From Desulfovibrio aminophilus (GTDB taxonomy: Bacteria > Desulfobacterota > Desulfovibrionia > Desulfovibrionales > Desulfovibrionaceae), in assembly GCF_023660105.1 (NCBI RefSeq), contig NZ_JAMHGA010000001.1, positions 1 through 64,000 on the forward strand: a DNA stretch of 64,000 bases. Reading direction: 5' to 3'. Positions 1-64,000 of this stretch are shown here, piece after piece (the stretch's first letter is position 1; each line of letters begins with the position of its first letter). The notes under the pieces were generated by a model. It did no database searches. It was not told the DNA's origin and was given only the letters and a program-made list of their open reading frames with translations. The translations under genes were made by a program, and so were the position numbers.

Positions 1-12
1 TATAAGAGACAG
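1..12. other. Residual Tn5/Nextera mosaic-end adapter
   Basis: The first 12 bases, TATAAGAGACAG, are identical to the last 12 bases of the 19-bp transposase mosaic end used in tagmentation libraries. They sit exactly at the left edge and the reading frame of the neighbouring gene carries on cleanly from base 13, so this is best read as untrimmed adapter at a contig end, not genomic DNA. Seen: the exact match at position 1. Inferred: its origin. Confidence 0.85.
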
Positions 13-1173
13 GGCCTCGGGCGCGGCCTTGGCAGGCGCGGCCTTGGCGGGCGCGGGCGGCGGAAGCGCCGGTCCCGTCGGCACGGAGGACATGTCCGGC
101 ATGGGCACGTCCGCCTGGCCGTCGGCGGCCGGAGCCGCCCCGGCGGGAGCCGGTGGTTGCGCCGCGGCGTCCACCGGACGCTTCACCTCGCCGAAGCCGT
201 TTCCGGCGGGCTGGGCAGGCAGGGAGCCTCCAGCCAGCTCGGCCAGGCGCACCTCCTCGGGGCCCTTGTTCACGGCCTTGAAGCGCACCTCGCCGTCTGG
301 GCCCACGGGCACCTCGCGCGCCTCGGGGGCCGGGACCATCTGGCCCACGGTCCCGTTGCCGCCGGGGCCCAGCTGGGTGCGCACGGAATACGGCACGGAG
401 AAATATGGTTCCTGTCCGGGGGCGGCGTCCCCCGCCGCTCCGGGCATGGGCAGTTCCGTCTCCACGGCGGGAGCGGCTCCGCGCTTGCTCGACTGCACCA
501 CCACGGGCTCGGCCGGGGCCTTCTCGGCCTTGCGGCGCTGCTCGGGAGCGGGAGCCGGGACCTGCGCCGCGGGCTGGACCGGAGCGGGCGCGGCTTCCTG
601 CCGGACCGGCTCGGCCTTGGGCCTGACCTCGGCTTTGGCCTTGGCTTCCGCGTTGGGCTTGGCCTCAACCTTCGGCTTGGCCGGCTCCTTGGCCTTGGGC
701 TTGGGAGCGGGCTCGGCCTTGCGGGGCTCGGCCGCAGCCGGAGCCGGGGCCGGGGTTTCGGCCGCGCGCCCGCGGCCCCAGCGCGCGCCGATGGGATCGC
801 GGAAGACGGTGATCTGGAAGCCGCCGGGACGGCCGGCGGTGACGTAGCCGAAGGCGTTGGTGTTCAGGCGCACGCGCAGGCCGGACGCGCCGGGCTCCAC
901 CCCGGCCACCAGGCGGCCGCCGCCCGAGCCGGACGGACGGCTCTCGGACTTCCAGGGATCGGACCCGAGGGAGACGGAAATCTCCTGGGCCCCGCTGCGG
1001 GCCACGGAAAAGGACGGCGGCTGGGCCGAGTCGAAGGTGAAGGTCAGGACGTCGGTGTCCCCGCGTGTCTGGGATTCCAGGCGCAGGGCCAGGGCCGGGG
1101 AGGCGCAGACGAGCCACCCCAGAAGGACTGCGGCGAGCGCCGAGAGAGCCTTCCGACGTATTTTCACGGTCAC
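13..1173 (-). CDS. Secreted Ala/Pro/Lys-rich protein, 3' end missing
   Basis: The frame opens with GTG at 1173 (a second GTG at 1167 is possible; an in-frame TAA lies just upstream) and is still open at base 13, giving 387 residues without a stop. The N-terminus has a signal peptide: KIRRKA followed by a hydrophobic run ending in ASPALA. About 110 residues follow that look like a small beta-rich domain (TFTFDSAQ, RVRLNTNAFGYVTAG), resembling the AMIN-like heads of envelope proteins. From about residue 130 the chain is low-complexity, rich in Ala, Pro, Lys and Glu. It starts 59 bp downstream of the sigma-54 activator gene and is probably co-transcribed with it. In related bacteria such heads often precede TPR domains, but that part would lie beyond the contig end, so no function is assigned. 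No clear ribosome binding site is visible. Confidence 0.7.
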
Positions 1174-1232
1174 GTCGCGCGGTTATGCAAGGAGCGTGCT
1201 ATCCTCACGAAAGCCCTCCCCGCGGTCCGGGC

Positions 1233-2261
<1,029 letters not shown>

Positions 2262-2300
2262 GCCGCCTCCGTGCCGATGACCCAGAATTCCCTCTCTCCC

Positions 2301-2316
2301 TGTCAATGAAATGACA
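2301..2316. promoter_or_regulatory. Inverted repeat upstream of the sigma-54 activator gene
   Basis: TGTCA, six bases, TGACA forms a perfect 5-bp inverted repeat about 40 bp upstream of the activator start, in the only AT-rich part of this intergenic stretch. It could be an operator, possibly autoregulatory. Short palindromes like this also occur by chance. Confidence 0.25.
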
Positions 2317-2367
2317 CAAAGTCAATGGCTTTGGCCGGATACCTGGGCGGCCACCAGCCCAAAGGCG

Positions 2368-2405
2368 AAAAAAAACGCCGCGTCCGGGCGGGCCGGACGC
2401 GGCGT
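2368..2405 (-). terminator. Rho-independent terminator of the flavoprotein gene
   Basis: A 13-bp perfect stem (2375-2387 with 2393-2405) is followed on the minus strand by a run of T residues (A-run at 2368-2375 on the plus strand). It lies 10 bp after the stop of the flavoprotein gene. Confidence 0.9.
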
Positions 2406-2415
2406 CCGTCGGGTC

Positions 2416-3819
2416 TCAGCCCTGGCCGCGGGCCAGGATCTCCTTGGCCGGGATGAGCGCAGTGGCCGCCGCCGAGACGATGTTTCCGGCCACGCCGGGC
2501 CCGTCACCGGCCACGAAGAGCCCGCGCACCTTGGTCTCCAGGTTGCTCCCGGTGTCCACCTGGGTGGCGAAGAACTTGATCTCCGGGGCGTAGAGCAGGG
2601 TCTCGTCGTTGGCCACCCCGCGCACCACCTGGTTGAGCTTTTCCAGGCCCTCGACCACGTTGGTCAGGATGCGCTCGGGCAGGGCCATGGCGATGTCGCC
2701 CGGCTCCACGTCCTTGAGAGTGGGAGTCACGAAGCTGTTCCTGATCCGGGTCCAGGTGCTGCGGCGTCCGCGCTTCAGGTCCCCGAAGCGCTGGAGGATG
2801 GGCTTGCCGCCGCCGATGAGCGTGGCCAGCCGTCCGATGGACTCGCCGTAGGCCTGGTTGTCCGAGACCGGCTCGGTGAGCACCACCTTGGAGAGGAAGG
2901 CGAAGTTGGTGTTCTCGGACTTCTTGTCCATGTAGGCGTGGCCGTTGACGCAGACGAAGTCCTGGTAGTTCTCCAGGGAGACGAAGCCGCCCTGGTTCGT
3001 GCAGAAGGTGCGGGTCTGGTCGTCGTACTTGGCCGTGCGGATGAAGAAGGTAGGGTCGTAGATCACGTCGCAGAGATCCTGCATGATGTCCTTGTGGACC
3101 TCCACGCGCACGCCCACCTCGATGCCCCGCTGGGACACGCCGATGCCGAGCTTGCGGACCACGCCGCCCACCCATTCCGCGCCCACCCGGCCGGGGGCCA
3201 GGATCACGTTGCGGCAGGCGTACTCGCCCCGGCTGGTGACCACGCCGCGCACCTCGCCGTCCTCCACGAGCACGTCGCGGACCTCCTCCGAGGTGTGGAT
3301 GACCACGCCCTTGTCCCGGATGTACTCGGCCATGCGCGCGATGTGCCGGGGCAGGTTCTCGCTGCCCAGGTGCTTCTGGCGGATGAGCAGCAGGTCGATG
3401 CCGTTCTTCTTGGCGGTCTGGCGGATGGCCCGGGCGGCGTCCATGTCCGTGGGGAAGACCTGGCCGTCCATGCCGAAGCGGTCGAAGACGGCCTCGGTCT
3501 CCTCGATCAGGGCCACGGCCTCGGGCTCGTCCATGAACTGGGTCAGGTCGGTCTTGCCCAGCTTGTGGATGAAATTCAGCTTGCCGTCGGAGAACAGCCC
3601 GGCCCCGCCGATGCCGCAGAGGATGTTGCAGGGGCGGCATTTCATGCAGCGCCGCGCGCCCGCGATGGGGCACTCGCGCTTCTGCGGGGGCTTGCCCTTC
3701 TCCACCATGAGCACGGACAGGCCGGAGTGCTCGGCCAGCCAGTAGGAGGCGAACAGCCCGGCCGGGCCGCCGCCGACCACGATCACGTCGAAATCCGTCT
3801 TCACGCTCTTGGCGTTCAT
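2416..3819 (-). CDS. FAD-dependent dehydrogenase with cysteine cluster
   Basis: A 467-residue flavoprotein of the NAD(P)/FAD-dependent dehydrogenase type often annotated as uncharacterised (COG2509-like). The N-terminus has the dinucleotide-binding motif VVGGGPAGLFAS (around 14-25), and the C-terminus has GLFVAGDGPGVAGNI, typical for the second FAD contact. A compact cysteine cluster at Cys50, 58, 61, 64 and 68 (CMKCRPCNILC) suggests metal or Fe-S binding and is characteristic of this subgroup. The start at 3819 is supported by GGAGAAAAG just before ATG; an upstream in-frame ATG at 3891 has weaker support. It is about 100 bp downstream of the small flagellar gene and may belong to that operon. 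The substrate cannot be predicted. Confidence 0.85.
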   Translation of the reverse strand: MNAKSVKTDFDVIVVGGGPAGLFASYWLAEHSGLSVLMVEKGKPPQKRECPIAGARRCMKCRPCNILCGIGGAGLFSDGKLNFIHKLGKTDLTQFMDEPEAVALIEETEAVFDRFGMDGQVFPTDMDAARAIRQTAKKNGIDLLLIRQKHLGSENLPRHIARMAEYIRDKGVVIHTSEEVRDVLVEDGEVRGVVTSRGEYACRNVILAPGRVGAEWVGGVVRKLGIGVSQRGIEVGVRVEVHKDIMQDLCDVIYDPTFFIRTAKYDDQTRTFCTNQGGFVSLENYQDFVCVNGHAYMDKKSENTNFAFLSKVVLTEPVSDNQAYGESIGRLATLIGGGKPILQRFGDLKRGRRSTWTRIRNSFVTPTLKDVEPGDIAMALPERILTNVVEGLEKLNQVVRGVANDETLLYAPEIKFFATQVDTGSNLETKVRGLFVAGDGPGVAGNIVSAAATALIPAKEILARGQG

Positions 3820-3919
3820 CTTTTCTCCATGCGCCGGACACGATTGGAGCCCGCCGGCGCCTGGGCGCTCATGCGGGCTCACCCTCTGCACGCGGCCCGG
3901 GGCCGCCGCGACGCCCCGT

Positions 3920-4294
3920 TCAGACGACCATGTCCAGCAGGTTTCCGGTCATCTGGTCCCAGGCCCGGACAGCGGAGGCGTTGGCGTTGAAGGCCGCCTC
4001 GTTCACGCCCATGGAGACCATCTCGTGGGCGATGTCCGTGTTGCTGCCCTGCACGTAGGCGGGCACGGCCTCGGTCCGTCCGGCGTCGTTCTCGAGCTTG
4101 GTGGTGGAGATCTGGGGGCCGGGGTCGGAGCTGCGGCGCACGTCGGCCACGGCCACGCCGCCCTCGGCGGTGGTTTCGAAGTCCACGCGGCTCGAACGGA
4201 AACCCTCGGTGTTCACGTTGGCGATGTTGTTCGCCGTCACCTGCTGGGCCACGCTGAAGGCCCCAAGGGCCTGGGAGCTCGCATCGATGTTCAT
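3920..4294 (-). CDS. Small flagellar basal-body rod-family protein
   Basis: A 124-residue protein with the N-terminal rod-family motif (SVAQQVTANNIANVNTEGF at about 14-32, the ANNIAN-N-T-G signature of FlgB/C/F/G) and a C-terminal heptad stretch (VSMGVNEAAFNANASAVRAWDQM) as in the axial proteins' coiled coil. It is close to FlgC in length but lacks obvious FlgC-specific sequence, so no symbol is given. It would be exported through the flagellar type III apparatus and sit in the rod or hook. It lies 23 bp after folE2, far from any other rod gene in this window, and is probably read from the same transcript as nikR-folE2. AAGGA lies upstream of the ATG. Confidence 0.82.
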   Translation of the reverse strand: MNIDASSQALGAFSVAQQVTANNIANVNTEGFRSSRVDFETTAEGGVAVADVRRSSDPGPQISTTKLENDAGRTEAVPAYVQGSNTDIAHEMVSMGVNEAAFNANASAVRAWDQMTGNLLDMVV

Positions 4295-4317
4295 GGCCTT
4301 CGTCCTTGATATTCCTT

Positions 4318-5097
4318 TTAGCTCTTTTCCACGCGCCTTTCAATAGCGGCCACGGCCGAGTGGTCGTGGATGGATTCGAAGCTCTCCACCTCCACCCGGA
4401 ACCAGGTGATGCGCGGATGCTCGGAGAGGCCCTTGGCCGCCGTGCGCACCACGTCCTCCACGAAGGTGGGCTGGGCGAAGGCCGTCTCGGTGACGTACTT
4501 CTCGTCCTCGCGCTTGAGCAGGGTGTACACCGGCGAGGAGCCCGAGCGCTCGGCGATCTCGATGAGATCCTCCAGCCAGAGGAAGCCCTTGAAGCGCGCG
4601 CTCACGCGCACCTCGGCCCGCTGGCTGTGGGCCCCCTCGCGGCTGATGGCCTTGGAGCAGGGGCAGACGGTCATCACCGGCACGTCCACGCCCAGGGTGA
4701 AGTCCAGGCGGCCGTCGCGGTACTCCCCGCCCACGTGGCAGGTGTAGCCCATGAGCCCCCGGCTGCCGCTCACCGGCGAGGTCTGACGCAGGAAGTACGG
4801 GAAGGTGAAGCGGGCGAAGGCCGTGCGGGCCTCCAGGCGGCCGCAGATGTCGGCCAGGAGCTTCTTGAACGAGGCGTAGTCCAGCTCCTCGCTGAAGTCC
4901 TCCAGGGCCTCCACGAAGCGGCTCATGTGGGTGCCCTTGAAGTCCGCGGGCAGGTCCACGGAGAGCTCCACCTTGGCCACGGTGTGCTGGGAGCCCTCGG
5001 CCCGGTCGCGCACCACCAGGGGCAGGCGCAGATCCTTGACTCCCACGCGGTCGATGGCCATGGCCACCGGCGCGGGATGCTTCTGCACGTCCTCCAT
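4318..5097 (-). CDS. folE2: GTP cyclohydrolase FolE2 (type IB)
   Basis: A 259-residue GTP cyclohydrolase of the FolE2/MptA family, which converts GTP to 7,8-dihydroneopterin triphosphate for folate or queuosine synthesis. Diagnostic segments are the CPCSKAIS motif with Cys145/Cys147, AHSQR with His157, and the C-terminal HDHSAVA. The family normally has about 250-300 residues, so the protein looks complete. Its ATG overlaps the nikR stop by one base (TGATG), indicating translational coupling. FolE2 is the version that works with metals other than zinc, and in several bacteria is Zur-controlled; here it is coupled to a nickel regulator instead, which is unusual context. Confidence 0.93.
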
Positions 5098-5516
5098 CAG
5101 AGCAGGTCCTGCCCCGTGGTGGTCAGGCCCAGCTGGCCGTGCTTCACGCCCTTGGAGGAGATGAGCTTCTGGCCCAGGGTCTTGATCTTGTCCGCCGGGC
5201 CCTTGAGCACGAGCACTTCCAGACAGTTGTGGTGGTCCAGGTGCACGTGCAGGGTGGAGAGGATCACGTCGTGCACGTCGTGCTGGATCTCCAAAAGCTT
5301 CTGGGTCAGGCCGCTGTGGTGGTGGTCGTAGACCAGGGACAGGGTTCCGGCCAGCTCGCCCTTGGCCTCCTCCCACTCGCGCTGCACGAGCATGTTGCGG
5401 ATGAGGTCGCGGATGGCCTCGGAACGGGTCTGGTAGCTCTTCTCCTCGCAGACGCGGTCGAAGCGGTCCAGAAGGTCGGAGTCCAGGGACACGCCGAAAC
5501 GGATGGTCTTGCCCAT
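5097..5516 (-). CDS. nikR: Nickel-responsive regulator NikR
   Basis: A 139-residue ribbon-helix-helix repressor with a C-terminal ACT-like nickel domain. The N-terminus [16 protein letters not shown] is the RHH DNA-binding motif. The high-affinity nickel ligands of E. coli NikR (His76, His87, His89, Cys95) are all present with the same spacing as His79, His90, His92 and Cys98. It controls nickel uptake or nickel enzyme genes according to the family. It lies 14 bp after the methyltransferase gene and overlaps folE2, so the three are one transcript. No nik transporter gene is in the window. Confidence 0.95.
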
Positions 5517-5530
5517 GATGTCGGCTCCTT

Positions 5531-6217
5531 TCAGGTTTGCCGTGCCAGTTCCCAGAGATGCACCGTTGCCGAGTATTCCCCGCCGGTGGCGGCGGGGACG
5601 GATTCCGTGGTCAGCCGTTCGGCGCGCCAGCCCAGGCCGCGCAGCTCGTCCCAGACCCCGAGGGAGATCTCCCGCGCGGGCTCGGCGATCCAGATCGCCC
5701 CGCCCGGGGCCAGGACCCGGCGGAACAACCGCTCCAGCGGCTCGAAGAAGCGGCGCTCGTAGAGGATGTCCGCCCCGAAGACGCGCTCGAACGCCCCTTG
5801 GGCCAGGCCGGGCTCCCGCCAGTCCATCTGGGTCCAGAGCACGTCCACGCCGTTGAGCCGGGCGTTGTCGCGGGCGAAGGCCAGGGCCGGGTACTCGTAG
5901 TCCAGGCCCAGGACCCGGCCGCCCCGGTCGGCGGCGGCGATGGCCGTGAGGCCCAGGCCGCAGCCCAGGTCCAGGCAGGTCCGCCCGGCCACCCGGCCGG
6001 GCTCGCGGACGATCCAGTCGGCCAGGAGCACCGACGCGGGCCAGAGCTCCACCCAGTAGGGCAGGCGCTCGTCGTCGCCGAACTGGTCCGCGTCCAGGTC
6101 CTCCCAGAGGCTTTCCAGGTCCGCCGTGCGTTCCAGCACGTAGGCCCGGCCTCCGGCCCGGACTTCCAGGCGCTGGCGGGGCCCGGCAAGCGGATCACGC
6201 GGCTCTCTCGGCTCCAT
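5531..6217 (-). CDS. Class I SAM methyltransferase (methyltransf_16-like)
   Basis: A 228-residue S-adenosylmethionine-dependent methyltransferase. Motif I is [13 protein letters not shown] (81-93), the acidic ribose-binding residue is in VLGLDYEYP (about 102-110), and [10 protein letters not shown] (53-62) is the segment found in the METTL/Nnt1-like family that methylates protein lysines. The true substrate is unknown. GAGGAA precedes the ATG. It is the first gene of the minus-strand set running through nikR and folE2. Confidence 0.8.
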
Positions 6218-6429
6218 TTCCTCAGATTAGACCCGGAACGTGGTATTTTCAACCACAATCATGCCACTTGCGGCACATTCCATGCTGCTTCCGTGCGCCG
6301 GAAAGACAGGGAACGGAAAAACAAGGGAAAAATGCGTCCGCGATCGGGGACGGCCGCCCAACGGGGTTTCCATATCGCCTGGGCTCGTGGTATGCAGGGC
6401 TCCCCAATGGAACAGCAAGGAGGATTGCC

Positions 6430-6810
6430 ATGATTCCCTCTGACCGCGCGTACACGAAAAGCCATGAATGGGCCAAGATCGAGGGCGACGTCGCCATCGT
6501 CGGCATCAGCCATTTCGCCCAGGAGCAGTTGGGCGACCTGACCTTCGTCGACCTGCCCCGCGTGGGCGACCAGGTGAGCGCCGGGGCCGAGATGGGCTCC
6601 GTGGAATCGGTGAAGGCCGCCAGCGAGCTCTACTCCCCGGTCACGGGCGAGGTGCTGGAGGTGAACGAGGCGCTGGTCTCCACCCCCGAGAAGGTCAACC
6701 AGGACCCCTACGGCGAGGGCTGGATGCTCAAGGTCAAGCTCGCCGCCGCCCCCGAGGGCCTGCTGGACGCCGCCGCCTACGAGCAGGTGGTCGCCTCCTC
6801 CGCCCATTAA
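6430..6810 (+). CDS. gcvH: Glycine cleavage system H protein
   Basis: A 126-residue lipoyl carrier that shuttles the aminomethyl group between the P, T and L proteins of the glycine cleavage complex. The lipoylation site is Lys62 in [11 protein letters not shown], and the start [14 protein letters not shown] aligns with other GcvH N-termini. The ATG at 6430 is chosen because AAGGAGGA lies just upstream; an earlier in-frame ATG would add a non-homologous leader. First gene of the five-gene operon; 15 bp precede gcvPA. The 212-bp upstream gap shows no recognisable glycine riboswitch. Confidence 0.96.
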
Positions 6811-6825
6811 CCTCAGGAGAACTTC

Positions 6826-8160
6826 ATGCCCTTCGTGCCCCACACCCCGGAGGAAATCCGGGAGATGCTGGCCGTCATCGGGGTGGGCTCGGTGGAGGAC
6901 CTCTTCGCCGAGATCACGCCCGAGATGCGGCCCAAGAGCTTCGACCTGCCCTCCGGCAAGTCCGAGATGGAGGTCCTGGCCCACCTGGAACGCCTGGCCG
7001 GAAAGAACGTCTCCGGCCAGGTGAGCTTCCTCGGCGCGGGCTTCTACGACCACCATGTGCCCTCGGCCGTGGACGCGCTCACCTCGCGCGGCGAATTCTA
7101 CACGGCCTACACGCCCTACCAGCCCGAGGCGTCCCAGGGCACGCTCCAGGCCATCTTCGAGTACCAGACGGCGGTCTGCCGCCTGCTCGGCATGGACTGC
7201 GCCAACGCCAGCGTCTACGACGGCGGCACGGCCCTGTTCGAGGCGGCCATGATGGCCGTGCGCCAGACCAAGCGGCGCAAGCTGGTGGTCTGCGAGAGCC
7301 TGAACCCGATCTACCGGGTCATGCTGGCCTCCTATACGGCCAACCTGAACCTGGAGTTCGTCACCGTGCCCCACCGCCAGGGCCGCTCGGACCTGGCCGG
7401 GATGACGACGGCCGTGGACGACCAGACCGCCGCCGTGCTCGTGCAGAGCCCCAACTTCTTCGGCTGCCTGGCCGACTACACCCCGCTGTTCCAGGCCGCC
7501 CGGGCCAAGGGCGCGGTCTCCGTGGTCTCGGCCTACCCCGTGCTCCAGTCGGTGCTCAAGACGCCCGGCGCGATGGGCGCGGACGTGGCCGTGGCCGAGG
7601 GCCAGAGCCTGGGCCTGCCGCTCTCCTTCGGCGGCCCCTACCTGGGCGTCATGACCTGCACCAAGGACATGATCCGCCAGATGCCCGGCCGCATCGTGGG
7701 CCGCACCAAGGATCTGGACGGCCGCACCGGCTACGTGCTCACCCTCCAGGCCCGCGAGCAGCACATCCGCCGCCAGAAGGCCACCTCGAACATCTGCTCC
7801 AACCAGGCCCTCTGCGCCCTGCGCGCCCTGGTCCACCTCTGCCTGCTGGGCGAGGAAGGCCTCAAGCGCACGGCCCTGGTCTCCGTGGAGCGGGCCCACT
7901 ACGCGGCCGAGCGGCTCACCGCCCTGCCCGGCGTGAAGTTCATGAACGACGCGCCCTTCGGCAACGAGTTCGCCGTGCGCCTGCCGGTGAACGCCTTCGA
8001 GGTCGTGGACGCGCTCACCGCCCGGGGCTACGTGCCCGGGTTCCCCCTGGGCCGCTACTACCAGGGCCTGGAAAACTGCCTGCTGGTGGCCTGCACCGAA
8101 AAGACCGGCAAGGAGCAGATCGGCATCCTGGCCGAAATGCTGGGAGGGATGCTGGCATGA
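6826..8160 (+). CDS. gcvPA: Glycine dehydrogenase (decarboxylating) subunit 1
   Basis: A 444-residue N-terminal half of the pyridoxal-phosphate glycine decarboxylase (P protein). Recognisable segments include SFLGAGFYDHHVPSAVD, ANASVYDGGTA and EQHIRRQKATSNICSNQ. This subunit lacks the PLP lysine, which is on the partner. It forms an alpha2beta2 enzyme with GcvPB and decarboxylates glycine, passing the aminomethyl group to the lipoyl arm of GcvH. AGGAG lies upstream. Its stop overlaps the gcvPB start by four bases. Confidence 0.96.
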   Translation: MPFVPHTPEEIREMLAVIGVGSVEDLFAEITPEMRPKSFDLPSGKSEMEVLAHLERLAGKNVSGQVSFLGAGFYDHHVPSAVDALTSRGEFYTAYTPYQPEASQGTLQAIFEYQTAVCRLLGMDCANASVYDGGTALFEAAMMAVRQTKRRKLVVCESLNPIYRVMLASYTANLNLEFVTVPHRQGRSDLAGMTTAVDDQTAAVLVQSPNFFGCLADYTPLFQAARAKGAVSVVSAYPVLQSVLKTPGAMGADVAVAEGQSLGLPLSFGGPYLGVMTCTKDMIRQMPGRIVGRTKDLDGRTGYVLTLQAREQHIRRQKATSNICSNQALCALRALVHLCLLGEEGLKRTALVSVERAHYAAERLTALPGVKFMNDAPFGNEFAVRLPVNAFEVVDALTARGYVPGFPLGRYYQGLENCLLVACTEKTGKEQIGILAEMLGGMLA

Positions 8161-9602
8161 AGACCATCTTCAAGGAATCCGTGACCGGACGCGAGGGCTG
8201 CTGGCCCCAGGCTCCGGCCGCCGACGCCGCCTCCCTGCTGCCCAAGGGGCTCCTGCGCGAGATCCCGGCGGGCCTGCCGGAGGTTTCCGAACTGGACGTG
8301 GTGCGCCACTTCACGCGGCTGTCGCGCAAGAACTTCGGGGTGGACGGCAACTTCTATCCCCTGGGTTCCTGCACCATGAAGTACAACCCCAAGTTCACGG
8401 AGACGGCCGCGGCCCTGCCCGGCTTCACCCGGCTGCACCCGCTCCTGCCCCAGCTCAAGGGCGCGGGCCGCTTCTGCCAGGGCGCCCTGGAGGTGATCCA
8501 CCACCTCGAACAGCTGCTCTGCGAGATCTGCGGCATGGCCGCCTTCACCCTGCACCCCATGGCCGGGGCCCACGGCGAACTCACCGGGGCCATGATCATG
8601 GCCGCCTACCACAAGGACAAGGGCCGCAAGCGGACCAAGATCATCTGCCCGGACTCGGCCCACGGCACCAACCCGGCCTCGGCCTCCATCGCCGGGTTCG
8701 AGGTGGTCAACATCCCCTCCTGCGACGGCATCGTGGACCCGACCGAACTGGCCAAGGTCATGGACGACGACGTGGCGGGCATGATGATGACCTGCCCCAA
8801 CACCCTGGGCCTGTTCGAGAAGCACCTGCCCGAGATCGTCTCCATCCTGCGCTCCAAGGACGCCTTGCTCTACTATGACGGGGCCAACCTGAACGCCATC
8901 CTGGGCAAGATGCGCGTGGGCGACGCGGGCTTCGACGTGGTCCACCTGAACCTGCACAAGACCTTCGCCACGCCCCACGGCGGCGGCGGCCCCGGCTCCG
9001 GCCCGGTGGGCGTCTCGGAGAAGCTCGTGCCCTTCCTGCCCATCTCCCGGGTGAAGAAGCTGGAGGACGGGCAGTACTTCCTGGACTACGACCAGCCCAA
9101 GTCCATCGGCTACGTGGCCCCGTTCTACGGCAACTTCGGCGTGGCCCTGAAGGCCTACGCCTACATCCTGCGCCTGGGCCGCGAGGGCCTGACGCGGGCC
9201 TCGGAGAACGCCGTGCTGGCCGCCAACTACCTGCGCAAACGTCTGGACGGGCACCTGGAGGTGCCCTACGACCGCGTCTGCATGCACGAGTTCGTGGCCT
9301 CGGCCGTGGAGCAGGCCAAGAAGGGCGTGCGCGCCCTGGACATCGCCAAGGCCCTGCTGGACAAGGGCTACCACGCGCCCACGGTGTACTTCCCGCTGAT
9401 CGTCAAGGAAGCGATCATGGTCGAGCCCACCGAGACCGAGAGCAAGGCCACCATGGACCAGTTCGTGGACGACCTCATCGCCATCCTGGAGCAGGCCGAG
9501 AGCGATCCGGCGGCGGTGCGGGCCGCGCCCGTGACCCTGCCGGTGAAGCGCCTGGACGAGACCGCCGCGGCCCGCAACATGGAGCTCACCGATGACCTGT
9601 GA
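8157..9602 (+). CDS. gcvPB: Glycine dehydrogenase (decarboxylating) subunit 2
   Basis: A 481-residue C-terminal half of the P protein. It carries the PLP-binding lysine Lys268 in HLNLHKTFATPHGGGGPG, a hallmark of this family, and DSAHGTNPASA for cofactor contacts. ATGA overlap with gcvPA supports coupled, stoichiometric translation. A much longer apparent reading frame that enters this gene from 6468 is the shifted frame over gcvH-gcvPA and is not a protein. The lpd start lies within its last 11 bases. Confidence 0.96.
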   Translation: MKTIFKESVTGREGCWPQAPAADAASLLPKGLLREIPAGLPEVSELDVVRHFTRLSRKNFGVDGNFYPLGSCTMKYNPKFTETAAALPGFTRLHPLLPQLKGAGRFCQGALEVIHHLEQLLCEICGMAAFTLHPMAGAHGELTGAMIMAAYHKDKGRKRTKIICPDSAHGTNPASASIAGFEVVNIPSCDGIVDPTELAKVMDDDVAGMMMTCPNTLGLFEKHLPEIVSILRSKDALLYYDGANLNAILGKMRVGDAGFDVVHLNLHKTFATPHGGGGPGSGPVGVSEKLVPFLPISRVKKLEDGQYFLDYDQPKSIGYVAPFYGNFGVALKAYAYILRLGREGLTRASENAVLAANYLRKRLDGHLEVPYDRVCMHEFVASAVEQAKKGVRALDIAKALLDKGYHAPTVYFPLIVKEAIMVEPTETESKATMDQFVDDLIAILEQAESDPAAVRAAPVTLPVKRLDETAAARNMELTDDL

Positions 9603-10968
9603 CCTTCTGGTCCTGGGCGGCGGCCCGGCCGGCTACGAGGCCGCCTTGGAGGCCGCCTCCCTGGGCCTGAAGACCATCCTCGTGGAGCGGGACGCCCTGG
9701 GCGGCACCTGCCTGAACCGGGGCTGCATCCCCACCAAGCTCCTGCTCGGGGCCACGGCCGCCGTGGAGGAGCTGGCGGCCCAGGCCAAGCTGCGCCTGGC
9801 CGAGGGCTCCATCCGCACCGACCTGGCCGCGCTGGTCACCCGCAAGGACCGCCTCCTGGAGGCCACGCGCAAGGCCATGCGCCAGAGGCTGACCGCCCTG
9901 GGCGTGGAGTTCGTCCAGGGCGAGGGCCGCGTGCTCCGGCCCGGGGCCGTGGAGGTCCGGGGGCCGGAGGGCGCGCGGGAGATCGCCTGCGCGAAGCTGC
10001 TCCTGGCCACGGGCTCGCGGCCGTCGTCCTTCCCGGGGCTCACCCCGGACGGCGAGGCCGTGCTCGACTCCACCGGCTTCCTGGAACTCACGGCCATGCC
10101 CGCCTCGCTCATCGTGGTGGGCGCGGGCTTCATCGGCCTGGAGATGGCCCAGGCCGCCCACCGCTTCGGCTGCTCCATCACCCTGGTGGACGCCCTGGAC
10201 CGCGTGGCGGCCCAGGAGGACCCCGAGGTCTCGGCGGCCCTGCTCGGCCAGCTCAAGCGCTGGAAATGGGACGTGCGCCTGGGCGTCAAGGTGGCCTCCC
10301 TGGTCACCCGCGACGGCAAGGCCGCGCTGACCCTGGATTCGGGCCAGGAGATCGTCGCGGACAAGGCCCTGGTGGCCGTGGGCCGCAGGCCCAACACCGA
10401 GGATCTGGACCTGGAGGCCCTGGGCGTCACGCCCGGGCGCGGCGGCTTCATTCCCGTGGACGACCACCTGCGCGCGGCCCCGGAGGTATACGCGGCGGGC
10501 GACGTGAACGGCATCGTGCTCCTGGCCCACGCGGCCTCGCACCAGGCCCGCTACATCGCCCGGCACGCGGCCGGGCGCGAGGGCGGCCCCTACCTCTCCG
10601 GGCCGGTGCCGAGCATTCTCTATGGTTCCCCGGAGGTCATGCGCGTGGGACGACTGCCCGGCGAACTCCTCAAGGAAGGCCGGTCCGTGAAGGTTTCGGC
10701 CGCGCCCCTGGCGGCCAACCCCATCGCCCAGGCCCACGGACAGACCCAGGGCTTCGTCAAGGTGGTCTGGTCCGAAGGCCGCGTGGCCGGGGTCACGGCC
10801 CTGGGCTACGACGTCTCGCGCATGGCCACCACGGCCGCGCTCATGGTCCGCGACGGCTGGACCCGCGACCAGGCCGAGGATCTCATTTTCCCCCATCCGA
10901 CCCTGGACGAGACCCTCTGGGCCGCGTTCACGGCCGAGGCCAAGGACATTCCAGGAGAATCCGCATGA
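9592..10968 (+). CDS. lpdA: Dihydrolipoyl dehydrogenase (L protein)
   Basis: A 458-residue FAD pyridine nucleotide-disulfide oxidoreductase that reoxidises the dihydrolipoyl arm of GcvH with NAD+. FAD motif LGGGPAGYEAA (8-18), redox-active disulfide GGTCLNRGCIPTK (Cys40, Cys45), NAD motif VVGAGFIGLEMA, the YAAGDVNG FAD segment and C-terminal HPTLDETL with the catalytic His-Glu pair are all present. Position inside the gcv operon points to glycine cleavage rather than a 2-oxoacid dehydrogenase. Confidence 0.93.
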   Translation: MTCDLLVLGGGPAGYEAALEAASLGLKTILVERDALGGTCLNRGCIPTKLLLGATAAVEELAAQAKLRLAEGSIRTDLAALVTRKDRLLEATRKAMRQRLTALGVEFVQGEGRVLRPGAVEVRGPEGAREIACAKLLLATGSRPSSFPGLTPDGEAVLDSTGFLELTAMPASLIVVGAGFIGLEMAQAAHRFGCSITLVDALDRVAAQEDPEVSAALLGQLKRWKWDVRLGVKVASLVTRDGKAALTLDSGQEIVADKALVAVGRRPNTEDLDLEALGVTPGRGGFIPVDDHLRAAPEVYAAGDVNGIVLLAHAASHQARYIARHAAGREGGPYLSGPVPSILYGSPEVMRVGRLPGELLKEGRSVKVSAAPLAANPIAQAHGQTQGFVKVVWSEGRVAGVTALGYDVSRMATTAALMVRDGWTRDQAEDLIFPHPTLDETLWAAFTAEAKDIPGESA

Positions 10969-11846
10969 GCGACATCCGCGTCGGCTGGATCGGAACGGGC
11001 GTCATGGGCCGCTCCATGTGCGGCCACCTGCTCAAGGCCGGGTATCCGGCCCGGGTCTACAACCGCTCCCGGGCCAAGGCCGAGGCCCTGGCCGCCCAGG
11101 GCGCGGTGGTCTGCTCCTCCCCGGCCGAGGTGGCCCGGGAGAGCGACGTGATCTTCTCCATCGTGGGCTTTCCCCGCGACGTGGAGGAGGTCCTCCTGGG
11201 CCCGGACGGCGTGGTCCAGGCGGCCGCCCCCGGCTCCGTGGTGGTGGACATGACCACCTCCGAGCCGTCCCTGGCGATCCGCGTGCACGCCGAGGCCGGG
11301 AAGCGCGGCCTGGCGGCCCTGGACGCCCCGGTGTCCGGCGGCGATCTGGGCGCGCGCGAGGCCACCCTGGCGATCATGGTCGGCGGCGAACCCGAGGTCT
11401 TCGAGCGGGTCCGCCCGCTCTTCGAGCGCATGGGCGGGAACGTCCGGCTCATGGGCGGCCCGGGCGCGGGCCAGCACACCAAGATGAGCAACCAGATCCT
11501 CATCGCCGGGACCATGATCGGCGTGGTCGAGTCCCTGCTCTACGCCCGCAAGGCCGGCCTGCCCCTGGACCCGGTCATCGACGTGATCGGCAGCGGGGCC
11601 GCGGGGTCCTGGTCCATCAACAACCTGGGCCGCCGCATCGCCAAGGGCGACTTCGACCCGGGCTTCTTCATCAAGCACTTCGTCAAGGACATGGGCATCG
11701 CCCTGGCCGAGGCCCGGGCCATGAACCTCTCCCTGCCCGGCCTGGCCCTGGCCCAGCAGTTCTACGTCTCGGCCCAGGCCCTGGGCCTGGAGAACCTGGG
11801 CACCCAGGGCCTGTACAAGGTCCTGGAGCGGATGAACGGATTCTGA
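10965..11846 (+). CDS. NAD(P)-dependent beta-hydroxyacid dehydrogenase
   Basis: A 293-residue member of the 3-hydroxyisobutyrate/tartronate semialdehyde reductase superfamily. Rossmann motif GWIGTGVMGRSM (7-18), substrate loop DAPVSGGDLGAREATLAIMV (around 120-139) and catalytic Lys173 in GAGQHTKMSNQ are present. It overlaps lpd by four bases, so it belongs to the glycine operon, suggesting a C2/C3 hydroxyacid linked to glyoxylate, glycerate or serine metabolism. Glyoxylate/succinic semialdehyde reductase and tartronate semialdehyde reductase are both possible; sequence alone does not decide. Last gene before a terminator. Confidence 0.85.
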   Translation: MSDIRVGWIGTGVMGRSMCGHLLKAGYPARVYNRSRAKAEALAAQGAVVCSSPAEVARESDVIFSIVGFPRDVEEVLLGPDGVVQAAAPGSVVVDMTTSEPSLAIRVHAEAGKRGLAALDAPVSGGDLGAREATLAIMVGGEPEVFERVRPLFERMGGNVRLMGGPGAGQHTKMSNQILIAGTMIGVVESLLYARKAGLPLDPVIDVIGSGAAGSWSINNLGRRIAKGDFDPGFFIKHFVKDMGIALAEARAMNLSLPGLALAQQFYVSAQALGLENLGTQGLYKVLERMNGF

Positions 11847-11863
11847 ACCGGCCATGAACGGCG

Positions 11864-11905
11864 AAAGCCCCGGACCGCCGCCGCGGCCCGGGGCTTTTTC
11901 TTTTC
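11864..11905 (+). terminator. Terminator of the gcv operon
   Basis: A 10-bp perfect stem (11864-11873 with 11888-11897) with a GC-rich loop, followed by TTTTTCTTTT. It sits between the convergent gcv operon and PilZ gene and may serve both directions. Confidence 0.88.
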
Positions 11906-11920
11906 CCGCCCAAGCCGGGA

Positions 11921-12271
11921 TCATATCCGGGGCAGGAGCAGATGGTGGTCCTCCAACCAACGCCGCAGGATCTCCTCCTCGGAGAAGAGAAGGTCGCGGA
12001 ACTCCACGCCGATGAACCGCCGGTAGGTCCAGACCACCACGCCCCGAACCCCGCCCACAAGGCGCTGCGTCTCCGGGGCCTCGTCGTCCAGGTGCACGGC
12101 GTCGCCCGGCTCCACGTCCTCGGGGTAGCCCGCGCTGGGGCACTCCAGCAGGGCCCCGCCGAGGCTCAGGTTGCGCACCAGACAATGGGCGCGGGGCCGC
12201 TCCTCCATGTCCAGGGCCAGGATGAGCAGGCCGTCCAGGTCCAGCCTCGTGTGGCGGCGCTTCTCCCTCAT
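11921..12271 (-). CDS. PilZ-domain protein
   Basis: A 116-residue single-domain PilZ protein. The c-di-GMP-binding signature is present: RRHTR near the N-terminus (5-9, RxxxR) and NLSLGGALLE (about 34-43, [D/N]xSxxG). It would act as a c-di-GMP receptor for motility, secretion or polysaccharide control. It begins one base after the stop of the upstream receiver/TPR gene, so the two are co-transcribed and may work in one signalling branch. Confidence 0.88.
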   Translation of the reverse strand: MREKRRHTRLDLDGLLILALDMEERPRAHCLVRNLSLGGALLECPSAGYPEDVEPGDAVHLDDEAPETQRLVGGVRGVVVWTYRRFIGVEFRDLLFSEEEILRRWLEDHHLLLPRI

Positions 12272-12272
12272 G

Positions 12273-13739
12273 TCAGCTCCGTCCGCCGCTCAGGGTGGCG
12301 ATGAGCTGCGCGATCTGCGGGTCGTCCTGGCCGGCGTTCTTCTGGCGGCGGAAGAACTCCAGGGCCTGCCAGGTCATGTTGGCGGCCTTGAAGATGGTCG
12401 CCATCTGATTGGCCACCTCCGGCCGCCCGACGTAGAACACCGGATTCACGTTCAGGGCCCGCAACAGGCGCTCCACGGCCTTCTTGTGGTCGCCGCCCTC
12501 GTTGTAGGCCAGGGCGATGTTGTACTGGATGTTCTCGTCCTTGGGCGCGTACTTCTCGGCCTCGAAATAGGCCTCCACGGCCTCGGACCACATGCCCTGG
12601 CGGCGCAGCGAGATGCCCAGGCGGTTGTAGATGTTCATGCACAGGGCCCCGCGCGAGCTCTTGGTCATCTCCAGGCTCTTGCGGTAGTACTTCTCGGCCA
12701 TCTTCGGATTGGACTCCGCCACCATGTCCGCGATGTCCAGGCACATCTCGCTGACCACGCTCATGGCCTCCTCGCGGGCCGAGTCGATGGCCTTGTCGAA
12801 GTACTTCTCGGCCTCGTCGGCCCGGCCCATGTCGATGTTCAGCTCCGCGATCTTGATCTTGCGGTTGCAGTTCAGGGGCGAGAGCTTGTCCAGCTTGACC
12901 AGGTAGCCGAGCATCTCCTTGACGTCGTTGTCCTCGGCGTGGAAGAGCACCAGCCGCTTCAGCGGCTCCAGGTACATCTTGGCGTTCTTCTCGGCGTCCT
13001 TGTAGGCCCGCAGGGCCTCCTGCCGCTTGGCCAGGCCCTTGAAGCCGTCGCCCAGGAGCACCAGCGCGGCCGGGTGCTGGGGATGCTTCAGGAGCACGGC
13101 GTTGGCGATGTCGATGGCCTCGTCGAAGTGGTTGTCCACCAACAGGTGCCGCCCTTGGGCCAGGAGGGCGTCCAGCTCGCACTGCGGCTGGAGCGTGAAG
13201 GCGATCTTCTCGATGACGGTGTTCGTGCTGGCGGGCTTGGTCAGGAAGTTGTCCGCGCCATCCTCGTGGAACTGGAACAGCCGCTCCTGGAACACGTCCC
13301 GGGCCACGACCACCACGGGCAGGTCGGGCCAGGTCTTGGTGATGTACTGGAGCTGGGGCAAGGTCAGCTGACCGTTGAGCGCGTGCTCCATGAAAAGGAA
13401 GGGCTTCAGCCCGCGCTCCGTGAGCTTGTCCAGGGTCCGCCCCAGGTCGCCCGTGTCCTGGATCACGCGCAGCAGGTTGGCGTCCAGGCCGAGCTCGTGG
13501 CACAGGGCGTTCTTCACCGCCTGCTGGAAGATCTTGTCCCGGGTCAGGAGCACGAACACGCCGTCCTGGTCCAGGAAGTCGTAGATCACGTCGCAGTATT
13601 TGTTGACCGTCTCGTCGTTGGTGCGAAGGACGTAGATGCTGCGGGTCTCGCTCTGCTTCTTCGGAGCCAGGTCGCCGACCGGGTCGGGCCGGGACTTGAC
13701 CACATAGAGCGCCTTGGACCGTCGATCCTTGCGGAGCAT
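12273..13739 (-). CDS. Receiver-like/TPR protein
   Basis: A 488-residue protein. Residues about 30-185 resemble a divergent response-regulator receiver: hydrophobic strands with FVLLTRD, PFLFMEHAL, LPVVVVARD and the terminal NFLTKPAS (Lys-Pro of receivers). The phosphoacceptor aspartate is not evident: PFLFMEH sits where it would be, so phosphorylation is doubtful. Residues about 195-480 are TPR repeats (DEAIDIANAVLLKHPQHPAALVLLGDG; AEKYFDKAI; AVEAYFEAEKYAPKDENIQYNIALAYNEGG). TPRs imply protein partners. The start at 13739 follows a purine-rich GGGGGGGAAG; earlier in-frame starts reach into the divergent intergenic region. Function unknown; co-transcribed with a PilZ gene. Confidence 0.75.
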   Translation of the reverse strand: MLRKDRRSKALYVVKSRPDPVGDLAPKKQSETRSIYVLRTNDETVNKYCDVIYDFLDQDGVFVLLTRDKIFQQAVKNALCHELGLDANLLRVIQDTGDLGRTLDKLTERGLKPFLFMEHALNGQLTLPQLQYITKTWPDLPVVVVARDVFQERLFQFHEDGADNFLTKPASTNTVIEKIAFTLQPQCELDALLAQGRHLLVDNHFDEAIDIANAVLLKHPQHPAALVLLGDGFKGLAKRQEALRAYKDAEKNAKMYLEPLKRLVLFHAEDNDVKEMLGYLVKLDKLSPLNCNRKIKIAELNIDMGRADEAEKYFDKAIDSAREEAMSVVSEMCLDIADMVAESNPKMAEKYYRKSLEMTKSSRGALCMNIYNRLGISLRRQGMWSEAVEAYFEAEKYAPKDENIQYNIALAYNEGGDHKKAVERLLRALNVNPVFYVGRPEVANQMATIFKAANMTWQALEFFRRQKNAGQDDPQIAQLIATLSGGRS

Positions 13740-13821
13740 GGACTTCCCCCCCCTGGGACGAAAGGCGGCCGATCGGACGACGGCGTCGCCCCACGCCCAT
13801 GACGCTGATCCTGGCATTGAA

Positions 13822-13851
13822 ACTATAGACCGGAGCCGAGGCCGGACACAA
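13822..13851 (-). promoter_or_regulatory. Candidate sigma-70 promoter for the receiver/TPR gene
   Basis: On the minus strand TTGTGT (-35) is followed after 18 bases by TATAGT (-10, 5 of 6 consensus). It lies about 85 bp upstream of the start at 13739 in the divergent intergenic region. The weak -35 keeps confidence moderate. Confidence 0.4.
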
Positions 13852-13995
13852 CGGGCCGAAGTCCCGATTTCTCCGGCTGATCGCGGGAAAAAATCCTGGG
13901 AGCGAACGGCCCGGCCCCGAACCACTGCTTGAGCCCGGGCCGGAAAACGGCTACACGGGCTGGACCCCGCAACAGCAAGCAACGAGGAGCCTTCC

Positions 13996-14514
13996 GTGTC
14001 CGACATGCAGATCAAGGAAATCCAGGCCGCGCCGGAATTCGACATGTTCTTCTACTGCGAGGTGGCGGGCGAGAACCGCATCGACCGCGACCTGCTGGAG
14101 GAGATCGAGGAGCGCTGGGACCGCTGGACCGGCCACCTCAAATCCTACCTGCTGACCAATCCCCAGGGCGGAGCCAAGTATGTCTTCCTCTTCATGGACA
14201 AGGCCGTGGAGGACGAGATCGAGGGCATCTGGCAGGACTCGCCCACCGACGGCCTGGCCCTGCACAACCTGGCCATCACCATGGTCATGTCCGCGGCCCA
14301 CGGCCTGATCCCCGAGCTGCAGGAAGGCCGCTGCGCCCCGCTGCCCAAACCCGGCCAGGCCATGCTCGACGCCTTCGCCACGCTCGGCCTGACCTGGAAC
14401 AAGGAGGGCACGGTGAACCGCCAGTACGCGGTGCTCACGCCCTATCCCTATTCCGGCGGCTGCGACATCTGCTACCTGCAACCCACCTGCCCCAAGGCCG
14501 CCCTGGAGCACTAA
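13996..14514 (+). CDS. Hypothetical protein with C-terminal cysteine motif
   Basis: A 172-residue soluble protein starting with GTG at 13996 after GAGGAG; an in-frame ATG three codons later is a possible alternative. It is rich in acidic residues and shows no family motif that I recognise. Features seen: the aromatic start FDMFFYCEVAGENRID, a helical centre, and a C-terminal CDICYLQPTCPK with three cysteines (C-x2-C-x6-C) that could bind metal. Divergent from the receiver/TPR gene. Codon use matches the neighbourhood, so it looks like a resident gene, probably lineage-specific. Confidence 0.7.
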   Translation: MSDMQIKEIQAAPEFDMFFYCEVAGENRIDRDLLEEIEERWDRWTGHLKSYLLTNPQGGAKYVFLFMDKAVEDEIEGIWQDSPTDGLALHNLAITMVMSAAHGLIPELQEGRCAPLPKPGQAMLDAFATLGLTWNKEGTVNRQYAVLTPYPYSGGCDICYLQPTCPKAALEH

Positions 14515-14665
14515 CCGCTCCGGGGGGCATGGGGGAGACCCCCCTCCCCGATCAATCCCCCTTTCCTCCCCTTCCGAGGAGCGTCCGGTTTCCGTACGGT
14601 GGCATCGTGCGGAAACCCCAGCCCGGAATTCCAGTCGTCCGGGCGACAGATCCAGGGAGGCGACC

Positions 14666-15094
14666 ATGCGCAATATCCTCGTGAAGCAGAACGGTGGACG
14701 GGATATGGTCTTCACCGGCCGCATCGTGGCCCGGGCCGACGACAGCGAGGTGAGCGACAAGCGTCCGATCTATGACGACTGCCTGAGCCTGTGGACCCTG
14801 ACCATCTTCGAGACCAGGGAAGGCGGCTTCGTCTTCAGTTCGGAATACGACGCCTACTCGCCCAAGCGCGTGTCCCTGCGCGGCGCGTTCCGCTTCGACA
14901 GCCCCGAGGCCCTGATCCTGGCCCTGGAGCAGGACGGCCACACCCACGCCGAGCTGACCAGGCTCCTGCTCCAGCGCGCGGCCAGGGAATCCGAGGCCTT
15001 CCGCCCGCACCGGGCCGAAACCGCGAGCATCTACCCGCCCGCCCTGCAGCATCTCGCGCCCCACGGCGACGAAGACGTGGCCGAGTGCGCCTGA
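14666..15094 (+). CDS. Hypothetical protein
   Basis: A 142-residue protein with ATG at 14666 preceded by GGGAGG. It has an N-terminal beta-rich half (MVFTGRIVARADD, LWTLTIFETREGGFVFSSEYDAYSP) and a helical second half (ALILALEQDGHTHAELTRLLLQRAARE). No family is recognised and no signal peptide or membrane segment is visible. It lies 150 bp after the previous small gene, with a GC-rich gap that holds weak hairpins only. Confidence 0.65.
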   Translation: MRNILVKQNGGRDMVFTGRIVARADDSEVSDKRPIYDDCLSLWTLTIFETREGGFVFSSEYDAYSPKRVSLRGAFRFDSPEALILALEQDGHTHAELTRLLLQRAARESEAFRPHRAETASIYPPALQHLAPHGDEDVAECA

Positions 15095-15155
15095 TCCCGG
15101 CGGCCGGAAAGGAATCTCACCCGGACCAGTTCCAGCCGTTTCCTCCTCCCAAGCG

Positions 15156-15194
15156 AAGACGCCGTCGGCGGGATGGTCCCGCCGACGGCGTCTT
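15156..15194. terminator. Bidirectional terminator hairpin
   Basis: An 18-bp perfect inverted repeat (15156-15173 with 15177-15194) with a 3-base loop lies between two convergent genes. T-runs are weak on both sides, but the stem is very strong and the placement fits shared termination. Confidence 0.7.
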
Positions 15195-15219
15195 GGTTCG
15201 CGAATGATGAAAAAACCCG

Positions 15220-15525
15220 TCAGCCGAACGCCGGAACGTGCAGCGTGCCGCTCTCCATGGCCATGCGCTCGGACTTGCGCGCGGTGCACACGCCCACCAG
15301 TTCGAAACCCAGGCTCTCGGCCATGTATTTGAGCGGCTCCGCGTTCTGGGTCACGCGCATGATCTCCAGCAGGGTCTCCACCCCGAGCTTGGCCTGCCCG
15401 TCAAAGGGGTTCAGTTCGCGCAGCAGCGTGGAATAGGGCTTGCCGATGGCCTCGGCGATGTCCTTGGCCGGGGTATTGCCTTCCAGAACGATCTGCTGGG
15501 TCAGCTTGGTGATGTCGCCTTTCAT
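15220..15525 (-). CDS. Phage CII-type regulatory protein family member
   Basis: A 101-residue DNA-binding protein like the phage regulatory CII (CP76) family. The N-terminal part contains TPAKDIAEAIGKPYSTLLRELNP, a helix-turn-helix with the expected PYSTLLRELNP recognition segment, followed by KLGVETLLEIMRVTQN and the family-typical LKYMAESLGFELV. Members occur both in prophages and as resident regulators; no other phage gene is nearby, so a domesticated or resident regulator is more likely. GGAGCG-like sequence precedes the ATG. Upstream is an AT-rich 258-bp intergenic stretch that may carry its target sites. Confidence 0.78.
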   Translation of the reverse strand: MKGDITKLTQQIVLEGNTPAKDIAEAIGKPYSTLLRELNPFDGQAKLGVETLLEIMRVTQNAEPLKYMAESLGFELVGVCTARKSERMAMESGTLHVPAFG

Positions 15526-15746
15526 GGTCTCCGCTCCTTGGATGATTGCTTTCTCGGCTCCCGGAGGCGCTCTCCCCGCCCGCCCGGCGCCGGTTCCTTC
15601 CCTGGCGGCCGCCGCTCGGCCTGCCCTGCTTCATCAAAACCCATGCCAAGAATGGAGAACCCTGAAAAATAGGACAAGCGCAAGAAATAGCGCGCATTTT
15701 TTATGCAACGCAAGATGGATGGCGGGAAGAATGAAAAGAAAAGTAT

Positions 15747-15778
15747 TCTGATTTTTTCAGAATTCCGAAAAAATCAGA
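15747..15778. repeat. Perfect 12-bp AT-rich inverted repeat
   Basis: TCTGATTTTTTC (15747-15758) and its exact reverse complement (15767-15778) are separated by eight bases. It lies six bases beyond the stop of the minus-strand gene ending at 15784, so it may end that transcript, the T-run being within the stem; it could equally be a protein-binding site in the AT-rich region between two minus-strand genes. Confidence 0.6.
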
Positions 15779-15783
15779 AAAAA

Positions 15784-16254
15784 TCAATCCTGGAAGGCCA
15801 AGTCCCGCAACGGGGTCTTGTTCTCGAACAGGGGCTCCAGGCTGGCGCGGAAGGCTCCGGCGATGCGCAGGTCCGAGACCTCCAGACCCGAGGCCAGCCC
15901 GGCATAGAGCCGCAGGGCGCGATCGACGAAGTCGGCGTCCACGAAGGCGGCCCGGACTTCCAGCACGCGGCCGTTCAGGACCACGGGCACGGCCAGCTCG
16001 TACTGGCGCTCCGGGGCCCGGGTGATGAGGTTGCCGGTGCGCACGAGAACCTCGGCCGCGGTTGCTGGAAGCAGGGCCGCGCCCTTGGCCAGGCGTTCCA
16101 CGAAGGCGGGCTGCAGGGCCAGGTAGTATTGCGGGTCCACCTTGCAGGCCACGGAACGGCCCGGCACGTTGAGCAGGAGCGGGTCGTCGAGATACGCCCG
16201 GCCGAGGGCCTTCTGGAGCCGGTTTAGGGCGTCCTGGTAGTCGGTCAGCGACAT
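15784..16254 (-). CDS. Hypothetical protein
   Basis: A 156-residue protein with no recognised family. The start at 16254 is chosen because AAGGAGGAG precedes the ATG; an in-frame ATG 63 bases earlier would add a cysteine-rich leader without a ribosome binding site. The sequence begins SLTDYQDALNRLQKALGRAYLDD and has alternating hydrophobic strands (YELAVPVVLNGRVLEVRAAF), suggesting a cytosolic mixed alpha/beta fold. Divergent from the EF-G paralogue gene, with a clear promoter for the latter in between. Confidence 0.65.
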   Translation of the reverse strand: MSLTDYQDALNRLQKALGRAYLDDPLLLNVPGRSVACKVDPQYYLALQPAFVERLAKGAALLPATAAEVLVRTGNLITRAPERQYELAVPVVLNGRVLEVRAAFVDADFVDRALRLYAGLASGLEVSDLRIAGAFRASLEPLFENKTPLRDLAFQD

Positions 16255-16338
16255 CGTCTCCTCCTTATCCGAACAGAAGCACAAACATGCGGCCTTTTCA
16301 AGCGAAAATGGATACAAACCGGCTGACAGGGCCGCGAC

Positions 16339-16368
16339 TTGACATTCTCGCGCGCCTCTTCCTATAGG
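16339..16368 (+). promoter_or_regulatory. Sigma-70 promoter of the EF-G paralogue
   Basis: TTGACA (perfect -35), 18-base spacer, TATAGG (-10). The predicted start lies about 85 bp before the ATG at 16462. This is one of the best sigma-70 matches in the window. Confidence 0.7.
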
Positions 16369-16461
16369 TCTAAACCCTTGGGAAAAAATCGGGCACTGAC
16401 GCGACCGTTGGGGGATGTGATCCCCTTACAATAAAAACTCAATACCGTAACGGAGTTGGCA

Positions 16462-18531
16462 ATGTCGGACGCGCTCAAGAACCAGAGGACCTACGCCTTG
16501 GTCGGACACGGCGGCTGCGGGAAGACTTCCGTGGCCGAAATGCTTCTCTTCAATACCGGCGGCACCGCCCGGTTGGGCAAGATCGAGGAAGGGACCACCG
16601 CCCTGGATTTCGAACCCGAGGAGATCAAGCGCCGCGGCTCCATCCAGCCCGGTTTCGCCCACTACAAGTGGAACAAGAACCAGCATTACCTCATCGACAC
16701 CCCCGGCGACTCCAACTTCAACGGCGACCTGTCCTACCAGCTGGCCGCCGCCGACGGCGTGGTCTTCGTCATCGACGCCGTGGACGGGGTCAAGCCGCTG
16801 ACCCGCAAGGCCTGGAAGGACGTACAGGCCGCCCAGCTCCCGGCCGTGGCCTTCATCAACAAGATGGACCGCGACCGCGCCGACTTCCAGACCGCCTTCG
16901 ACGGCCTGAAGAACTCCCTGGGCATCAAGCCCGTGCTCCTCTACTACCCCATCGGCGCCCGCGAGAGCTTCAAGGGCGTGGTGGACATGCTCGAAAACAC
17001 CGCCCTGCTCTTCGACGGCAAGGGTGGCGTGACCAAGGCCGACATCCCCGGCGACATCGCGGGCGAGGTCGGCCCCATCCGCGAGGCCATGATCGAGAAC
17101 ATCGCCGAGAGCGACGAGGCGCTCATGGAGAAGTATCTCGAAGAGGGCGAGCTCGCCCCGGACGAGATCAAGAGCGCGCTCAAGGCGGGCGTCCTCTCCC
17201 GCGAGCTGGTTCCGGTCTGCGTGGGCGCGGCGCTGGAGAACAAGGGCGGGCCCCAGCTCCTGGACGCCGTGCAGGCGCTCCTGCCCTCGCCCCTGGACCA
17301 CCCGGCCTGGGTGGGCGAGGACGGCTCCGAGCGGCCCTCGTCCCCGGACGCCCCGGTGGCCTGCTTCGTGTTCAAGACCCTGGCCGACCCCTTCGCGGGC
17401 CAGCTCACGGTCATGCGCGTGCTCTCCGGCACCCTCTCCCCCGACTCCACGCTGCTCAACAGCGCCAAGGGCGAGAAGGAACGCGTGGCCCAGCTCCTGC
17501 TCATGCAGGGCAAGGACCAGACCCCGAGCAAGGAGCCCCTGGGCCCCGGCGCCATCGTCACCCTGGCCAAGCTCAAGCTGACCAAGACCGGCGACACGCT
17601 CTGCGACGAGAAGGCCCCCTTCGCCCTGAAGAAGCCCAAGCTGGCCCAGCAGCTCATTACCTACGCCCTGGCCCCGGCCGAAAAGGGCGACGAGGACAAG
17701 GTCTACGCGGCCATGGCCAAGCTCCTGGACGAGGACGTGACCCTCACGCTCTCGCGCGACGAGGAGAGCGCGGACATCCTCATCACCGGCATGGGCCAGA
17801 ACCACATCGAGGTCTCGGCCGAGCGGGCCAAGCGCCGCTACAAGGTGGACATCCTGCTCAAGACCCCCAAGGTGCCCTACCGCGAGACCCTCAAGGGCAA
17901 GGCCAGCGAAATTCAGGGCCGCCACAAGAAGCAGACCGGCGGCCGCGGCCAGTTCGGCGACTGCTGGATCCACATCGAGCCCCAGCCGCGCAACGCGGGC
18001 TACGAGTTCGTGGACGCCATCGTGGGCGGCTCCATCCCGCGCCAGTACATCCCGGCCGTGGACAAGGGCATCCAGGAGTCCTCGGCGCGCGGCTACCTGG
18101 CCGGGTTCCAGCTCATCGACTTCAAGGTCACGCTCTACGACGGCTCCTACCACAACGTGGACTCCTCGGAGATGGCCTTCAAGATCGCGGGATCCCTGGC
18201 CTTCAAGAAGGCCTGCGAAAAGGCCGGCGTGAAGCTCCTGGAGCCGGTCATGACCGTCACCGTGGCCGTGCCGGACAACTACATGGGCGACGTCATCGGC
18301 GACCTCTCCAGCCGCCGGGGCAAGGTCCTCGGCTCCGACTCCCAGGCCGGGGTCACGGAGATCAAGGCCCACGTGCCCATGTCCGAAGTGCTCAAGTACG
18401 CCCCGGACCTGCGCTCCATGACCGGCGGCCAGGGCACCTTCACCATGGAGTTCTCGCACTACGAGGAATGCCCGCCGCAGATCGCGGAAAAGGTCATCGC
18501 CGAGCACAAGAAGGAACAGACCGAGGAATAG
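16462..18531 (+). CDS. Elongation factor G-like GTPase (EF-G2 type)
   Basis: A 689-residue translational GTPase with full EF-G domain order: G domain (1-270), domain II (about 285-375), III, IV and V to the C-terminus. P-loop GHGGCGKTS (15-23), G4 NKMD and domain V KIAGSLAFKKAC with GDVIGDLSSRRGKV are clear. Compared with canonical EF-G the P-loop is GHGGCGKT rather than GHIDAGKT, and switch II reads DTPGDSNF rather than DTPGHVDF, so the histidine normally used for GTP hydrolysis is Asp83. This places it in the EF-G2-like paralogues of uncertain role. ATG at 16462 follows CGGAG with proper spacing; a TTG at 16456 is less likely. Monocistronic, with its own promoter and terminator. Confidence 0.9.
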   Translation: MSDALKNQRTYALVGHGGCGKTSVAEMLLFNTGGTARLGKIEEGTTALDFEPEEIKRRGSIQPGFAHYKWNKNQHYLIDTPGDSNFNGDLSYQLAAADGVVFVIDAVDGVKPLTRKAWKDVQAAQLPAVAFINKMDRDRADFQTAFDGLKNSLGIKPVLLYYPIGARESFKGVVDMLENTALLFDGKGGVTKADIPGDIAGEVGPIREAMIENIAESDEALMEKYLEEGELAPDEIKSALKAGVLSRELVPVCVGAALENKGGPQLLDAVQALLPSPLDHPAWVGEDGSERPSSPDAPVACFVFKTLADPFAGQLTVMRVLSGTLSPDSTLLNSAKGEKERVAQLLLMQGKDQTPSKEPLGPGAIVTLAKLKLTKTGDTLCDEKAPFALKKPKLAQQLITYALAPAEKGDEDKVYAAMAKLLDEDVTLTLSRDEESADILITGMGQNHIEVSAERAKRRYKVDILLKTPKVPYRETLKGKASEIQGRHKKQTGGRGQFGDCWIHIEPQPRNAGYEFVDAIVGGSIPRQYIPAVDKGIQESSARGYLAGFQLIDFKVTLYDGSYHNVDSSEMAFKIAGSLAFKKACEKAGVKLLEPVMTVTVAVPDNYMGDVIGDLSSRRGKVLGSDSQAGVTEIKAHVPMSEVLKYAPDLRSMTGGQGTFTMEFSHYEECPPQIAEKVIAEHKKEQTEE

Positions 18532-18540
18532 GATCGATGC

Positions 18541-18564
18541 GGGGGGCTCCGGCCCCCCTTTTTT
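18541..18564 (+). terminator. Terminator of the EF-G paralogue
   Basis: A 7-bp G/C stem (18541-18547 with 18552-18558) with a TCCG loop, directly followed by six T residues, 10 bp after the stop codon. Confidence 0.92.
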
Positions 18565-18576
18565 CCGGCATTTATC

Positions 18577-18611
18577 TTGACAATCAAAATATAACTTCAT
18601 AAAGATTCTTT
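18577..18611 (+). promoter_or_regulatory. Candidate promoter and palindrome of the P-type ATPase operon
   Basis: TTGACA at 18577-18582 is followed after 17 bases by TAAAGA (18600-18605), a weak -10. The -10 overlaps AAAGA-T-TCTTT (18601-18611), a 5-bp palindrome that could bind the MarR-type regulator encoded downstream. The AT-rich block contrasts with the surroundings. Confidence 0.45.
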
Positions 18612-18637
18612 GTCTTCAAAAAAAGCAAGGAGTCTCC

Positions 18638-20533
18638 ATGATCGGCCGCTTCGCCCGCCTGGGCAGCTACAAGGAATTGTTCGACATCAAGGAACTGGCC
18701 TCCTGCCTCGCGGGCGGGGCCCTGGCCCTGCTCGCCTTCCTCCTGGAGGGCCGCCCCGGCCATCCCGCCTGGCTGCCCCTGGTCCTGGCCTCGGCCTCGG
18801 TCCTGGGCAACGGCCTGCCCATCGTCCTGGGGGCCCTGCGCGGATTGCGCGAACGGCGCATGAACGTGGACGAGCTGGTGAGCATCGCCCTGGTGGCCTC
18901 GGTGCTCCAGGGCGAGGTCCTGAGCGCCGCGGTGGTGGCCTTCATCATGACCCTGGGCGCGCTGGTGGAGGAGGCGGTCAGCGAGTCGGCCCGCCGCTCC
19001 ATCCAGGCCCTGGCGCGCATGACCCCGGAACACGCCACGCGCCTCACGGACAGCGGCGAGGAGGTGGTGTCCCTGGGACGGGTCCGGCCCGGCGACCGCC
19101 TGCTGGTCAAGCCCGGTGAGCGCATCCCGGTGGATGCCGAGATCGTGGCCGGGATCACGGCCGTGGACGAATCCTCCATCACCGGCGAGTCCATCCCCCG
19201 CGAGCGCGGCGAAGGCGATCCCGTGCTGGCCGGAACCCTGAACCACAACGGGGTGATCGAAATCCGGGCCACCCAGGTGGGCGCGGACACGACCCTGGGC
19301 AAGGTGGTCCGTCTGGTCACCGAGGCCGAGGCCCAGAAGCCCCGCGCCGCCCGCGTGGTGGACCGCTACGCCCGCTGGTTCACGCCCGTGGTCCTGGCCT
19401 GCGCGGCCCTGGCCTGGGCCGTGAGCGGCGACTCGGCCCGGGCCGTGGCCGTGCTCGTGGCCGGGTGCCCCTGCGCCCTGCTCATGGCCGCGCCCACGGC
19501 CACGGTGGCGGCGGTTGGCCGCGCGGCCCGCGCCGGAGTGCTCATCAAGGGAGGGCAATACCTGGAGGAGGCCGCCCGGGTGCAGGTCATGCTCTTCGAC
19601 AAGACCGGGACCCTGACCAAGGGCGAGCCCCGGGTGGACGAGGTCGCCTCCTGCGAGACCCTGGGCCGCGACGAGCTGCTGGCCTGCGCCGCCGGCGCCG
19701 AGCAGAACTGCAACCATCCCCTGGCCCGGGCCGTGATCCAGGCCGCGCACTACGCCCGCGTCGGCGTGCGCAAGGCCGAGCGGGTCCTGGCCGAGATCGG
19801 CCTGGGGGTCAAGGCGATGGTGGGCGGCTCCCTGGTGGAGGTAGGCAGCGCGGAACTGAACGGCGGGGCCGCCGCCCTGCCCGAGCCCCTGCGCCAATGC
19901 CTGGAGCGCATCCAGGAACGCGGCGCCACGGCCCTGGTGGTCTCCCTGGACCACGCTCCCGTGGGCGTGCTCGGCGTCTCGGACACGGTCAAGCCCTCGG
20001 CCGCGACGACCGTCGAACGGCTGCGCGGCCTGGGGCTCACGCACCTGGGCATGCTCTCCGGCGACCACGCCCGGGCCGTGGATCGGCTGGCCGCGGACCT
20101 GAAGCTGGACCGCGCCTGGGCCGGACTCAAGCCCCAGGACAAGTTGGCGGTCATCGAGGAATTCCAGAGACGCGGGCTGAAGGTGGCCTTCGTGGGCGAC
20201 GGGGTCAACGACGCCCCGGCCCTGGCCCGGGCCGACGTGGGCGTGGCCATGGGCGCGCTGGGCACGGACGTGGCCCTGGAGACCGCCGACGTGGCCCTGA
20301 CCCGCGACGACATCTCCCGCCTGCCCTTCCTGGTGCGCCTGGGGCGGCGCTCCGTGGCGGTCATCCGCCTGAACATCGCCCTGGCCGTGAGCTTCAACGC
20401 CCTGGCCATCCTGGGCGGCGGCTGGGGCCTGCTCTCGCCGGTGTGGGCCTCCCTGGCCCACAACCTGGGCTCCATCGTGGTGGTCCTGCTCTCGGCCAGC
20501 CTGGCCCTGTTCCGCGACCGCGAACCCGCCTGA
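18638..20533 (+). CDS. Heavy-metal P-type (P1B) ATPase without metal-binding head
   Basis: A 631-residue metal-exporting ATPase. Membrane metal site CPCALLMAAPTA (Cys277, Cys279), phosphorylation site DKTGTLTKGEP (Asp321), phosphatase loop ITGESIPRERG (181-191) and hinge GDGVNDAPAL are present. There is no N-terminal CxxC domain; the chain goes quickly into the first membrane helices. The nucleotide-domain HP motif is NHPLA rather than SEHPLA. The Cys-Pro-Cys site fits soft metals (Cu, Zn, Cd, Pb), but CPCALLMAAPTA and the last helix (SLAHNLGSIVVVLLS) match neither the classical CopA nor the ZntA pattern exactly, so substrate is left open. Strong ribosome binding site AAGGAG. Ten bases separate it from a MarR-family gene. 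Confidence 0.9.
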   Translation: MIGRFARLGSYKELFDIKELASCLAGGALALLAFLLEGRPGHPAWLPLVLASASVLGNGLPIVLGALRGLRERRMNVDELVSIALVASVLQGEVLSAAVVAFIMTLGALVEEAVSESARRSIQALARMTPEHATRLTDSGEEVVSLGRVRPGDRLLVKPGERIPVDAEIVAGITAVDESSITGESIPRERGEGDPVLAGTLNHNGVIEIRATQVGADTTLGKVVRLVTEAEAQKPRAARVVDRYARWFTPVVLACAALAWAVSGDSARAVAVLVAGCPCALLMAAPTATVAAVGRAARAGVLIKGGQYLEEAARVQVMLFDKTGTLTKGEPRVDEVASCETLGRDELLACAAGAEQNCNHPLARAVIQAAHYARVGVRKAERVLAEIGLGVKAMVGGSLVEVGSAELNGGAAALPEPLRQCLERIQERGATALVVSLDHAPVGVLGVSDTVKPSAATTVERLRGLGLTHLGMLSGDHARAVDRLAADLKLDRAWAGLKPQDKLAVIEEFQRRGLKVAFVGDGVNDAPALARADVGVAMGALGTDVALETADVALTRDDISRLPFLVRLGRRSVAVIRLNIALAVSFNALAILGGGWGLLSPVWASLAHNLGSIVVVLLSASLALFRDREPA

Positions 20534-20542
20534 GGAGGCCGC

Positions 20543-20956
20543 ATGGAGATCGAAGACCTGACCCGGCTGCTGGTGGAGTTCTACGAGAAGTTCTCGTCCT
20601 GGGAGCAGTGCGTGGTGCGCGAGACGGGCCTGACCCCGGCCCAGATGCACACCCTGGAGATTCTCGGCTCGCGCGGAGACCTGCGCATGAAGGACTTGGC
20701 CGCCAGCATGGGCGTGACCACGGGGTCGCTGACCGTGCTGGTGGACCGCCTGGAGCGCGGGGGCTTCGTGGCCCGCAGGCCGCACGAGTCCGACCGCCGC
20801 TCCATCGTGGTCGGCCTGACCGGAGAGGGCGAGCGCCACTTCCGCGAGCACCACGCCCTGCACCTGCGCCTGACCCAAGAGATGACCGACGGCCTGACGC
20901 CCGAGGAGCTGGCCCAGTTCCCGGCCATCCTGCGCAAGATCACCGCCCAGCTCTAG
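20543..20956 (+). CDS. MarR-family transcriptional regulator
   Basis: A 137-residue winged-helix regulator. The recognition region is LRMKDLAASMGVTTGSLTVLVDRLERGGFVARRPHESDRRSIVVGLTGEGE (about 47-97), including the wing with the D-R-R-S motif typical for MarR. It begins 10 bp after the P-type ATPase, so both are co-transcribed and it likely controls this operon, possibly via the palindrome at 18601-18611. MarR control is less common for metal ATPases than MerR, ArsR or CsoR. No obvious cysteine/histidine metal cluster stands out except HFREHHALHLR. Confidence 0.88.
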   Translation: MEIEDLTRLLVEFYEKFSSWEQCVVRETGLTPAQMHTLEILGSRGDLRMKDLAASMGVTTGSLTVLVDRLERGGFVARRPHESDRRSIVVGLTGEGERHFREHHALHLRLTQEMTDGLTPEELAQFPAILRKITAQL

Positions 20957-20964
20957 GCCGCTTC

Positions 20965-21014
20965 ATGGCCCCCGGGGAATCCGGCCGAACGGTCCGGCCG
21001 GTCCCCGGGGGCAT
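20965..21014. terminator. Long hairpin between convergent genes
   Basis: The arms ATGGCCCCCGGGGA...CCGGCC and GGCCGG...CCCCGGGGGCAT pair over almost 20 bp with small bulges, around a short loop. It lies between the MarR gene (+) and the ABC-2 permease gene (-) and probably ends both transcripts; no T-run is visible. Confidence 0.55.
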
Positions 21015-21034
21015 GAGGAGGGAGAACTCCGCGG

Positions 21035-22174
21035 CTAGTCCAGGGTCTTGCGGTAACGCTTCACGCCCACCACGATGACCACCAGCCAGAACAGGGCGAT
21101 GGGCCAGAGGTTGTCCAGGGCCTCGGCCAGTCCGTTGCCCTTGAGCAGGATGCCGCGCACCAGGCGCAGGTAGTGCGTCAGGGGCAGGACCGAGCCCACG
21201 GCCTGGGCCCAGTCCGGCATGGCCCGGAAGGGGAACATGAAGCCCGAGAGCAGAAGCGAGGGCAGGAAGAAGAAGACCGACATCTGCACGGCCTGGAGCT
21301 GGTTGCGGGCCACGGTGGAGAGGGTCACGCCCACGGAGAGGTTGGCCCCGATGAAGACCAGGGAGAGCAGGAAGACCAGCGCCACGCTGCCCTGCACGGG
21401 CACCTGGAAGAGGATCTTGGCGGCCACTACGATGAGCGTGACCTGGATGTAGCCCACCAGGATGTAGGGCACGATCTTGCCGATGAGCACCTCCAGGGGC
21501 CGCACCGGCGTGGCCAGCAGGTTCTCCATGGTCCCGCGCTCGGTCTCCCGGGTGATGGCCAGGGCCGTGATCATCACCAGGGTCATGGTCAGGATCACGC
21601 CCATGAGCCCGGGCACGATGTTGTACTGGGTCACGGCCTCGGGGTTGAAGTCCGCGTGCACCCGCACGTCCACCGGGTCGCTGCCGCGCGTGAGGTAGGG
21701 GAAGGCCCGGTCCAGCTCGGTGTTCACCGCCCGGTTGACGATCTCCCGGAAGGCCCCCACGGGCCCGCTCACGGCCGAGGGGTCGGTGGCGTCGGCCTCC
21801 AGGAGAAGCACCGGCCGCTCCCCGCGCAGGATGTTCGTGCCGAAGTCCTCGGGGATGGTCAGCACGAACTGCACCCTGCCCTTGTCCAGCAGGTCCCGGG
21901 TCTCCTCCCGCGAGGCCGCGTGGCGGGTGATGCGGAAGTAGCGGCTGGTCTGCATGGAGGCCACCACGGCCCGGGAGAAGGCCGAGTTGTCGGCCGAGAG
22001 CACGGCCGTGGGCAGGTGGCGCGGATCGGAGTTGATGGCGTAGCCGAAGAGGATGAGCTGGAGCAGCGGGATGCCGATCATCATGGCGAAGGTGGCCCGG
22101 TCCCGGCGCATCTGGATGAATTCCTTGGCCACCACGGCCAGAAAGCGCCTCGGCGAGAAGAACCGCCCGCTCAT
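21035..22174 (-). CDS. ABC-2 type exporter permease (YbhS/YhhJ-like)
   Basis: A 379-residue inner-membrane permease with one N-terminal membrane helix (FAMMIGIPLLQLILFGYAI), a large periplasmic domain (about 45-175) and five C-terminal helices, the usual ABC-2 exporter layout. ITRETERGTMENLLATPVRPLEVLIGK is the typical cytoplasmic coupling segment. Its start overlaps the ATPase stop by four bases. With the ATPase and HlyD protein it would form a multidrug or toxic-compound exporter as in YbhGFSR systems, but here one permease gene is present instead of two. Confidence 0.9.
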   Translation of the reverse strand: MSGRFFSPRRFLAVVAKEFIQMRRDRATFAMMIGIPLLQLILFGYAINSDPRHLPTAVLSADNSAFSRAVVASMQTSRYFRITRHAASREETRDLLDKGRVQFVLTIPEDFGTNILRGERPVLLLEADATDPSAVSGPVGAFREIVNRAVNTELDRAFPYLTRGSDPVDVRVHADFNPEAVTQYNIVPGLMGVILTMTLVMITALAITRETERGTMENLLATPVRPLEVLIGKIVPYILVGYIQVTLIVVAAKILFQVPVQGSVALVFLLSLVFIGANLSVGVTLSTVARNQLQAVQMSVFFFLPSLLLSGFMFPFRAMPDWAQAVGSVLPLTHYLRLVRGILLKGNGLAEALDNLWPIALFWLVVIVVGVKRYRKTLD

Positions 22175-23091
22175 TGCGGCCTCCCCCGGCGCATGAGGTC
22201 GATGAAGACCTCCTCCAGGCTGGTGGGCACGGCCTCCACCGTATGCGCGCCGCCCCGCAAGGGGGCCAGGGCCGCCTCCAGGGCCGCCCGGTCGCGGCCG
22301 CTGACGTGCAGGGTCAGGCCGAAGGCCGCCACCTGGTCCACTCCCGGCCGCCCGTTCAGCTCACGCGCCAATTCGTGCAGGCCCGGTCCGGTGACGTTGT
22401 AGGTCGTGAGCCCGGAGTCGCGGATGAGGTCCTCCAGCATGCCCCGGGCCAGGAGATCGCCGTAGGCGATGTAGGCCAGCCGGTGGCAGCGCTCGGCCTC
22501 GTCCATGTAGTGCGTGCTGATGAGCGAGGTCACGCCCTCCCCGGCCAGGACGTGGACCTGGTCCCAGAAGTCGCGCCGGGCCCCGGGGTCCACCCCGGCC
22601 GTGGGTTCGTCCAGGAGCAGGAGACGGGGCTCGTGCAGCATGCAGGAAGCCAGGGCCAGCCGCTGCTTCCAGCCGCCCGAGAGCTTGCCCGCCAGATGCT
22701 TCGCGTAGCGGCCCAGGCCCATGCGCTCGACGATCCGCCCGACGGCGGCCTTGCGGTCGGGCAGGCCGTACATGCGGGCCGTGAAGTCCAGGTTCTCCAG
22801 CACTGTCAGGTCCTCGTAAAGGCTGAAGCGCTGGGACATGTAGCCCACCTGCTCCTTGATCCGGGCGGCCTCGGTGAGCACGTCCAGGCCCAGGCAGGCG
22901 CCCTCCCCGGCGTCTGGGCGCAGCAGGCCGCAGAGCATGCGGATGAACGTGGTCTTGCCCGAGCCGTTGGGCCCCAGGAAACCGTAGATCTCGCCGCGCC
23001 GGACCTGCATGTCCAGGCCGTTGACCACCACCTTGCCGCCGAAGGCCTTGGTGATGCCGCGCACGTCGATGACCAGGTCCGAGGCGTCCAT
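22171..23091 (-). CDS. ABC transporter ATPase subunit
   Basis: A 306-residue single nucleotide-binding subunit: Walker A GPNGSGKT, Q-loop YMSQRFSLYEDLTVLENL, signature LSGGWKQRLALA, Walker B LLLLDEPTAGVDP and switch His in STHYMDEAERC. The extra C-terminal 80 residues (GLHELARELNGRPGV...) are as in drug-export ATPases of the DrrA/YbhF type. YbhF of E. coli carries two fused NBDs; here there is one, so the transporter must use a homodimer. Adjacent HlyD and permease genes are one base and four bases away. Confidence 0.92.
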   Translation of the reverse strand: MDASDLVIDVRGITKAFGGKVVVNGLDMQVRRGEIYGFLGPNGSGKTTFIRMLCGLLRPDAGEGACLGLDVLTEAARIKEQVGYMSQRFSLYEDLTVLENLDFTARMYGLPDRKAAVGRIVERMGLGRYAKHLAGKLSGGWKQRLALASCMLHEPRLLLLDEPTAGVDPGARRDFWDQVHVLAGEGVTSLISTHYMDEAERCHRLAYIAYGDLLARGMLEDLIRDSGLTTYNVTGPGLHELARELNGRPGVDQVAAFGLTLHVSGRDRAALEAALAPLRGGAHTVEAVPTSLEEVFIDLMRRGRPQ

Positions 23092-23092
23092 G

Positions 23093-24043
23093 TCAGTTCC
23101 CTCCGGCCGGCCGCACGTCCACGGGCTGTCCGGGGTTGAGCGGCGGCTGCCCGGGGCGGGGCCTGGCCTCCACGCGGAAGACGAGCTTGGCCCGGCTCTC
23201 GCTGGAGTAGATCACCGGCGGAGCGTACTCGGCCTCGGGCGAGACGAAGGTGATCTCGGCCCGCGCGGGCTCGGCCCGGCCGTCGGCCAGGACCTCCACC
23301 TCCTGCCCGGGGGCCAGCGAACCCACCAGGGTCTCGGGCACGAAGAAGCGCACCCGGATGTTCTCCGGCGGCAGCAGGGCCACCACCGGCCGTCCGGCCG
23401 GAACCCATTCCCCGGCCCGGTAGAGGGTGTCGAAGACGAGCCCCGAGGCGGGCGCGGCCTGGGTCTTCTGATCCAGATTCCAGCGGGCCTTGTCCAGCCG
23501 GGCGCGGGCGGCCAGGGCCTCGGACTCGGCGGCCTTGATCTCGTCCTCGCGCGCGCCGAGCCGGGCGGTGGTCAGTTGCTGGGACAGGGATTCCACGCGC
23601 TGGCGGGCCTGTTCAGACTCGGTGCGGACCCGGTCCAACTCCTCGCGGGCGATGGTCTTCTGCTCGAAGAGCTTGATCCGGCGGCGGTGTTCGGAATCGG
23701 CCAGCCCCCGGGCGGCGCGGGCCTCATCCAGCTGGGCCTGGATGGAGGCCACCTCCGAGGGACGCTTGCCCTTGCGCAGGTCGGCCAGCCGGTTCTCGGC
23801 CTGGGCCAGGACGTGTTCGGCCTCGTCCACGGCCGCGCGCTCCAGGGCGGCGTCCAGGACGAAGAGCCGCGCGCCCCGCGCCACGGTCTGGCCCCGGCTC
23901 ACGTCCAAGGTCTCCAGCTGGCCGCCCAGGGGCGAGGCCACGTAGACATATTCGCCCTCCACGTAGCCCTGGAAGAGTTCACCGGAACGACCGCAGCCGC
24001 CCAGCAGGGCCAGGACCAGCAGGACCGGCAGCGCCCGCCTCAT
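23093..24043 (-). CDS. HlyD-family periplasmic adaptor lipoprotein
   Basis: A 316-residue membrane-fusion protein. The N-terminal signal ends in a lipobox (LLGGC, Cys17), so it is probably lipidated. A lipoyl/beta-barrel part (YVYVASPLGGQLETLDVSRGQTV) is followed by a long coiled coil (about 70-180, with QARQRVESLSQQLTTARLGAREDEIKAAESEA) and a second lipoyl half (AAPASGLVFDTLYRAGEWVPAG). It links the ABC exporter to an outer-membrane channel, which is not encoded here. It overlaps the TetR gene by four bases. Confidence 0.9.
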   Translation of the reverse strand: MRRALPVLLVLALLGGCGRSGELFQGYVEGEYVYVASPLGGQLETLDVSRGQTVARGARLFVLDAALERAAVDEAEHVLAQAENRLADLRKGKRPSEVASIQAQLDEARAARGLADSEHRRRIKLFEQKTIAREELDRVRTESEQARQRVESLSQQLTTARLGAREDEIKAAESEALAARARLDKARWNLDQKTQAAPASGLVFDTLYRAGEWVPAGRPVVALLPPENIRVRFFVPETLVGSLAPGQEVEVLADGRAEPARAEITFVSPEAEYAPPVIYSSESRAKLVFRVEARPRPGQPPLNPGQPVDVRPAGGN

Positions 24044-24711
24044 GCTCCACCTCCAGCCGCCATGCGCGCGGCGCGCTCCTTCGCCCGGGCCAGGCCGCCC
24101 AGGGAAAACCGGGTTACATGCTCGGCCAGCAGGGCGATGTCCTCGTCGTGAAGCTCCTCTCCGGGCAGGAGCCGGTCGATGACCGGCTTGGCGTAGCCGT
24201 AGTGCAGGCATTGGGCCACCACGCTCAGGCAGCAGGCCCGCACCACGCGCGGCGCGGCGTGAGGCGCCAGCAGCTCCGAGACGATGCCCGCGAGGATCTC
24301 CTTCTGGGGCCGGGCGAAGCGCTCCACCACCTGATCCATGAACGGCGTGGGGTCGGAGAGTTCCTTGATGATGAGCCGGGCCTTGCCGTCGTAGCCGCCC
24401 CAGTCGCGCGTGGAGAGCAGGCGGTGGAGCAGGCCGCGCACGAAACCGGCCAGCCGCGCCTCGGGCCCGTCGCCGGGCCGCACCCCCATGTCCGGGGGAA
24501 AGACCTTCACGCCCTGGTCCACGAGGTCGTCCAACACGGCCTGGTACAACCCGGCCTTGTCCTTGAAATAGTAGTGCAGCAGGGCCACGTTCACTCCGGC
24601 GGCCTCGCTGATCTGGCGCACGGTGGCCGCCCGGAATCCCTTCTTGGCGAAGATGACCCCGGCGGCGTCCAGGATGCGGTCCCGCGTGCCCTGTGGTTCG
24701 TTTCCGCTCAT
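24040..24711 (-). CDS. TetR-family repressor (CecR-like)
   Basis: A 223-residue regulator. The N-terminal helix-turn-helix is TRDRILDAAGVIFAKKGFRAATVRQISEAAGVNVALLHYYFKDKAGLYQAVL, split here by its central turn; the ligand domain resembles the DUF1956 type seen in CecR. First gene of an operon tetR-hlyD-ATPase-permease, so it likely represses its own exporter. The start at 24711 follows GGGAGA; an earlier ATG at 24732 would run into the operator. A palindromic operator lies 12-40 bp upstream. Confidence 0.9.
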   Translation of the reverse strand: MSGNEPQGTRDRILDAAGVIFAKKGFRAATVRQISEAAGVNVALLHYYFKDKAGLYQAVLDDLVDQGVKVFPPDMGVRPGDGPEARLAGFVRGLLHRLLSTRDWGGYDGKARLIIKELSDPTPFMDQVVERFARPQKEILAGIVSELLAPHAAPRVVRACCLSVVAQCLHYGYAKPVIDRLLPGEELHDEDIALLAEHVTRFSLGGLARAKERAARMAAGGGA

Positions 24712-24722
24712 GCGTTCTCCCA

Positions 24723-24751
24723 TTAAGCACACGCTTAAAGCATTTGCTTAA
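24723..24751. promoter_or_regulatory. TetR-type operator, overlapping palindromes
   Basis: TTAAGC-ACAC-GCTTAA (24723-24738) is a perfect palindrome, and its right half overlaps a second one, AAGCA-TT-TGCTT (24738-24749, extended by flanking TTAA). This gives three GCTTAA half-sites in 29 bp directly upstream of the tetR start, in the gap to the divergent acyltransferase gene. It is a strong candidate binding site for the adjacent TetR protein. Confidence 0.75.
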
Positions 24752-24835
24752 GGACGTCAAGAGGCGATGTTCCGATTCCCGCCCTTGTCTCTCCCGGGTT
24801 CATGGTTTAGAAATTCCGAAGACAAAGGACGGTGC

Positions 24836-25555
24836 ATGCTTCGCTTTTTCCTCTTTCTCCTGGCCTGCGTGCCGCTCACGCTCTGGCACTCCACCCACAT
24901 GATCCTGGCCTGCCTGTTGCCCGGCCCCAAGGGCCCCAAGGGCGAGGCCATCGGCAGGCGCTGGTCCCGCGCCCTGCTCCGGGCCAGCGGCCTGCGCCTG
25001 GACATCGACCTCTCGGTCCTGGACCCGGCAGGGCACTACGTGTTCATGGTCAACCACCAGAGCAACTTCGACATCCCCCTGCTCTACGCCGTGCTCGACG
25101 CCTACCCGATCCGCTTCGTGGCCAAGAAGAGCCTCTTCGACATCCCGGTCTTCGGCCGGGCCATGCGTCTGGCGGGCCACATCCCCATCGACCGGGGCAA
25201 CCGCCGCTCGGGCATGAAGAGCGTGCAGGACGCGGTGGACGCGGCCCAGGCCGGGATCTGCCCGGTGATCTTTCCCGAGGGCACGCGCAACCCCGAGCCC
25301 GGCTCCCTCCTGGACTTCAAGATCGGCGGCATGGTCCTGGCGCTCAAATGCGACCTGCCCGTGGCCCCGCTGGTCCTCGACGGCACGGGCGCGGCCCTGC
25401 CCCGGGGCCGCATGATCCTGCGCAAGGGAACCATCCGTCTCAAGGCCCTGCCGCCCGTGGACGTCTCGACCTACACCCTCAAGGAGCGCGAGCGGTTCCG
25501 CGACGAGCTGCGCACGCGCATGGGCGAGGCCCTGGCCGCCCTGCCCAAGGATTGA
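24836..25555 (+). CDS. 1-acylglycerol-3-phosphate acyltransferase family protein
   Basis: A 239-residue PlsC-family acyltransferase that would acylate lysophosphatidic acid in phospholipid synthesis. Motifs: NHQSNFD (H-x4-D catalytic), the KSLFDIPVFGRAM segment, GHIPIDRGNR and FPEGTRN. One N-terminal membrane helix is present (FFLFLLACVPLTLW). ATG at 24836 follows AAAGGAC; an earlier ATG at 24767 would lie in the TetR operator region. Two bases separate its stop from the RNase J start, so both are co-transcribed. Confidence 0.88.
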   Translation: MLRFFLFLLACVPLTLWHSTHMILACLLPGPKGPKGEAIGRRWSRALLRASGLRLDIDLSVLDPAGHYVFMVNHQSNFDIPLLYAVLDAYPIRFVAKKSLFDIPVFGRAMRLAGHIPIDRGNRRSGMKSVQDAVDAAQAGICPVIFPEGTRNPEPGSLLDFKIGGMVLALKCDLPVAPLVLDGTGAALPRGRMILRKGTIRLKALPPVDVSTYTLKERERFRDELRTRMGEALAALPKD

Positions 25556-25557
25556 CC

Positions 25558-27210
<1,653 letters not shown>

Positions 27211-27278
27211 GTTGGACAGAACCCGGGGCTGCTGCTAGGCTTGATCCTTCCGCACCTCCACCAACACCCGGAGCCGTC

Positions 27279-28052
27279 ATGCGTATCTTGCGCGTCCTCT
27301 ACGACCAGCGGGCCTTCTACGCCTCGATACTCGACCGCGATCACCTGCTCTGCCTGAACAAGGCCCTGGGCCTGGACGCGCCCATCCCCATCCGCGACGT
27401 GCGGGTGCTGCCCGTGGTCCTGCCGACCAAGATCGTCTGCGTGGGCCTGAACTACAGGCAGCACGCCGAGGAGATGGGCAAGCCCCTGCCCAGCGAGCCG
27501 CTCATCTTCCTCAAGCCGCCGTCGGCGGTGATCGGCAGCGGCGACGCCATCGTCCTGCCCGAGGGCTGCGGCCGCGTGGACCACGAAGCCGAGCTGGGCA
27601 TCGTCATCGGCCAGACCGGACGCCACATCCGGCCCGAGGAGGCCGCCCGGCACATCTTCGGCTACACCTGCGCCAACGACGTCACCGACCGCGAAATCCA
27701 GAAGCGCGACGGGCTCTACGCCCGGGCCAAGGGCTTCGACACCTTCTGCCCCGTGGGCCCCTGGATCGAGACCGAGGTTTCCGATCCCGGCAACCTGGCC
27801 GTGCGCGCCCTGGTCAACGGCGAGGTGCGCCAGGACGGCAACACCCGGGACATGATCTTCGGCCCGGCCGAGCTGGTCTCCTTCATCTCCCGGGTCATGA
27901 CCCTGCACCCCGGCGACCTCGTCCTCACCGGCACGCCCTCGGGCATCGGCCCGATCATGCCCGGCGACACGGTGAGCGTGGAGATCGAGAACGTGGGCCT
28001 GCTCATCAATCCCGTGGCGGCCGCGGGCGACGGCGCGGAGCAGATCCAGTAG
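27279..28052 (+). CDS. Fumarylacetoacetate hydrolase-family protein
   Basis: A 257-residue FAH-fold protein. The family core is seen: KIVCVGLNYRQHAEEMG, FLKPPSAVIG, the metal-binding Glu residues in DHEAELGIVIG, GYTCANDVTDREIQ, KGFDTFCPVGPWI and LTGTPSGIGPI. Members include acylpyruvases, oxaloacetate decarboxylases and 2-hydroxyhepta-2,4-diene-1,7-dioate isomerases; oxaloacetate tautomerase or acylpyruvase activity would fit, but not decided. It stands alone between RNase J and rpsB. Confidence 0.88.
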   Translation: MRILRVLYDQRAFYASILDRDHLLCLNKALGLDAPIPIRDVRVLPVVLPTKIVCVGLNYRQHAEEMGKPLPSEPLIFLKPPSAVIGSGDAIVLPEGCGRVDHEAELGIVIGQTGRHIRPEEAARHIFGYTCANDVTDREIQKRDGLYARAKGFDTFCPVGPWIETEVSDPGNLAVRALVNGEVRQDGNTRDMIFGPAELVSFISRVMTLHPGDLVLTGTPSGIGPIMPGDTVSVEIENVGLLINPVAAAGDGAEQIQ

Positions 28053-28120
28053 CCCGGAGCCGCCCCACCCCTCTTGCCTTCCAGGGCGAGACGGTGTACT
28101 GAACCTCGTTTCACACAACG

Positions 28121-28175
28121 CACCCCGGCGTCACTCCGGGTCCCGGCGACAGTCGCCGGGCCAGGGCCGGGGGAG
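28121..28175 (+). promoter_or_regulatory. Two-hairpin leader upstream of rpsB
   Basis: Directly upstream of rpsB, ACCCCGG-CGTCA-CTCCGGGT and CCCGGCGAC-AGT-C-GCCGGG can form two GC-rich hairpins, followed by a purine-rich stretch and AGGAGG. Ribosomal-protein leaders often bind their product (S2 autoregulates rpsB-tsf in other bacteria), so this could be such a site. It could also be the residual terminator of the preceding gene. Confidence 0.35.
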
Positions 28176-28193
28176 GAAAAACCAGGAGGAATC

Positions 28194-29054
28194 ATGTCTT
28201 ACGTCACCATGAAGGAGATGCTGGAGACCGGCGTCCACTTCGGCCACCAGACCCGCCGTTGGAACCCCAAGATGCGTCCCTACATCTTCGGCTCCCGCAA
28301 CGGCATCCACATCATCGACCTGCAGCAGACCGTGAAGCTCTACCAGAAGGCCCACGACTTCGTGGCCGACGTCTGCGCCCAGGGCGGCAAGGTGCTCTTC
28401 GTGGGCACCAAGCGCCAGGCCCAGGAGGCGGTGAAGGAAGAGGCCGCGCGCTCCGGCATGTTCGCCGTGACCCAGCGTTGGATGGGCGGCACGCTGACCA
28501 ACTTCCAGACCATCAAGAAGAGCATCGAGCGCCTCAAGAACCTCGAGACCATGTTCGCCGACGGCAGCATCAGCAAGTTCCCCAAGAAGGAGATCGTGCA
28601 GATGGGCCGCGAGGTCGAGAAGCTGAACCTCGCCCTGGGCGGCATCAAGGACATGCACGAGCCGCCGAGCTGCGCCTTCATCATCGATCCCAAGCGCGAG
28701 CACATCGCGGTCATGGAATGCCGCCGCCTGGGCATCCCGGTCGTGGCCGTGGTGGATACCAACTGCGACCCCGACCTCATCGACCACATCATTCCGGGCA
28801 ACGATGACGCCATCCGCGCCATCAAGCTCTTCACCACGCACATCGCCGAGGCCTGCATCGAGGGCGCGGCCCGCTACGTGGAGGTCAAGCCCGAGGTCGT
28901 CGAGTCCAAGGAAGAAAAGCCCGCCGAGGAGCGCAGGCCCCGCCCCGCCAAGCCGAAGACCGGCGCCAAGCCCAAGCCGCGTCCCAAGGCCGAAGCCGAG
29001 CCCAAGGCGGAAACCCCCGAGGCCGCTGCCGAGGGTCAGGAGGAGAAGGAATAA
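28194..29054 (+). CDS. rpsB: 30S ribosomal protein S2
   Basis: A 286-residue S2 protein. The start [26 protein letters not shown], the central [14 protein letters not shown] and VVDTNCDPD are diagnostic. The conserved part ends near residue 232; the last 55 residues are a charged Lys/Pro/Glu/Ala tail that is not part of the core fold and is longer than in E. coli. AGGAGG precedes the ATG. Its stop overlaps the tsf start by one base. Confidence 0.97.
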
Positions 29055-29665
29055 TGGCTGAGATCAGCGCCACCCTGGTGAAGGACCTGCGCGAGAAGAC
29101 CGGCGCGGGCATGATGGACTGCAAGAAAGCCCTGGTGGAGAGCGGCGGCGACCTGAACAAGGCCGTGGACTACCTGCGCGAGAAGGGTCTGGCCAAGGCC
29201 GCCAAGAAGGCCGGCCGCGCCACCTCCGAGGGCTTCATCGGCTCCTACATCCACTCCAACGGCAAGCTCGCCGTGCTGGTGGAGCTCAAGTGCGAGACCG
29301 ACTTCGTGGCCAAGAGCGACCAGTTCCGCGAGTTCGCCCGCGAGCTGGCCATGCAGGTCTGCGCCGCCAACCCGGTCTGCGTCTCCGAGGATCAGGTTCC
29401 CGCCGACATTCTGGAGCGCGAGAAGGCCATCTACAAGAAGCAGGCGATGGAAGAGGGCAAGCCCGAGAACATCGCCGAGAAGATCATGGAAGGCCGCCTG
29501 AAGAAGTTCTACCAGGAGGCCTGCCTCATGGATCAGGCCTACATCAAGGACGACAAGAAGCGGATCAAGGATCTGCTCAACGAGCTCATCGCCCTACTCG
29601 GAGAAAACATCCAGATCGGGCGCTTCACGCGCCTGGCCCTGGGCGACGACGCCGCGGGCGAATAG
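29054..29665 (+). CDS. tsf: Elongation factor Ts
   Basis: A 203-residue EF-Ts, the nucleotide exchange factor of EF-Tu. N-terminal UBA-like part ([20 protein letters not shown]), KAGRATSEG and the EF-Tu-contacting [10 protein letters not shown] are all present. It is the short form of the family (E. coli has 283 residues), lacking much of the second core subdomain, as in Thermus. Start overlaps rpsB by one base (TAATG). Confidence 0.97.
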
Positions 29666-29675
29666 AAAAAAGGGA

Positions 29676-29701
29676 AACGGGCCGCAAGGCCCGTTTTTTT
29701 T
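29676..29701 (+). terminator. Terminator after tsf
   Basis: An 8-bp stem (29676-29683 with 29688-29695), GCAA loop, then a T-run. It separates rpsB-tsf from pyrH. Confidence 0.92.
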
Positions 29702-29765
29702 GCCAAGAGACGAGGAACCCTGTAAGGTCCAACCGGGCCCCGCGCCCGGACACAAAGGAAGAAGC

Positions 29766-30488
29766 ATGGACAAGCTGCGCTACTCGCGGGTATTGCTCAA
29801 GTTGAGCGGTGAAGCCCTGGCCGGAGACCAGAAGTTCGGCATCCAGCCCTCGGCCATCAACACCTTCTGCGGCGAGATCGCGGAGGTGTCCCAGGCCGGC
29901 TTGCAGGTCGCCCTGGTCATCGGCGGCGGCAACATCTTCCGGGGCATGTCCGCCAGCGAACAGGGCATGGAGCGCGTCCAGGCCGACTACATGGGCATGC
30001 TGGCCACGGTGATGAACGCCCTGGCCGTGCAGGACGCCCTGGAGAAGATGGGCTGCTCCACCCGGGTCATGACCGCCATCGACATGAAGGAGGTGGCCGA
30101 ACCCTACATCCGGCGCCGCGCCGTGCGCCACCTGGAGAAGGGCCGCGTGGTCATCTGCGCCGCGGGCACGGGCAACCCCTACTTCACCACGGACACGGCC
30201 GCCGCCCTGCGCGGCATGGAGCTCAAGGTCGACGCCATCCTCAAGGCCACCAAGGTGGACGGGGTCTACGACAAGGACCCCCGCAAGTTCTCCGACGCGG
30301 TGCGCTACGAGAGCGTGACCTACATCGAGACCCTGGAGAAACGCCTGGGCGTCATGGACTCCACGGCCATCTCCCTGGCCCGGGACAACGCCATGCCGAT
30401 CATCGTCTTCAACCTGTTCAAGGAAGGCAACATCCGCCGGGTCGTCACGGGCGAGCCGGTGGGGACCATCGTGCAAGGAGGAAACTAG
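29766..30488 (+). CDS. pyrH: UMP kinase
   Basis: A 240-residue bacterial UMP kinase (amino-acid-kinase fold) that makes UDP for pyrimidine nucleotide synthesis. [19 protein letters not shown], the UMP-binding [16 protein letters not shown] and [13 protein letters not shown] are present. AAGGAAGA lies upstream. It is followed after two bases by frr. Confidence 0.97.
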
Positions 30489-30490
30489 AC

Positions 30491-31045
30491 ATGCAGTCGC
30501 TTCTCAAGGACGGCGAAAAACGCATGGACGGGGCCATCAAGAGCCTGGAGAAGAGCTTCACCAAGCTGCGCACCGGCCGGGCCTCCACGGCCCTGGTGGA
30601 GAACGTGGTGGTGGACTACTACAACACCCCCACGCCGCTGAACCAGATCGCCTCCATCTCCGTCCCCGATCCCCGCACCGTCACCATCCAGCCCTGGGAC
30701 AAGGCCGCCTTCAGCGCCGCCGAGAAGGCCATCCTCAAGTCCGACCTGGGCCTGACCCCGATCAACGACGGCAAGATCATCCGCATCAACATCCCGCCCC
30801 TGACCGAGGAGCGCCGCAAGGAGCTGGTCAAGGTGGCCAAGAAGGACACCGAGGAGGCCAAGGTGGCCGTGCGCAACGTGCGCCGGGACATGAACGAGGC
30901 CCTCAAGAAGATGCTCAAGGACAAGGCGATCACCGAGGACGAGGAGCGCAAGGGCGTGGACGACGTCCAGAAGCTCACGGACAAGCACATCAAGCTCTGT
31001 GACGACGCCCTGGCCAAGAAGGAAAAGGAAATTCTGGAGATCTGA
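30491..31045 (+). CDS. frr: Ribosome recycling factor
   Basis: A 184-residue RRF that, with EF-G, splits post-termination ribosomes. The start ([21 protein letters not shown]), [22 protein letters not shown] and the C-terminal helix VQKLTDKHI are typical; length is standard. AAGGAGGA precedes the ATG. Six bases separate it from uppS. Confidence 0.97.
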
Positions 31046-31051
31046 CCGCCC

Positions 31052-31759
31052 ATGCTGCCGCGACACATCGCCGTGATCATGGACGGCAACGGGCGCTGGG
31101 CGCAGCAGCGCGGGCTGCCTCGGAGCGAGGGCCACAAGGCCGGAACCGAGGCGGCCCGCGGTGTGGTCACCCGCTGCCGCGAACTGGGCATCCGGCACCT
31201 GACGCTCTACACCCTCTCACGCGAGAACCTCTCGCGCCCTGCCGAGGAACTGAGTTTCCTCTTCGACCTCCTGGTGCGCTTCCTGAAGAAGGAAACCAGC
31301 CTGCTCCTGGAGCAGGACATCCGCCTGAAGGTCCTGGGCGAGGTGGACGCGCTGCCCTTCGGCGTGCGCCAGGTGGTCCGCTCCGTGGTCGAGAAGACCA
31401 GGAACTGCGGCTCGATGACCCTCAACCTGGCCCTGAACTACAGCGGCCGGGATGAAATCCTGCGGGCCTGCCGGGCGCTCCTGGCCAAGCGCCTGGACCC
31501 GGCCGAGCTCACCGAGGAGGTCTTCGCGGCCGAGCTCTACACCGCCGGGCAGCCCGACCCCGACCTGATCATCCGCACCAGCGGAGAGCTGCGGCTCTCC
31601 AACTACCTGCTCTTCCAGGGCTCGTACGCCGAGCTCTCCTTCCCGGACCTCTACTGGCCGGACTTCACCCCGGCCGAGTTGGACAAGGCCCTGGAAGACT
31701 ACTCCCGCCGCCAGCGCCGTTTCGGCAAGACCGGCGACCAGCTGGCCGCCGGGAAGTGA
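31052..31759 (+). CDS. uppS: Undecaprenyl diphosphate synthase
   Basis: A 235-residue cis-prenyltransferase making the C55 lipid carrier for peptidoglycan and O-antigen. Motifs: IAVIMDGNGRWAQQRGLPR with the catalytic Asp, GHKAG, TLYTLSRENLSRP, and the C-terminal PDLIIRTSGELRLSNYLLFQ. Usually followed directly by cdsA; here a convergent HD-GYP gene intervenes. Confidence 0.96.
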   Translation: MLPRHIAVIMDGNGRWAQQRGLPRSEGHKAGTEAARGVVTRCRELGIRHLTLYTLSRENLSRPAEELSFLFDLLVRFLKKETSLLLEQDIRLKVLGEVDALPFGVRQVVRSVVEKTRNCGSMTLNLALNYSGRDEILRACRALLAKRLDPAELTEEVFAAELYTAGQPDPDLIIRTSGELRLSNYLLFQGSYAELSFPDLYWPDFTPAELDKALEDYSRRQRRFGKTGDQLAAGK

Positions 31760-31780
31760 CCCGCCGGACCGCCTCCCGGC

Positions 31781-33427
31781 TCAGGCCTCGTCGATCTGCT
31801 CGGGATTGAGTTCCGCCTTGGCGTACTCGCGATGCAGCCCGGCCTGCACGAAGAGGTCGAAGACCTCCGGGTCGATGTGCCTGTCCTTCTTCATGAACCC
31901 CAAAATCTTCAGGGCCTGGGACAGCTTCATGGGCTTTTTGTAGGGCCGGTCGCTGGCCGTGAGGGCCTCGAACACGTCGGCCACGGCCAGGATGCGGGCC
32001 TGCAGCGGCAGGTCCTCGGCCGAGAGGTGGTTGGGATAGCCGCTGCCGTCGAGCTTCTCGTGATGGCTGCCGGCGAAGACCGGGATGCGGGCCAGGCGCT
32101 TGGGGAACGGCAGCCGGGAGAGCATGGCCGAGGTGACCACGGCGTGGTTCTCGATGATCTTCCGCTCCTCATCGGTGAGCGAGCCTTTGCGGATGGTCAG
32201 GTTGCGGACCTCGTCCCCGGTGAGATAGGGCTCCATGCTTCCGTTCAGGGCATAGCTCTTGGCCGCGATGGACCGGATCCGCTCGATCTTGGCGTCGTCC
32301 ATGAACTCGCCCGGGCTGTTGCAGGCCAGCACGAAATCCCGCTCCTCGTTGAGCACCCCGCGCCGGGCGTCGAACTCCCCGGCCACGGCCCGCATCTCCT
32401 CGCGCGAGGCGCCCGCCGAGGCCATGTCCATGAGCCGCTCCAGCAGCTCGGCCTGGAGCGACTTCTCGATCAGGGCGAAGCGCAGACGCACCAGCTCGGC
32501 GCGGTCGAAGATGGTCTGGAGCTTGGTGCTCTTGTCCACCACGTGCTCGGGCGTGGTGATCTTGCCCACGTCGTGCATCCAGGCCGCCAGCCGGAGTTCC
32601 TCCAGCTCCTCCTCGTCGAAGCGCACGTTCTTGAAGGGGCCGTCGGCCTGGGTGTTGACGGCCTCGGCGATGCTCATGGTCAGCTTGACCACCCGGTCGA
32701 TGTGGCCCTTGGTGTAGGGCGACTTGGCGTCGATGGCCTCGGCGATGCTCTGGATGAAGGAATAGAGCAGCCGCTTCAGGTCGCGGATGAGCTGGGTGTT
32801 GGTCAGGGCCACGGCGGCCTGGGAGGCCAGGGCCCCCACCAGCCCGATGGTCCGGGGCGAGAAGGCCGTGACCGCGCCGCTGGCCGGGTCCAGTGCGTTC
32901 AGGAGCTGGAGCACGCCGATGATGTCGCCCTCGTGGTTCGTCATGGGCACCACGAGCATGGAGGTGGAGCGGTAGCCCGTGGCATGGTCGTACTTGCGCG
33001 GGCCGGTGAAGTCGAAGCCCTCGGCCTCGTAGACGTCCGGGATGTTCACCAACTCGCGGGAGAGGGCCACGTGGGAGGAGACGTTGGCGTGGTTCTCGGC
33101 CCCGTCGGGGGTGAAGAGCGGCACGGGCGGCAGGGTGATGGCCTGGCCGCTGGTGCCGCCCATGCGGGTCTTCATGGTGTCGTTCTGAAGGATGACGAAG
33201 TCCAGGTGGCGGCCCTCGTCGTCCACGATGTAGAGCGTCCCGGCGTCGGCCCCGGTGAGGGCCCGGGCCTCGTCCACGATCATCTCGAAGAGCCGGTCGA
33301 TGTTCCGTTCGCTGGAGAGGGCCAGGCCGATCTCGGTGAGCCGTTCCAGGTGCCGGGCCGTGGAGCCCTGGTCCTCACCGTTTCCGCCGGACGCGGCGGT
33401 CATCTTCTCGTGCGCGTCGGAACCCAT
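31781..33427 (-). CDS. GAF/HD-GYP cyclic-di-GMP phosphodiesterase
   Basis: A 548-residue signalling protein. An N-terminal GAF domain (about 20-210, with GTLYIVDDEGRHLDFVILQND) is followed by an HD-GYP domain (about 215-540). Catalytic motifs include AAWMHDVGKITTPEHVVDK (HD), ENHAVVTSAM and HHEKLDGSGYP (HHExxxGxGYP), then ILAVADVFEALTASDRPYK. It would hydrolyse c-di-GMP in response to a GAF ligand or partner. The chosen start at 33427 follows AGGGGGA; a frame open to 33550 is less likely. It lies on the opposite strand inside the uppS-cdsA interval. Confidence 0.92.
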   Translation of the reverse strand: MGSDAHEKMTAASGGNGEDQGSTARHLERLTEIGLALSSERNIDRLFEMIVDEARALTGADAGTLYIVDDEGRHLDFVILQNDTMKTRMGGTSGQAITLPPVPLFTPDGAENHANVSSHVALSRELVNIPDVYEAEGFDFTGPRKYDHATGYRSTSMLVVPMTNHEGDIIGVLQLLNALDPASGAVTAFSPRTIGLVGALASQAAVALTNTQLIRDLKRLLYSFIQSIAEAIDAKSPYTKGHIDRVVKLTMSIAEAVNTQADGPFKNVRFDEEELEELRLAAWMHDVGKITTPEHVVDKSTKLQTIFDRAELVRLRFALIEKSLQAELLERLMDMASAGASREEMRAVAGEFDARRGVLNEERDFVLACNSPGEFMDDAKIERIRSIAAKSYALNGSMEPYLTGDEVRNLTIRKGSLTDEERKIIENHAVVTSAMLSRLPFPKRLARIPVFAGSHHEKLDGSGYPNHLSAEDLPLQARILAVADVFEALTASDRPYKKPMKLSQALKILGFMKKDRHIDPEVFDLFVQAGLHREYAKAELNPEQIDEA

Positions 33428-33612
33428 GTCGATCCCCCTGGGGCCGGAACGGAGTCGTCGGGCTCCGGCCGCTGTTCCCGTCCTCGTACCACGTTTCCCG
33501 GTCCCGGGAAACCGCGCCTCCGGCAGGATTCCTTCCCAGGTTGCCGTCATGCCGGGAATTGTTTACACCAAACCACTCGCGGCGCATGCCGCCAACCAGG
33601 CCCGGAGCCCGC

Positions 33613-34416
33613 ATGGATTCCTCGCACCAGAAACGCATCCTCACCGGAGCCCTGCTCCTCCTCGTTCCAGCCCTGGGCCTGTACTACGGCGGCTGGATCC
33701 TGGTGACCGTCCTGGCCGTGTTTTGCGGCCTGGCGCTCTGGGAATACCTGACTCTGTTCTGGCCCGAGGGACGCCTGGGCCTGAAGGTCCAGGGCGTGCT
33801 CTGCGGCGCGCTCCTCCTGGCCGCCTTCCACGCGGGCAGCGCGACCCTGGTGGCCTTGGCCCTGCTGGCCGGATTCTGGTGCGCGGGCATGGGCTTCCTC
33901 TTCGGCTACAGCCGCTCGCCCCAGGACAGCGACTTCCGCGATGCGGCCGTGTTCCTGGCCGGGCTCGTGTACCTGCCCGTGACCCTGCAGTTCTTCCTGC
34001 ACTTCTCGCCCCTGGAGAGCATCCTGGTCATCCTGGCCGCCGCCGTCTCGGACACGGCGGCCTTCTATGCCGGAACGCACTTCGGCAGGCGCAAGATATG
34101 GCCCTCCGTCAGCCCCAAGAAGTCCTGGGCCGGCAGCGTGGGCAGCCTCGCCGGCTGCCTAGCCCTCTGCCTGGGCCTGGGCCTGACCCTGGGCCGGGCC
34201 CCCTGGTGGGCCTTCGCCCTGCTGGGCCTGGCCCTGAACGTCGCGGCCCAGATGGGCGACTTCTTCGAATCGGCCCTCAAGCGCCGCCTGGACATCAAGG
34301 ACTCGGGCAAGCTCCTGCCCGGACACGGCGGCCTGCTCGACCGCGTGGACAGCCTCCTCTTCCTGGTCCCGGTCTACGCCCTGGCCCGGACCATCATGCC
34401 CTTCTTCGGGGAATGA
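33613..34416 (+). CDS. cdsA: Phosphatidate cytidylyltransferase
   Basis: A 267-residue multi-pass membrane enzyme making CDP-diacylglycerol. The C-terminal signature is SPKKSWAGSVGS together with QMGDFFESALKRRLDIKDSG and PGHGGLLDRVDSL, which carry the metal-binding acidic residues. About eight hydrophobic segments are visible. Start at 33613 follows CGGAG. Next gene dxr starts 10 bp on. Confidence 0.95.
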   Translation: MDSSHQKRILTGALLLLVPALGLYYGGWILVTVLAVFCGLALWEYLTLFWPEGRLGLKVQGVLCGALLLAAFHAGSATLVALALLAGFWCAGMGFLFGYSRSPQDSDFRDAAVFLAGLVYLPVTLQFFLHFSPLESILVILAAAVSDTAAFYAGTHFGRRKIWPSVSPKKSWAGSVGSLAGCLALCLGLGLTLGRAPWWAFALLGLALNVAAQMGDFFESALKRRLDIKDSGKLLPGHGGLLDRVDSLLFLVPVYALARTIMPFFGE

Positions 34417-34426
34417 CGCGGCCGCC

Positions 34427-35626
34427 GTGAACACCTACATCTCCGCCTGGCCCCCCCTGGTGATCGAGGACCGCTTCCCCCGGCGGGTCGCCGTGCTCGG
34501 CTGCACCGGCTCCATCGGAGTGAACGCCCTCAAGGTGGCCGCGCTCCATCCCGACCTGCTGCGGGTGAGCGCCCTGGCCGCCGGACGCAACGCCGCCCTG
34601 CTGGCCGAACAGGCCGCGACCTTCCGGCCGCCGCTCCTGGCCGTGCTGGACGAGGCCTCGGCCAAGGCCCTGCGCGCCGCCCTGCCCCCGGGCTACTCCC
34701 CGGATATCCTCGTGGGCCCGGCGGGATACGAGACCGCGGCCGCCCAGCCCGAGGCCGACGTGGTGCTTTCGAGCATCGTGGGCGCGGCCGGTTTTCCGCC
34801 CACCCTGGCCGCCGCGCGGGCCGGAAAGATCGTGGCCCTGGCCAACAAGGAGAGCCTCGTCCTCGGCGGACACCTCATCCGCGCGGCCTGCCGGAAGTCC
34901 GGGGCCGTGGTCCTGCCCGTGGACTCGGAACACAACGCCCTGTTCCAGGGACTCCTGGGCCACGCCGACGAGACGCCCACGCGGCTCATCCTCACGGCCT
35001 CCGGCGGCCCCTTCCGGGGCCGGACGCGGGCGGAGCTGGCCGGAGTCACCGTGGCCCAGGCCCTGAACCACCCGAACTGGTGCATGGGCCCCAAGGTGAG
35101 CATCGACTCCGCGACCCTCATGAACAAGGGACTTGAGATCATCGAGGCCTGCCACCTCTACGGCCTGCCCGCCGAGCGCGTGGACGCCGTGGTCCACCCC
35201 CAGAGCATCGTGCACTCCCTGGTGGAATACGCCGACGGCTCCCAGATCGCCCACCTGAGCCACCCGGACATGCGCCTGCCCATCGCGCACTGCCTCTGCT
35301 TCCCCCGCCACCTGCCCCTGGGCCTCAAGACGCTCGACCTGGCGCGGGTGGGCAGCCTGACCTTCGAGGCCCCGGACGACGAGGCCTTCCCCTGCCTCGG
35401 GCTGGCCAAGGCGGCCTACGCCGCCGGCGAGAGCCACCCCATCGTGCTCAATGCGGTGAACGAAGTGGCCGTGGAGCGTTTCCTGGCCGGGGCCATCGGC
35501 TTCCTGGACCTCCCCCGGGCCCTGGAGCGGGCCCTCGCCGAACATGCGCCCTGCCCCGTGGGGCGGCCCGAGGACGTGCTCGCCCTGGACCGCGCCGCCC
35601 GGGCCCGCGCCGCCGAACTGCTGTGA
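34427..35626 (+). CDS. dxr: 1-Deoxy-D-xylulose 5-phosphate reductoisomerase
   Basis: A 399-residue NADPH enzyme of the MEP isoprenoid route. NADPH motif VLGCTGSIGVNAL, ALANKESLVLGG, the metal/substrate segments PVDSEHNALFQ and LTASGGPFRG, and NHPNWCMGPKVSIDSATLMNKGLE are present. GTG start at 34427; no ATG in a suitable position. The N-terminal 22 residues before the Rossmann strand are slightly long. Confidence 0.96.
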   Translation: MNTYISAWPPLVIEDRFPRRVAVLGCTGSIGVNALKVAALHPDLLRVSALAAGRNAALLAEQAATFRPPLLAVLDEASAKALRAALPPGYSPDILVGPAGYETAAAQPEADVVLSSIVGAAGFPPTLAAARAGKIVALANKESLVLGGHLIRAACRKSGAVVLPVDSEHNALFQGLLGHADETPTRLILTASGGPFRGRTRAELAGVTVAQALNHPNWCMGPKVSIDSATLMNKGLEIIEACHLYGLPAERVDAVVHPQSIVHSLVEYADGSQIAHLSHPDMRLPIAHCLCFPRHLPLGLKTLDLARVGSLTFEAPDDEAFPCLGLAKAAYAAGESHPIVLNAVNEVAVERFLAGAIGFLDLPRALERALAEHAPCPVGRPEDVLALDRAARARAAELL

Positions 35627-35698
35627 GCGGCCTTCCCTTTTGCCCCGAAGGCACTATACTCTGCATTCCATGCACATCGAGCACGTGAGGAAGCATTC

Positions 35699-36769
35699 GT
35701 GACAAGCGCCATAGCCATCATCCTGGTCCTGAGCGGTCTCATCTTCTTCCATGAACTCGGCCACTTCCTGATGGCCCGCGTCCTGGGCATCGGGGTCAAG
35801 GCCTTTTCCCTGGGCTTCGGCCCGCGCCTCCTGGGCCGCAGGGTGGGCCTCACGGACTACCGCCTCTCGGCCGTGCCCCTGGGCGGCTATGTGAACCTGG
35901 CCGGGGAGAACCCGGACAGCGACGAGGGCGACCAGGAATTTCCCCGGGAAAAGATGTTCAATCTCCGGCCCGCCTGGCAGCGCATGCTCGTGGTGGCCGC
36001 CGGACCCGTGTTCAATTTCTTCCTGGCCTGGCTCATCTACTGGGGCCTGCTCTTCTCCTACGGGCAGGCCGCGCTCACCCCGGTGGTCGGGGACGTGCTG
36101 CCCGACAGCCCGGCGGCCGTCGCGGGCATCCAGGCCGGGGACACGATCCTGGAGGTGGACGGCCGCAAGGTGGCCACCTGGAACGACCTGACCATGACCA
36201 TCCAGACCGGCGGCTACCGCTCCATGCCCCTGGTCCTGAGCCGGGGCGGAAAGGAGTTCTCCGTGTCCGTGGAGCCCGCCAGCCGCGACCTGGAGGCGGA
36301 CGGCCGCTCGGTCAAGGTGCCCATGATCGGCATCCGGGCCTCGGGCGAGACCATGGTCCTCGTGCCGCCCCAGAATCTCTGGCGCAGCGCCCTGGGCGCG
36401 GGCCGGGAGACCTGGGAGAAGACCGGCCTCATCGTGCGCGGCATCGCCAAGATGGTGCGCGGCGAAATTTCGGTCAAGGAGGTGGGCGGCCCGATCCTCA
36501 TCGCCCAGGAGGTGGGACGTCAGGCCCGCTCCGGCCTGGCCGAGGTGTTGGCCCTCACGGCCTTCATCAGCCTGAACCTGGGCCTGCTCAACCTGCTGCC
36601 CGTGCCCGTGCTGGACGGCGGCCACATCGTCTTCTTCGGCTACGAGGCCGTGTTCCGGCGGCCGGTGAGCGAGCGCCTGCGCCTGATGGCCACGCGCGTC
36701 GGCATCGCCTTCCTCTTCCTGCTCATGGGACTGGCCCTGTTCAATGACATCTCCCGGCTCCTGGTCTGA
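35699..36769 (+). CDS. rseP: Site-2 intramembrane zinc protease RseP
   Basis: A 356-residue RIP metalloprotease. Zinc motif HELGH in the first membrane helix (about 18-22), the second-site LNLLPVPVLDGGH in helix three, and one PDZ domain (about 115-190, with DSPAAVAGIQAGDTILEVDG). E. coli RseP has two PDZ domains; one is seen here. It would cleave membrane anti-sigma or signal proteins. GTG start with GAGGAA upstream. tsaB overlaps its end by 26 bp. Confidence 0.95.
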   Translation: MTSAIAIILVLSGLIFFHELGHFLMARVLGIGVKAFSLGFGPRLLGRRVGLTDYRLSAVPLGGYVNLAGENPDSDEGDQEFPREKMFNLRPAWQRMLVVAAGPVFNFFLAWLIYWGLLFSYGQAALTPVVGDVLPDSPAAVAGIQAGDTILEVDGRKVATWNDLTMTIQTGGYRSMPLVLSRGGKEFSVSVEPASRDLEADGRSVKVPMIGIRASGETMVLVPPQNLWRSALGAGRETWEKTGLIVRGIAKMVRGEISVKEVGGPILIAQEVGRQARSGLAEVLALTAFISLNLGLLNLLPVPVLDGGHIVFFGYEAVFRRPVSERLRLMATRVGIAFLFLLMGLALFNDISRLLV

Positions 36770-37547
36770 CGAGGCCCCCCTGCTCCTGGTCCTCGACGGC
36801 TCCGGGGACCGCCTGCGCCTCCTCCTGGCCCGGGAGGACGGCGAGGGTCCCTCCCTGCTCTGCGCCCAGACCTGGGCAGTGGCCGGACAGTCGGCCCGCT
36901 TCCTGGCCCCGGCCCTGGAGCACGCCCTGGCGCTCTTCGGCCGCCGCGCCTCCGACATCCGCCGCATCGCCTGCCTGCGCGGGCCAGGCGGGTTCACCGG
37001 CATCCGCCTGGTCCTGGCCCTGGCCGAGGGCCTGGCCGCCGCCACCGGAGCCCTGCGCGCGGGCCTGGACGTCCTGCCCCTGCTGGCCGTCGGTCCGGCG
37101 GACCTCGGCCCCGGCAGCGTCCTGCCCCTGACCTGGTCGCGCAAGGGCCAGGTCTACGCCCAGGCCTTTTCCGCCCCCGGCCCGGCGCCCCTCACCGAGC
37201 CGGCGGCCCTGCCACTGGAGGCGGTCCTGGACCTCTGCGGCCGCCTGCCCGCCCCCCTGACCCTGCTGGGCAACGGCCTGCAACGCAACCTGTCGTTTTT
37301 CCGGGAACATCTCGCGGACCGGACCGACGTGCGCCTCCTGGGCCCGGACTGGGACCAGCCGGGCGCGGAGACCCTGCTGCGCACCGCCGCCCGCGCCGAA
37401 TACGCCGACCGCCCGGTGCGGCCGCTCTACCTGCGGGCCTCGGACGCCGAGGACAACCTGCCGGAATTCGCCCGCGCCCGGGGCCTGGACCCGGACGAGG
37501 CCCGGGGGCTGCTCCAGCCGTGCACGAGCCTCAAGACCACGTCCTGA
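36744..37547 (+). CDS. tsaB: TsaB-type tRNA threonylcarbamoyladenosine protein
   Basis: A 267-residue member of the TsaB/YeaZ family, partner of TsaD in t6A37 tRNA modification. The core motif CLRGPGGFTGIRLVLALAEGLA with the preceding DIRRIA is diagnostic; the ASKHA start LLLVLDGSGDRLRLLL lacks the usual DTS and shows DGS. The C-terminal half is divergent. Translation starts inside the end of rseP. Last gene of the cluster. Confidence 0.85.
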   Translation: MTSPGSWSDEAPLLLVLDGSGDRLRLLLAREDGEGPSLLCAQTWAVAGQSARFLAPALEHALALFGRRASDIRRIACLRGPGGFTGIRLVLALAEGLAAATGALRAGLDVLPLLAVGPADLGPGSVLPLTWSRKGQVYAQAFSAPGPAPLTEPAALPLEAVLDLCGRLPAPLTLLGNGLQRNLSFFREHLADRTDVRLLGPDWDQPGAETLLRTAARAEYADRPVRPLYLRASDAEDNLPEFARARGLDPDEARGLLQPCTSLKTTS

Positions 37548-37576
37548 AGCCCGGCCCGATCCACGGCCGAGGCCCT

Positions 37577-37604
37577 CGCCGCCCTCATGGGCGGCGCTTT
37601 TTTT
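37577..37604 (+). terminator. Terminator of the uppS/cdsA-tsaB cluster
   Basis: A short C/G stem (37577-37584 with 37589-37596), TCAT loop and a seven-T run (37598-37604), between tsaB (+) and dnaA (-). Confidence 0.88.
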
Positions 37605-37619
37605 CGTCCGGGAAAGGAA

Positions 37620-38969
37620 TCAGGCGGTGATGCGGTCCAGGGTCGCGGCCATCTGGCGGCCCATGGGGGTCTGCAGGGATATCTCGCGCTCCAGGTTGGT
37701 GATGCCCTTGAGCACGGTGGAATGCTTGCGGCCGAGGCGCTCGCCGATGGCCGAGAGGGACAGGCTGGTGTGCTTGCGGGCCAGGTAGAAGGCCGCGTTG
37801 CGGGCCGCGACCACGGCCTGCTTGCGGCTCCTGGAGGCCAGCTGCTCCGGGGTCAGGGCGAATCTCGCGCAGATGAATTCCAGGATGCGCTCGAAATCCG
37901 GCCGGGCGTCGGCGACCGCGTAGTTGCGCAGCACGTCCCAGGCCAGGTCCAGGGTCACGGCCTGGTTCAGGAGCCGGGCCTTGAGCACGAGGTTGCGCAG
38001 GCAGCTCTCCAGCTGGCGGATGTCCGAGGTCACGCGTTCGGCCAGCAGCTCGGACACGGACTCGGGCACCGCGATCTGCAGGGTCTTGGCCTTGCGCTCC
38101 ACGATGCGCCGCCGCGTCTCGAAATCCGGCTTCTCGATGTTCGCCAGGAACCCGGAGCAGAACTGGGAGACCAGGCTCGAATCGAGCCCGGCCAGTTCGA
38201 GCGGCAAAAAGGAGCTCGTGCAGACCACCTTGCAGCCCCGGGCCTGGAGGGCCTTGAGCGTGCAGAGCAGCTCGTCCTGCATCTTCTCCTTGCCCTGGAA
38301 GAAGTGCACGTCCTCCAGCAGGAGCACGTCCGCGGCCTCGCGGAACTCGGCCTTGAAGCGCGTCACCTCGCGGGCCTTGATGGCCAGGACCAGGCGGGTG
38401 GCGAACTCCTCGGCGGTCAGGCAGGCGATGTGCGGGGCTCGGCGGTTGCTCTGCGCCGAAAGGGCCTGGCCGATGCCGTGCAGGAGGTGGGTCTTGCCCA
38501 GGCCCGGCCCGGCGCCGAGGAAAAGGTTGTCCGAGGTCAGCGTGCCCCGGCACAGGCTGGAGGCGGCGGCCCAGGCCAGCTCGTTGCTGGGGCCGACCAC
38601 GAAGTCGTCCAGGGTGAAGCGCCACTTGTGCTGGGGCAGGGGCCGGGGCGTGTGCACGATGGGCAGGCCCAGTTGGCTCGGGGCCGGGGCCGGAAGCTCC
38701 GCCTCCGGCTTGGCGGCGGGCTGGGCCGGAGCCCGGCGCACCTCCACCCGGATTTCGGGACGGGAACCCAGGATCTGGGCCGCGCAGTCCGACACCGCGT
38801 CGAGCAGGCGGTCACGCACCCAGGCGGCCACGAAATCGTTGGGGGCCAAGAGCCGCAGCACGCCGTCGGACACTTCCCCGTCCAGGGGCTTGATCCAGAC
38901 GGTAAACATTCTGGAACTCAGGTTTTTTTCCAGAGCGGCGTAGATATGATTCCAGGCGTCAGCGACCAT
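37620..38969 (-). CDS. dnaA: DnaA-family replication initiator, atypical
   Basis: A 449-residue DnaA with full domain order: domain I (1-80), Pro/Ala linker (81-105), AAA+ domain III (110-340) and DNA-binding domain IV (355-449). Walker A is LGAGPGLGKTH (151-161), Walker B LLLED (216-220), sensor 2 Arg318. In box VII, aligned to E. coli RLKSRF, the sequence reads SLVSQF (265-270), so the arginines equal to Arg281 and Arg285 are Ser265 and Gln269. In domain IV the signature GGRDHTTV is LGRKHSTV (412-419), with Lys for the base-contacting Asp433. No dnaN or gyrB follows. Desulfovibrio genomes can carry two dnaA genes; this may be the second. Start at 38969; an earlier ATG at 39005 is possible. 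Confidence 0.88.
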   Translation of the reverse strand: MVADAWNHIYAALEKNLSSRMFTVWIKPLDGEVSDGVLRLLAPNDFVAAWVRDRLLDAVSDCAAQILGSRPEIRVEVRRAPAQPAAKPEAELPAPAPSQLGLPIVHTPRPLPQHKWRFTLDDFVVGPSNELAWAAASSLCRGTLTSDNLFLGAGPGLGKTHLLHGIGQALSAQSNRRAPHIACLTAEEFATRLVLAIKAREVTRFKAEFREAADVLLLEDVHFFQGKEKMQDELLCTLKALQARGCKVVCTSSFLPLELAGLDSSLVSQFCSGFLANIEKPDFETRRRIVERKAKTLQIAVPESVSELLAERVTSDIRQLESCLRNLVLKARLLNQAVTLDLAWDVLRNYAVADARPDFERILEFICARFALTPEQLASRSRKQAVVAARNAAFYLARKHTSLSLSAIGERLGRKHSTVLKGITNLEREISLQTPMGRQMAATLDRITA

Positions 38970-39166
38970 GTTCCGCGTTGTATGTGATCGGTCGGAAGCC
39001 AACAACGCGGATAAACGGCCGGGGCCGTCGCTTTCCCTTTCTCTTCTCTACAGCATAACTCATTGTTTTAAAACAAATTTATCCTATCCCTCGGTTCCAG
39101 CCGTCACACACTCTCCCCAATAAGCAACGGTCCGGTCACAAGGGCTTTGCCGCCTGCAACAGTTTT

Positions 39167-39198
39167 TTTTCAACAATCAGTTGACAACGTTTTCAACA
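39167..39198. repeat. Two TTTTCAACA motifs, candidate DnaA boxes
   Basis: Identical 9-mers at 39167-39175 and 39190-39198 lie 23 bp apart (two helical turns), on the same face, within the AT-rich region upstream of dnaA. They match seven of nine bases of the classical DnaA box. The local DnaA has an altered recognition helix, so a modified box would be coherent. Confidence 0.4.
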
Positions 39199-39357
39199 TA
39201 TTATTTTTATTTTTTCGGCTAAAATCGGACCTATTCATTCTTTTTTACGCCGCCCAGGTCCAAACGGTTTACAAATAGATTGCGGAAAATACTCGAAAGC
39301 GTCTTGGCTTTTTCATTTAATACATTGAAATATAATAAATTTATTTGAACGAGAGAA

Positions 39358-39450
39358 GTGCTCCCCTCCGAAGGCCAATCCCCAAGCAGCACGCCCGCTG
39401 GTGGCGGAGCCTTGGCCGGGCTCCATTCCCGAACTGCGGGTTAGGAACAC
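39358..39450 (-). ncRNA. Candidate structured RNA, possibly 6S-like
   Basis: On the minus strand this ~93-nt stretch can fold as a long imperfect rod: outer stem GTGTTCC (39450-39444) with GGGAGCAC (39365-39358), inner stem CCCGC (39440-39436) with GCGGG (39398-39394), and terminal hairpin GGAGCC (39424-39419) with GGCTCC (39411-39406). It sits alone between the thyX terminator and the dnaA upstream region, and is GC-rich inside AT-rich flanks. A rod with a central open region recalls 6S RNA, but no decisive sequence signature is recognised and it is short for that family. A TTGTTT/TGATAG promoter-like pair lies just upstream. Confidence 0.35.
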
Positions 39451-39483
39451 ATCTATCACATTCGAATACAACAAAAAACAAAT

Positions 39484-39530
39484 AAAAAGGCCGGCCCGCA
39501 CCGCGTTCTCGACGGATGCAGGCCGGCCTT
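39484..39530 (-). terminator. Terminator of thyX
   Basis: A 10-bp perfect stem AAGGCCGGCC (39521-39530 with 39487-39496, minus-strand reading) with a long loop, then TTTTTATT on the minus strand. It lies 34 bp after the thyX stop. Confidence 0.82.
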
Positions 39531-39563
39531 GGTTCCGAGCTGAAAAATCGGGATTACCGGCGA

Positions 39564-40298
39564 CTACGCCCCGTTATCCCGGAGGGGATACCGCCCGCAC
39601 GTGAAGCGGGCCGATTCCGGGCAGTAGCCCAGGCGTTCGCAGCGCGCACCGGCAGTGGCGAACAGGGCGGGCAGGCGGTCCCGGCAAATGGCCAGCATGG
39701 CCTGGGCCATGTCGCGGATCTCCCACTGGGCGCGGGAGCAGCAGCGCAGGCTGAAGAAATGCAGCAGGGCCCGGCAGTTCATGGTCACCACGATCTTGGT
39801 CTCGGCCGCCTGGGGCAGGACGAAGCGGGCGTCCTCGTTGGCCTTCGCGCCCCGGCCGTTGGCCGCCAGGATTCCCTTGAGCTCGCGGTAGGCGCCTGAA
39901 ATCTCGGCCATGAGCGCCTCGAAGCGCTCCCGGGCCTCGGGGATGCGGGCGATGGCCGGGGGCAGGATGTAGTCCATGTCCGACTCGTCCACGTAGCGCT
40001 GGCTCTGCTGGGAGTAGGAGGCGATCCGGTGGCGCACCAACTGGTGCGAACAGGCCCGCGAGATGCCCTCCACCGCGAAGCTGAAGCTGACGTGCTCCAC
40101 CGGGCTGTCGTGCCCGGACTCCAGCACGGACTGGACGAAGTCGGCCTGCTTCTCCCGCTCGATCTCGCCGGAGAGCAGCCGGGGCCACATGTCGGCCACG
40201 AACCCGGCGTGGTAGCACTGGCGGAACGCGGCGTAGATCAGGGACAACGGCTCGGGGGTCATGGCCAACAGCTCGACCCGGAGCTTCTTCTGCGGCAT
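39564..40298 (-). CDS. thyX: Flavin-dependent thymidylate synthase
   Basis: A 244-residue ThyX that makes dTMP from dUMP using methylene-tetrahydrofolate and FAD. The ThyX motif RHRxxSxxxxSxRY is exact (RHRIASYSQQSQRY), preceded by HVSFSFAVEGISRACSHQLV; the C-terminal NCRALLHFFSLRCC is the substrate-binding segment. Length is normal. No thyA is in the window. Terminates at a strong hairpin; 72 bp after the P-loop-like gene. Confidence 0.96.
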   Translation of the reverse strand: MPQKKLRVELLAMTPEPLSLIYAAFRQCYHAGFVADMWPRLLSGEIEREKQADFVQSVLESGHDSPVEHVSFSFAVEGISRACSHQLVRHRIASYSQQSQRYVDESDMDYILPPAIARIPEARERFEALMAEISGAYRELKGILAANGRGAKANEDARFVLPQAAETKIVVTMNCRALLHFFSLRCCSRAQWEIRDMAQAMLAICRDRLPALFATAGARCERLGYCPESARFTCGRYPLRDNGA

Positions 40299-40370
40299 GG
40301 GGGCTCCCTTGGCTTGCGGTCTTCGGCGGGTGTACCCAAAACCCCGTCCCGGGGCAAGGCGGCCGCCCGG

Positions 40371-40877
40371 CTACAGGCTGAGCTTCTCCAGGAGGTCCCG
40401 GACCTGCTCTTCGGCCGGGCGAAAGCCCTGGAGCAGGAAGTGCAGCGCGCCCATGAACACCGGCTCGGCGGCGAAGAAGCGCTCGGCCGCCAACGCGCGC
40501 AGGCGTTCCGCGTCCTCGCCCGGATGGGCCTGGGCCAGGCGCTCGGCCACGGCTGGAACCCCGCTCATGAGATAGAAGACCGTGCCCTGGGAGCGCACCC
40601 GCTCCGGGCCGCCCTCCCGCAGGATGTCGGCGTCGTCCAGGGCCACCACGGCCCGGTCCCGTCCGGCGGCCTCCCATTCCTTATAAGAGCGGAAGGGAAT
40701 TCCCAGCCGCTCCGCCGCCAGACGTCCCAGATCGCCGCGTCCCGATCCGGCGACTCCGGCCAGGAACACGGCTCCTCCGGAAGGATGGGGGCGGTCCGCC
40801 ACGGGGCCATGTGTGCGGGTCTTGTCGGCCTCGGCCACGTCCACTTTCCTCTGAATGAAGCGCTTGGGCGTGTTCAT
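40371..40877 (-). CDS. Degenerate P-loop (shikimate-kinase-like) protein
   Basis: A 168-residue protein with a kinase-like layout: AVFLAGVAGSGRGDLGRLAAERLGIPF (33-59, here in two parts: AGVAGSGRGD and LGRLAAERLGIPF) recalls the shikimate/gluconate kinase P-loop GxxGxGK[S/T], but Lys is Arg and Ser/Thr is Gly-Asp. VVALDDADIL and GTVFYLMSGVPAVAERL correspond to the later strands of such kinases. Catalysis is doubtful; a regulatory or binding role is possible. The start at 40877 follows AGGGAA. Function unknown. Confidence 0.7.
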   Translation of the reverse strand: MNTPKRFIQRKVDVAEADKTRTHGPVADRPHPSGGAVFLAGVAGSGRGDLGRLAAERLGIPFRSYKEWEAAGRDRAVVALDDADILREGGPERVRSQGTVFYLMSGVPAVAERLAQAHPGEDAERLRALAAERFFAAEPVFMGALHFLLQGFRPAEEQVRDLLEKLSL

Positions 40878-40976
40878 GCGGTTCCCTGTAGCGCGCGGCC
40901 GGGCCCTGGGCAAGGGCGGAAGCTTTCCGCCCTTTCCCACGGCTCCCGGCGCGGCATTTTTTTTCATTCAGATTCC

Positions 40977-41003
40977 TAAAGTTTTCTCGGGACAGGCCGA
41001 TCA
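40977..41003 (+). promoter_or_regulatory. Sigma-28 (FliA) promoter of flagellin
   Basis: TAAA, 15 bases, GCCGATCA. This matches the sigma-28 consensus TAAA-N15-GCCGATAA at 11 of 12 fixed positions. The flagellin ATG lies about 95 bp downstream, leaving a long untranslated leader. Confidence 0.92.
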
Positions 41004-41097
41004 GGTAGGCGACACCAGCGGAGAACAGGTGAGGGCGTGGTGCCCGGCCACCGATCCGCACAGGCATGGAAGCCGAAAAACATTCAAGGAGGAAATC

Positions 41098-41994
41098 ATG
41101 TCCCTGGTCATCAACCACAACCTGATGGCGATGAACGCGAGCCGTAACCTGTCGACCTCTTACAGCGCCCTCGCTGTGTCCACCCGCCGCCTGTCGTCCG
41201 GCCTCCGGGTCGGCACGGCGGCCGACGACGCCGCCGGCTTGGCCGTCCGCGAACTCATGCGCGCGGACATCAAGTCGCTGCAGCAGGGCATCCGTAACGC
41301 CAACGACGGCATCTCGCTCATCCAGACGGCTGACGGCGCGCTCCAGATCATCGACGAGAAGCTGATCCGAATGAAGGAACTGGCCACCCAGGCGGCCACC
41401 GGTACCTACAACTCGGACCAGCGCCTCATCATTGACTCGGAGTACCAGGCCATGGCGTCGGAAATCACCCGAATCGCCAACGCCACGGACTTCAACGGCA
41501 TCTATCTGCTCAACGGCAACCTGTCGGGTGAGAACTCCGCCCACAGCGGAGCCGGACTGGCTTCCACCGGCCCGCTGAAGGTCCACTTCGGTACGGCCAA
41601 CGACTGCTCCGAGGACTACTACTACATCTCCATCGGAACGGCCACGGCGTCCGCCCTGGGCCTCGGCCACGCCACCGGCGCCGCCAACGGCAAGACCATC
41701 TCCACCCAGGCCCTGGCTCAGCGCTCCCTGGAAGCCCTGCAGGACGCCATCGTGTCCAAGGACAAGATCCGCGCCAACCTGGGCGCCCTCCAGAACCGGC
41801 TGGAGAACACCGTGAGCAACCTGGAGATTCAGGCCGAGAACATCCAGGCCGCCGAATCCCAGATCTCCGACGTGGACGTGGCCACGGAAATGACGGAGTT
41901 CACCCGTCAGCAGATCCTGACCCAGGCCGCCGTGTCCATGCTGTCGCAGGCCAACTCGCTGCCGCGTATGGCCCTCAGCCTCATCGGCGGCTAA
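41098..41994 (+). CDS. fliC: Flagellin
   Basis: A 298-residue short flagellin forming the filament. The N-terminal D0/D1 region (SLVINHNLMAMNASRNL, LSSGLRVGTAADDAAGLAV) and C-terminal region (NLEIQAENIQAAESQISDVDVATEMTEFTRQQIL, read in two parts around ESQISDVD, ending PRMALSLIGG) are well conserved; the central variable domain is only about 60 residues. Exported by the flagellar type III system after FliS binding. AAGGAGGA precedes the ATG. Own sigma-28 promoter and terminator, so it is monocistronic and highly expressed. Confidence 0.96.
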   Translation: MSLVINHNLMAMNASRNLSTSYSALAVSTRRLSSGLRVGTAADDAAGLAVRELMRADIKSLQQGIRNANDGISLIQTADGALQIIDEKLIRMKELATQAATGTYNSDQRLIIDSEYQAMASEITRIANATDFNGIYLLNGNLSGENSAHSGAGLASTGPLKVHFGTANDCSEDYYYISIGTATASALGLGHATGAANGKTISTQALAQRSLEALQDAIVSKDKIRANLGALQNRLENTVSNLEIQAENIQAAESQISDVDVATEMTEFTRQQILTQAAVSMLSQANSLPRMALSLIGG

Positions 41995-42029
41995 CGCGCC
42001 ACGGGCGGCTGAGCAATGAACCTCTAACG

Positions 42030-42066
42030 GAAAGCCGGGCCGCCGAGCGGTCCGGCTTTCCTGTTT
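42030..42066 (+). terminator. Terminator of flagellin
   Basis: Arms GAAAGCCGG (42030-42038) and CCGGCTTTC (42052-42060) pair perfectly around a GC-rich inner hairpin. A short T-rich stretch follows and overlaps the start of the fliD promoter region. Confidence 0.75.
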
Positions 42067-42068
42067 GA

Positions 42069-42084
42069 TGGCACCGGCCTTGCA
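42069..42084 (+). promoter_or_regulatory. Sigma-54 promoter of fliD
   Basis: TGGCAC-CGGCC-TTGCA is a perfect -24/-12 sigma-54 element. It lies about 52 bp upstream of the fliD ATG, right after the flagellin terminator. It makes the FleQ-like activator at 1233-2261 a possible regulator. Confidence 0.92.
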
Positions 42085-42135
42085 TTGTCCCCGGTGCGGA
42101 GCAGACCCGGAATTTTTTTCCTCGAGGGAATCAGC

Positions 42136-43851
42136 ATGGCCGACACCTCTTCCATCACGTCAAGCTATACGTCCGGCAACGTCCACTTCACCGGGCTGGG
42201 CAACGGCACGGACTTCGACACGCTCATCGACGGGCTGGTGAAGGCCGAAAGCGCGCACCTGACCCAACTCCAGACCTGGCGGGCCACCTGGGAAAAGAAG
42301 AACACGGCCTTCCAGGAGCTGAACACCTCCATGCTCGCGCTCAAGACCGCGCTGGAGAAGATGGACACCATGAACGAATTCCTGACCAAGACCGCCACCA
42401 GCACCAACTCCACCGTGCTCACGGCCACCGCCGACAGCGGGGCCGAGGAAGGAACTCACAAGGTCGAAGTCAACCAGCTGGCCCAGAACAAGATCATGGC
42501 CACCGCCACCGGCTACAGCGCCGGCAGTTCGGTGATCAACTCCTCCGGCGGCGACCAGATCCTCCAATACGTCTACAAGGGAACCACCTACAATCTCACC
42601 GTGCCCACCGGCACCACCCTGGAGGGACTGGCCAATCTCATCAACAACCAGCCCGCCAACCCCGGAGTCAAGGCCGCGGTCATCTCCGACGGCTCCAATT
42701 ACTATCTCCAGTTCCGGGGCATGGACCTGGGCGCGAACGCCACCCTGACCATCGGCGCTGGCACCACGCTCACGGGCTTCAACGCCGCCGATTGGAACAC
42801 GACCCAGGTGAACCAGAACTCCCAGGTCAAGGTGGACGGCTGGCCTCCTTCCGGCTGGATCAGCAACGCCAGCAACACCGTGAGCAACATCATCCCGGGC
42901 CTGACCCTGAACCTCAAGGACTCGGCCCCCGGCTCCACGGTCACGCTGACCATCGGCACGGACCTGGAGGCGGTGAAGGAGAATGTCCGCACCTTCGTGA
43001 CCCAGATGAACACCGTCCGCGCCAAGATCAAGGAGATCACCAAGTACGACGAGCAGAACAAGAAGGGCTCCCTGCTCACCGGCAACTACGGAGTGGACAT
43101 CATCTCCCAGAACCTGAAGAACATCGTCGCCGACAAGGGTGTCGGCTTCATCTCCTACAACACCATGGGGCTGACCGAGGATACCTACGTCTCCCTGGGC
43201 CAGCTCGGCATCACCACCGACGCCCAGACCGGCTCGGCCACCATCGGCCTGCTTCTCCTGGACGAGGAGAAGCTGGACGAGGTGTTGAAGAACGACCCCA
43301 CCGCCGTGGCCAAGCTCTTTTCCGCCGACTATCTGGGCGAGAGCAAGTCCCCGGCCTTCACCTACGAATCGCTGGTCAAGGGCACCACCCAGGCCGGAGA
43401 GTACCAGCTCTCGGTCAAGGTCAAGGCCGACGGCACGGGCATCGAGAGCGCCACCATCAATGGCCGCGCGGCGAAGATAACCGGCTCCTGGGGCATCACC
43501 GGCGCGGCCGCGACCCCGGAGTCAGGCTTGGCCATCCGCCTGGACGCGCGGACCGCCGGGGCCACCTACGACGGCGTGGTCACGGTGAAACTCGGCAAGA
43601 CCGGCGAACTCGCCAGCGAACTCGCGGACCTCACCGACAAGAGCGACGGTCCCCTGGCGATTCTGCAGAACAACTACAAGGACATCATGAAGTCGATCGA
43701 CAGCAAGATCGACTACGAAGAGACGAGATTGGATCGGTACAAGAAGACCTTGAAGAACAAGTACGCCCGGCTGGACTCCCTGCTCGGCTACTACGACAAG
43801 ATCAACTCGCAATTGACCAGCACCATCAAGAAGCTGGACAGCAGCTCATAG
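42136..43851 (+). CDS. fliD: Flagellar filament cap protein FliD
   Basis: A 571-residue filament cap (HAP2). The N-terminal motif VHFTGLGNGTDFDTLIDGLVKAE is the FliD D0 start, followed by VEVNQLAQNKIMA and a C-terminal coiled coil (IDSKIDYEETRLDRYKKTL, LDSLLGYYDKINSQL). Middle region about 110-440 forms the variable cap domains. ATG at 42136 is chosen over an upstream ATG at 42085 that would fall on the sigma-54 promoter. 33 bp before fliS. Confidence 0.94.
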   Translation: MADTSSITSSYTSGNVHFTGLGNGTDFDTLIDGLVKAESAHLTQLQTWRATWEKKNTAFQELNTSMLALKTALEKMDTMNEFLTKTATSTNSTVLTATADSGAEEGTHKVEVNQLAQNKIMATATGYSAGSSVINSSGGDQILQYVYKGTTYNLTVPTGTTLEGLANLINNQPANPGVKAAVISDGSNYYLQFRGMDLGANATLTIGAGTTLTGFNAADWNTTQVNQNSQVKVDGWPPSGWISNASNTVSNIIPGLTLNLKDSAPGSTVTLTIGTDLEAVKENVRTFVTQMNTVRAKIKEITKYDEQNKKGSLLTGNYGVDIISQNLKNIVADKGVGFISYNTMGLTEDTYVSLGQLGITTDAQTGSATIGLLLLDEEKLDEVLKNDPTAVAKLFSADYLGESKSPAFTYESLVKGTTQAGEYQLSVKVKADGTGIESATINGRAAKITGSWGITGAAATPESGLAIRLDARTAGATYDGVVTVKLGKTGELASELADLTDKSDGPLAILQNNYKDIMKSIDSKIDYEETRLDRYKKTLKNKYARLDSLLGYYDKINSQLTSTIKKLDSSS

Positions 43852-43884
43852 CCCGACCCGCTTGCCCGTGGAGGACAATCGTTC

Positions 43885-44535
43885 ATGAAGAATGGAGCCA
43901 AGGCCTACCTCGCCACCCAGGTGACCACCACCACCCAGGGCGACCTGCTGCTCATGCTCTACGACGCGGCCATCAAGTTCCTGAAGCAGGCCAAGGTCAA
44001 GATCGCCGAGCGGAACTACGCGGACAAGGGCATCCTCATCTCGCGGGCCCTGGACATCATCAGCGAACTGGCCGAAAGCCTGAACAAGGAAAAGGGCGGT
44101 GATGTCGCCAAGAACCTGAGCAACCTGTATTTCTTCTGCAGCACCCGTCTGCTCAAGGCCAACCTGAAGATGGACGCGGCCCTGATCGACGAGGTCATCG
44201 GCATCCTGTCCGGCATCCGCTCCGCCTTCGCCCAGATCATTCCCGGCTACGAAGGCCGTCCGGCCTCGGCCCTGCACGGCGCCGCGCCCCAGGTCGACGA
44301 GCCGATGCCGACGCCGAAGCCCGTCTCCCACGCGCCCCAGGTCAACAACCTGGACCTCATGGGCTCCCCGGCCCAGCCCCTGCCCGGAATCCTGCCCCAG
44401 GCCGAAGACCCGGCCCAGCCCGCGCCCGCCAAGCAGGCGGCTCCGGCCCCGGCGGCCGCCGAGACGAGCCCGCTCCAGCAGCCCGGCATGAGCCGCTTGC
44501 GGGCCATCAACGCATACGCCTCCAACAGGGGCTGA
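43885..44535 (+). CDS. fliS: Flagellin chaperone FliS with long tail
   Basis: A 216-residue protein. Residues 1-125 are FliS (AKAYLATQVTTTTQGDLLLMLYDAAIKFLKQAK, given here in two pieces AKAYLATQVTTTTQ and GDLLLMLYDAAIKFL), the export chaperone of flagellin. Ordinary FliS has about 125-140 residues; the last 85 residues here are Pro/Ala-rich with repeated AP and PQ patterns and a basic end (MSRLRAINAYASNRG), which is unusual. GGAGG lies upstream. Probably co-transcribed with fliD. Confidence 0.92.
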   Translation: MKNGAKAYLATQVTTTTQGDLLLMLYDAAIKFLKQAKVKIAERNYADKGILISRALDIISELAESLNKEKGGDVAKNLSNLYFFCSTRLLKANLKMDAALIDEVIGILSGIRSAFAQIIPGYEGRPASALHGAAPQVDEPMPTPKPVSHAPQVNNLDLMGSPAQPLPGILPQAEDPAQPAPAKQAAPAPAAAETSPLQQPGMSRLRAINAYASNRG

Positions 44536-44559
44536 TCCGGTTTACTTCCCGGGCCGTCC

Positions 44560-45642
44560 ATGTCACCAAGGGCCATGGCCGTCCCCATCCGCGTTCTCCA
44601 GGTCGCCAAGTCCCTCGGGCTCGGCGGCACGGAAAAGGTCATGCAGCTTTTCGCCGCCCATCTGGACCGGCGGGACTTCCAGGCGGCGGTCCACAGCCCC
44701 CGGGACGGACCGCGCGGCCCCCTGCTCCGGGCCGCGGGCATTCCCACCCACGTCGGCACGGACCTGCTCAAGACGCTCCAGGCCTGGAAGCCCGACGTGG
44801 TCCACCTGCACCGCGCGGGCTGGCCCGAACCCGGGCTCTTGCGGCCCCTGGCGGTCGCCCGCGTGCCCGTGGTCGTGGAGACCAACGTCTTCGGCCGCCA
44901 CGACCCGAGCCCCTCGGCCCGGATATTGGACCGCACCCTGTTCGTCTCCCGTTTCTGCGCCGAGCGCTTCGCGGCCCACACCGGCATCCCGGCCCAGCCG
45001 CCGCGCTACGGCGTGCTCTACAACCCCGTGGACACGGACTTCTTCGCCCGGGCCTGCCCGCCCCGCGACCTCACGGCCCCGGCCGTGGGACGGTTGTCCC
45101 GCCCGGATCCGGGCAAGTGGTCGCGCCTGGCCCTGGACTTCCTGCCTCCGGCCGCGGCCGCCCTGCCCGGGCTGCGCTACCGGATCGTCGGCGGCATCCC
45201 GGAGGCCGAGAAATTCGTCCGGGCCCACGGTCTGGAGGCCAACGCGGAGTTCCTGCCGCCGCTGGCCACGGACGAGGAGCTGGCCGGATTCTTCAACTCC
45301 GTCTCCCTCCTGACCCACGCCAACGACACGGGCGAATCCTTCGGCTTGGCCATCGCCGAGGCCATGGCCGCAGGGCTGCCGGTGGTCACGCATCCCTGCC
45401 CCGGGCCGCGCGACAACGCCCAACTCGAACTGGTGGAGCACGGCGTCACCGGCCTGGTGGCGCGCGACGCGCGGGAATACGCCGAGGCCGTGATCTTCCT
45501 CTTGACCCACCCCGAGGAGGCCCGGAACATGGGCGAAGCCGGACGGGCCAAGGCGGCCCGACTGTTCCGCGCCCAGGACCTGGCCGCCCGCCTGGGCGGA
45601 ATCTACCGGGAAATCCTGACCGCCAAGGGACTGGACCGATGA
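44560..45642 (+). CDS. GT4-type glycosyltransferase
   Basis: A 360-residue GT-B glycosyltransferase. N-terminal RVLQVAKSLGLGGTEKVMQL is the family nucleotide-sugar acceptor start, and the donor-binding segment is ESFGLAIAEAMAAGLPVV with HGVTGLVA. Placement right after fliS and before a second glycosyltransferase suggests flagellin glycosylation. The start is ATG 44560 or 44575; neither has a strong ribosome binding site. Donor and acceptor are unknown. Confidence 0.85.
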   Translation: MSPRAMAVPIRVLQVAKSLGLGGTEKVMQLFAAHLDRRDFQAAVHSPRDGPRGPLLRAAGIPTHVGTDLLKTLQAWKPDVVHLHRAGWPEPGLLRPLAVARVPVVVETNVFGRHDPSPSARILDRTLFVSRFCAERFAAHTGIPAQPPRYGVLYNPVDTDFFARACPPRDLTAPAVGRLSRPDPGKWSRLALDFLPPAAAALPGLRYRIVGGIPEAEKFVRAHGLEANAEFLPPLATDEELAGFFNSVSLLTHANDTGESFGLAIAEAMAAGLPVVTHPCPGPRDNAQLELVEHGVTGLVARDAREYAEAVIFLLTHPEEARNMGEAGRAKAARLFRAQDLAARLGGIYREILTAKGLDR

Positions 45643-46829
45643 ACCGGGAACTGCTGCGGGCCTACGGCGCGGAGGCCCTGTCCTTCGCCTGGAGCGGGAC
45701 CGCCGAGGCCGCGCCGCCCGCCCGCCCGGACGCGGCGGCCCTGGACAAGGCCCTGGACCGCTGCCTGCGGCTGGTCGAAAAGAGCGGCCGGCAATCGTTC
45801 GTGCTCCTGGGCCTGGGCTCCGGGGCCCTGGCCTCGGCCCTCTCCGAGGCCCTGCCGGCGACCGTGGAACTCGTCGTCTGCACCCTGGACCCGGCTTCAG
45901 CCCGGGCCGCCCTGCACGCGGGCGGACTGCCCGGCCTGGGCCGCGACCCGCGCCTGTCCCTGCTGGCCGACACCTCGGCCTGGGCCCTGCTCTTCCTCCT
46001 GGACCTGGCCGGAATCGATCCGGCCGAGTCCGTGCTCGCGCTCAATCCCGAGGCCGGGGAACCGGAGCGCGCCGCGTTGGCCGCCCTGCAGCGCACCCTG
46101 AGCGCGGCCCGGCCCCTGGACGTGCCGGTCCCGGCCCCGGAGCGGGCCCCGGCCATCTCGGCCGCCGCCATCCTGCGGCCGGACGAGCCGGACCTGTCGG
46201 GGTTCTTCGCCCAGTTTCCCGCCTGGTTGGCCGAGCTTTGCGTGCTCTGGGACGCGCCCGCCCCGCCGGACGGCGTGCCGCCCTGCGCCCCGCCCCTGCG
46301 CCAGGCCGCGCGGCCGCTGGGACGCGATTTCGCGGCCCAGCGGCGGGCCATGCTGGAGCTCTGCGGCAGCCCGTGGGTGCTCTACCTGGACGCGGACGAG
46401 ACCCTGCGCCCCGGGGACTGGGCCCGCATCCCGGGTCTGGCGGCCCAGGGCCGGGTGGCCGGGTGGCACCTCCCGCGCCTGACCTTCTACCCGGACCGCG
46501 ACCACTGCCGCATGGGCCTGGGCCTCTGGCCCGACCTGCAGCTGCGCCTGTTCCGCCGCAACCCGTCGCTCTCCTTCGTCAATCCCGTGCACGAACGGCT
46601 CACCGGGCTGGACGGGCCCGAGGCCGTGGTCCTGGACCTGCCCATCCTGCATCACACGCACCTGCTCAAGCGGCCCGAGGCCATCCGCCGCAAGCTGGCA
46701 TCCTTCCAGGAAGCCGGTGGCGGCCTGGGCCACGCCCTGAGCGGGGACTACCCCCACCTGCCGCGCCATCTGCTGGAACCCGTCCCGGGACCGGGGCGCA
46801 CGCGGGCGTTGCTGGGAGGTTTTCTGTAG
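45639..46829 (+). CDS. GT2-like glycosyltransferase with extended head
   Basis: A 396-residue protein. The C-terminal half contains AQRRAMLELCGSPWVLYLDADETLRPGDW, given as LCGSPWVLYLDADE and LRPGDW, the DxD-type GT-A metal motif, and FRRNPSLSFVNPVHERLTG with HHTHLLKRP, as in SPASM-less glycosyltransferases of flagellin modification loci. The first ~200 residues do not show the usual GT-A start and may be a methyltransferase-like or unknown domain (FVLLGLGSGALASALSEAL). Overlaps the GT4 gene by four bases. Confidence 0.75.
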   Translation: MNRELLRAYGAEALSFAWSGTAEAAPPARPDAAALDKALDRCLRLVEKSGRQSFVLLGLGSGALASALSEALPATVELVVCTLDPASARAALHAGGLPGLGRDPRLSLLADTSAWALLFLLDLAGIDPAESVLALNPEAGEPERAALAALQRTLSAARPLDVPVPAPERAPAISAAAILRPDEPDLSGFFAQFPAWLAELCVLWDAPAPPDGVPPCAPPLRQAARPLGRDFAAQRRAMLELCGSPWVLYLDADETLRPGDWARIPGLAAQGRVAGWHLPRLTFYPDRDHCRMGLGLWPDLQLRLFRRNPSLSFVNPVHERLTGLDGPEAVVLDLPILHHTHLLKRPEAIRRKLASFQEAGGGLGHALSGDYPHLPRHLLEPVPGPGRTRALLGGFL

Positions 46830-46971
46830 CCCGGCGAAGTCGAACAGGCCTCGCCCACCGGCTTTCCACCAACCGGCGAAGCCGGACGTCGTCTTGATTC
46901 CCCCGGGGAAAGCGGCTAGTCTCATCATCCCGGAGGGCTTGAGCGCCCGAGAACTTCATACGAGGACCCGC

Positions 46972-47904
46972 ATGCTCGTCACCTGTCCCAAATGCCAATT
47001 CAGCCGGGAACTCCCCGAAGACAAGATTCCGGCCCGGGCCCAAGTGGCCACCTGTCCCAAGTGCAAGCACAAGTTCCGCTTCCGCGAACTGCCGCCCGAA
47101 GGGGCCGACGCGGCTTCCGTGGCCGCCGCCCCCGCCGACGCGGCCCCGACCGCCGAATCCGCCGAAACGCCTCCCCCCGCTCCGCCCGCGCCTCCGGCCG
47201 AGGAGGACATCTGGGAGCGCCTGGGCTCGATCCAGCCGGAGCAGACCGAGCCGCAGCCCGGCCCGGCCGCCGACGACCCCTTCGCCGCCGACCCGGAACG
47301 CCCCGAGGTGGAGGCGCCCTTCGAGCGCCTGGACCAGTACGGCTTCTTCCCGGGCATCACCCAGACCCTGCGGCGGGTCCTGTTCTCGCCCCAGCTCTTC
47401 TTCCAGGCCATGCCCCTGCGCGGCATGGGCAAGCCCCTGACCTTCGCGGTCCTGCTGGGCCAGTTCCAGATCTTCTTCCAGATCCTCTGGAGCATGACCG
47501 GAATCATGGGCGACAAACCCGAGGTCGCGCCCGGCACCCTGGGCATCGGCATGGTGGTGGCCCTGGTCCTGGCCCCGCTCTTCCTCTCCGTGTTCCTCTT
47601 TCTGGAAAGCGCGCTCTTCCACTTCTGCCTCATCCTCTTCCGCGCGGCCAACAAGGGCTTCGAGGGCACCTTCCGGGTCATGGCCTACTCCAATGCGCCT
47701 CTGATCCTCTCCTTCGTGCCCGTGCTCGGCCCCATCGCGGCCTATCTCTGGGGCCTGGGCATCACGGTCGTCGGCGCGCGGCACATGCACGGCGCGAGCC
47801 TCGGGCGCGTGCTCGGGGCCTTCGTCCTGCTCCTGGTCATCGTGGGCGGCGTCATGGGCCTCATGTTCTACGCCGCCGCGACCATCCCCCCGGCCGCCAA
47901 ATGA
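46972..47904 (+). CDS. Zinc-ribbon YIP1-family membrane protein
   Basis: A 310-residue protein. N-terminal MJ0042-type zinc finger: MLVTCPKCQFSRELPED and VATCPKCKHKFRF (two CPKC pairs). A Pro/Ala/Glu-rich linker (45-115) follows, then a YIP1-like membrane domain with five helices (about 150-305), including VLGPIAAYLWGLGITVVGARHMHG. Prokaryotic YIP1 proteins are of unknown role. The start is ATG 46972, which places the zinc finger at the N-terminus. It overlaps the next small gene by four bases. Confidence 0.85.
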   Translation: MLVTCPKCQFSRELPEDKIPARAQVATCPKCKHKFRFRELPPEGADAASVAAAPADAAPTAESAETPPPAPPAPPAEEDIWERLGSIQPEQTEPQPGPAADDPFAADPERPEVEAPFERLDQYGFFPGITQTLRRVLFSPQLFFQAMPLRGMGKPLTFAVLLGQFQIFFQILWSMTGIMGDKPEVAPGTLGIGMVVALVLAPLFLSVFLFLESALFHFCLILFRAANKGFEGTFRVMAYSNAPLILSFVPVLGPIAAYLWGLGITVVGARHMHGASLGRVLGAFVLLLVIVGGVMGLMFYAAATIPPAAK

Positions 47905-48254
47905 ACGGCCGGAGTTCTCCCCTCGGCTGGCTGCGCAAACGCTGGCGCGACTGGCGGACCTGGCGCAGGCTCGCCCGGGAGGCCCATCCGCGCAAGATTC
48001 TCGAACTGACCCGGGAAATCCGCGAAATGGCCGAGGTGGCGGCCCAGGTCTGCCCCCGCGAGGAGGCCGTGCAGACGCGCATCCAGTCCATCCAGGCCGA
48101 GATGGACCGGCTGGCCGGGCTGGCCGGACGCCCCGAATTCCGCCGCCTGCCCGCGGGCAAGCGCATCCTCCTGCGCCAGGGCCTGCTCCAGTCCCGGGAC
48201 CAGCTCCTGGAAAGCATGCAGTCCGCGCCCTCGCCCACCCGCCTCCTGCAATAA
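47901..48254 (+). CDS. Small basic hypothetical protein
   Basis: A 117-residue, arginine-rich, mainly helical protein (WLRKRWRDWRTWRRLAREA; ILELTREIREMAEVAAQV). No signal, membrane segment or family is recognised. ATGA overlap with the YIP1 gene supports coupled expression. Confidence 0.6.
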   Translation: MNGRSSPLGWLRKRWRDWRTWRRLAREAHPRKILELTREIREMAEVAAQVCPREEAVQTRIQSIQAEMDRLAGLAGRPEFRRLPAGKRILLRQGLLQSRDQLLESMQSAPSPTRLLQ

Positions 48255-48257
48255 CTC

Positions 48258-48273
48258 CGGTACGCTTCTTGCT
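48258..48273 (+). promoter_or_regulatory. Sigma-54-like promoter of the OmpA/FlgO lipoprotein gene
   Basis: CGGTACG-CTTC-TTGCT: the GG and GC dinucleotides are 10 bases apart as required, and -12 is perfect; two positions of the -24 block differ from TGGCACG. It is about 75 bp upstream of the ATG at 48349. Confidence 0.6.
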
Positions 48274-48348
48274 TTTCAAGGTTCCGAAGAGGACCGTCCG
48301 TCATCGGCTTGACGGCGGCCGTCGGAAACCCCAACCCACGCACACGCC

Positions 48349-49485
48349 ATGAAACACATCGCCTTGGCCCTGCCCCTGTTCCTGTTCCTGGCCGCCTGCG
48401 GCCACGTGGACCTGGCCGTGACCGACCAGACCAGGATTTATCGGGACGCCCCGGTGCAACGCACCCCGCTGCTCGTCTCCGTGCAGCCGAAGGAGCGCAC
48501 CTACGCGCCCATCAAGGCCCTGGTCTATCCCCTCTGGGTCTCCCAGCGGACCATCGACCAGCGGACCATCGGCCGCTCCCTGGGCCGGGTCATGGTCCAG
48601 ACCTGGAACGCCCAGCAGCTCTTCCCGGCGCTCGTGTACGACGAGGACCTCGTCTACCGGAACGCGGAGAAGGCCGTGATCCAGGGCCGCATGCGCGGCG
48701 CGGACGTGGTGGTCACGGGCGTGGTCAGCTACTACTACGACGGCGGCAGCCTGGACGACTCGGGCATCTCCCTGCGGGTGAACATCTTCGACACCCGCTC
48801 GGGCCAGGCCATCTTCTCCATGGAGCAGGCCGCGCGCATCGAGTCGCATCTCGTGGAGGACTGGATTCTCTGGTCCGCGCGCACCCGTCTGCCCCCCTCG
48901 CCCATGCAGGCCATGGTCGCGTCCATCGCCCAGGACATGTCCGTGCCGCTGGCCTCCTGGCTGCCCCCGCCGGACGAGGTCTTCGCCGATACGAGCGCGG
49001 ACATCTCGCGCGGGCTCACCGCGCGCCCGGCCTCCCCGACCTCGGAGGCCACCCCTCTGCGCGAGCAGGAACTCACCTCCGAACACGGCACGGCCAAAAG
49101 CATGGCCCAGGCCATCGCGGGCGAGAGCCACGGACGCGCCCCGGGCGTGAACCTGATGGTCCACTTCGACACGGACAAGGCCGTGATCCGGCCCGAGTCG
49201 TTCCCGCTCCTGGACGAGCTGGGCAAGGCCCTGAGCTCCGACCCGCTCAAGGGCAAGAGGTTCGTCATCGCCGGGCACACGGACTCGGACGCCAGCGAGG
49301 CCCACAACATGCAGCTCGGCATGGCCCGGGCCGAGGCGGTCAAGGATTACCTGATGCGGAAGTTCCAGATTCCCGGCGACCGGCTCGTCACCGAGAGCTA
49401 CGGCAAGACCCGGCCCATCGCGCCCAACAACACGCCCGACGGCAAGCAGCGCAACCGCCGCGTGGAGGTGCGCCTGGCCTCCTAG
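48349..49485 (+). CDS. FlgO-like/OmpA-family lipoprotein
   Basis: A 378-residue outer-membrane lipoprotein. Signal peptide with lipobox LAAC (Cys17). Residues about 40-210 resemble the FlgO-type domain (TIGRSLGRVMVQTWN, ADVVVTGVVSYYYDGG). The C-terminal 110 residues are an OmpA peptidoglycan-binding domain: VHFDTDKAVIRPES, GHTDSDASEAHNMQLGMARA and RNRRVEVRL. It would tether the outer membrane to the wall, possibly around the flagellum. The sigma-54-like promoter supports a flagellar link. Confidence 0.88.
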   Translation: MKHIALALPLFLFLAACGHVDLAVTDQTRIYRDAPVQRTPLLVSVQPKERTYAPIKALVYPLWVSQRTIDQRTIGRSLGRVMVQTWNAQQLFPALVYDEDLVYRNAEKAVIQGRMRGADVVVTGVVSYYYDGGSLDDSGISLRVNIFDTRSGQAIFSMEQAARIESHLVEDWILWSARTRLPPSPMQAMVASIAQDMSVPLASWLPPPDEVFADTSADISRGLTARPASPTSEATPLREQELTSEHGTAKSMAQAIAGESHGRAPGVNLMVHFDTDKAVIRPESFPLLDELGKALSSDPLKGKRFVIAGHTDSDASEAHNMQLGMARAEAVKDYLMRKFQIPGDRLVTESYGKTRPIAPNNTPDGKQRNRRVEVRLAS

Positions 49486-49516
49486 CTTGACTGGCGGCGG
49501 CGGATTCTTACATCAA

Positions 49517-49543
49517 GGGGGCCCTCCGGGCCCCCTTTTTTTT
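49517..49543 (+). terminator. Terminator of the lipoprotein gene
   Basis: An 8-bp G/C stem (49517-49524 with 49528-49535), TCC loop, then eight T residues. Confidence 0.94.
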
Positions 49544-49617
49544 CGACTTTGCGGCCAGGGGCTTTTGTGCTACCCCAAAAGGCGTTTTCCCAACGCCATC
49601 CAAGGACGAACACCAAC

Positions 49618-50820
49618 ATGATCGGAATCTCCAAGCTCTATTGCGGCGCCGTGGAAGCCTCGGACGCCCTGCGCTACGGCCGCCATTCCGGCAAGCTCCC
49701 CTCGCACCTCCTCCAGTTCTCCGCGGACAAGAAGCCCGTGGTGGTCTGGAACATGACCCAGCGCTGCAACCTCAAATGCGTGCATTGCTACGCCCATGCC
49801 GTGGACCCCAAGGGCACGGACCCCATCAGCACGGAGCAGGCCAAGGTCATGATCGACGACCTGGCCGCCTACGGCGCGCCGGTCATGCTCTTTTCCGGCG
49901 GCGAGCCCCTGGTCCGCGAGGACCTGGTGGAGCTGGCCAAGTACGCCACCTCCAAGGGCATGCGCGCGGTCATCAGCACCAACGGCACCCTGATCACCAA
50001 GCGCAAGGCCAAGGAGCTCAAGGAAGTCGGCCTCTCCTACGTCGGCATTTCCCTGGACGGCTCCGAGCCCGTGCACGACGCCTTCCGCAAGGTGACCGGC
50101 TGCTACAAAAAGGCCCTGGAGGGCGTGGCCAACTGCCAGGCCGAAGGCCTGAAGGTCGGCCTGCGCTTCACCATCAACAAGCGCAACGCCGGGGAGATCC
50201 CCCATCTCTTCGACCTCATCGAGAAGCTCGACGTCCCGCGCATCTGCTTCTACCACCTGGTCTACTCCGGCCGGGGCTCCGAGCTCATCAACGAGGACCT
50301 GAACCACGCCGAGACCCGGGCCGTGGTGGACCTCATCATGGACCGCACCCGCGCCCTCTTCGACAAGGGCCTGGAGAAGGAGGTCCTCACCGTGGACAAC
50401 CACGCCGACGGCCCCTACCTCTACTACCGCATGCTGCGCGAGGACCCGAAGCGCGCCGCCGACGTGCTCCAGCTGCTGTCCTGGAACGAGGGCAACTCCT
50501 CCGGCCGGGGCATCGGCTGCATCTCCTGGGACGGCCAGGTCCACGCCGACCAGTTCATGCGCCACCACACCTTCGGCAATGTGCTCGAACGCCCCTTCTC
50601 CCAGATCTGGGACGACCCGAACATCGAGCTGCTGCACAAGATGAAGGACAAGCGCCCCCACGTGGGCGGCCGCTGCGCCAAGTGCCGCTTCCTGAACATC
50701 TGCGGCGGCAACTTCCGCGCCCGGGCCGAGGCCTGGTACGGCGACTTCTGGGCCCAGGACCCGGCCTGCTACCTGACGGACGAGGAAATCACGGGCGAAC
50801 CCGTGGGCGTGCGCGACTAA
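49618..50820 (+). CDS. ahbC: Radical SAM heme synthase AhbC
   Basis: A 400-residue radical SAM protein with Fe-S motif CNLKCVHC (Cys50, 54, 57), FSGGEPLVREDL, and a C-terminal SPASM-like set of cysteines (GCISWDGQ, CAKCRFLNICGGNFRARAE). The gene order radical SAM-hemB-radical SAM is the Desulfovibrio ahb arrangement. AhbC converts 12,18-didecarboxysiroheme to iron-coproporphyrin III. Assigned as AhbC by position and by similarity pattern; swap with AhbD is unlikely because the downstream paralogue has the His-rich start and the other SPASM pattern. The ATG at 49618 is used; AAGGA lies upstream. Confidence 0.88.
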   Translation: MIGISKLYCGAVEASDALRYGRHSGKLPSHLLQFSADKKPVVVWNMTQRCNLKCVHCYAHAVDPKGTDPISTEQAKVMIDDLAAYGAPVMLFSGGEPLVREDLVELAKYATSKGMRAVISTNGTLITKRKAKELKEVGLSYVGISLDGSEPVHDAFRKVTGCYKKALEGVANCQAEGLKVGLRFTINKRNAGEIPHLFDLIEKLDVPRICFYHLVYSGRGSELINEDLNHAETRAVVDLIMDRTRALFDKGLEKEVLTVDNHADGPYLYYRMLREDPKRAADVLQLLSWNEGNSSGRGIGCISWDGQVHADQFMRHHTFGNVLERPFSQIWDDPNIELLHKMKDKRPHVGGRCAKCRFLNICGGNFRARAEAWYGDFWAQDPACYLTDEEITGEPVGVRD

Positions 50821-50839
50821 TCGCGCCGGGAGGAAAAGC

Positions 50840-51817
50840 ATGAACGAATTCTTCCGGGGCCGCAGACTGCGCCGCACTCCGGCCCTGCGCGCCATGATCC
50901 GCGAAAACGAGGTCCGGCCCCAGGACCTCATCATGCCCTACTTCGTGGTGGAGACCGACGACGCCTCGTTCAAGAAGCCCATCGCCTCCATGCCCGGCCA
51001 GTTCCAGCTCGGCCCCAAGGCCCTGGAGGAGACCGTGGCCAAGGCCGTGGACCAGGGCCTCATGAGCGTCCTGCTCTTCGGCATCCCCAAGGTGAAGGAC
51101 GAGAAGGCGTCCCAGGCCTACGCCGACGAGGGCGTGGTCCAGGAGGCCGTGCGCCGTCTCAAGGACCGCTTCCCGCAGCTGGTGGTCGTCACCGACGTCT
51201 GCCTCTGCGAGTACACCTCCCACGGCCACTGCGGCCTGCTGCGCGGCGAGGAGATCCTCAACGACCCCACCGTGGAGCTGCTGGCCAAGGCCGCCCTGTC
51301 CCACGCCCGGGCCGGGGCCGACATCGTGGCCCCCTCGGACATGATGGACGGCCGGGTGGCCGCCATCCGCGACACCCTGGACGAAAACGGCTTCAACGAT
51401 CTCCCGGTCATGTCCTACGCCGTGAAATACGCCTCGGCCTTCTACGGCCCGTTCCGCGACGCGGCCGAGAGCGCCCCGGCCTTCGGCGACCGCAAGACCC
51501 ACCAGATGGACCCGGCCAACCGCCGCGAGGCCCTGCGCGAGGCCGAGGCCGACGCGGCCGAGGGCGCGGACATCCTCATGGTCAAACCCGGCCTGCCCTA
51601 CCTGGACATCCTCCGCGACCTGAGCGACTCCTTCGACCTGCCCGTGGCCGTGTACAACGTCAGCGGCGAGTACAGCATGGTCAAGGCCGCCGCGGCCAAC
51701 GGCTGGATCGACGAGAAGCGCATCGTCCTGGAGACCCTGACCGCCTTCAAACGCGCCGGGGCCGACCTCATCCTCACCTATCACGCCGAGGAAGCCCTCG
51801 GCTGGCTGGACAAGTAG
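50840..51817 (+). CDS. hemB: Porphobilinogen synthase
   Basis: A 325-residue 5-aminolevulinate dehydratase that joins two ALA molecules. Active-site lysines Lys196 (MSYAVKYAS) and Lys249 (LMVKPG) and the zinc cysteines in DVCLCEYTSHGHCG (Cys121, 123, 131) mark the zinc-dependent form. It starts 19 bp after ahbC. GGGAGG precedes the ATG. It feeds the siroheme-based heme route. Confidence 0.97.
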   Translation: MNEFFRGRRLRRTPALRAMIRENEVRPQDLIMPYFVVETDDASFKKPIASMPGQFQLGPKALEETVAKAVDQGLMSVLLFGIPKVKDEKASQAYADEGVVQEAVRRLKDRFPQLVVVTDVCLCEYTSHGHCGLLRGEEILNDPTVELLAKAALSHARAGADIVAPSDMMDGRVAAIRDTLDENGFNDLPVMSYAVKYASAFYGPFRDAAESAPAFGDRKTHQMDPANRREALREAEADAAEGADILMVKPGLPYLDILRDLSDSFDLPVAVYNVSGEYSMVKAAAANGWIDEKRIVLETLTAFKRAGADLILTYHAEEALGWLDK

Positions 51818-51818
51818 C

Positions 51819-52961
51819 ATGCACGACCACGCCGCCAAGGGCGTTCCCTTCGAACATTCCGGCCACCCCGGCGGGCATCCGGGCGGGCATCCGCACGGCA
51901 AGTCCCAGGACGGAGTCCCGCAGCTGCGCCTCATCGCCTGGGAAGTGACCCGCTCCTGCAACCTGGCCTGCAAGCACTGCCGCGCCGAGGCCCACCCCGA
52001 ACCCTACGAGGGCGAGCTGTCCACGGCCGAGGCCAAGGCCCTCATCGACACCTTCCCCGAGGCGGGCAGCCCGATCATCATCTTCACGGGCGGCGAGCCG
52101 CTCATGCGCCACGACCTGTTCGAGCTCATCCCCTACGCCAAGTCCAAGGGGCTGCGCTGCGTCCTGGCGCCCAACGGCACCCTGCTCACGGCCGAGAACG
52201 CGGCCCGGATCAAAGAGGCGGGCATCGAGCGCTGCTCCATCTCCATCGACGCGCCCGACGCCGCCGGTCACGACGCCTTCCGGGGCGTGCCCGGGGCCTT
52301 CGAGGCCTCCATGCGCGGCATCGAGCACCTCAAGTCCGCGGGCCTGGAATTCCAGATCAACACCACGGTGACCAAGGACAACCTCCACCAGTTCAAGGAC
52401 ATCTTCCAGCTGGCCGAGAAACTGGGCGCGTCGGCCTGGCACATCTTCCTGCTCGTGCCCACGGGCCGCGCCGCCGAACTGGGGGCCCAGATCATCTCCG
52501 CCGAGGAGTACGAGGAAGTCCTCAACTGGTTCTACGACTTCCGCAAGACCACGAGCATGCAGCTCAAGGCCACCTGCGCGCCCCACTACCACCGCATCCT
52601 GCGCCAACGGGCCAAGGCCGAGGGCGTGCCGGTGAACTTCGAGACCTTCGGCCTGGACGCCGTGAGCCGGGGCTGCCTCGGCGGCGTGGGCTTCTGCTTC
52701 ATCTCCCACTCGGGCATCGTCCAGCCCTGCGGCTACCTCGACCTCGTCTGCGGCGACGTGCGCCAAACCCCCTTCCCGGAAATCTGGCGCACCTCCCCCC
52801 AGTTCCTCAACCTGCGCAACCCCAAGGTCTACGTGGGCAAGTGCGGGGTCTGCGAGTACGAAAAGGTCTGCGGCGGCTGCCGCGCCCGGGCCCAGACCAT
52901 GCGCGGCGACTACCTCGAAGCCGAGCCCCTCTGCTCCCACACGCCGATTCGGATGAAGTAG
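51819..52961 (+). CDS. ahbD: Radical SAM heme synthase AhbD
   Basis: A 380-residue radical SAM protein with CNLACKHC (Cys47, 51, 54), FTGGEPLMRHDL and a C-terminal SPASM region (CGYLDLVCGDV, GKCGVCEYEKVCGGCRARA). AhbD oxidatively decarboxylates iron-coproporphyrin III propionates to heme b. The first 28 residues are His/Gly-rich (GHPGGHPGGHPHGK), possibly metal-binding. It begins one base after hemB and ends six bases before the convergent low-GC gene. Confidence 0.88.
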   Translation: MHDHAAKGVPFEHSGHPGGHPGGHPHGKSQDGVPQLRLIAWEVTRSCNLACKHCRAEAHPEPYEGELSTAEAKALIDTFPEAGSPIIIFTGGEPLMRHDLFELIPYAKSKGLRCVLAPNGTLLTAENAARIKEAGIERCSISIDAPDAAGHDAFRGVPGAFEASMRGIEHLKSAGLEFQINTTVTKDNLHQFKDIFQLAEKLGASAWHIFLLVPTGRAAELGAQIISAEEYEEVLNWFYDFRKTTSMQLKATCAPHYHRILRQRAKAEGVPVNFETFGLDAVSRGCLGGVGFCFISHSGIVQPCGYLDLVCGDVRQTPFPEIWRTSPQFLNLRNPKVYVGKCGVCEYEKVCGGCRARAQTMRGDYLEAEPLCSHTPIRMK

Positions 52962-52967
52962 ATTCAA

Positions 52968-53648
52968 TCAACGATTAGACGTCGTAATCTCTAATCCTGC
53001 GAGATATCCTCTGGCAACTCTTGGAAGTTCTGCCCGCTCTCGCATGTCGAGTCGTGGGGCCCGCAGATCAAACATTACTGCCGCCTTGGAAAAGGCCTTG
53101 CTTTCCAACCGAAGAAGCATAAGCGCAAGCTGAGCTTCAAACTGATCAAGTTCACCTTCGTCTAGTAAATTATCCAAATGGCGACACACAGCCAAAAAGG
53201 CGTTCATTCTACCCTTTACGGACATAGTGCCAATTTCTGGAATTGCTTGCTTGACTTTATCTGCTGCATCTCTTGCAGTGTTAAACTGATCTGCACTTAT
53301 GTCGATTGGATCAATCTTGTTTTTCAATGCAACAATTAATTGATCTATAGTTCCAATTCGTTCCGCTCTATTTTGAAATCCTTTAACTATTCGTACAGTA
53401 ATATATCCTAAAATTGCCACAAGCGCGCCAGCAAAAATTTTGTAGATGGCGATCTCACCGATGTTAACTCTTCGGTATGGCTGTGTAACTAAGATGAAAA
53501 TGACTAAATTAAACAGCCCCACGCAACTCCCAAGCACTAATGCCTGCTCAATTTTTTTTGACCTCCACCCCAAAGGCAAGGCGATCCAAATAATGGGGTC
53601 CGCCATAGTGCCGAGGACTGTAGCCAGAAAACCGAAAATTTCTCGCAT
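52968..53648 (-). CDS. Low-GC membrane protein of unknown function
   Basis: A 226-residue protein in clearly lower-GC DNA than its neighbours, with codons such as AAA, ATT and TTA that are rare elsewhere. Hydrophobic segments are seen near 12-30 (MADPIIWIALPLGW region), 36-55 (ALVLGSCVGLFNLVIFILV) and 70-90 (IYKIFAGALVAILGYITV); the rest is a soluble helical domain. No family is recognised. Start at 53648 follows GGAGGG. It converges on ahbD with a 6-bp gap and is likely a late insertion. Confidence 0.72.
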   Translation of the reverse strand: MREIFGFLATVLGTMADPIIWIALPLGWRSKKIEQALVLGSCVGLFNLVIFILVTQPYRRVNIGEIAIYKIFAGALVAILGYITVRIVKGFQNRAERIGTIDQLIVALKNKIDPIDISADQFNTARDAADKVKQAIPEIGTMSVKGRMNAFLAVCRHLDNLLDEGELDQFEAQLALMLLRLESKAFSKAAVMFDLRAPRLDMRERAELPRVARGYLAGLEITTSNR

Positions 53649-53742
53649 AGCACCCTCCATTCAGCGCCACTAACGGTATTTAAAACTTTTTTTGTAAGCA
53701 TTAACTTGTCAATCCACTATCCTCAATAACAAACTCTTTCAT

Positions 53743-53785
53743 AAGCGAAGGCCCGGAACGGCATTGCCGTTCCGGGCCTTCGCTT
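53743..53785. repeat. Perfect 21-bp inverted repeat
   Basis: AAGCGAAGGCCCGGAACGGC plus one base on the left, and its exact complement on the right, separated by a single base. No T-run follows on either side. It lies between putA (minus) and the low-GC gene and can form a very stable hairpin; it may be a terminator or a repeat of the REP/BIME kind. Confidence 0.75.
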
Positions 53786-53812
53786 TGATGAGAAGTTTTG
53801 GGGGTGGGGTCC

Positions 53813-53844
53813 GGGGAGGGTCCTTTTTCAAAAGGTCCCTCCCC
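53813..53844 (-). terminator. Terminator-like hairpin after putA
   Basis: Arms GGGGAGGG-T-CCTTTT and AAAAGG-T-CCCTCCCC pair with one T:T mismatch around a two-base loop. It starts about 10 bp after the putA stop, with AT pairs at the loop side. A similar G/C-rich arm with CCTTTT is commonly seen as a dispersed 3'-end element in Desulfovibrio, from memory. Confidence 0.6.
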
Positions 53845-53854
53845 AGTTGCTTTT

Positions 53855-56800
53855 CTAGATGACCCAGTCGTCGTCGGCCTCGATGGGGGCGAAGCCTCGG
53901 CGCATGGTGTTTTCGGTGACCACGCGGGGGTCCATGAACTGGAGCAAGTAGTCGGGGCCGCCGGACTTGGAGCCCACGCCGGACATCATGAAGCCGCCGA
54001 AGGACTGGCGTTCGACCATGGCGCCGGTGGAGCCCCGGTTGAGGTAGAGGTTGCCCACGCGGAACTCCTTGCGGGCGCGGTCCAGATGGGCGGGGCTGCG
54101 GGTGTAGACCGAGCCGGTGAGGGCGAAGCGGGTGGAGTTGGCCATGGCGATGGCCTCGTCGAAGTCCTTGGCGCGCATGACGGCCAGCACGGGTCCGAAG
54201 ACCTCTTCCTGGGCGATGCGGTGCTCGGGCCGGACGCCCTCCACGATGGTCAGGGGAGCGTAGCAGTCTCCGGCGGGCGCGTCGGTGCGCTTGACGAGCA
54301 CCTTGCCTTCGGACTCGGCGATGGCGATGTACTTCATGACGTTTTCGCGGGCCGCGCGGTCCACCACCGGGCCCATGAAGTTGGCCGGGTCTTCGGACGG
54401 GCCGATCTTCAGGGAGTTGGCGGCGTCCCTGAGGCGGTTCACGAAGCGCTCGTAGATGGCGTCCAGGACGATGACCCGGGAGCAGGCCGAGCACTTCTGA
54501 CCCTGGAAGCCGAAGGCCGAGTAGATGACGCCGGACACGGCCTCGTCCAGGTCCGCGTCGTCGTCGATGATGATGGCGTTCTTGCCGCCCATCTCGGCGA
54601 TGACCTTCTTGCACTGGGCCTGTCCGGGCTGGACCTTGGCGGCCTTCTCCTGGATGCGCAGGCCCACTTCCATGGAGCCGGTGAAGGCGATGAGGGCCAC
54701 GTCCGGGTGCTCCACGAGGGAGTCGCCGATGACCGAGCCCCGGCCCGGGGTGTAGTTGAACACGCCGTCGGGCAGCCCGGCCTCCCTGAAGAGCTCCACG
54801 AGGTTCCAGCCGATGGCCGAGGACAAGCCCGAGGGCTTGTAGACCACGGGGCAGCCGGAGACGATGGCCGCCGCGACCATGCCGATGCTGATGGCCAGGG
54901 GGAAGTTCCAGGGGGCGATGACGGCGGCCACGCCCTTGCCCTGGTAGAAGTAGTGGTTCAGCTCGCCGGGGGCGCGGCCCATGCGCTTGGGCTCACCCAG
55001 GCGGATGGCCTCGCGGGCGTAGTATTCGAGGAAGTCGATGGCTTCCCCGACGTCGGCCCAGGCCTGGTCCCACTGCTTGCCGACCTCCAGGACCTGGAGC
55101 GCGGAGAGTTCGAAGGCGCGGCGGCGCGCGGCGGCCGCGGCGTCCAGGAGCACCTGGGCGCGCTTCTTCGGGTCCTCGTCGCGCCAGGTGAGGTAGGCGG
55201 CCTTGGCGGCGGCCAGGGCCCGGTCGATCTCGGGCTTGCCCGCCTGGCAGACCTTGGCCACGATTTCCGAGGGCTTGGCCGGGTTGTAGGAATCCAGGAT
55301 GTCGGAGGTGGTCACCTCCTTGCCGCCGATGAACAGGGGATAGGTGCGGCCGAAGCCCTTGCGCACCTCGGCCAGGGCGGTGACGAAGCCCTGGCGCATG
55401 GACGGCAGGGTGAAGTCCGCGCCCTCGAAGTTGGCGAAGGGCGGGATTTCGCCCTTGAGGCCCTGGAGGCCCGGGCGTTCGCGGCGGGGCTTCTGGGCCA
55501 GGGCGGCGCGCTCGCGCTCGGCGGTGAGCTCCGGGTTCTCCAGAAGCCGCTCCACATCGGCGGCCTCGGCGAAGCTCTGGCGCAGGAAGGACTCGTTGGC
55601 CGTGTTCTCCAGCAGGCGGCGCACGAGGTAGGCCATGCCCGGGATGAGGTCGCCGTAGGGGCAGTAGAGGCGCACGCGGTGGGCCACGTTGCGCAGGCCC
55701 TTGCGCACGGGCTCGGCCATTCCGTAGAGCACCTGGAACTCGTAGCGGTCCTCGGGCACGTTCAGGACCTTGGCCATCTCCATCACGGCGGAGATGGTGC
55801 GGATGTTGTGCGAGGCGCAGGCGTAGTGGCAGATGTCGTGGTTTTCCAGGATGAAGCGGGCGACGCGCTCATAGGCCGCGTCGGTGTCGGCCTTGACGGT
55901 GTAGACCGGCACTTCCCAGCCGTTCTGCATGGCCACTACGGTTTCATAGTCCCAGTAGGCGCCCTTGACCAGGCGGATGGAGATGGGCAGCTTTTCGGCC
56001 CGGGCCCAGGCGACGAGGTCGGCCACGTCCTTGTCCGTGCTCTTGAGGTAGCACTGGAAGACGATGCCCAGGTGCGGGTAGTCGCGGTGCTCGGGGGCGG
56101 AGCGCAGGCGCTTGTACAGCTCGATGGTCATTTCCTTGTACTTGAGCTGCTCCATGTCGATGCACAGGAACCCGCCCATCTCCTTGACCAGCCGGTAGAT
56201 GGGCTCCACGCGCCGGGCGATGGCCTCCACCGAGCCCTGGATGTCCGAGGGCTTGGACTGGGAGTAGAAGCAGGTGGGCTTGATGGCCACGTTGACCTTG
56301 GGCGCGTGGCCCCAGTCCAGCGGGCCGGAGGCGTCCAGGGCGTCCCACTTGTGCTGCTCCTCCTTGATGCCGCGGAGCACTTCCAGGTAGCCCGCCTGGT
56401 AGGCGTCGGCCTCGTCCTCGCTCATGGTGGCCTCGCCCAGGAGGTCGATGACGAAGGCGAAGCCGTCCTTGCGCAGCTTCTTGATGCCCTTCACGGCCTC
56501 GGCGGCCTTTTCTCCGATGATGAACTGGCGGGCCATGCCCTCGATGTTCGAACGGATGGTCTTGTGCAGGACCTTGGCCACCAGGCCGCCCGCGAAGCCG
56601 GTCTTGGACGCGCCCCATTTGAGCACGTCCGGGATCTCGCCCGCGTTCTCGCCGGTGAAGTACTCCTCGATGTGCCGGGAGAGGGAGTCGGAGGTGGTGA
56701 GGTAGGGCAGCACGTCCACGAAGCGGAACATCTGGACCTTGAAGGCCTCGTTCTTCATGGCCCAGTCCATGACCTTGCCGGTCCACCAGCCCTTGTTGAA

Positions 56801-56890
56801 GATGGACGGGGCCTCGCCCGCGATGCTCGTGAAGAATTCCTTGCCCCGGCTCACGATGCGGGGCTCCAGAACCTGCCTGTCGAGAGTCAT
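53855..56890 (-). CDS. putA: Bifunctional proline dehydrogenase/P5C dehydrogenase
   Basis: A 1011-residue PutA. The proline dehydrogenase barrel (about 100-450) contains PISIRLVKGAYWDYETVVA and GMAEPVRKGLRNVAHRVRLYCPYG (given as YGMAEPVRKGL and RVRLYCPYGDLIPG). The aldehyde dehydrogenase half (about 510-970) has PWNFPLAISIGM, EMGGKNAIIIDDD (catalytic Glu) and GQKCSACSRVIV (catalytic Cys). There is no N-terminal ribbon-helix-helix domain, so regulation falls to the adjacent Lrp protein. It oxidises proline to glutamate, reducing FAD and NAD+. AAGGAG precedes ATG at 56890; only four bases separate it from the regulator stop. Confidence 0.95.
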   Translation of the reverse strand: MTLDRQVLEPRIVSRGKEFFTSIAGEAPSIFNKGWWTGKVMDWAMKNEAFKVQMFRFVDVLPYLTTSDSLSRHIEEYFTGENAGEIPDVLKWGASKTGFAGGLVAKVLHKTIRSNIEGMARQFIIGEKAAEAVKGIKKLRKDGFAFVIDLLGEATMSEDEADAYQAGYLEVLRGIKEEQHKWDALDASGPLDWGHAPKVNVAIKPTCFYSQSKPSDIQGSVEAIARRVEPIYRLVKEMGGFLCIDMEQLKYKEMTIELYKRLRSAPEHRDYPHLGIVFQCYLKSTDKDVADLVAWARAEKLPISIRLVKGAYWDYETVVAMQNGWEVPVYTVKADTDAAYERVARFILENHDICHYACASHNIRTISAVMEMAKVLNVPEDRYEFQVLYGMAEPVRKGLRNVAHRVRLYCPYGDLIPGMAYLVRRLLENTANESFLRQSFAEAADVERLLENPELTAERERAALAQKPRRERPGLQGLKGEIPPFANFEGADFTLPSMRQGFVTALAEVRKGFGRTYPLFIGGKEVTTSDILDSYNPAKPSEIVAKVCQAGKPEIDRALAAAKAAYLTWRDEDPKKRAQVLLDAAAAARRRAFELSALQVLEVGKQWDQAWADVGEAIDFLEYYAREAIRLGEPKRMGRAPGELNHYFYQGKGVAAVIAPWNFPLAISIGMVAAAIVSGCPVVYKPSGLSSAIGWNLVELFREAGLPDGVFNYTPGRGSVIGDSLVEHPDVALIAFTGSMEVGLRIQEKAAKVQPGQAQCKKVIAEMGGKNAIIIDDDADLDEAVSGVIYSAFGFQGQKCSACSRVIVLDAIYERFVNRLRDAANSLKIGPSEDPANFMGPVVDRAARENVMKYIAIAESEGKVLVKRTDAPAGDCYAPLTIVEGVRPEHRIAQEEVFGPVLAVMRAKDFDEAIAMANSTRFALTGSVYTRSPAHLDRARKEFRVGNLYLNRGSTGAMVERQSFGGFMMSGVGSKSGGPDYLLQFMDPRVVTENTMRRGFAPIEADDDWVI

Positions 56891-56894
56891 GCCG

Positions 56895-57365
56895 TTACTC
56901 CTTGCTTGCCTCGCCGCCTTGCAGCGGCAGTTGCCGGGATTCCTTGAGCGTGGCCAGAACGATGGTGGTGCGGGTGTCGCGCACCCCGGGGATGGCTCCG
57001 AACTGCTGGAGGATGTGTTGCAGGGCCTCGGTGTCCTCGGCGCGGACCTTGACCAGGTAGGAGTCCTGGCCCGCGGTGTAGTGGACCTCGAGGACGCCCG
57101 GCACCTGGGCCAGCCGGCCGCCGGTCTCCGTTGAGCCCACGGCCTCGCTGACGTGCACCGTGGTGAAGGCCGTGAGCCGTTGCCCAAGGGACTTGGGATC
57201 GAGCAGGGCCTCGTAGCCCTGGATCACGCCCTTGCGCTCCAGCTTGCGGATGCGCTCGAGCACGGCCGAGGGGGCCATGCCCACGCGCCGGGCGATCTCC
57301 GCGTTGGACACGCGGCCGTCACCCTGAATAATCATCAAAATATTCCTATCAATTCCGTCGATCAT
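56895..57365 (-). CDS. Lrp/AsnC-family regulator
   Basis: A 156-residue Lrp-type protein: helix-turn-helix RNILMIIQGDGRVSNAEIARRVGMAPSAVLERIRKLE (seen as VSNAEIARRVGMAPSAVLE) and a C-terminal RAM domain (LTAFTTVHVSE, GVLEVHYTAGQDSYLVKV). Being first gene of an operon with putA, it most likely acts as PutR, sensing proline to control putA and itself. The start at 57365 follows GAGGA. Confidence 0.9.
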   Translation of the reverse strand: MIDGIDRNILMIIQGDGRVSNAEIARRVGMAPSAVLERIRKLERKGVIQGYEALLDPKSLGQRLTAFTTVHVSEAVGSTETGGRLAQVPGVLEVHYTAGQDSYLVKVRAEDTEALQHILQQFGAIPGVRDTRTTIVLATLKESRQLPLQGGEASKE

Positions 57366-57385
57366 TCTTTATTCCTCTCACAAAG

Positions 57386-57417
57386 AGAATATCATTCTGT
57401 TCGACTTCTTTTGTCAA
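57386..57417 (-). promoter_or_regulatory. Candidate putR-putA promoter with palindrome
   Basis: On the minus strand TTGACA (57417-57412) is followed at 17 bases by TGATAT. The -10 region overlaps AGAAT-ATC-ATTCT (57386-57398), a perfect 5-bp palindrome with 3-base centre, compatible with an Lrp-family site; ATCATTCTTT recurs at 57361. Placed just upstream of the regulator start. Confidence 0.5.
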
Positions 57418-57501
57418 GAGGCTTTCGGTTTTGCCTTTTCAGCTTGGATGGAATAATATCAAGCGTTGACGCGCCACCCCCAACTCCCGACACGGACGCC
57501 C

Positions 57502-58635
57502 ATGAACGAGTCAGCGGCCCTGCGCATCGACTACGCCCCCCTGGCCCCGGACGGCCTGGCCTTGTCCTTCGCGGGCAGGCTGGACTCCCAGGCCTTGGGC
57601 CGCGTCTGGGACGAGATCCTCGCCAGGGCCGGGCAGGCGGGCGTGCGGCGCGTGCTGGCCGACCTCTCCGGAGTGGAGGCGCTGGACGGCGCGGGCATCG
57701 CCCTGCTGCTGCGCCTGCGCCTGGACAAGGAGGCCCAGGGCGGCGGCCTGGAGCTGCGCGGCCTGCCCGAACGCTATGAACGGCTCCTGGGCCTGTTCGA
57801 CGCCTCCCGGCTGCGCCAGGGCGAGGGCCAGGCCAAATCCCAGCCGGGACTGGTGGAGCGGGCCGGACTGGCCGGAATGCGCTTCCTCGACGACCTGCGG
57901 CAGATGGTCGCCTTCGTGGGCGAATGCACCCTGGCCCTGGGCTACGCCCTGCGCCACCCGCGCCGCGTGCGCTGGCAGGACATGCTGCTCACCTGCGAGC
58001 GGGCCGGGGCCGAGAGCCTGCCCATCATCCTGCTCATCGGCTTCCTCATGGGCCTGATCATGGCCTTCCAGTCGGCCATGAGCCTGGAGCGCTTCGGGGC
58101 CCAGATCTTCGTGCCCAACATGCTCGGGCTGGTCATGTTCCGGGAGCTGGGCGGGCTGGTCACGGCCATCCTCCTGGCCGGGCGCTCGGGCTCGTCCTTC
58201 GCCGCCGAGATCGGGACCATGAAGGTCAACGAGGAGGTCAACGCCCTGGTGACCATGGGCCTGGACCCGGTGCGCTTCCTGGTGGCTCCCAAGGTCCTGG
58301 CGGCCGTGGCCATGATGCCGCTGATGATCCTCTTCTTCAATTTCGCCAGCCTGGTGGGCGGAGCCGTGGTCATGCTCTCCCTGGAGTTCCCCCTGGCCAC
58401 CTACACCTCGCGGGTCTTCGCCAACCTGGGCATGGTCGATTTCCTCGGCGGACTGTTCAAGGGCCTGATCTTCAGCCTGCTGGTGGCCGGGGTGGGCTGC
58501 CTGCGCGGGCTGAACACCGGCGCGGGAGCCGGGGCCGTGGGCCAGTCCACCACCAGCGCGGTGGTCTCGGGCATCATCCTCATCGCCGTGGCCGACGGCA
58601 TCTTCGCCGTATCCTTCTATTACCTGGGAATATGA
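57502..58635 (+). CDS. mlaE: STAS-MlaE lipid transport permease
   Basis: A 377-residue fusion. Residues 1-105 form a STAS-like domain (VLADLSGVEALDGAGIALLLRL), and residues 130-377 the MlaE permease (LIMAFQSAMSLERFGAQIFVPNMLG, given as MAFQSAMSLERFGAQIFVPN; RSGSSFAAEIGTMKVNEEVNAL). In E. coli the STAS protein MlaB is separate; here it is fused, and the last helices include FYYLGI. Forms the inner-membrane channel for phospholipid transport. ATG at 57502. Overlaps mlaF by four bases. Confidence 0.92.
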   Translation: MNESAALRIDYAPLAPDGLALSFAGRLDSQALGRVWDEILARAGQAGVRRVLADLSGVEALDGAGIALLLRLRLDKEAQGGGLELRGLPERYERLLGLFDASRLRQGEGQAKSQPGLVERAGLAGMRFLDDLRQMVAFVGECTLALGYALRHPRRVRWQDMLLTCERAGAESLPIILLIGFLMGLIMAFQSAMSLERFGAQIFVPNMLGLVMFRELGGLVTAILLAGRSGSSFAAEIGTMKVNEEVNALVTMGLDPVRFLVAPKVLAAVAMMPLMILFFNFASLVGGAVVMLSLEFPLATYTSRVFANLGMVDFLGGLFKGLIFSLLVAGVGCLRGLNTGAGAGAVGQSTTSAVVSGIILIAVADGIFAVSFYYLGI

Positions 58636-59438
58636 GGAAGACCGTGGCGGCCGATCCCCTGGACATCGTCATCAGCGTGCGCGGCATGACCTGCGCCTAT
58701 GGCGAGCGGGTCATCGTGCGCGACATCTCCTTCGACGTGCGCCGGGGCGAGATCTTCGTCATCCTGGGCGGGTCGGGCTGCGGCAAGAGCACGGTGCTCA
58801 AGCACCTCATCGGGCTCTACCGCCCGGCGGCCGGAACCGTGTCCTACCACTTCCCGGAGTCGGCGCGGCCCCTGCGCATGGACCTCAAGGACGAAAGCGA
58901 CCGCGAGGCCATCCTGCGGCGCATCGGGGTCATGTACCAGGGCGGGGCGCTGTTCGGCTCCATGACCCTGCTGGAGAACGTGCGCCTGCCCCTGGAGGAG
59001 TTCACGGACCTGCCGCCATCGGCGCGGGACTTCGTGGCCCGCATGAAGCTCTCCCTGGTGGGCCTGGAGGAATTCCGCGACCACCTGCCCTCGGAGCTCT
59101 CCGGCGGCATGCAGAAGCGCGCGGCCATCGCCCGGGCCATGGCCCTGGACCCGGAGGTGCTCTTCCTGGACGAGCCCTCGGCCGGACTCGACCCCATCAC
59201 CTCCGCCGGGCTGGACGAGCTGATCCAGGGCCTCTCGCGCGCCCTGGGCATGACCTTCGTGGTCGTCTCCCACGAGCTGCCGAGCATCTTCGCCATCGCG
59301 GACACGGCCATCATGCTGGACAAGGCCGCCCAGGGCATCGTGGCCCAGGGCAAACCCGCCGATCTCCGGGATTCCTCGGACAACCCACTGGTGCGCCGCT
59401 TCTTCCACCGCGAGACGGCCGGCGCGGAGGCTCCATGA
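58632..59438 (+). CDS. mlaF: Lipid transport ATPase MlaF
   Basis: A 268-residue ATPase: Walker A LGGSGCGKST, signature LSGGMQKRAAIARAMA, Walker B VLFLDEPSAGLDP and switch HELPSIF. The MYQGGALFGSMTLLENV Q-loop segment is typical for MlaF. A short insert (residues about 65-90) lies after the P-loop. Overlaps mlaE and mlaD by four bases each. Confidence 0.94.
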   Translation: MRKTVAADPLDIVISVRGMTCAYGERVIVRDISFDVRRGEIFVILGGSGCGKSTVLKHLIGLYRPAAGTVSYHFPESARPLRMDLKDESDREAILRRIGVMYQGGALFGSMTLLENVRLPLEEFTDLPPSARDFVARMKLSLVGLEEFRDHLPSELSGGMQKRAAIARAMALDPEVLFLDEPSAGLDPITSAGLDELIQGLSRALGMTFVVVSHELPSIFAIADTAIMLDKAAQGIVAQGKPADLRDSSDNPLVRRFFHRETAGAEAP

Positions 59439-60589
59439 GCACACGGCCGAACACCTTCAAACTCGGGCTCTTCCTCATCGTGGGCAGCGCCCTGTTCGTG
59501 ATCATGGTGGTGGTCCTGGGCGCCGGGCGCTTCTTCAAGAAGACCTACCACCTGGAGACCTACATCAACGAGTCGGTCAACGGCCTGGAGATCGGCTCCC
59601 CGGTGAAGTACCGGGGCGTGCAGATCGGCCGGGTAAGCCACATCGGCTTCGCGGCCGACAAGTACTCCGGCTTCTTCGGCAGCAAATACCGTTACGTGCT
59701 CGTGGAGTGCGAGGTGGACGCGAACTACTTCCACAACATCCCGGACGAGGAGCTGGCCCAGGGCATCAAGGCCGAGATCGAACGGGGCATGCGCGTGCGC
59801 CCCGTGTCCCAGGGCCTCACCGGCCAGCTCTACCTGGGCATCGACTACCTCGACCCGGCCGCCAATCCGCCCCTGGAAATCAACTGGGAGCCCCAGTACC
59901 TCTACGTGCCCTCGGCTCCGAGCACCCTCTCCAAGGTGGAGGAGGCCGTCTCGCGCATCAGCGACACCTTGAGCGCGCTGAACAAGCAGGACCTGGAGGC
60001 CATCATCCGGGACGTGAAGACCATCACGGCCAGCCTCTCCCAGTTCATGCAGGGCGGCGACAAGCAGGGCATCGGCAAGCTCCTGTCCTCCAACCTGGAG
60101 GATCTGGGCAAGGCCATCGACCGCATCAACCAGCTGCTCAGCCGCCGCGAGTTCGACACCCTGATCACCAGCGCGGCCAACGCGGCCAAGGGCGTGGACC
60201 GCATCGTGTCCTCGGCCGGGGACGACGTGCTGACCATCGCCGCCTCCATGCGCGACGCCTCGGAGAGCATCAAGGCCGCCAGCGCCCAGATCGAGAAGAC
60301 CCTGGCCAGCCCGGAGATGAAGGCCAACCTGGCCGGGCTGGGCACGACCCTGAAGAACGTCAACGCCTCGGCCGGAGACATGCGCGCGGCCGCCGCCAGG
60401 CTGCACGCCCTGCTCGGCCGGGTGAACGCCCTGGTGGCCGGGCAGCAGTCCAACATCGAGGACATCGTCGAGGACACCCGCCGCCTGATGGAGAACATGC
60501 GCGAACTCTCCAACGAGGCCAAGCGCTATCCCTCGGGCATGATCTTCGGCGACCCGCCGGCCAAGGTGAACCCGGAGAAGCAGCCATGA
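59435..60589 (+). CDS. mlaD: MCE-domain substrate-binding protein MlaD
   Basis: A 384-residue single-pass membrane protein: N-terminal helix (FLIVGSALFVIMVVVLGAG), one MCE domain (about 40-150, with ETYINESVNGLEIGSPVKYRGVQIGRV seen as VNGLEIGSPVKYRGV) and a long helical C-terminal region that is longer than E. coli MlaD (183 residues). It forms the periplasmic ring of the transporter and hands lipid onward. Four-base overlap with its neighbours. Confidence 0.93.
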   Translation: MSTRPNTFKLGLFLIVGSALFVIMVVVLGAGRFFKKTYHLETYINESVNGLEIGSPVKYRGVQIGRVSHIGFAADKYSGFFGSKYRYVLVECEVDANYFHNIPDEELAQGIKAEIERGMRVRPVSQGLTGQLYLGIDYLDPAANPPLEINWEPQYLYVPSAPSTLSKVEEAVSRISDTLSALNKQDLEAIIRDVKTITASLSQFMQGGDKQGIGKLLSSNLEDLGKAIDRINQLLSRREFDTLITSAANAAKGVDRIVSSAGDDVLTIAASMRDASESIKAASAQIEKTLASPEMKANLAGLGTTLKNVNASAGDMRAAAARLHALLGRVNALVAGQQSNIEDIVEDTRRLMENMRELSNEAKRYPSGMIFGDPPAKVNPEKQP

Positions 60590-61209
60590 ACAGACGCGCC
60601 TTGCTCCTGGGCCTCTGCGCCCTCCTCCTCGCGGCCCTCGGCGGCTGCATGGGCGGGCTCAAGCACCCGCCGGTGGAAAAACGCCACTTCGACCTCCAGG
60701 TGAAGCGCGGCGAGGCCGCGCCGCCGCGCGCCGGAGGACCGACCCTGGCCGTGCGCCGGGTCATGGTCTCGCCGCGCTACGACGGCCGGGAGATGGTCTA
60801 CCGCACCGGGCCAACGGACTTCGCCTCGGACTTCTACAACCTCTATTTCGTCTCCCCCTCACAGATGCTCGGCCAGGACCTGCGCCAATGGCTGGCCCAG
60901 AGCGGCGTGTTCGCCCACGTGCTGGACTCCGCCACCCTGGTGCGGCCGGACCTGACCCTGGAGACCAACGCGGCCGTGTTCTGCGGCGACTACTCGGTGA
61001 AGCCGGGCACGGCCGTGGTGGAGATGCAGTTCCTGCTCCTGGACGAACGCGACCCGGACACGCCGGTGGTCTTTTCCCGAGACTACCGCCGCGTGGAGCA
61101 GCTGGGCGGCGGCGAGCCGCGCGACCTGGTGGAGGGCCTGCGCCGGGCCGTGGCCGGAATCTACGGCGACCTGGAAAAGGACTTGAGGGAGCTGCCCGCG
61201 CTGCGTTAG
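60586..61209 (+). CDS. ABC-type transport auxiliary lipoprotein (PqiC-like)
   Basis: A 207-residue lipoprotein: signal ending LAALGGC (Cys22), followed by a PqiC/ABC_trans_aux domain (FDLQVKRGEAAPPRAGGPTLAVRRVMVSPRYDGREMVYR, seen as LAVRRVMVSPRYDGREMVYR). In Mla operons MlaC, a soluble carrier, is common; here this PqiC-type lipoprotein takes its place, as in Let/Pqi systems. Confidence 0.88.
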   Translation: MNRRALLLGLCALLLAALGGCMGGLKHPPVEKRHFDLQVKRGEAAPPRAGGPTLAVRRVMVSPRYDGREMVYRTGPTDFASDFYNLYFVSPSQMLGQDLRQWLAQSGVFAHVLDSATLVRPDLTLETNAAVFCGDYSVKPGTAVVEMQFLLLDERDPDTPVVFSRDYRRVEQLGGGEPRDLVEGLRRAVAGIYGDLEKDLRELPALR

Positions 61210-61228
61210 CCGGACCGGCGAAAACGAA

Positions 61229-61251
61229 GGGGGCCTCGCGGCCCCCTTTTT
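61229..61251. terminator. Terminator between mla operon and rpe
   Basis: A 7-bp stem (61229-61235 with 61240-61246), TCGC loop and T-run. It lies between convergent genes and mainly suits the plus strand. Confidence 0.9.
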
Positions 61252-61261
61252 CTTGGCGTGG

Positions 61262-61924
61262 TCAGCGGCCGCAGGCGGCCAGAAAGGTCTTGCGCCGCTC
61301 GGCGTAGGGCGGATGGTTGAAGAAGGCCGAGCCCGAGACGAGCACGTCGGCCCCGGCGGCCACGATCCCGGCGCAGTTCTCCGGGGTCACGCCGCCGTCC
61401 ACCTGGATCAGGGTGCGGGAGCCTCGGGCCGCGATCATGGCCTTCAGCTCGCGGATCTTCTCCAGGCTGAAGGGAATGAAGGACTGGCCGCCGAAGCCCG
61501 GATTCACGCTCATGACCAGGACCATGTCCAGCTGGGGCAGAAGGTACTTCACGGCCTCGGCCGGAGTGGCGGGATTGAGCGCCACGGCGGCCTTCTTCCC
61601 GGCCTTGGCGATCATGGCGCAGGTCCACTCCAGGTGCGCGGTGGCCTCGGCGTGGACGCAGATGAGGTCCGCCCCGGCGTCCGCGAAGTCCTGGATGTAG
61701 CGCTCCGGCCGCTCGATCATCAGGTGCGTGTCGAAGAACAGGGAGCTGCCCTTGCGCATGGCCTGGATCACCGGTGGGCCGAAGGTGATGTTCGGCACGA
61801 AGGCCCCGTCCATGACGTCCAGGTGGGCCCACTTGATCCCGGCGGCCTCCAGGGCGGCCAGCTCGTCGGCCAGGCGGGAGAAGTCCGAGGAAAGCAGCGA
61901 GGGAGAGAGGATCACGTCCGGCAT
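61262..61924 (-). CDS. rpe: Ribulose-phosphate 3-epimerase
   Basis: A 220-residue TIM-barrel enzyme of the pentose phosphate pathway. SPSLLSSDFSRLADEL, HLDVMDGAFVPNITFGP, VMSVNPGFGGQSFIP and QVDGGVTPEN are diagnostic, with metal-binding His and Asp residues in place. Ten bases follow the AhbA/B-type gene upstream, so the two are probably one transcript. Confidence 0.97.
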   Translation of the reverse strand: MPDVILSPSLLSSDFSRLADELAALEAAGIKWAHLDVMDGAFVPNITFGPPVIQAMRKGSSLFFDTHLMIERPERYIQDFADAGADLICVHAEATAHLEWTCAMIAKAGKKAAVALNPATPAEAVKYLLPQLDMVLVMSVNPGFGGQSFIPFSLEKIRELKAMIAARGSRTLIQVDGGVTPENCAGIVAAGADVLVSGSAFFNHPPYAERRKTFLAACGR

Positions 61925-61933
61925 GGCGGCCTC

Positions 61934-62386
61934 CTAGGCCTCGCCCATGGCGAAGTCCACCTTGATCTTGTACAGGCGGCTGGCGGGCAGGTTGAGGATC
62001 GGGATGCCCGTGGCGGCCGTGATCCCGGCCAGGGTGGACTCCACGTTCTCCCAGGAGGGGCCGATGTAGGCGAACCAGACGTTGAACTCGTGCTCGCGCA
62101 GATAGTTGTGGGTCACGCCGGGGTGCTTGTTGACCTCGGCCACGAAGGCCTCCAACCGGTCCTCGGGCACCCGGGCGGCGCAGAGCGTGGAGCGCCAGCC
62201 CAGCCTGCGGGAGTCGAAATTCGCGCCGGTGCGGCGGATCACGCCGCTCTGCCGGAGCGCCCGCACCCGGGCCAGCACTTCGGCCTCGGTCAGGCCCAGG
62301 CGCTCGCCCACCACGGCGTAGGGCCGCGATTCCAGGGGAAAGTCGGACTGGATGATGTCGAGAATCCGCTTGTCGAAATCGTCCAT
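61934..62386 (-). CDS. Siroheme decarboxylase subunit (AhbA/AhbB family)
   Basis: A 150-residue Lrp/AsnC-like protein: helix-turn-helix-like start FDKRILDIIQSDFPLESRPYAVVGERLGL, seen as FDKRILDIIQSDFPLESRPY, followed by VIRRTGANFDSRRLGWRSTLCAARV and HPGVTHNYLREHEFNVWF, which characterise siroheme decarboxylases. AhbA and AhbB act together to make didecarboxysiroheme, the substrate of AhbC. Only one subunit is here, about 9 kb from ahbC-hemB-ahbD. Whether it is A or B is unclear. Start at 62386 follows GGAGG. Confidence 0.88.
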   Translation of the reverse strand: MDDFDKRILDIIQSDFPLESRPYAVVGERLGLTEAEVLARVRALRQSGVIRRTGANFDSRRLGWRSTLCAARVPEDRLEAFVAEVNKHPGVTHNYLREHEFNVWFAYIGPSWENVESTLAGITAATGIPILNLPASRLYKIKVDFAMGEA

Positions 62387-62480
62387 GAAAACCTCCGCGC
62401 CTTGGTCAGTACGTGCCCGGCCGGGGCTTGTCAACGCGCGGGCTTTGCGCAAAAGCCCGGCCTGGGCTAGGATGCCTCCC

Positions 62481-62975
62481 ATGAACACCGACGACCGCCC
62501 CAAGAGCCGCTCCCAGAAGAAACGCGACATGATCGCCCTGCAGGACATGGGCGCGCGGCTGCAGGAGCTCTCCCCCGAAGCCCTGGGTCGCGTGGAGATG
62601 CCCGAGGACCTACGCCGGGCCGTGCTCGACGCCAAGAAGATGAAGAACCACGAGGCGCGCCGCCGCCAAGTCCAGTACATCGGCGTGCTCATGCGCGACG
62701 CCGACCCCGAGCCCATCCGCCGGGCCCTGGAGATCAAGGACCAGGACCGGCTGGCCGACTCCCGCGCCTTCCAGCGCCTGGAACGCTGGCGCGACGGCCT
62801 GGTGGAGGCCCTGCCCGGCGTGGCCGAGGAAATCCTCGCGGCCTGCCCCGGCGCGGACCTGGAGCGCCTCTCCCGCGTGGCCGCCGAGGCCCGGCGCGAA
62901 CGCGAGAAGAACGCCCCGCCCAAGGCCTTCCGCGCCCTGTTCCGGGCCCTGCGCGATCTGGAATCCGAGGCCTGA
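62481..62975 (+). CDS. DarP/YjgA-family ribosome-associated protein
   Basis: A 164-residue DUF615 protein. SRSQKKRDMIALQDMGARLQELSPEAL and KKMKNHEARRRQVQYIGVLMRD, seen as SRSQKKRDMIALQDMG and RRRQVQYIGVLMRD, are typical for DarP, which helps 50S ribosomal subunit assembly. ATG at 62481 is preceded by GCTAGGAT. Divergent from the AhbA/B gene. Confidence 0.9.
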   Translation: MNTDDRPKSRSQKKRDMIALQDMGARLQELSPEALGRVEMPEDLRRAVLDAKKMKNHEARRRQVQYIGVLMRDADPEPIRRALEIKDQDRLADSRAFQRLERWRDGLVEALPGVAEEILAACPGADLERLSRVAAEARREREKNAPPKAFRALFRALRDLESEA

Positions 62976-63048
62976 ACAGGGCTTGACGCGCCGCCGCCGG
63001 GACTTATTTCAACACAGCACGATTCCCCCAACGACAAGGAGCATTCCC

Positions 63049-63312
63049 GTGATCTTCGAATACGCCGGCATCGTCACCGAACTGGAGGACCGCGTCTGTC
63101 CGCACTGCAACAAGCCCCTGGACCCCTGGGTGGCCCCTCCGGGCTCGGGCTGGGGCATCATCATGGTCTGCAACAACAACGAGTGCCCTCATTTCCAGGA
63201 TTCGGACAAGGACATCATCAACAAGCGCGACGACTCCAACCTGGGTTGCCGCTACGCGGAAAACCCGGACAACGGCTACAAGCCCTTCAATCTCGTGGCC
63301 CTCTGCCGCTGA
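63049..63312 (+). CDS. Small zinc-ribbon protein
   Basis: An 87-residue protein with two cysteine pairs, VCPHCNKPL and VCNNNECPHF, plus a lone cysteine near the C-terminus (LVALCR). GTG start at 63049 is supported by AAGGAG. It resembles conserved short zinc ribbons of unknown role in Desulfovibrio. Monocistronic, with terminator. Confidence 0.78.
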   Translation: MIFEYAGIVTELEDRVCPHCNKPLDPWVAPPGSGWGIIMVCNNNECPHFQDSDKDIINKRDDSNLGCRYAENPDNGYKPFNLVALCR

Positions 63313-63339
63313 TCGCGGCCGTCGGTTGGAAACACCCAC

Positions 63340-63369
63340 GGGGCGGCCTCCGGGCCGCCCCGCTCTTTT
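63340..63369 (+). terminator. Terminator of the zinc-ribbon gene
   Basis: A 9-bp G/C stem (63340-63348 with 63353-63361), TCCG loop, then GCTCTTTT. Confidence 0.82.
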
Positions 63370-63450
63370 CCGGGCCCCGCCGTGTTTCCTTTCCCTGGCT
63401 TTGGTGATAGGCCTTCACTCCCGGCCGCGAACGGCCGCAAGGAGTCCATC

Positions 63451-64000
63451 GTGATCCGTCTCCGAGGCAACGCGACCGCCCTGATCGCCCTCGTGGGGGC
63501 CTGCAGCCTCTGGGCCAGCTCCTTCGTGGTCCTGAAGGTGGCCTTCCGCCACTACGATCCCATGCTGGTGATCTTCGGCCGCATGGCCGTGGCCAGCCTC
63601 TGCTTCGCCCTGGCCTGGAAGGGCCTGCGCTCCAGCTTCACCTACCGCAGGGGGGACTGGAAGCCCCTGCTGTTCATGGCCGTGTGCGAGCCGTGCTTCT
63701 ACTTCATCTTCGAGGCCCTGGCCCTGAAGCACACCGACGCCTCCCAGGCGGGCATGATCACGGCCATGCTGCCCCTGCTGGTGGCCGTGTCCGCGCGCTT
63801 CGTGCTCAAGGAGCACATCTCGCGTCGCACCCTGGCGGGCTTCGGCCTGGCCATCGCGGGGGTGGTCCTGCTCTCGGCGGGCGGCCGGGCCACGGAATCC
63901 TCGCCCAATCCGGCCCTGGGCAACTTCATGGAGTTCCTGGCCATGGTCTGCGCCACGGGCTACATGATCACCCTCAAGTCGCTCTCCGCGCGCTACTCGC
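63451..64000 (+). CDS. EamA/DMT-family transporter, 3' end beyond window
   Basis: The frame opens with GTG at 63451 after AAGGAG and is still open at 64000 (183 residues seen). Six hydrophobic segments are visible, starting TALIALVGACSLWASSFVVLK, seen as ALIALVGACSLWASSFVVLK, followed by a VIFGRMAVASLCFALAW helix and ALALKHTDASQAGMITAMLP and the GFGLAIAGVVLLSAGG helix, the usual EamA repeat. Members export metabolites such as amino acids; substrate unknown. Confidence 0.88.
   Translation, partial: MIRLRGNATALIALVGACSLWASSFVVLKVAFRHYDPMLVIFGRMAVASLCFALAWKGLRSSFTYRRGDWKPLLFMAVCEPCFYFIFEALALKHTDASQAGMITAMLPLLVAVSARFVLKEHISRRTLAGFGLAIAGVVLLSAGGRATESSPNPALGNFMEFLAMVCATGYMITLKSLSARYS

Follow-up and report, generated by a model that had tools for sequence, protein, structure and literature searches.

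DnaA is a nearly universal protein, usually present as a single copy, and models of origin opening place the arginine finger, the bound ATP, the box reader and the grip on single-stranded DNA all in one protein. The recognition of the DnaA box in Escherichia coli includes a base contact by Asp433, seen in the domain IV–DNA structure 1J1V. Desulfovibrio is a main model of sulfate reducers. Work in E. coli established that the arginine finger R285 is required, as are, for oligomers or DUE binding, the domain III residues found here to be sorted between two DnaA copies (PMC5742627). In the open-access literature searched, we found no useful account of dnaA in Desulfovibrio or of Asp433, and no description of a division of such residues between two DnaAs.

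The dnaA gene in the window (the whole 64-kb stretch of Desulfovibrio aminophilus DNA that was analysed; Table 1), here named dnaA2, encodes a protein whose matches to DnaA_N, Bac_DnaA and Bac_DnaA_C all exceed the Pfam cut-offs and follow DnaA domain order, although its score of 319.7 bits against the equivalog model TIGR00362 lies under the curated cut-off of 343.9. Its AlphaFold model is a confident four-domain DnaA (mean pLDDT 84.5), with a domain III that superposes on that of B. subtilis DnaA (8bv3; TMt 0.92, rmsd 1.5 Å). The sequence-only reading had placed Ser265, Gln269 and a Lys (residue 415) at the positions of E. coli R281, R285 and D433 and had named a shifted box VII alignment among the cases that would undo it. 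An alignment that included E. coli DnaA together with 60 relatives confirmed the three assignments and paired GVEDRLKSRFGWGL with GLDSSLVSQFCSGF, and a single helix of the model (residues 264–270) spans S265 and Q269, so that the shifted alignment was rejected. The same reading held that Walker A, Walker B and sensor 2 remain, which is correct for Walker A and sensor 2 but not entirely for Walker B, where D235 is replaced by Glu. In E. coli numbering, used hereafter, the window protein retains K178, V211, R227, K243, R334, R399, H434 and T436, has Lys for R245 and Ser for T435, and carries Ser at the sensor-1 position D269. By E. coli rules these residues support the earlier proposal that the protein would bind ATP while lacking contacts of its own between ATP and an arginine finger.

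Table 1 Features of the dnaA2 locus. Positions are those of the window unless another locus is named.
Feature	Position	Strand	Basis
dnaA2 coding sequence, 449 aa plus stop	37620..38969	-	Intact ORF; Pfam DnaA_N, Bac_DnaA, Bac_DnaA_C
Domain I, residues 1-78; W6 and F46 retained, Met at E21 position	38736..38969	-	
AAA+ ATPase domain III, residues 116-349, with K159 of Walker A and R318 of sensor 2 retained	37923..38624	-	
E219, Walker B position of E. coli D235; Glu replaces Asp in every DnaA2	38313..38315	-	
S265, position of E. coli R281, box VII	38175..38177	-	Alignment
Q269, position of E. coli R285, arginine finger	38163..38165	-	Alignment
Domain IV, helix-turn-helix DNA-binding domain, residues 356-449	37623..37904	-	
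K415, position of base-contacting E. coli D433, in LGRKHSTV; one residue shorter than FGGRDHTTV	37725..37727	-	
DnaA-box-like site TTTTCAACA, distal of pair	39190..39198	+	
DnaA-box-like site TTTTCAACA, proximal of pair, 23 bp from distal	39167..39175	+	
Third conserved site, box-like, putative function; TGTAGAGAA (reverse complement TTCTCTACA), about 98 bp upstream of start	39044..39052	-	
thyX (flavin-dependent thymidylate synthase), same-strand upstream neighbour	39564..40298	-	Named from sequence
DnaA-like ORF without ATPase domain (other loci)	L072:7612-8316; L250:4674-5378; L247:4558-5262; L196:179-1033	- (L072)	

The suggestion that this is a second DnaA was borne out by another full-length dnaA in the D. 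aminophilus genome (C11:58449-59627; product DnaA1), which adjoins dnaN. The two proteins share ~26% identity, and in a tree including the DnaAs of E. coli, B. subtilis, T. maritima and A. aeolicus each forms a clade with 100/100 support, with canonical DnaAs between them and a deeper branching order that is unsure owing to long branches; DnaA1 and DnaA2 are therefore not recent duplicates. Domain III identity was higher for DnaA2 than for DnaA1 in 203 of 210 genome pairs, indicating slower evolution of DnaA2. A DnaA2 query matched 119 of the 120 genomes of the class Desulfovibrionia, and a clear DnaA2 was identified in 37 of 39 relatives, the remaining two comprising one contig-end fragment and one genome with none. 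Two DnaA2 peptide motifs were found in 215 stretches among 84,980 species genomes, with relatives encoded in 203 of these stretches, and the 80 retained loci bear Desulfovibrionales or unresolved proteobacterial titles except for one small contig labelled Planctomycetaceae, which is probably misbinned. The motif pair is essentially restricted to Desulfovibrionales and, judged by its sequences, DnaA2 represents an ancient and strongly conserved second type of DnaA in this order rather than a local oddity.

Residue conservation differs between the two copies. Walker A K178 and sensor 2 R334 are present in all 37 DnaA2 proteins, consistent with ATP binding, and Walker B reads Glu-Asp in place of Asp235-Asp236 in 37/37 of these and in 81/81 aligned proteins from the motif search. 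R281 is found in 1/37 (mostly Gln instead), R285 in 24/37 and D433 in 0/37; the window protein has neither R281 nor R285, and of the box-reading surface R399/D433/H434/T435 it keeps R399 and H434. None of the 81 motif-search proteins has Asp433, 78 having Arg or Lys at that position, and 58 of them keep R285, the other 23 carrying Cys, Tyr or Gln there. As aligned, the DnaA2 clade as a whole is marked by D235E and by the loss of R281 and D433, while R285 was lost repeatedly and only in some lineages, including the genus of the window. DnaA2 retains R227 (34/37), K243 (36/37), Val, Ile or Leu at 211 (36/37) and F46 (36/37), and L290 in 2/37, whereas DnaA1 retains R285 (23/23), L290 (22/23), D235 (23/23), E21 (16/23) and D433 (19/23) and has largely lost R227 (present in 2/23), K243 (0/23), V211 (3/23) and R281 (2/23). 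R245 is also unconserved in the B. subtilis and T. maritima DnaAs, so that not every DnaA1 loss is telling. On these alignments DnaA1 and DnaA2 lack different, complementary sets of initiator residues, and given the residue requirements in E. coli neither protein alone should, by E. coli rules, open oriC. Either those rules differ in this lineage or DnaA1 and DnaA2 would act jointly.

The gene lies away from the place expected of an origin-encoded initiator. GC skew shows no sign change at dnaA2 in any of 14 finished genomes (in G017 one side has almost no skew), by which dnaA2 was rejected as the skew-defined origin; its off-origin position in all relatives tested agrees with its being a second DnaA. 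The place at the skew minimum or beside dnaN is occupied by dnaA1, where skew turns from negative to positive in G072, G135, G080 and G098 and is indistinct in G067, G017 and G068. In G100 the cumulative skew minimum lies no more than ~10 kb from dnaA1 and the AT-rich gap between dnaA1 and dnaN, and 1.4 Mb from dnaA2. An exception is G030, with a minimum 300 kb from dnaA1 and also far from dnaA2; at this minimum (G030:C1 ~330–340 kb, L171) an AT-rich stretch has TTTTCAACA/TTTTCCACA sites close by and is a possible origin adjoining no dnaA. Local skew on the D. aminophilus draft contigs was noisy and gave no origin position. Six finished records (G100, G082, G087, G054, G068 and G097) start at dnaA2, apparently because they were rotated by DnaA similarity.

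The region upstream of dnaA2 contains conserved box-like sites flanked by AT-rich sequence. The pattern TTWTNMACA has two matches in the window, both in the TTTTCAACA pair before dnaA2, and relatives carry TTTTCCACA, TTATCCACA or TTTTCAACA 235–279 bp before the dnaA2 start, often as a same-strand pair 21–23 bp apart (exact site in 52 and pair in 36 of 74 named loci); box-like sites stand ~240 bp before dnaA2 in most species. A box-pair search of 59 whole genomes returned 18 matches, compared with 1 when the pattern was reversed, and 14 of these 18 lie directly before dnaA2. The word TGTAGAG occurs in 27–28 of 76 dnaA2 upstream regions compared with 0.1 expected, and roughly one species in three has TGTAGAGAA. 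These sites may serve autoregulation of dnaA2 or its regulation by DnaA1. The expectation that DnaA2 reads a different box holds in that D433 is absent clade-wide, but the conserved upstream sites TTTTCCACA, TTATCCACA and TTTTCAACA are near-canonical. No Rfam match to a conserved leader RNA was found across the window, and k-mer counts revealed no prominent DnaA-trio-like repeat before dnaA2. Nothing comparable to these sites was found before dnaA1, and no canonical box is conserved before dnaA1 or in the dnaA1–dnaN gap; several such gaps (e.g. L053, L061 and L066) contain the repeated TGTTC/GAACA words GAACATCGGGATGTTCC, TGTTCGTAAC and GTTAGGAACAAAG, which are possible candidate sites for DnaA1. 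The genome of the window has a second TTTTCAACA pair, 22 bp apart, before an hsp20-like gene (G000:C23:72779-72809, L146). A wider DnaA2 regulon inferred from box pairs was rejected, as only the dnaA2 position recurs and both the hsp20 site and three intragenic matches in relatives look like background. Linkage of thyX to dnaA2 extends across much of the family. Just downstream of dnaA2 in genus g8 and some named relatives, an ORF of ~235 aa combines domain I of DnaA with a degenerate domain IV (profile E 1.5e-7) but lacks the ATPase domain.

Outside the order, the only full-length DnaA found in the other Desulfobacterota sampled is ~33–39% identical to DnaA2 and ~23–27% to DnaA1. Recognition helices in seven of these genomes were read through pattern hits only, and at the dnaA position five of the seven have F-[RN]-R-x-H with the one-residue shortening and Thr, Thr, Asn, Asn and His at 433; the Lys/Arg-433 pattern had no match at their dnaA, and the looser pattern yielded Thr, Asn or His. 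An additional copy, in which the helix is the canonical GKDHST or GRDHST, was observed in G241, G206, G169 and G286. From these comparisons, the altered recognition helix is old and DnaA2 is related to the type of DnaA that other Desulfobacterota carry as their only one.

We tentatively favour, at somewhat less than even confidence, a reading in which DnaA2 acts with the origin-encoded DnaA1, possibly in mixed filaments, and regulates its own gene. DnaA2 would bind ATP and would also bind the TTTTCMACA-type box pair before dnaA2, giving autoregulation; in a mixed filament DnaA1, which keeps its arginine finger but lacks V211 for single-strand binding and R227 and K243 for oligomers, would supply the finger, and DnaA2 the bound ATP and the single-strand grip. 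Such a partnership is supported by the presence of two dnaA genes, the class-wide conservation of DnaA2, the complementary losses, the slower evolution of DnaA2 and the conserved box pair, the division of residues between the two proteins being one that we read from sequence. In three genomes of one family (f5), where DnaA2 has Q285 as in named Desulfonatronum, the DnaA2 query found no DnaA1 match at E ≤ 1e-5; DnaA1 of this family may be too divergent for that query and hence have been missed, but if it is truly absent, DnaA2 would suffice without an arginine finger, which would overturn the partnership reading. It is unlikely that Desulfovibrionales have a split initiator, in which the origin opens only through mixed filaments of two distant DnaAs with complementary losses; DnaA1 would then contribute the arginine finger and canonical box reading, and DnaA2 R227, K243 and the single-strand grip.

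Other readings differ in the part they give to DnaA2. It is possible, though on the unlikely side, that DnaA2 serves as a dedicated regulator. As a transcription factor that binds ATP, or as a titrator of boxes, it would control its own gene, perhaps also thyX, and restrain DnaA1 without opening the origin; its off-origin position in 14 genomes, its dedicated box pair and third conserved site, its linkage to thyX and the dispensability of the arginine finger in several lineages all speak for this reading. Retention of V211, R227, K243 and the domain I residues W6 and F46 would nevertheless be needless in a pure transcription factor, and with one further box pair in the genome of the window and the others of relatives intragenic, no wider regulon is seen. 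The regulatory role proposed from the sequence alone is not established: DnaA2 is more conserved than DnaA1, keeps V211, R227 and K243 and has a relative with a similar helix as the only full-length DnaA found elsewhere in Desulfobacterota, making a direct part in initiation just as possible. The closer relationship of the DnaAs of other Desulfobacterota to DnaA2, five of seven with a shortened helix and no Asp433, also suits a reading in which DnaA2 is the main initiator inherited from a Desulfobacterota ancestor, DnaA1 a divergent accessory and the arginine finger inessential in this lineage, as do the slower evolution of DnaA2, its retained ssDUE residues and the TTTTCMACA boxes near the skew minimum of G030, away from dnaA1. 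We consider this doubtful, since skew changes sign at dnaA1 and not at dnaA2, R285 is invariant in DnaA1 (23/23), and the window's genus and others have lost from DnaA2 a residue that E. coli requires (PMC5742627). The conserved box pair, its near-constant distance from the gene and its AT-rich flanks resemble a minimal oriC, and could mark a relict or secondary origin, kept since an earlier stage at which DnaA2 alone initiated replication; the unchanged skew at dnaA2 in 14 genomes and the k-mer counts, with no prominent DnaA-trio-like repeat, make this very improbable. A decaying, functionless duplicate or an annotation or assembly artefact might account for the loss of otherwise near-universal residues, but the ORF is intact and conserved through the class, exceeds DnaA1 in conservation and is preceded by conserved sites; this reading has a negligible probability and is already refuted by the conservation of DnaA2.

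The interest of DnaA2 is that a well-conserved, off-origin DnaA has altered oligomer and box-reading residues and losses that mirror those of DnaA1. An order-wide division of residues between two distant DnaAs would allow a direct test of which residues are essential, and bears on cell-cycle and genetic work in Desulfovibrio.

Close to DnaA2 in type are the DnaAs of the other Desulfobacterota genomes G232, G261, G191, G171 and G227, where a single full-length DnaA was found; their helices (FRRTHST, FNRNHST, FNRNHAT or FNRHHAT) are short and without Asp433 as in DnaA2, with Thr, Asn or His at 433 where DnaA2 has Lys or Arg. Thermotoga maritima DnaA (2z4r), the only DnaA known from its genome, has the helix FNRSHPVV with the same one-residue shortening and no Asp433, like FNRRHSTV and LGRKHSTV, but unlike the DnaA2 of the window retains the arginine finger and R281. 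As Asp433 is missing from the only DnaA found in other Desulfobacterota and the T. maritima helix is likewise shortened, absence of Asp433 alone is not the mark of a regulatory protein. Hda is a DnaA-type AAA+ domain acting on DnaA, without domains I and IV, both of which DnaA2 has, and DnaA2 scores 62.4 bits against the NCBIfam Hda model, below the cut-off of 194.8. With canonical DnaA (E. coli, B. subtilis; TIGR00362) DnaA2 shares the four domains, Walker A, sensor 2, R399/H434/T436, V211, R227 and K243, and its best match among solved structures is B. subtilis DnaA (8btg); it differs from canonical DnaA in the changed R281, R285 and D433, the D235E substitution, the shortened recognition loop and the location of its gene off the skew-defined origin.
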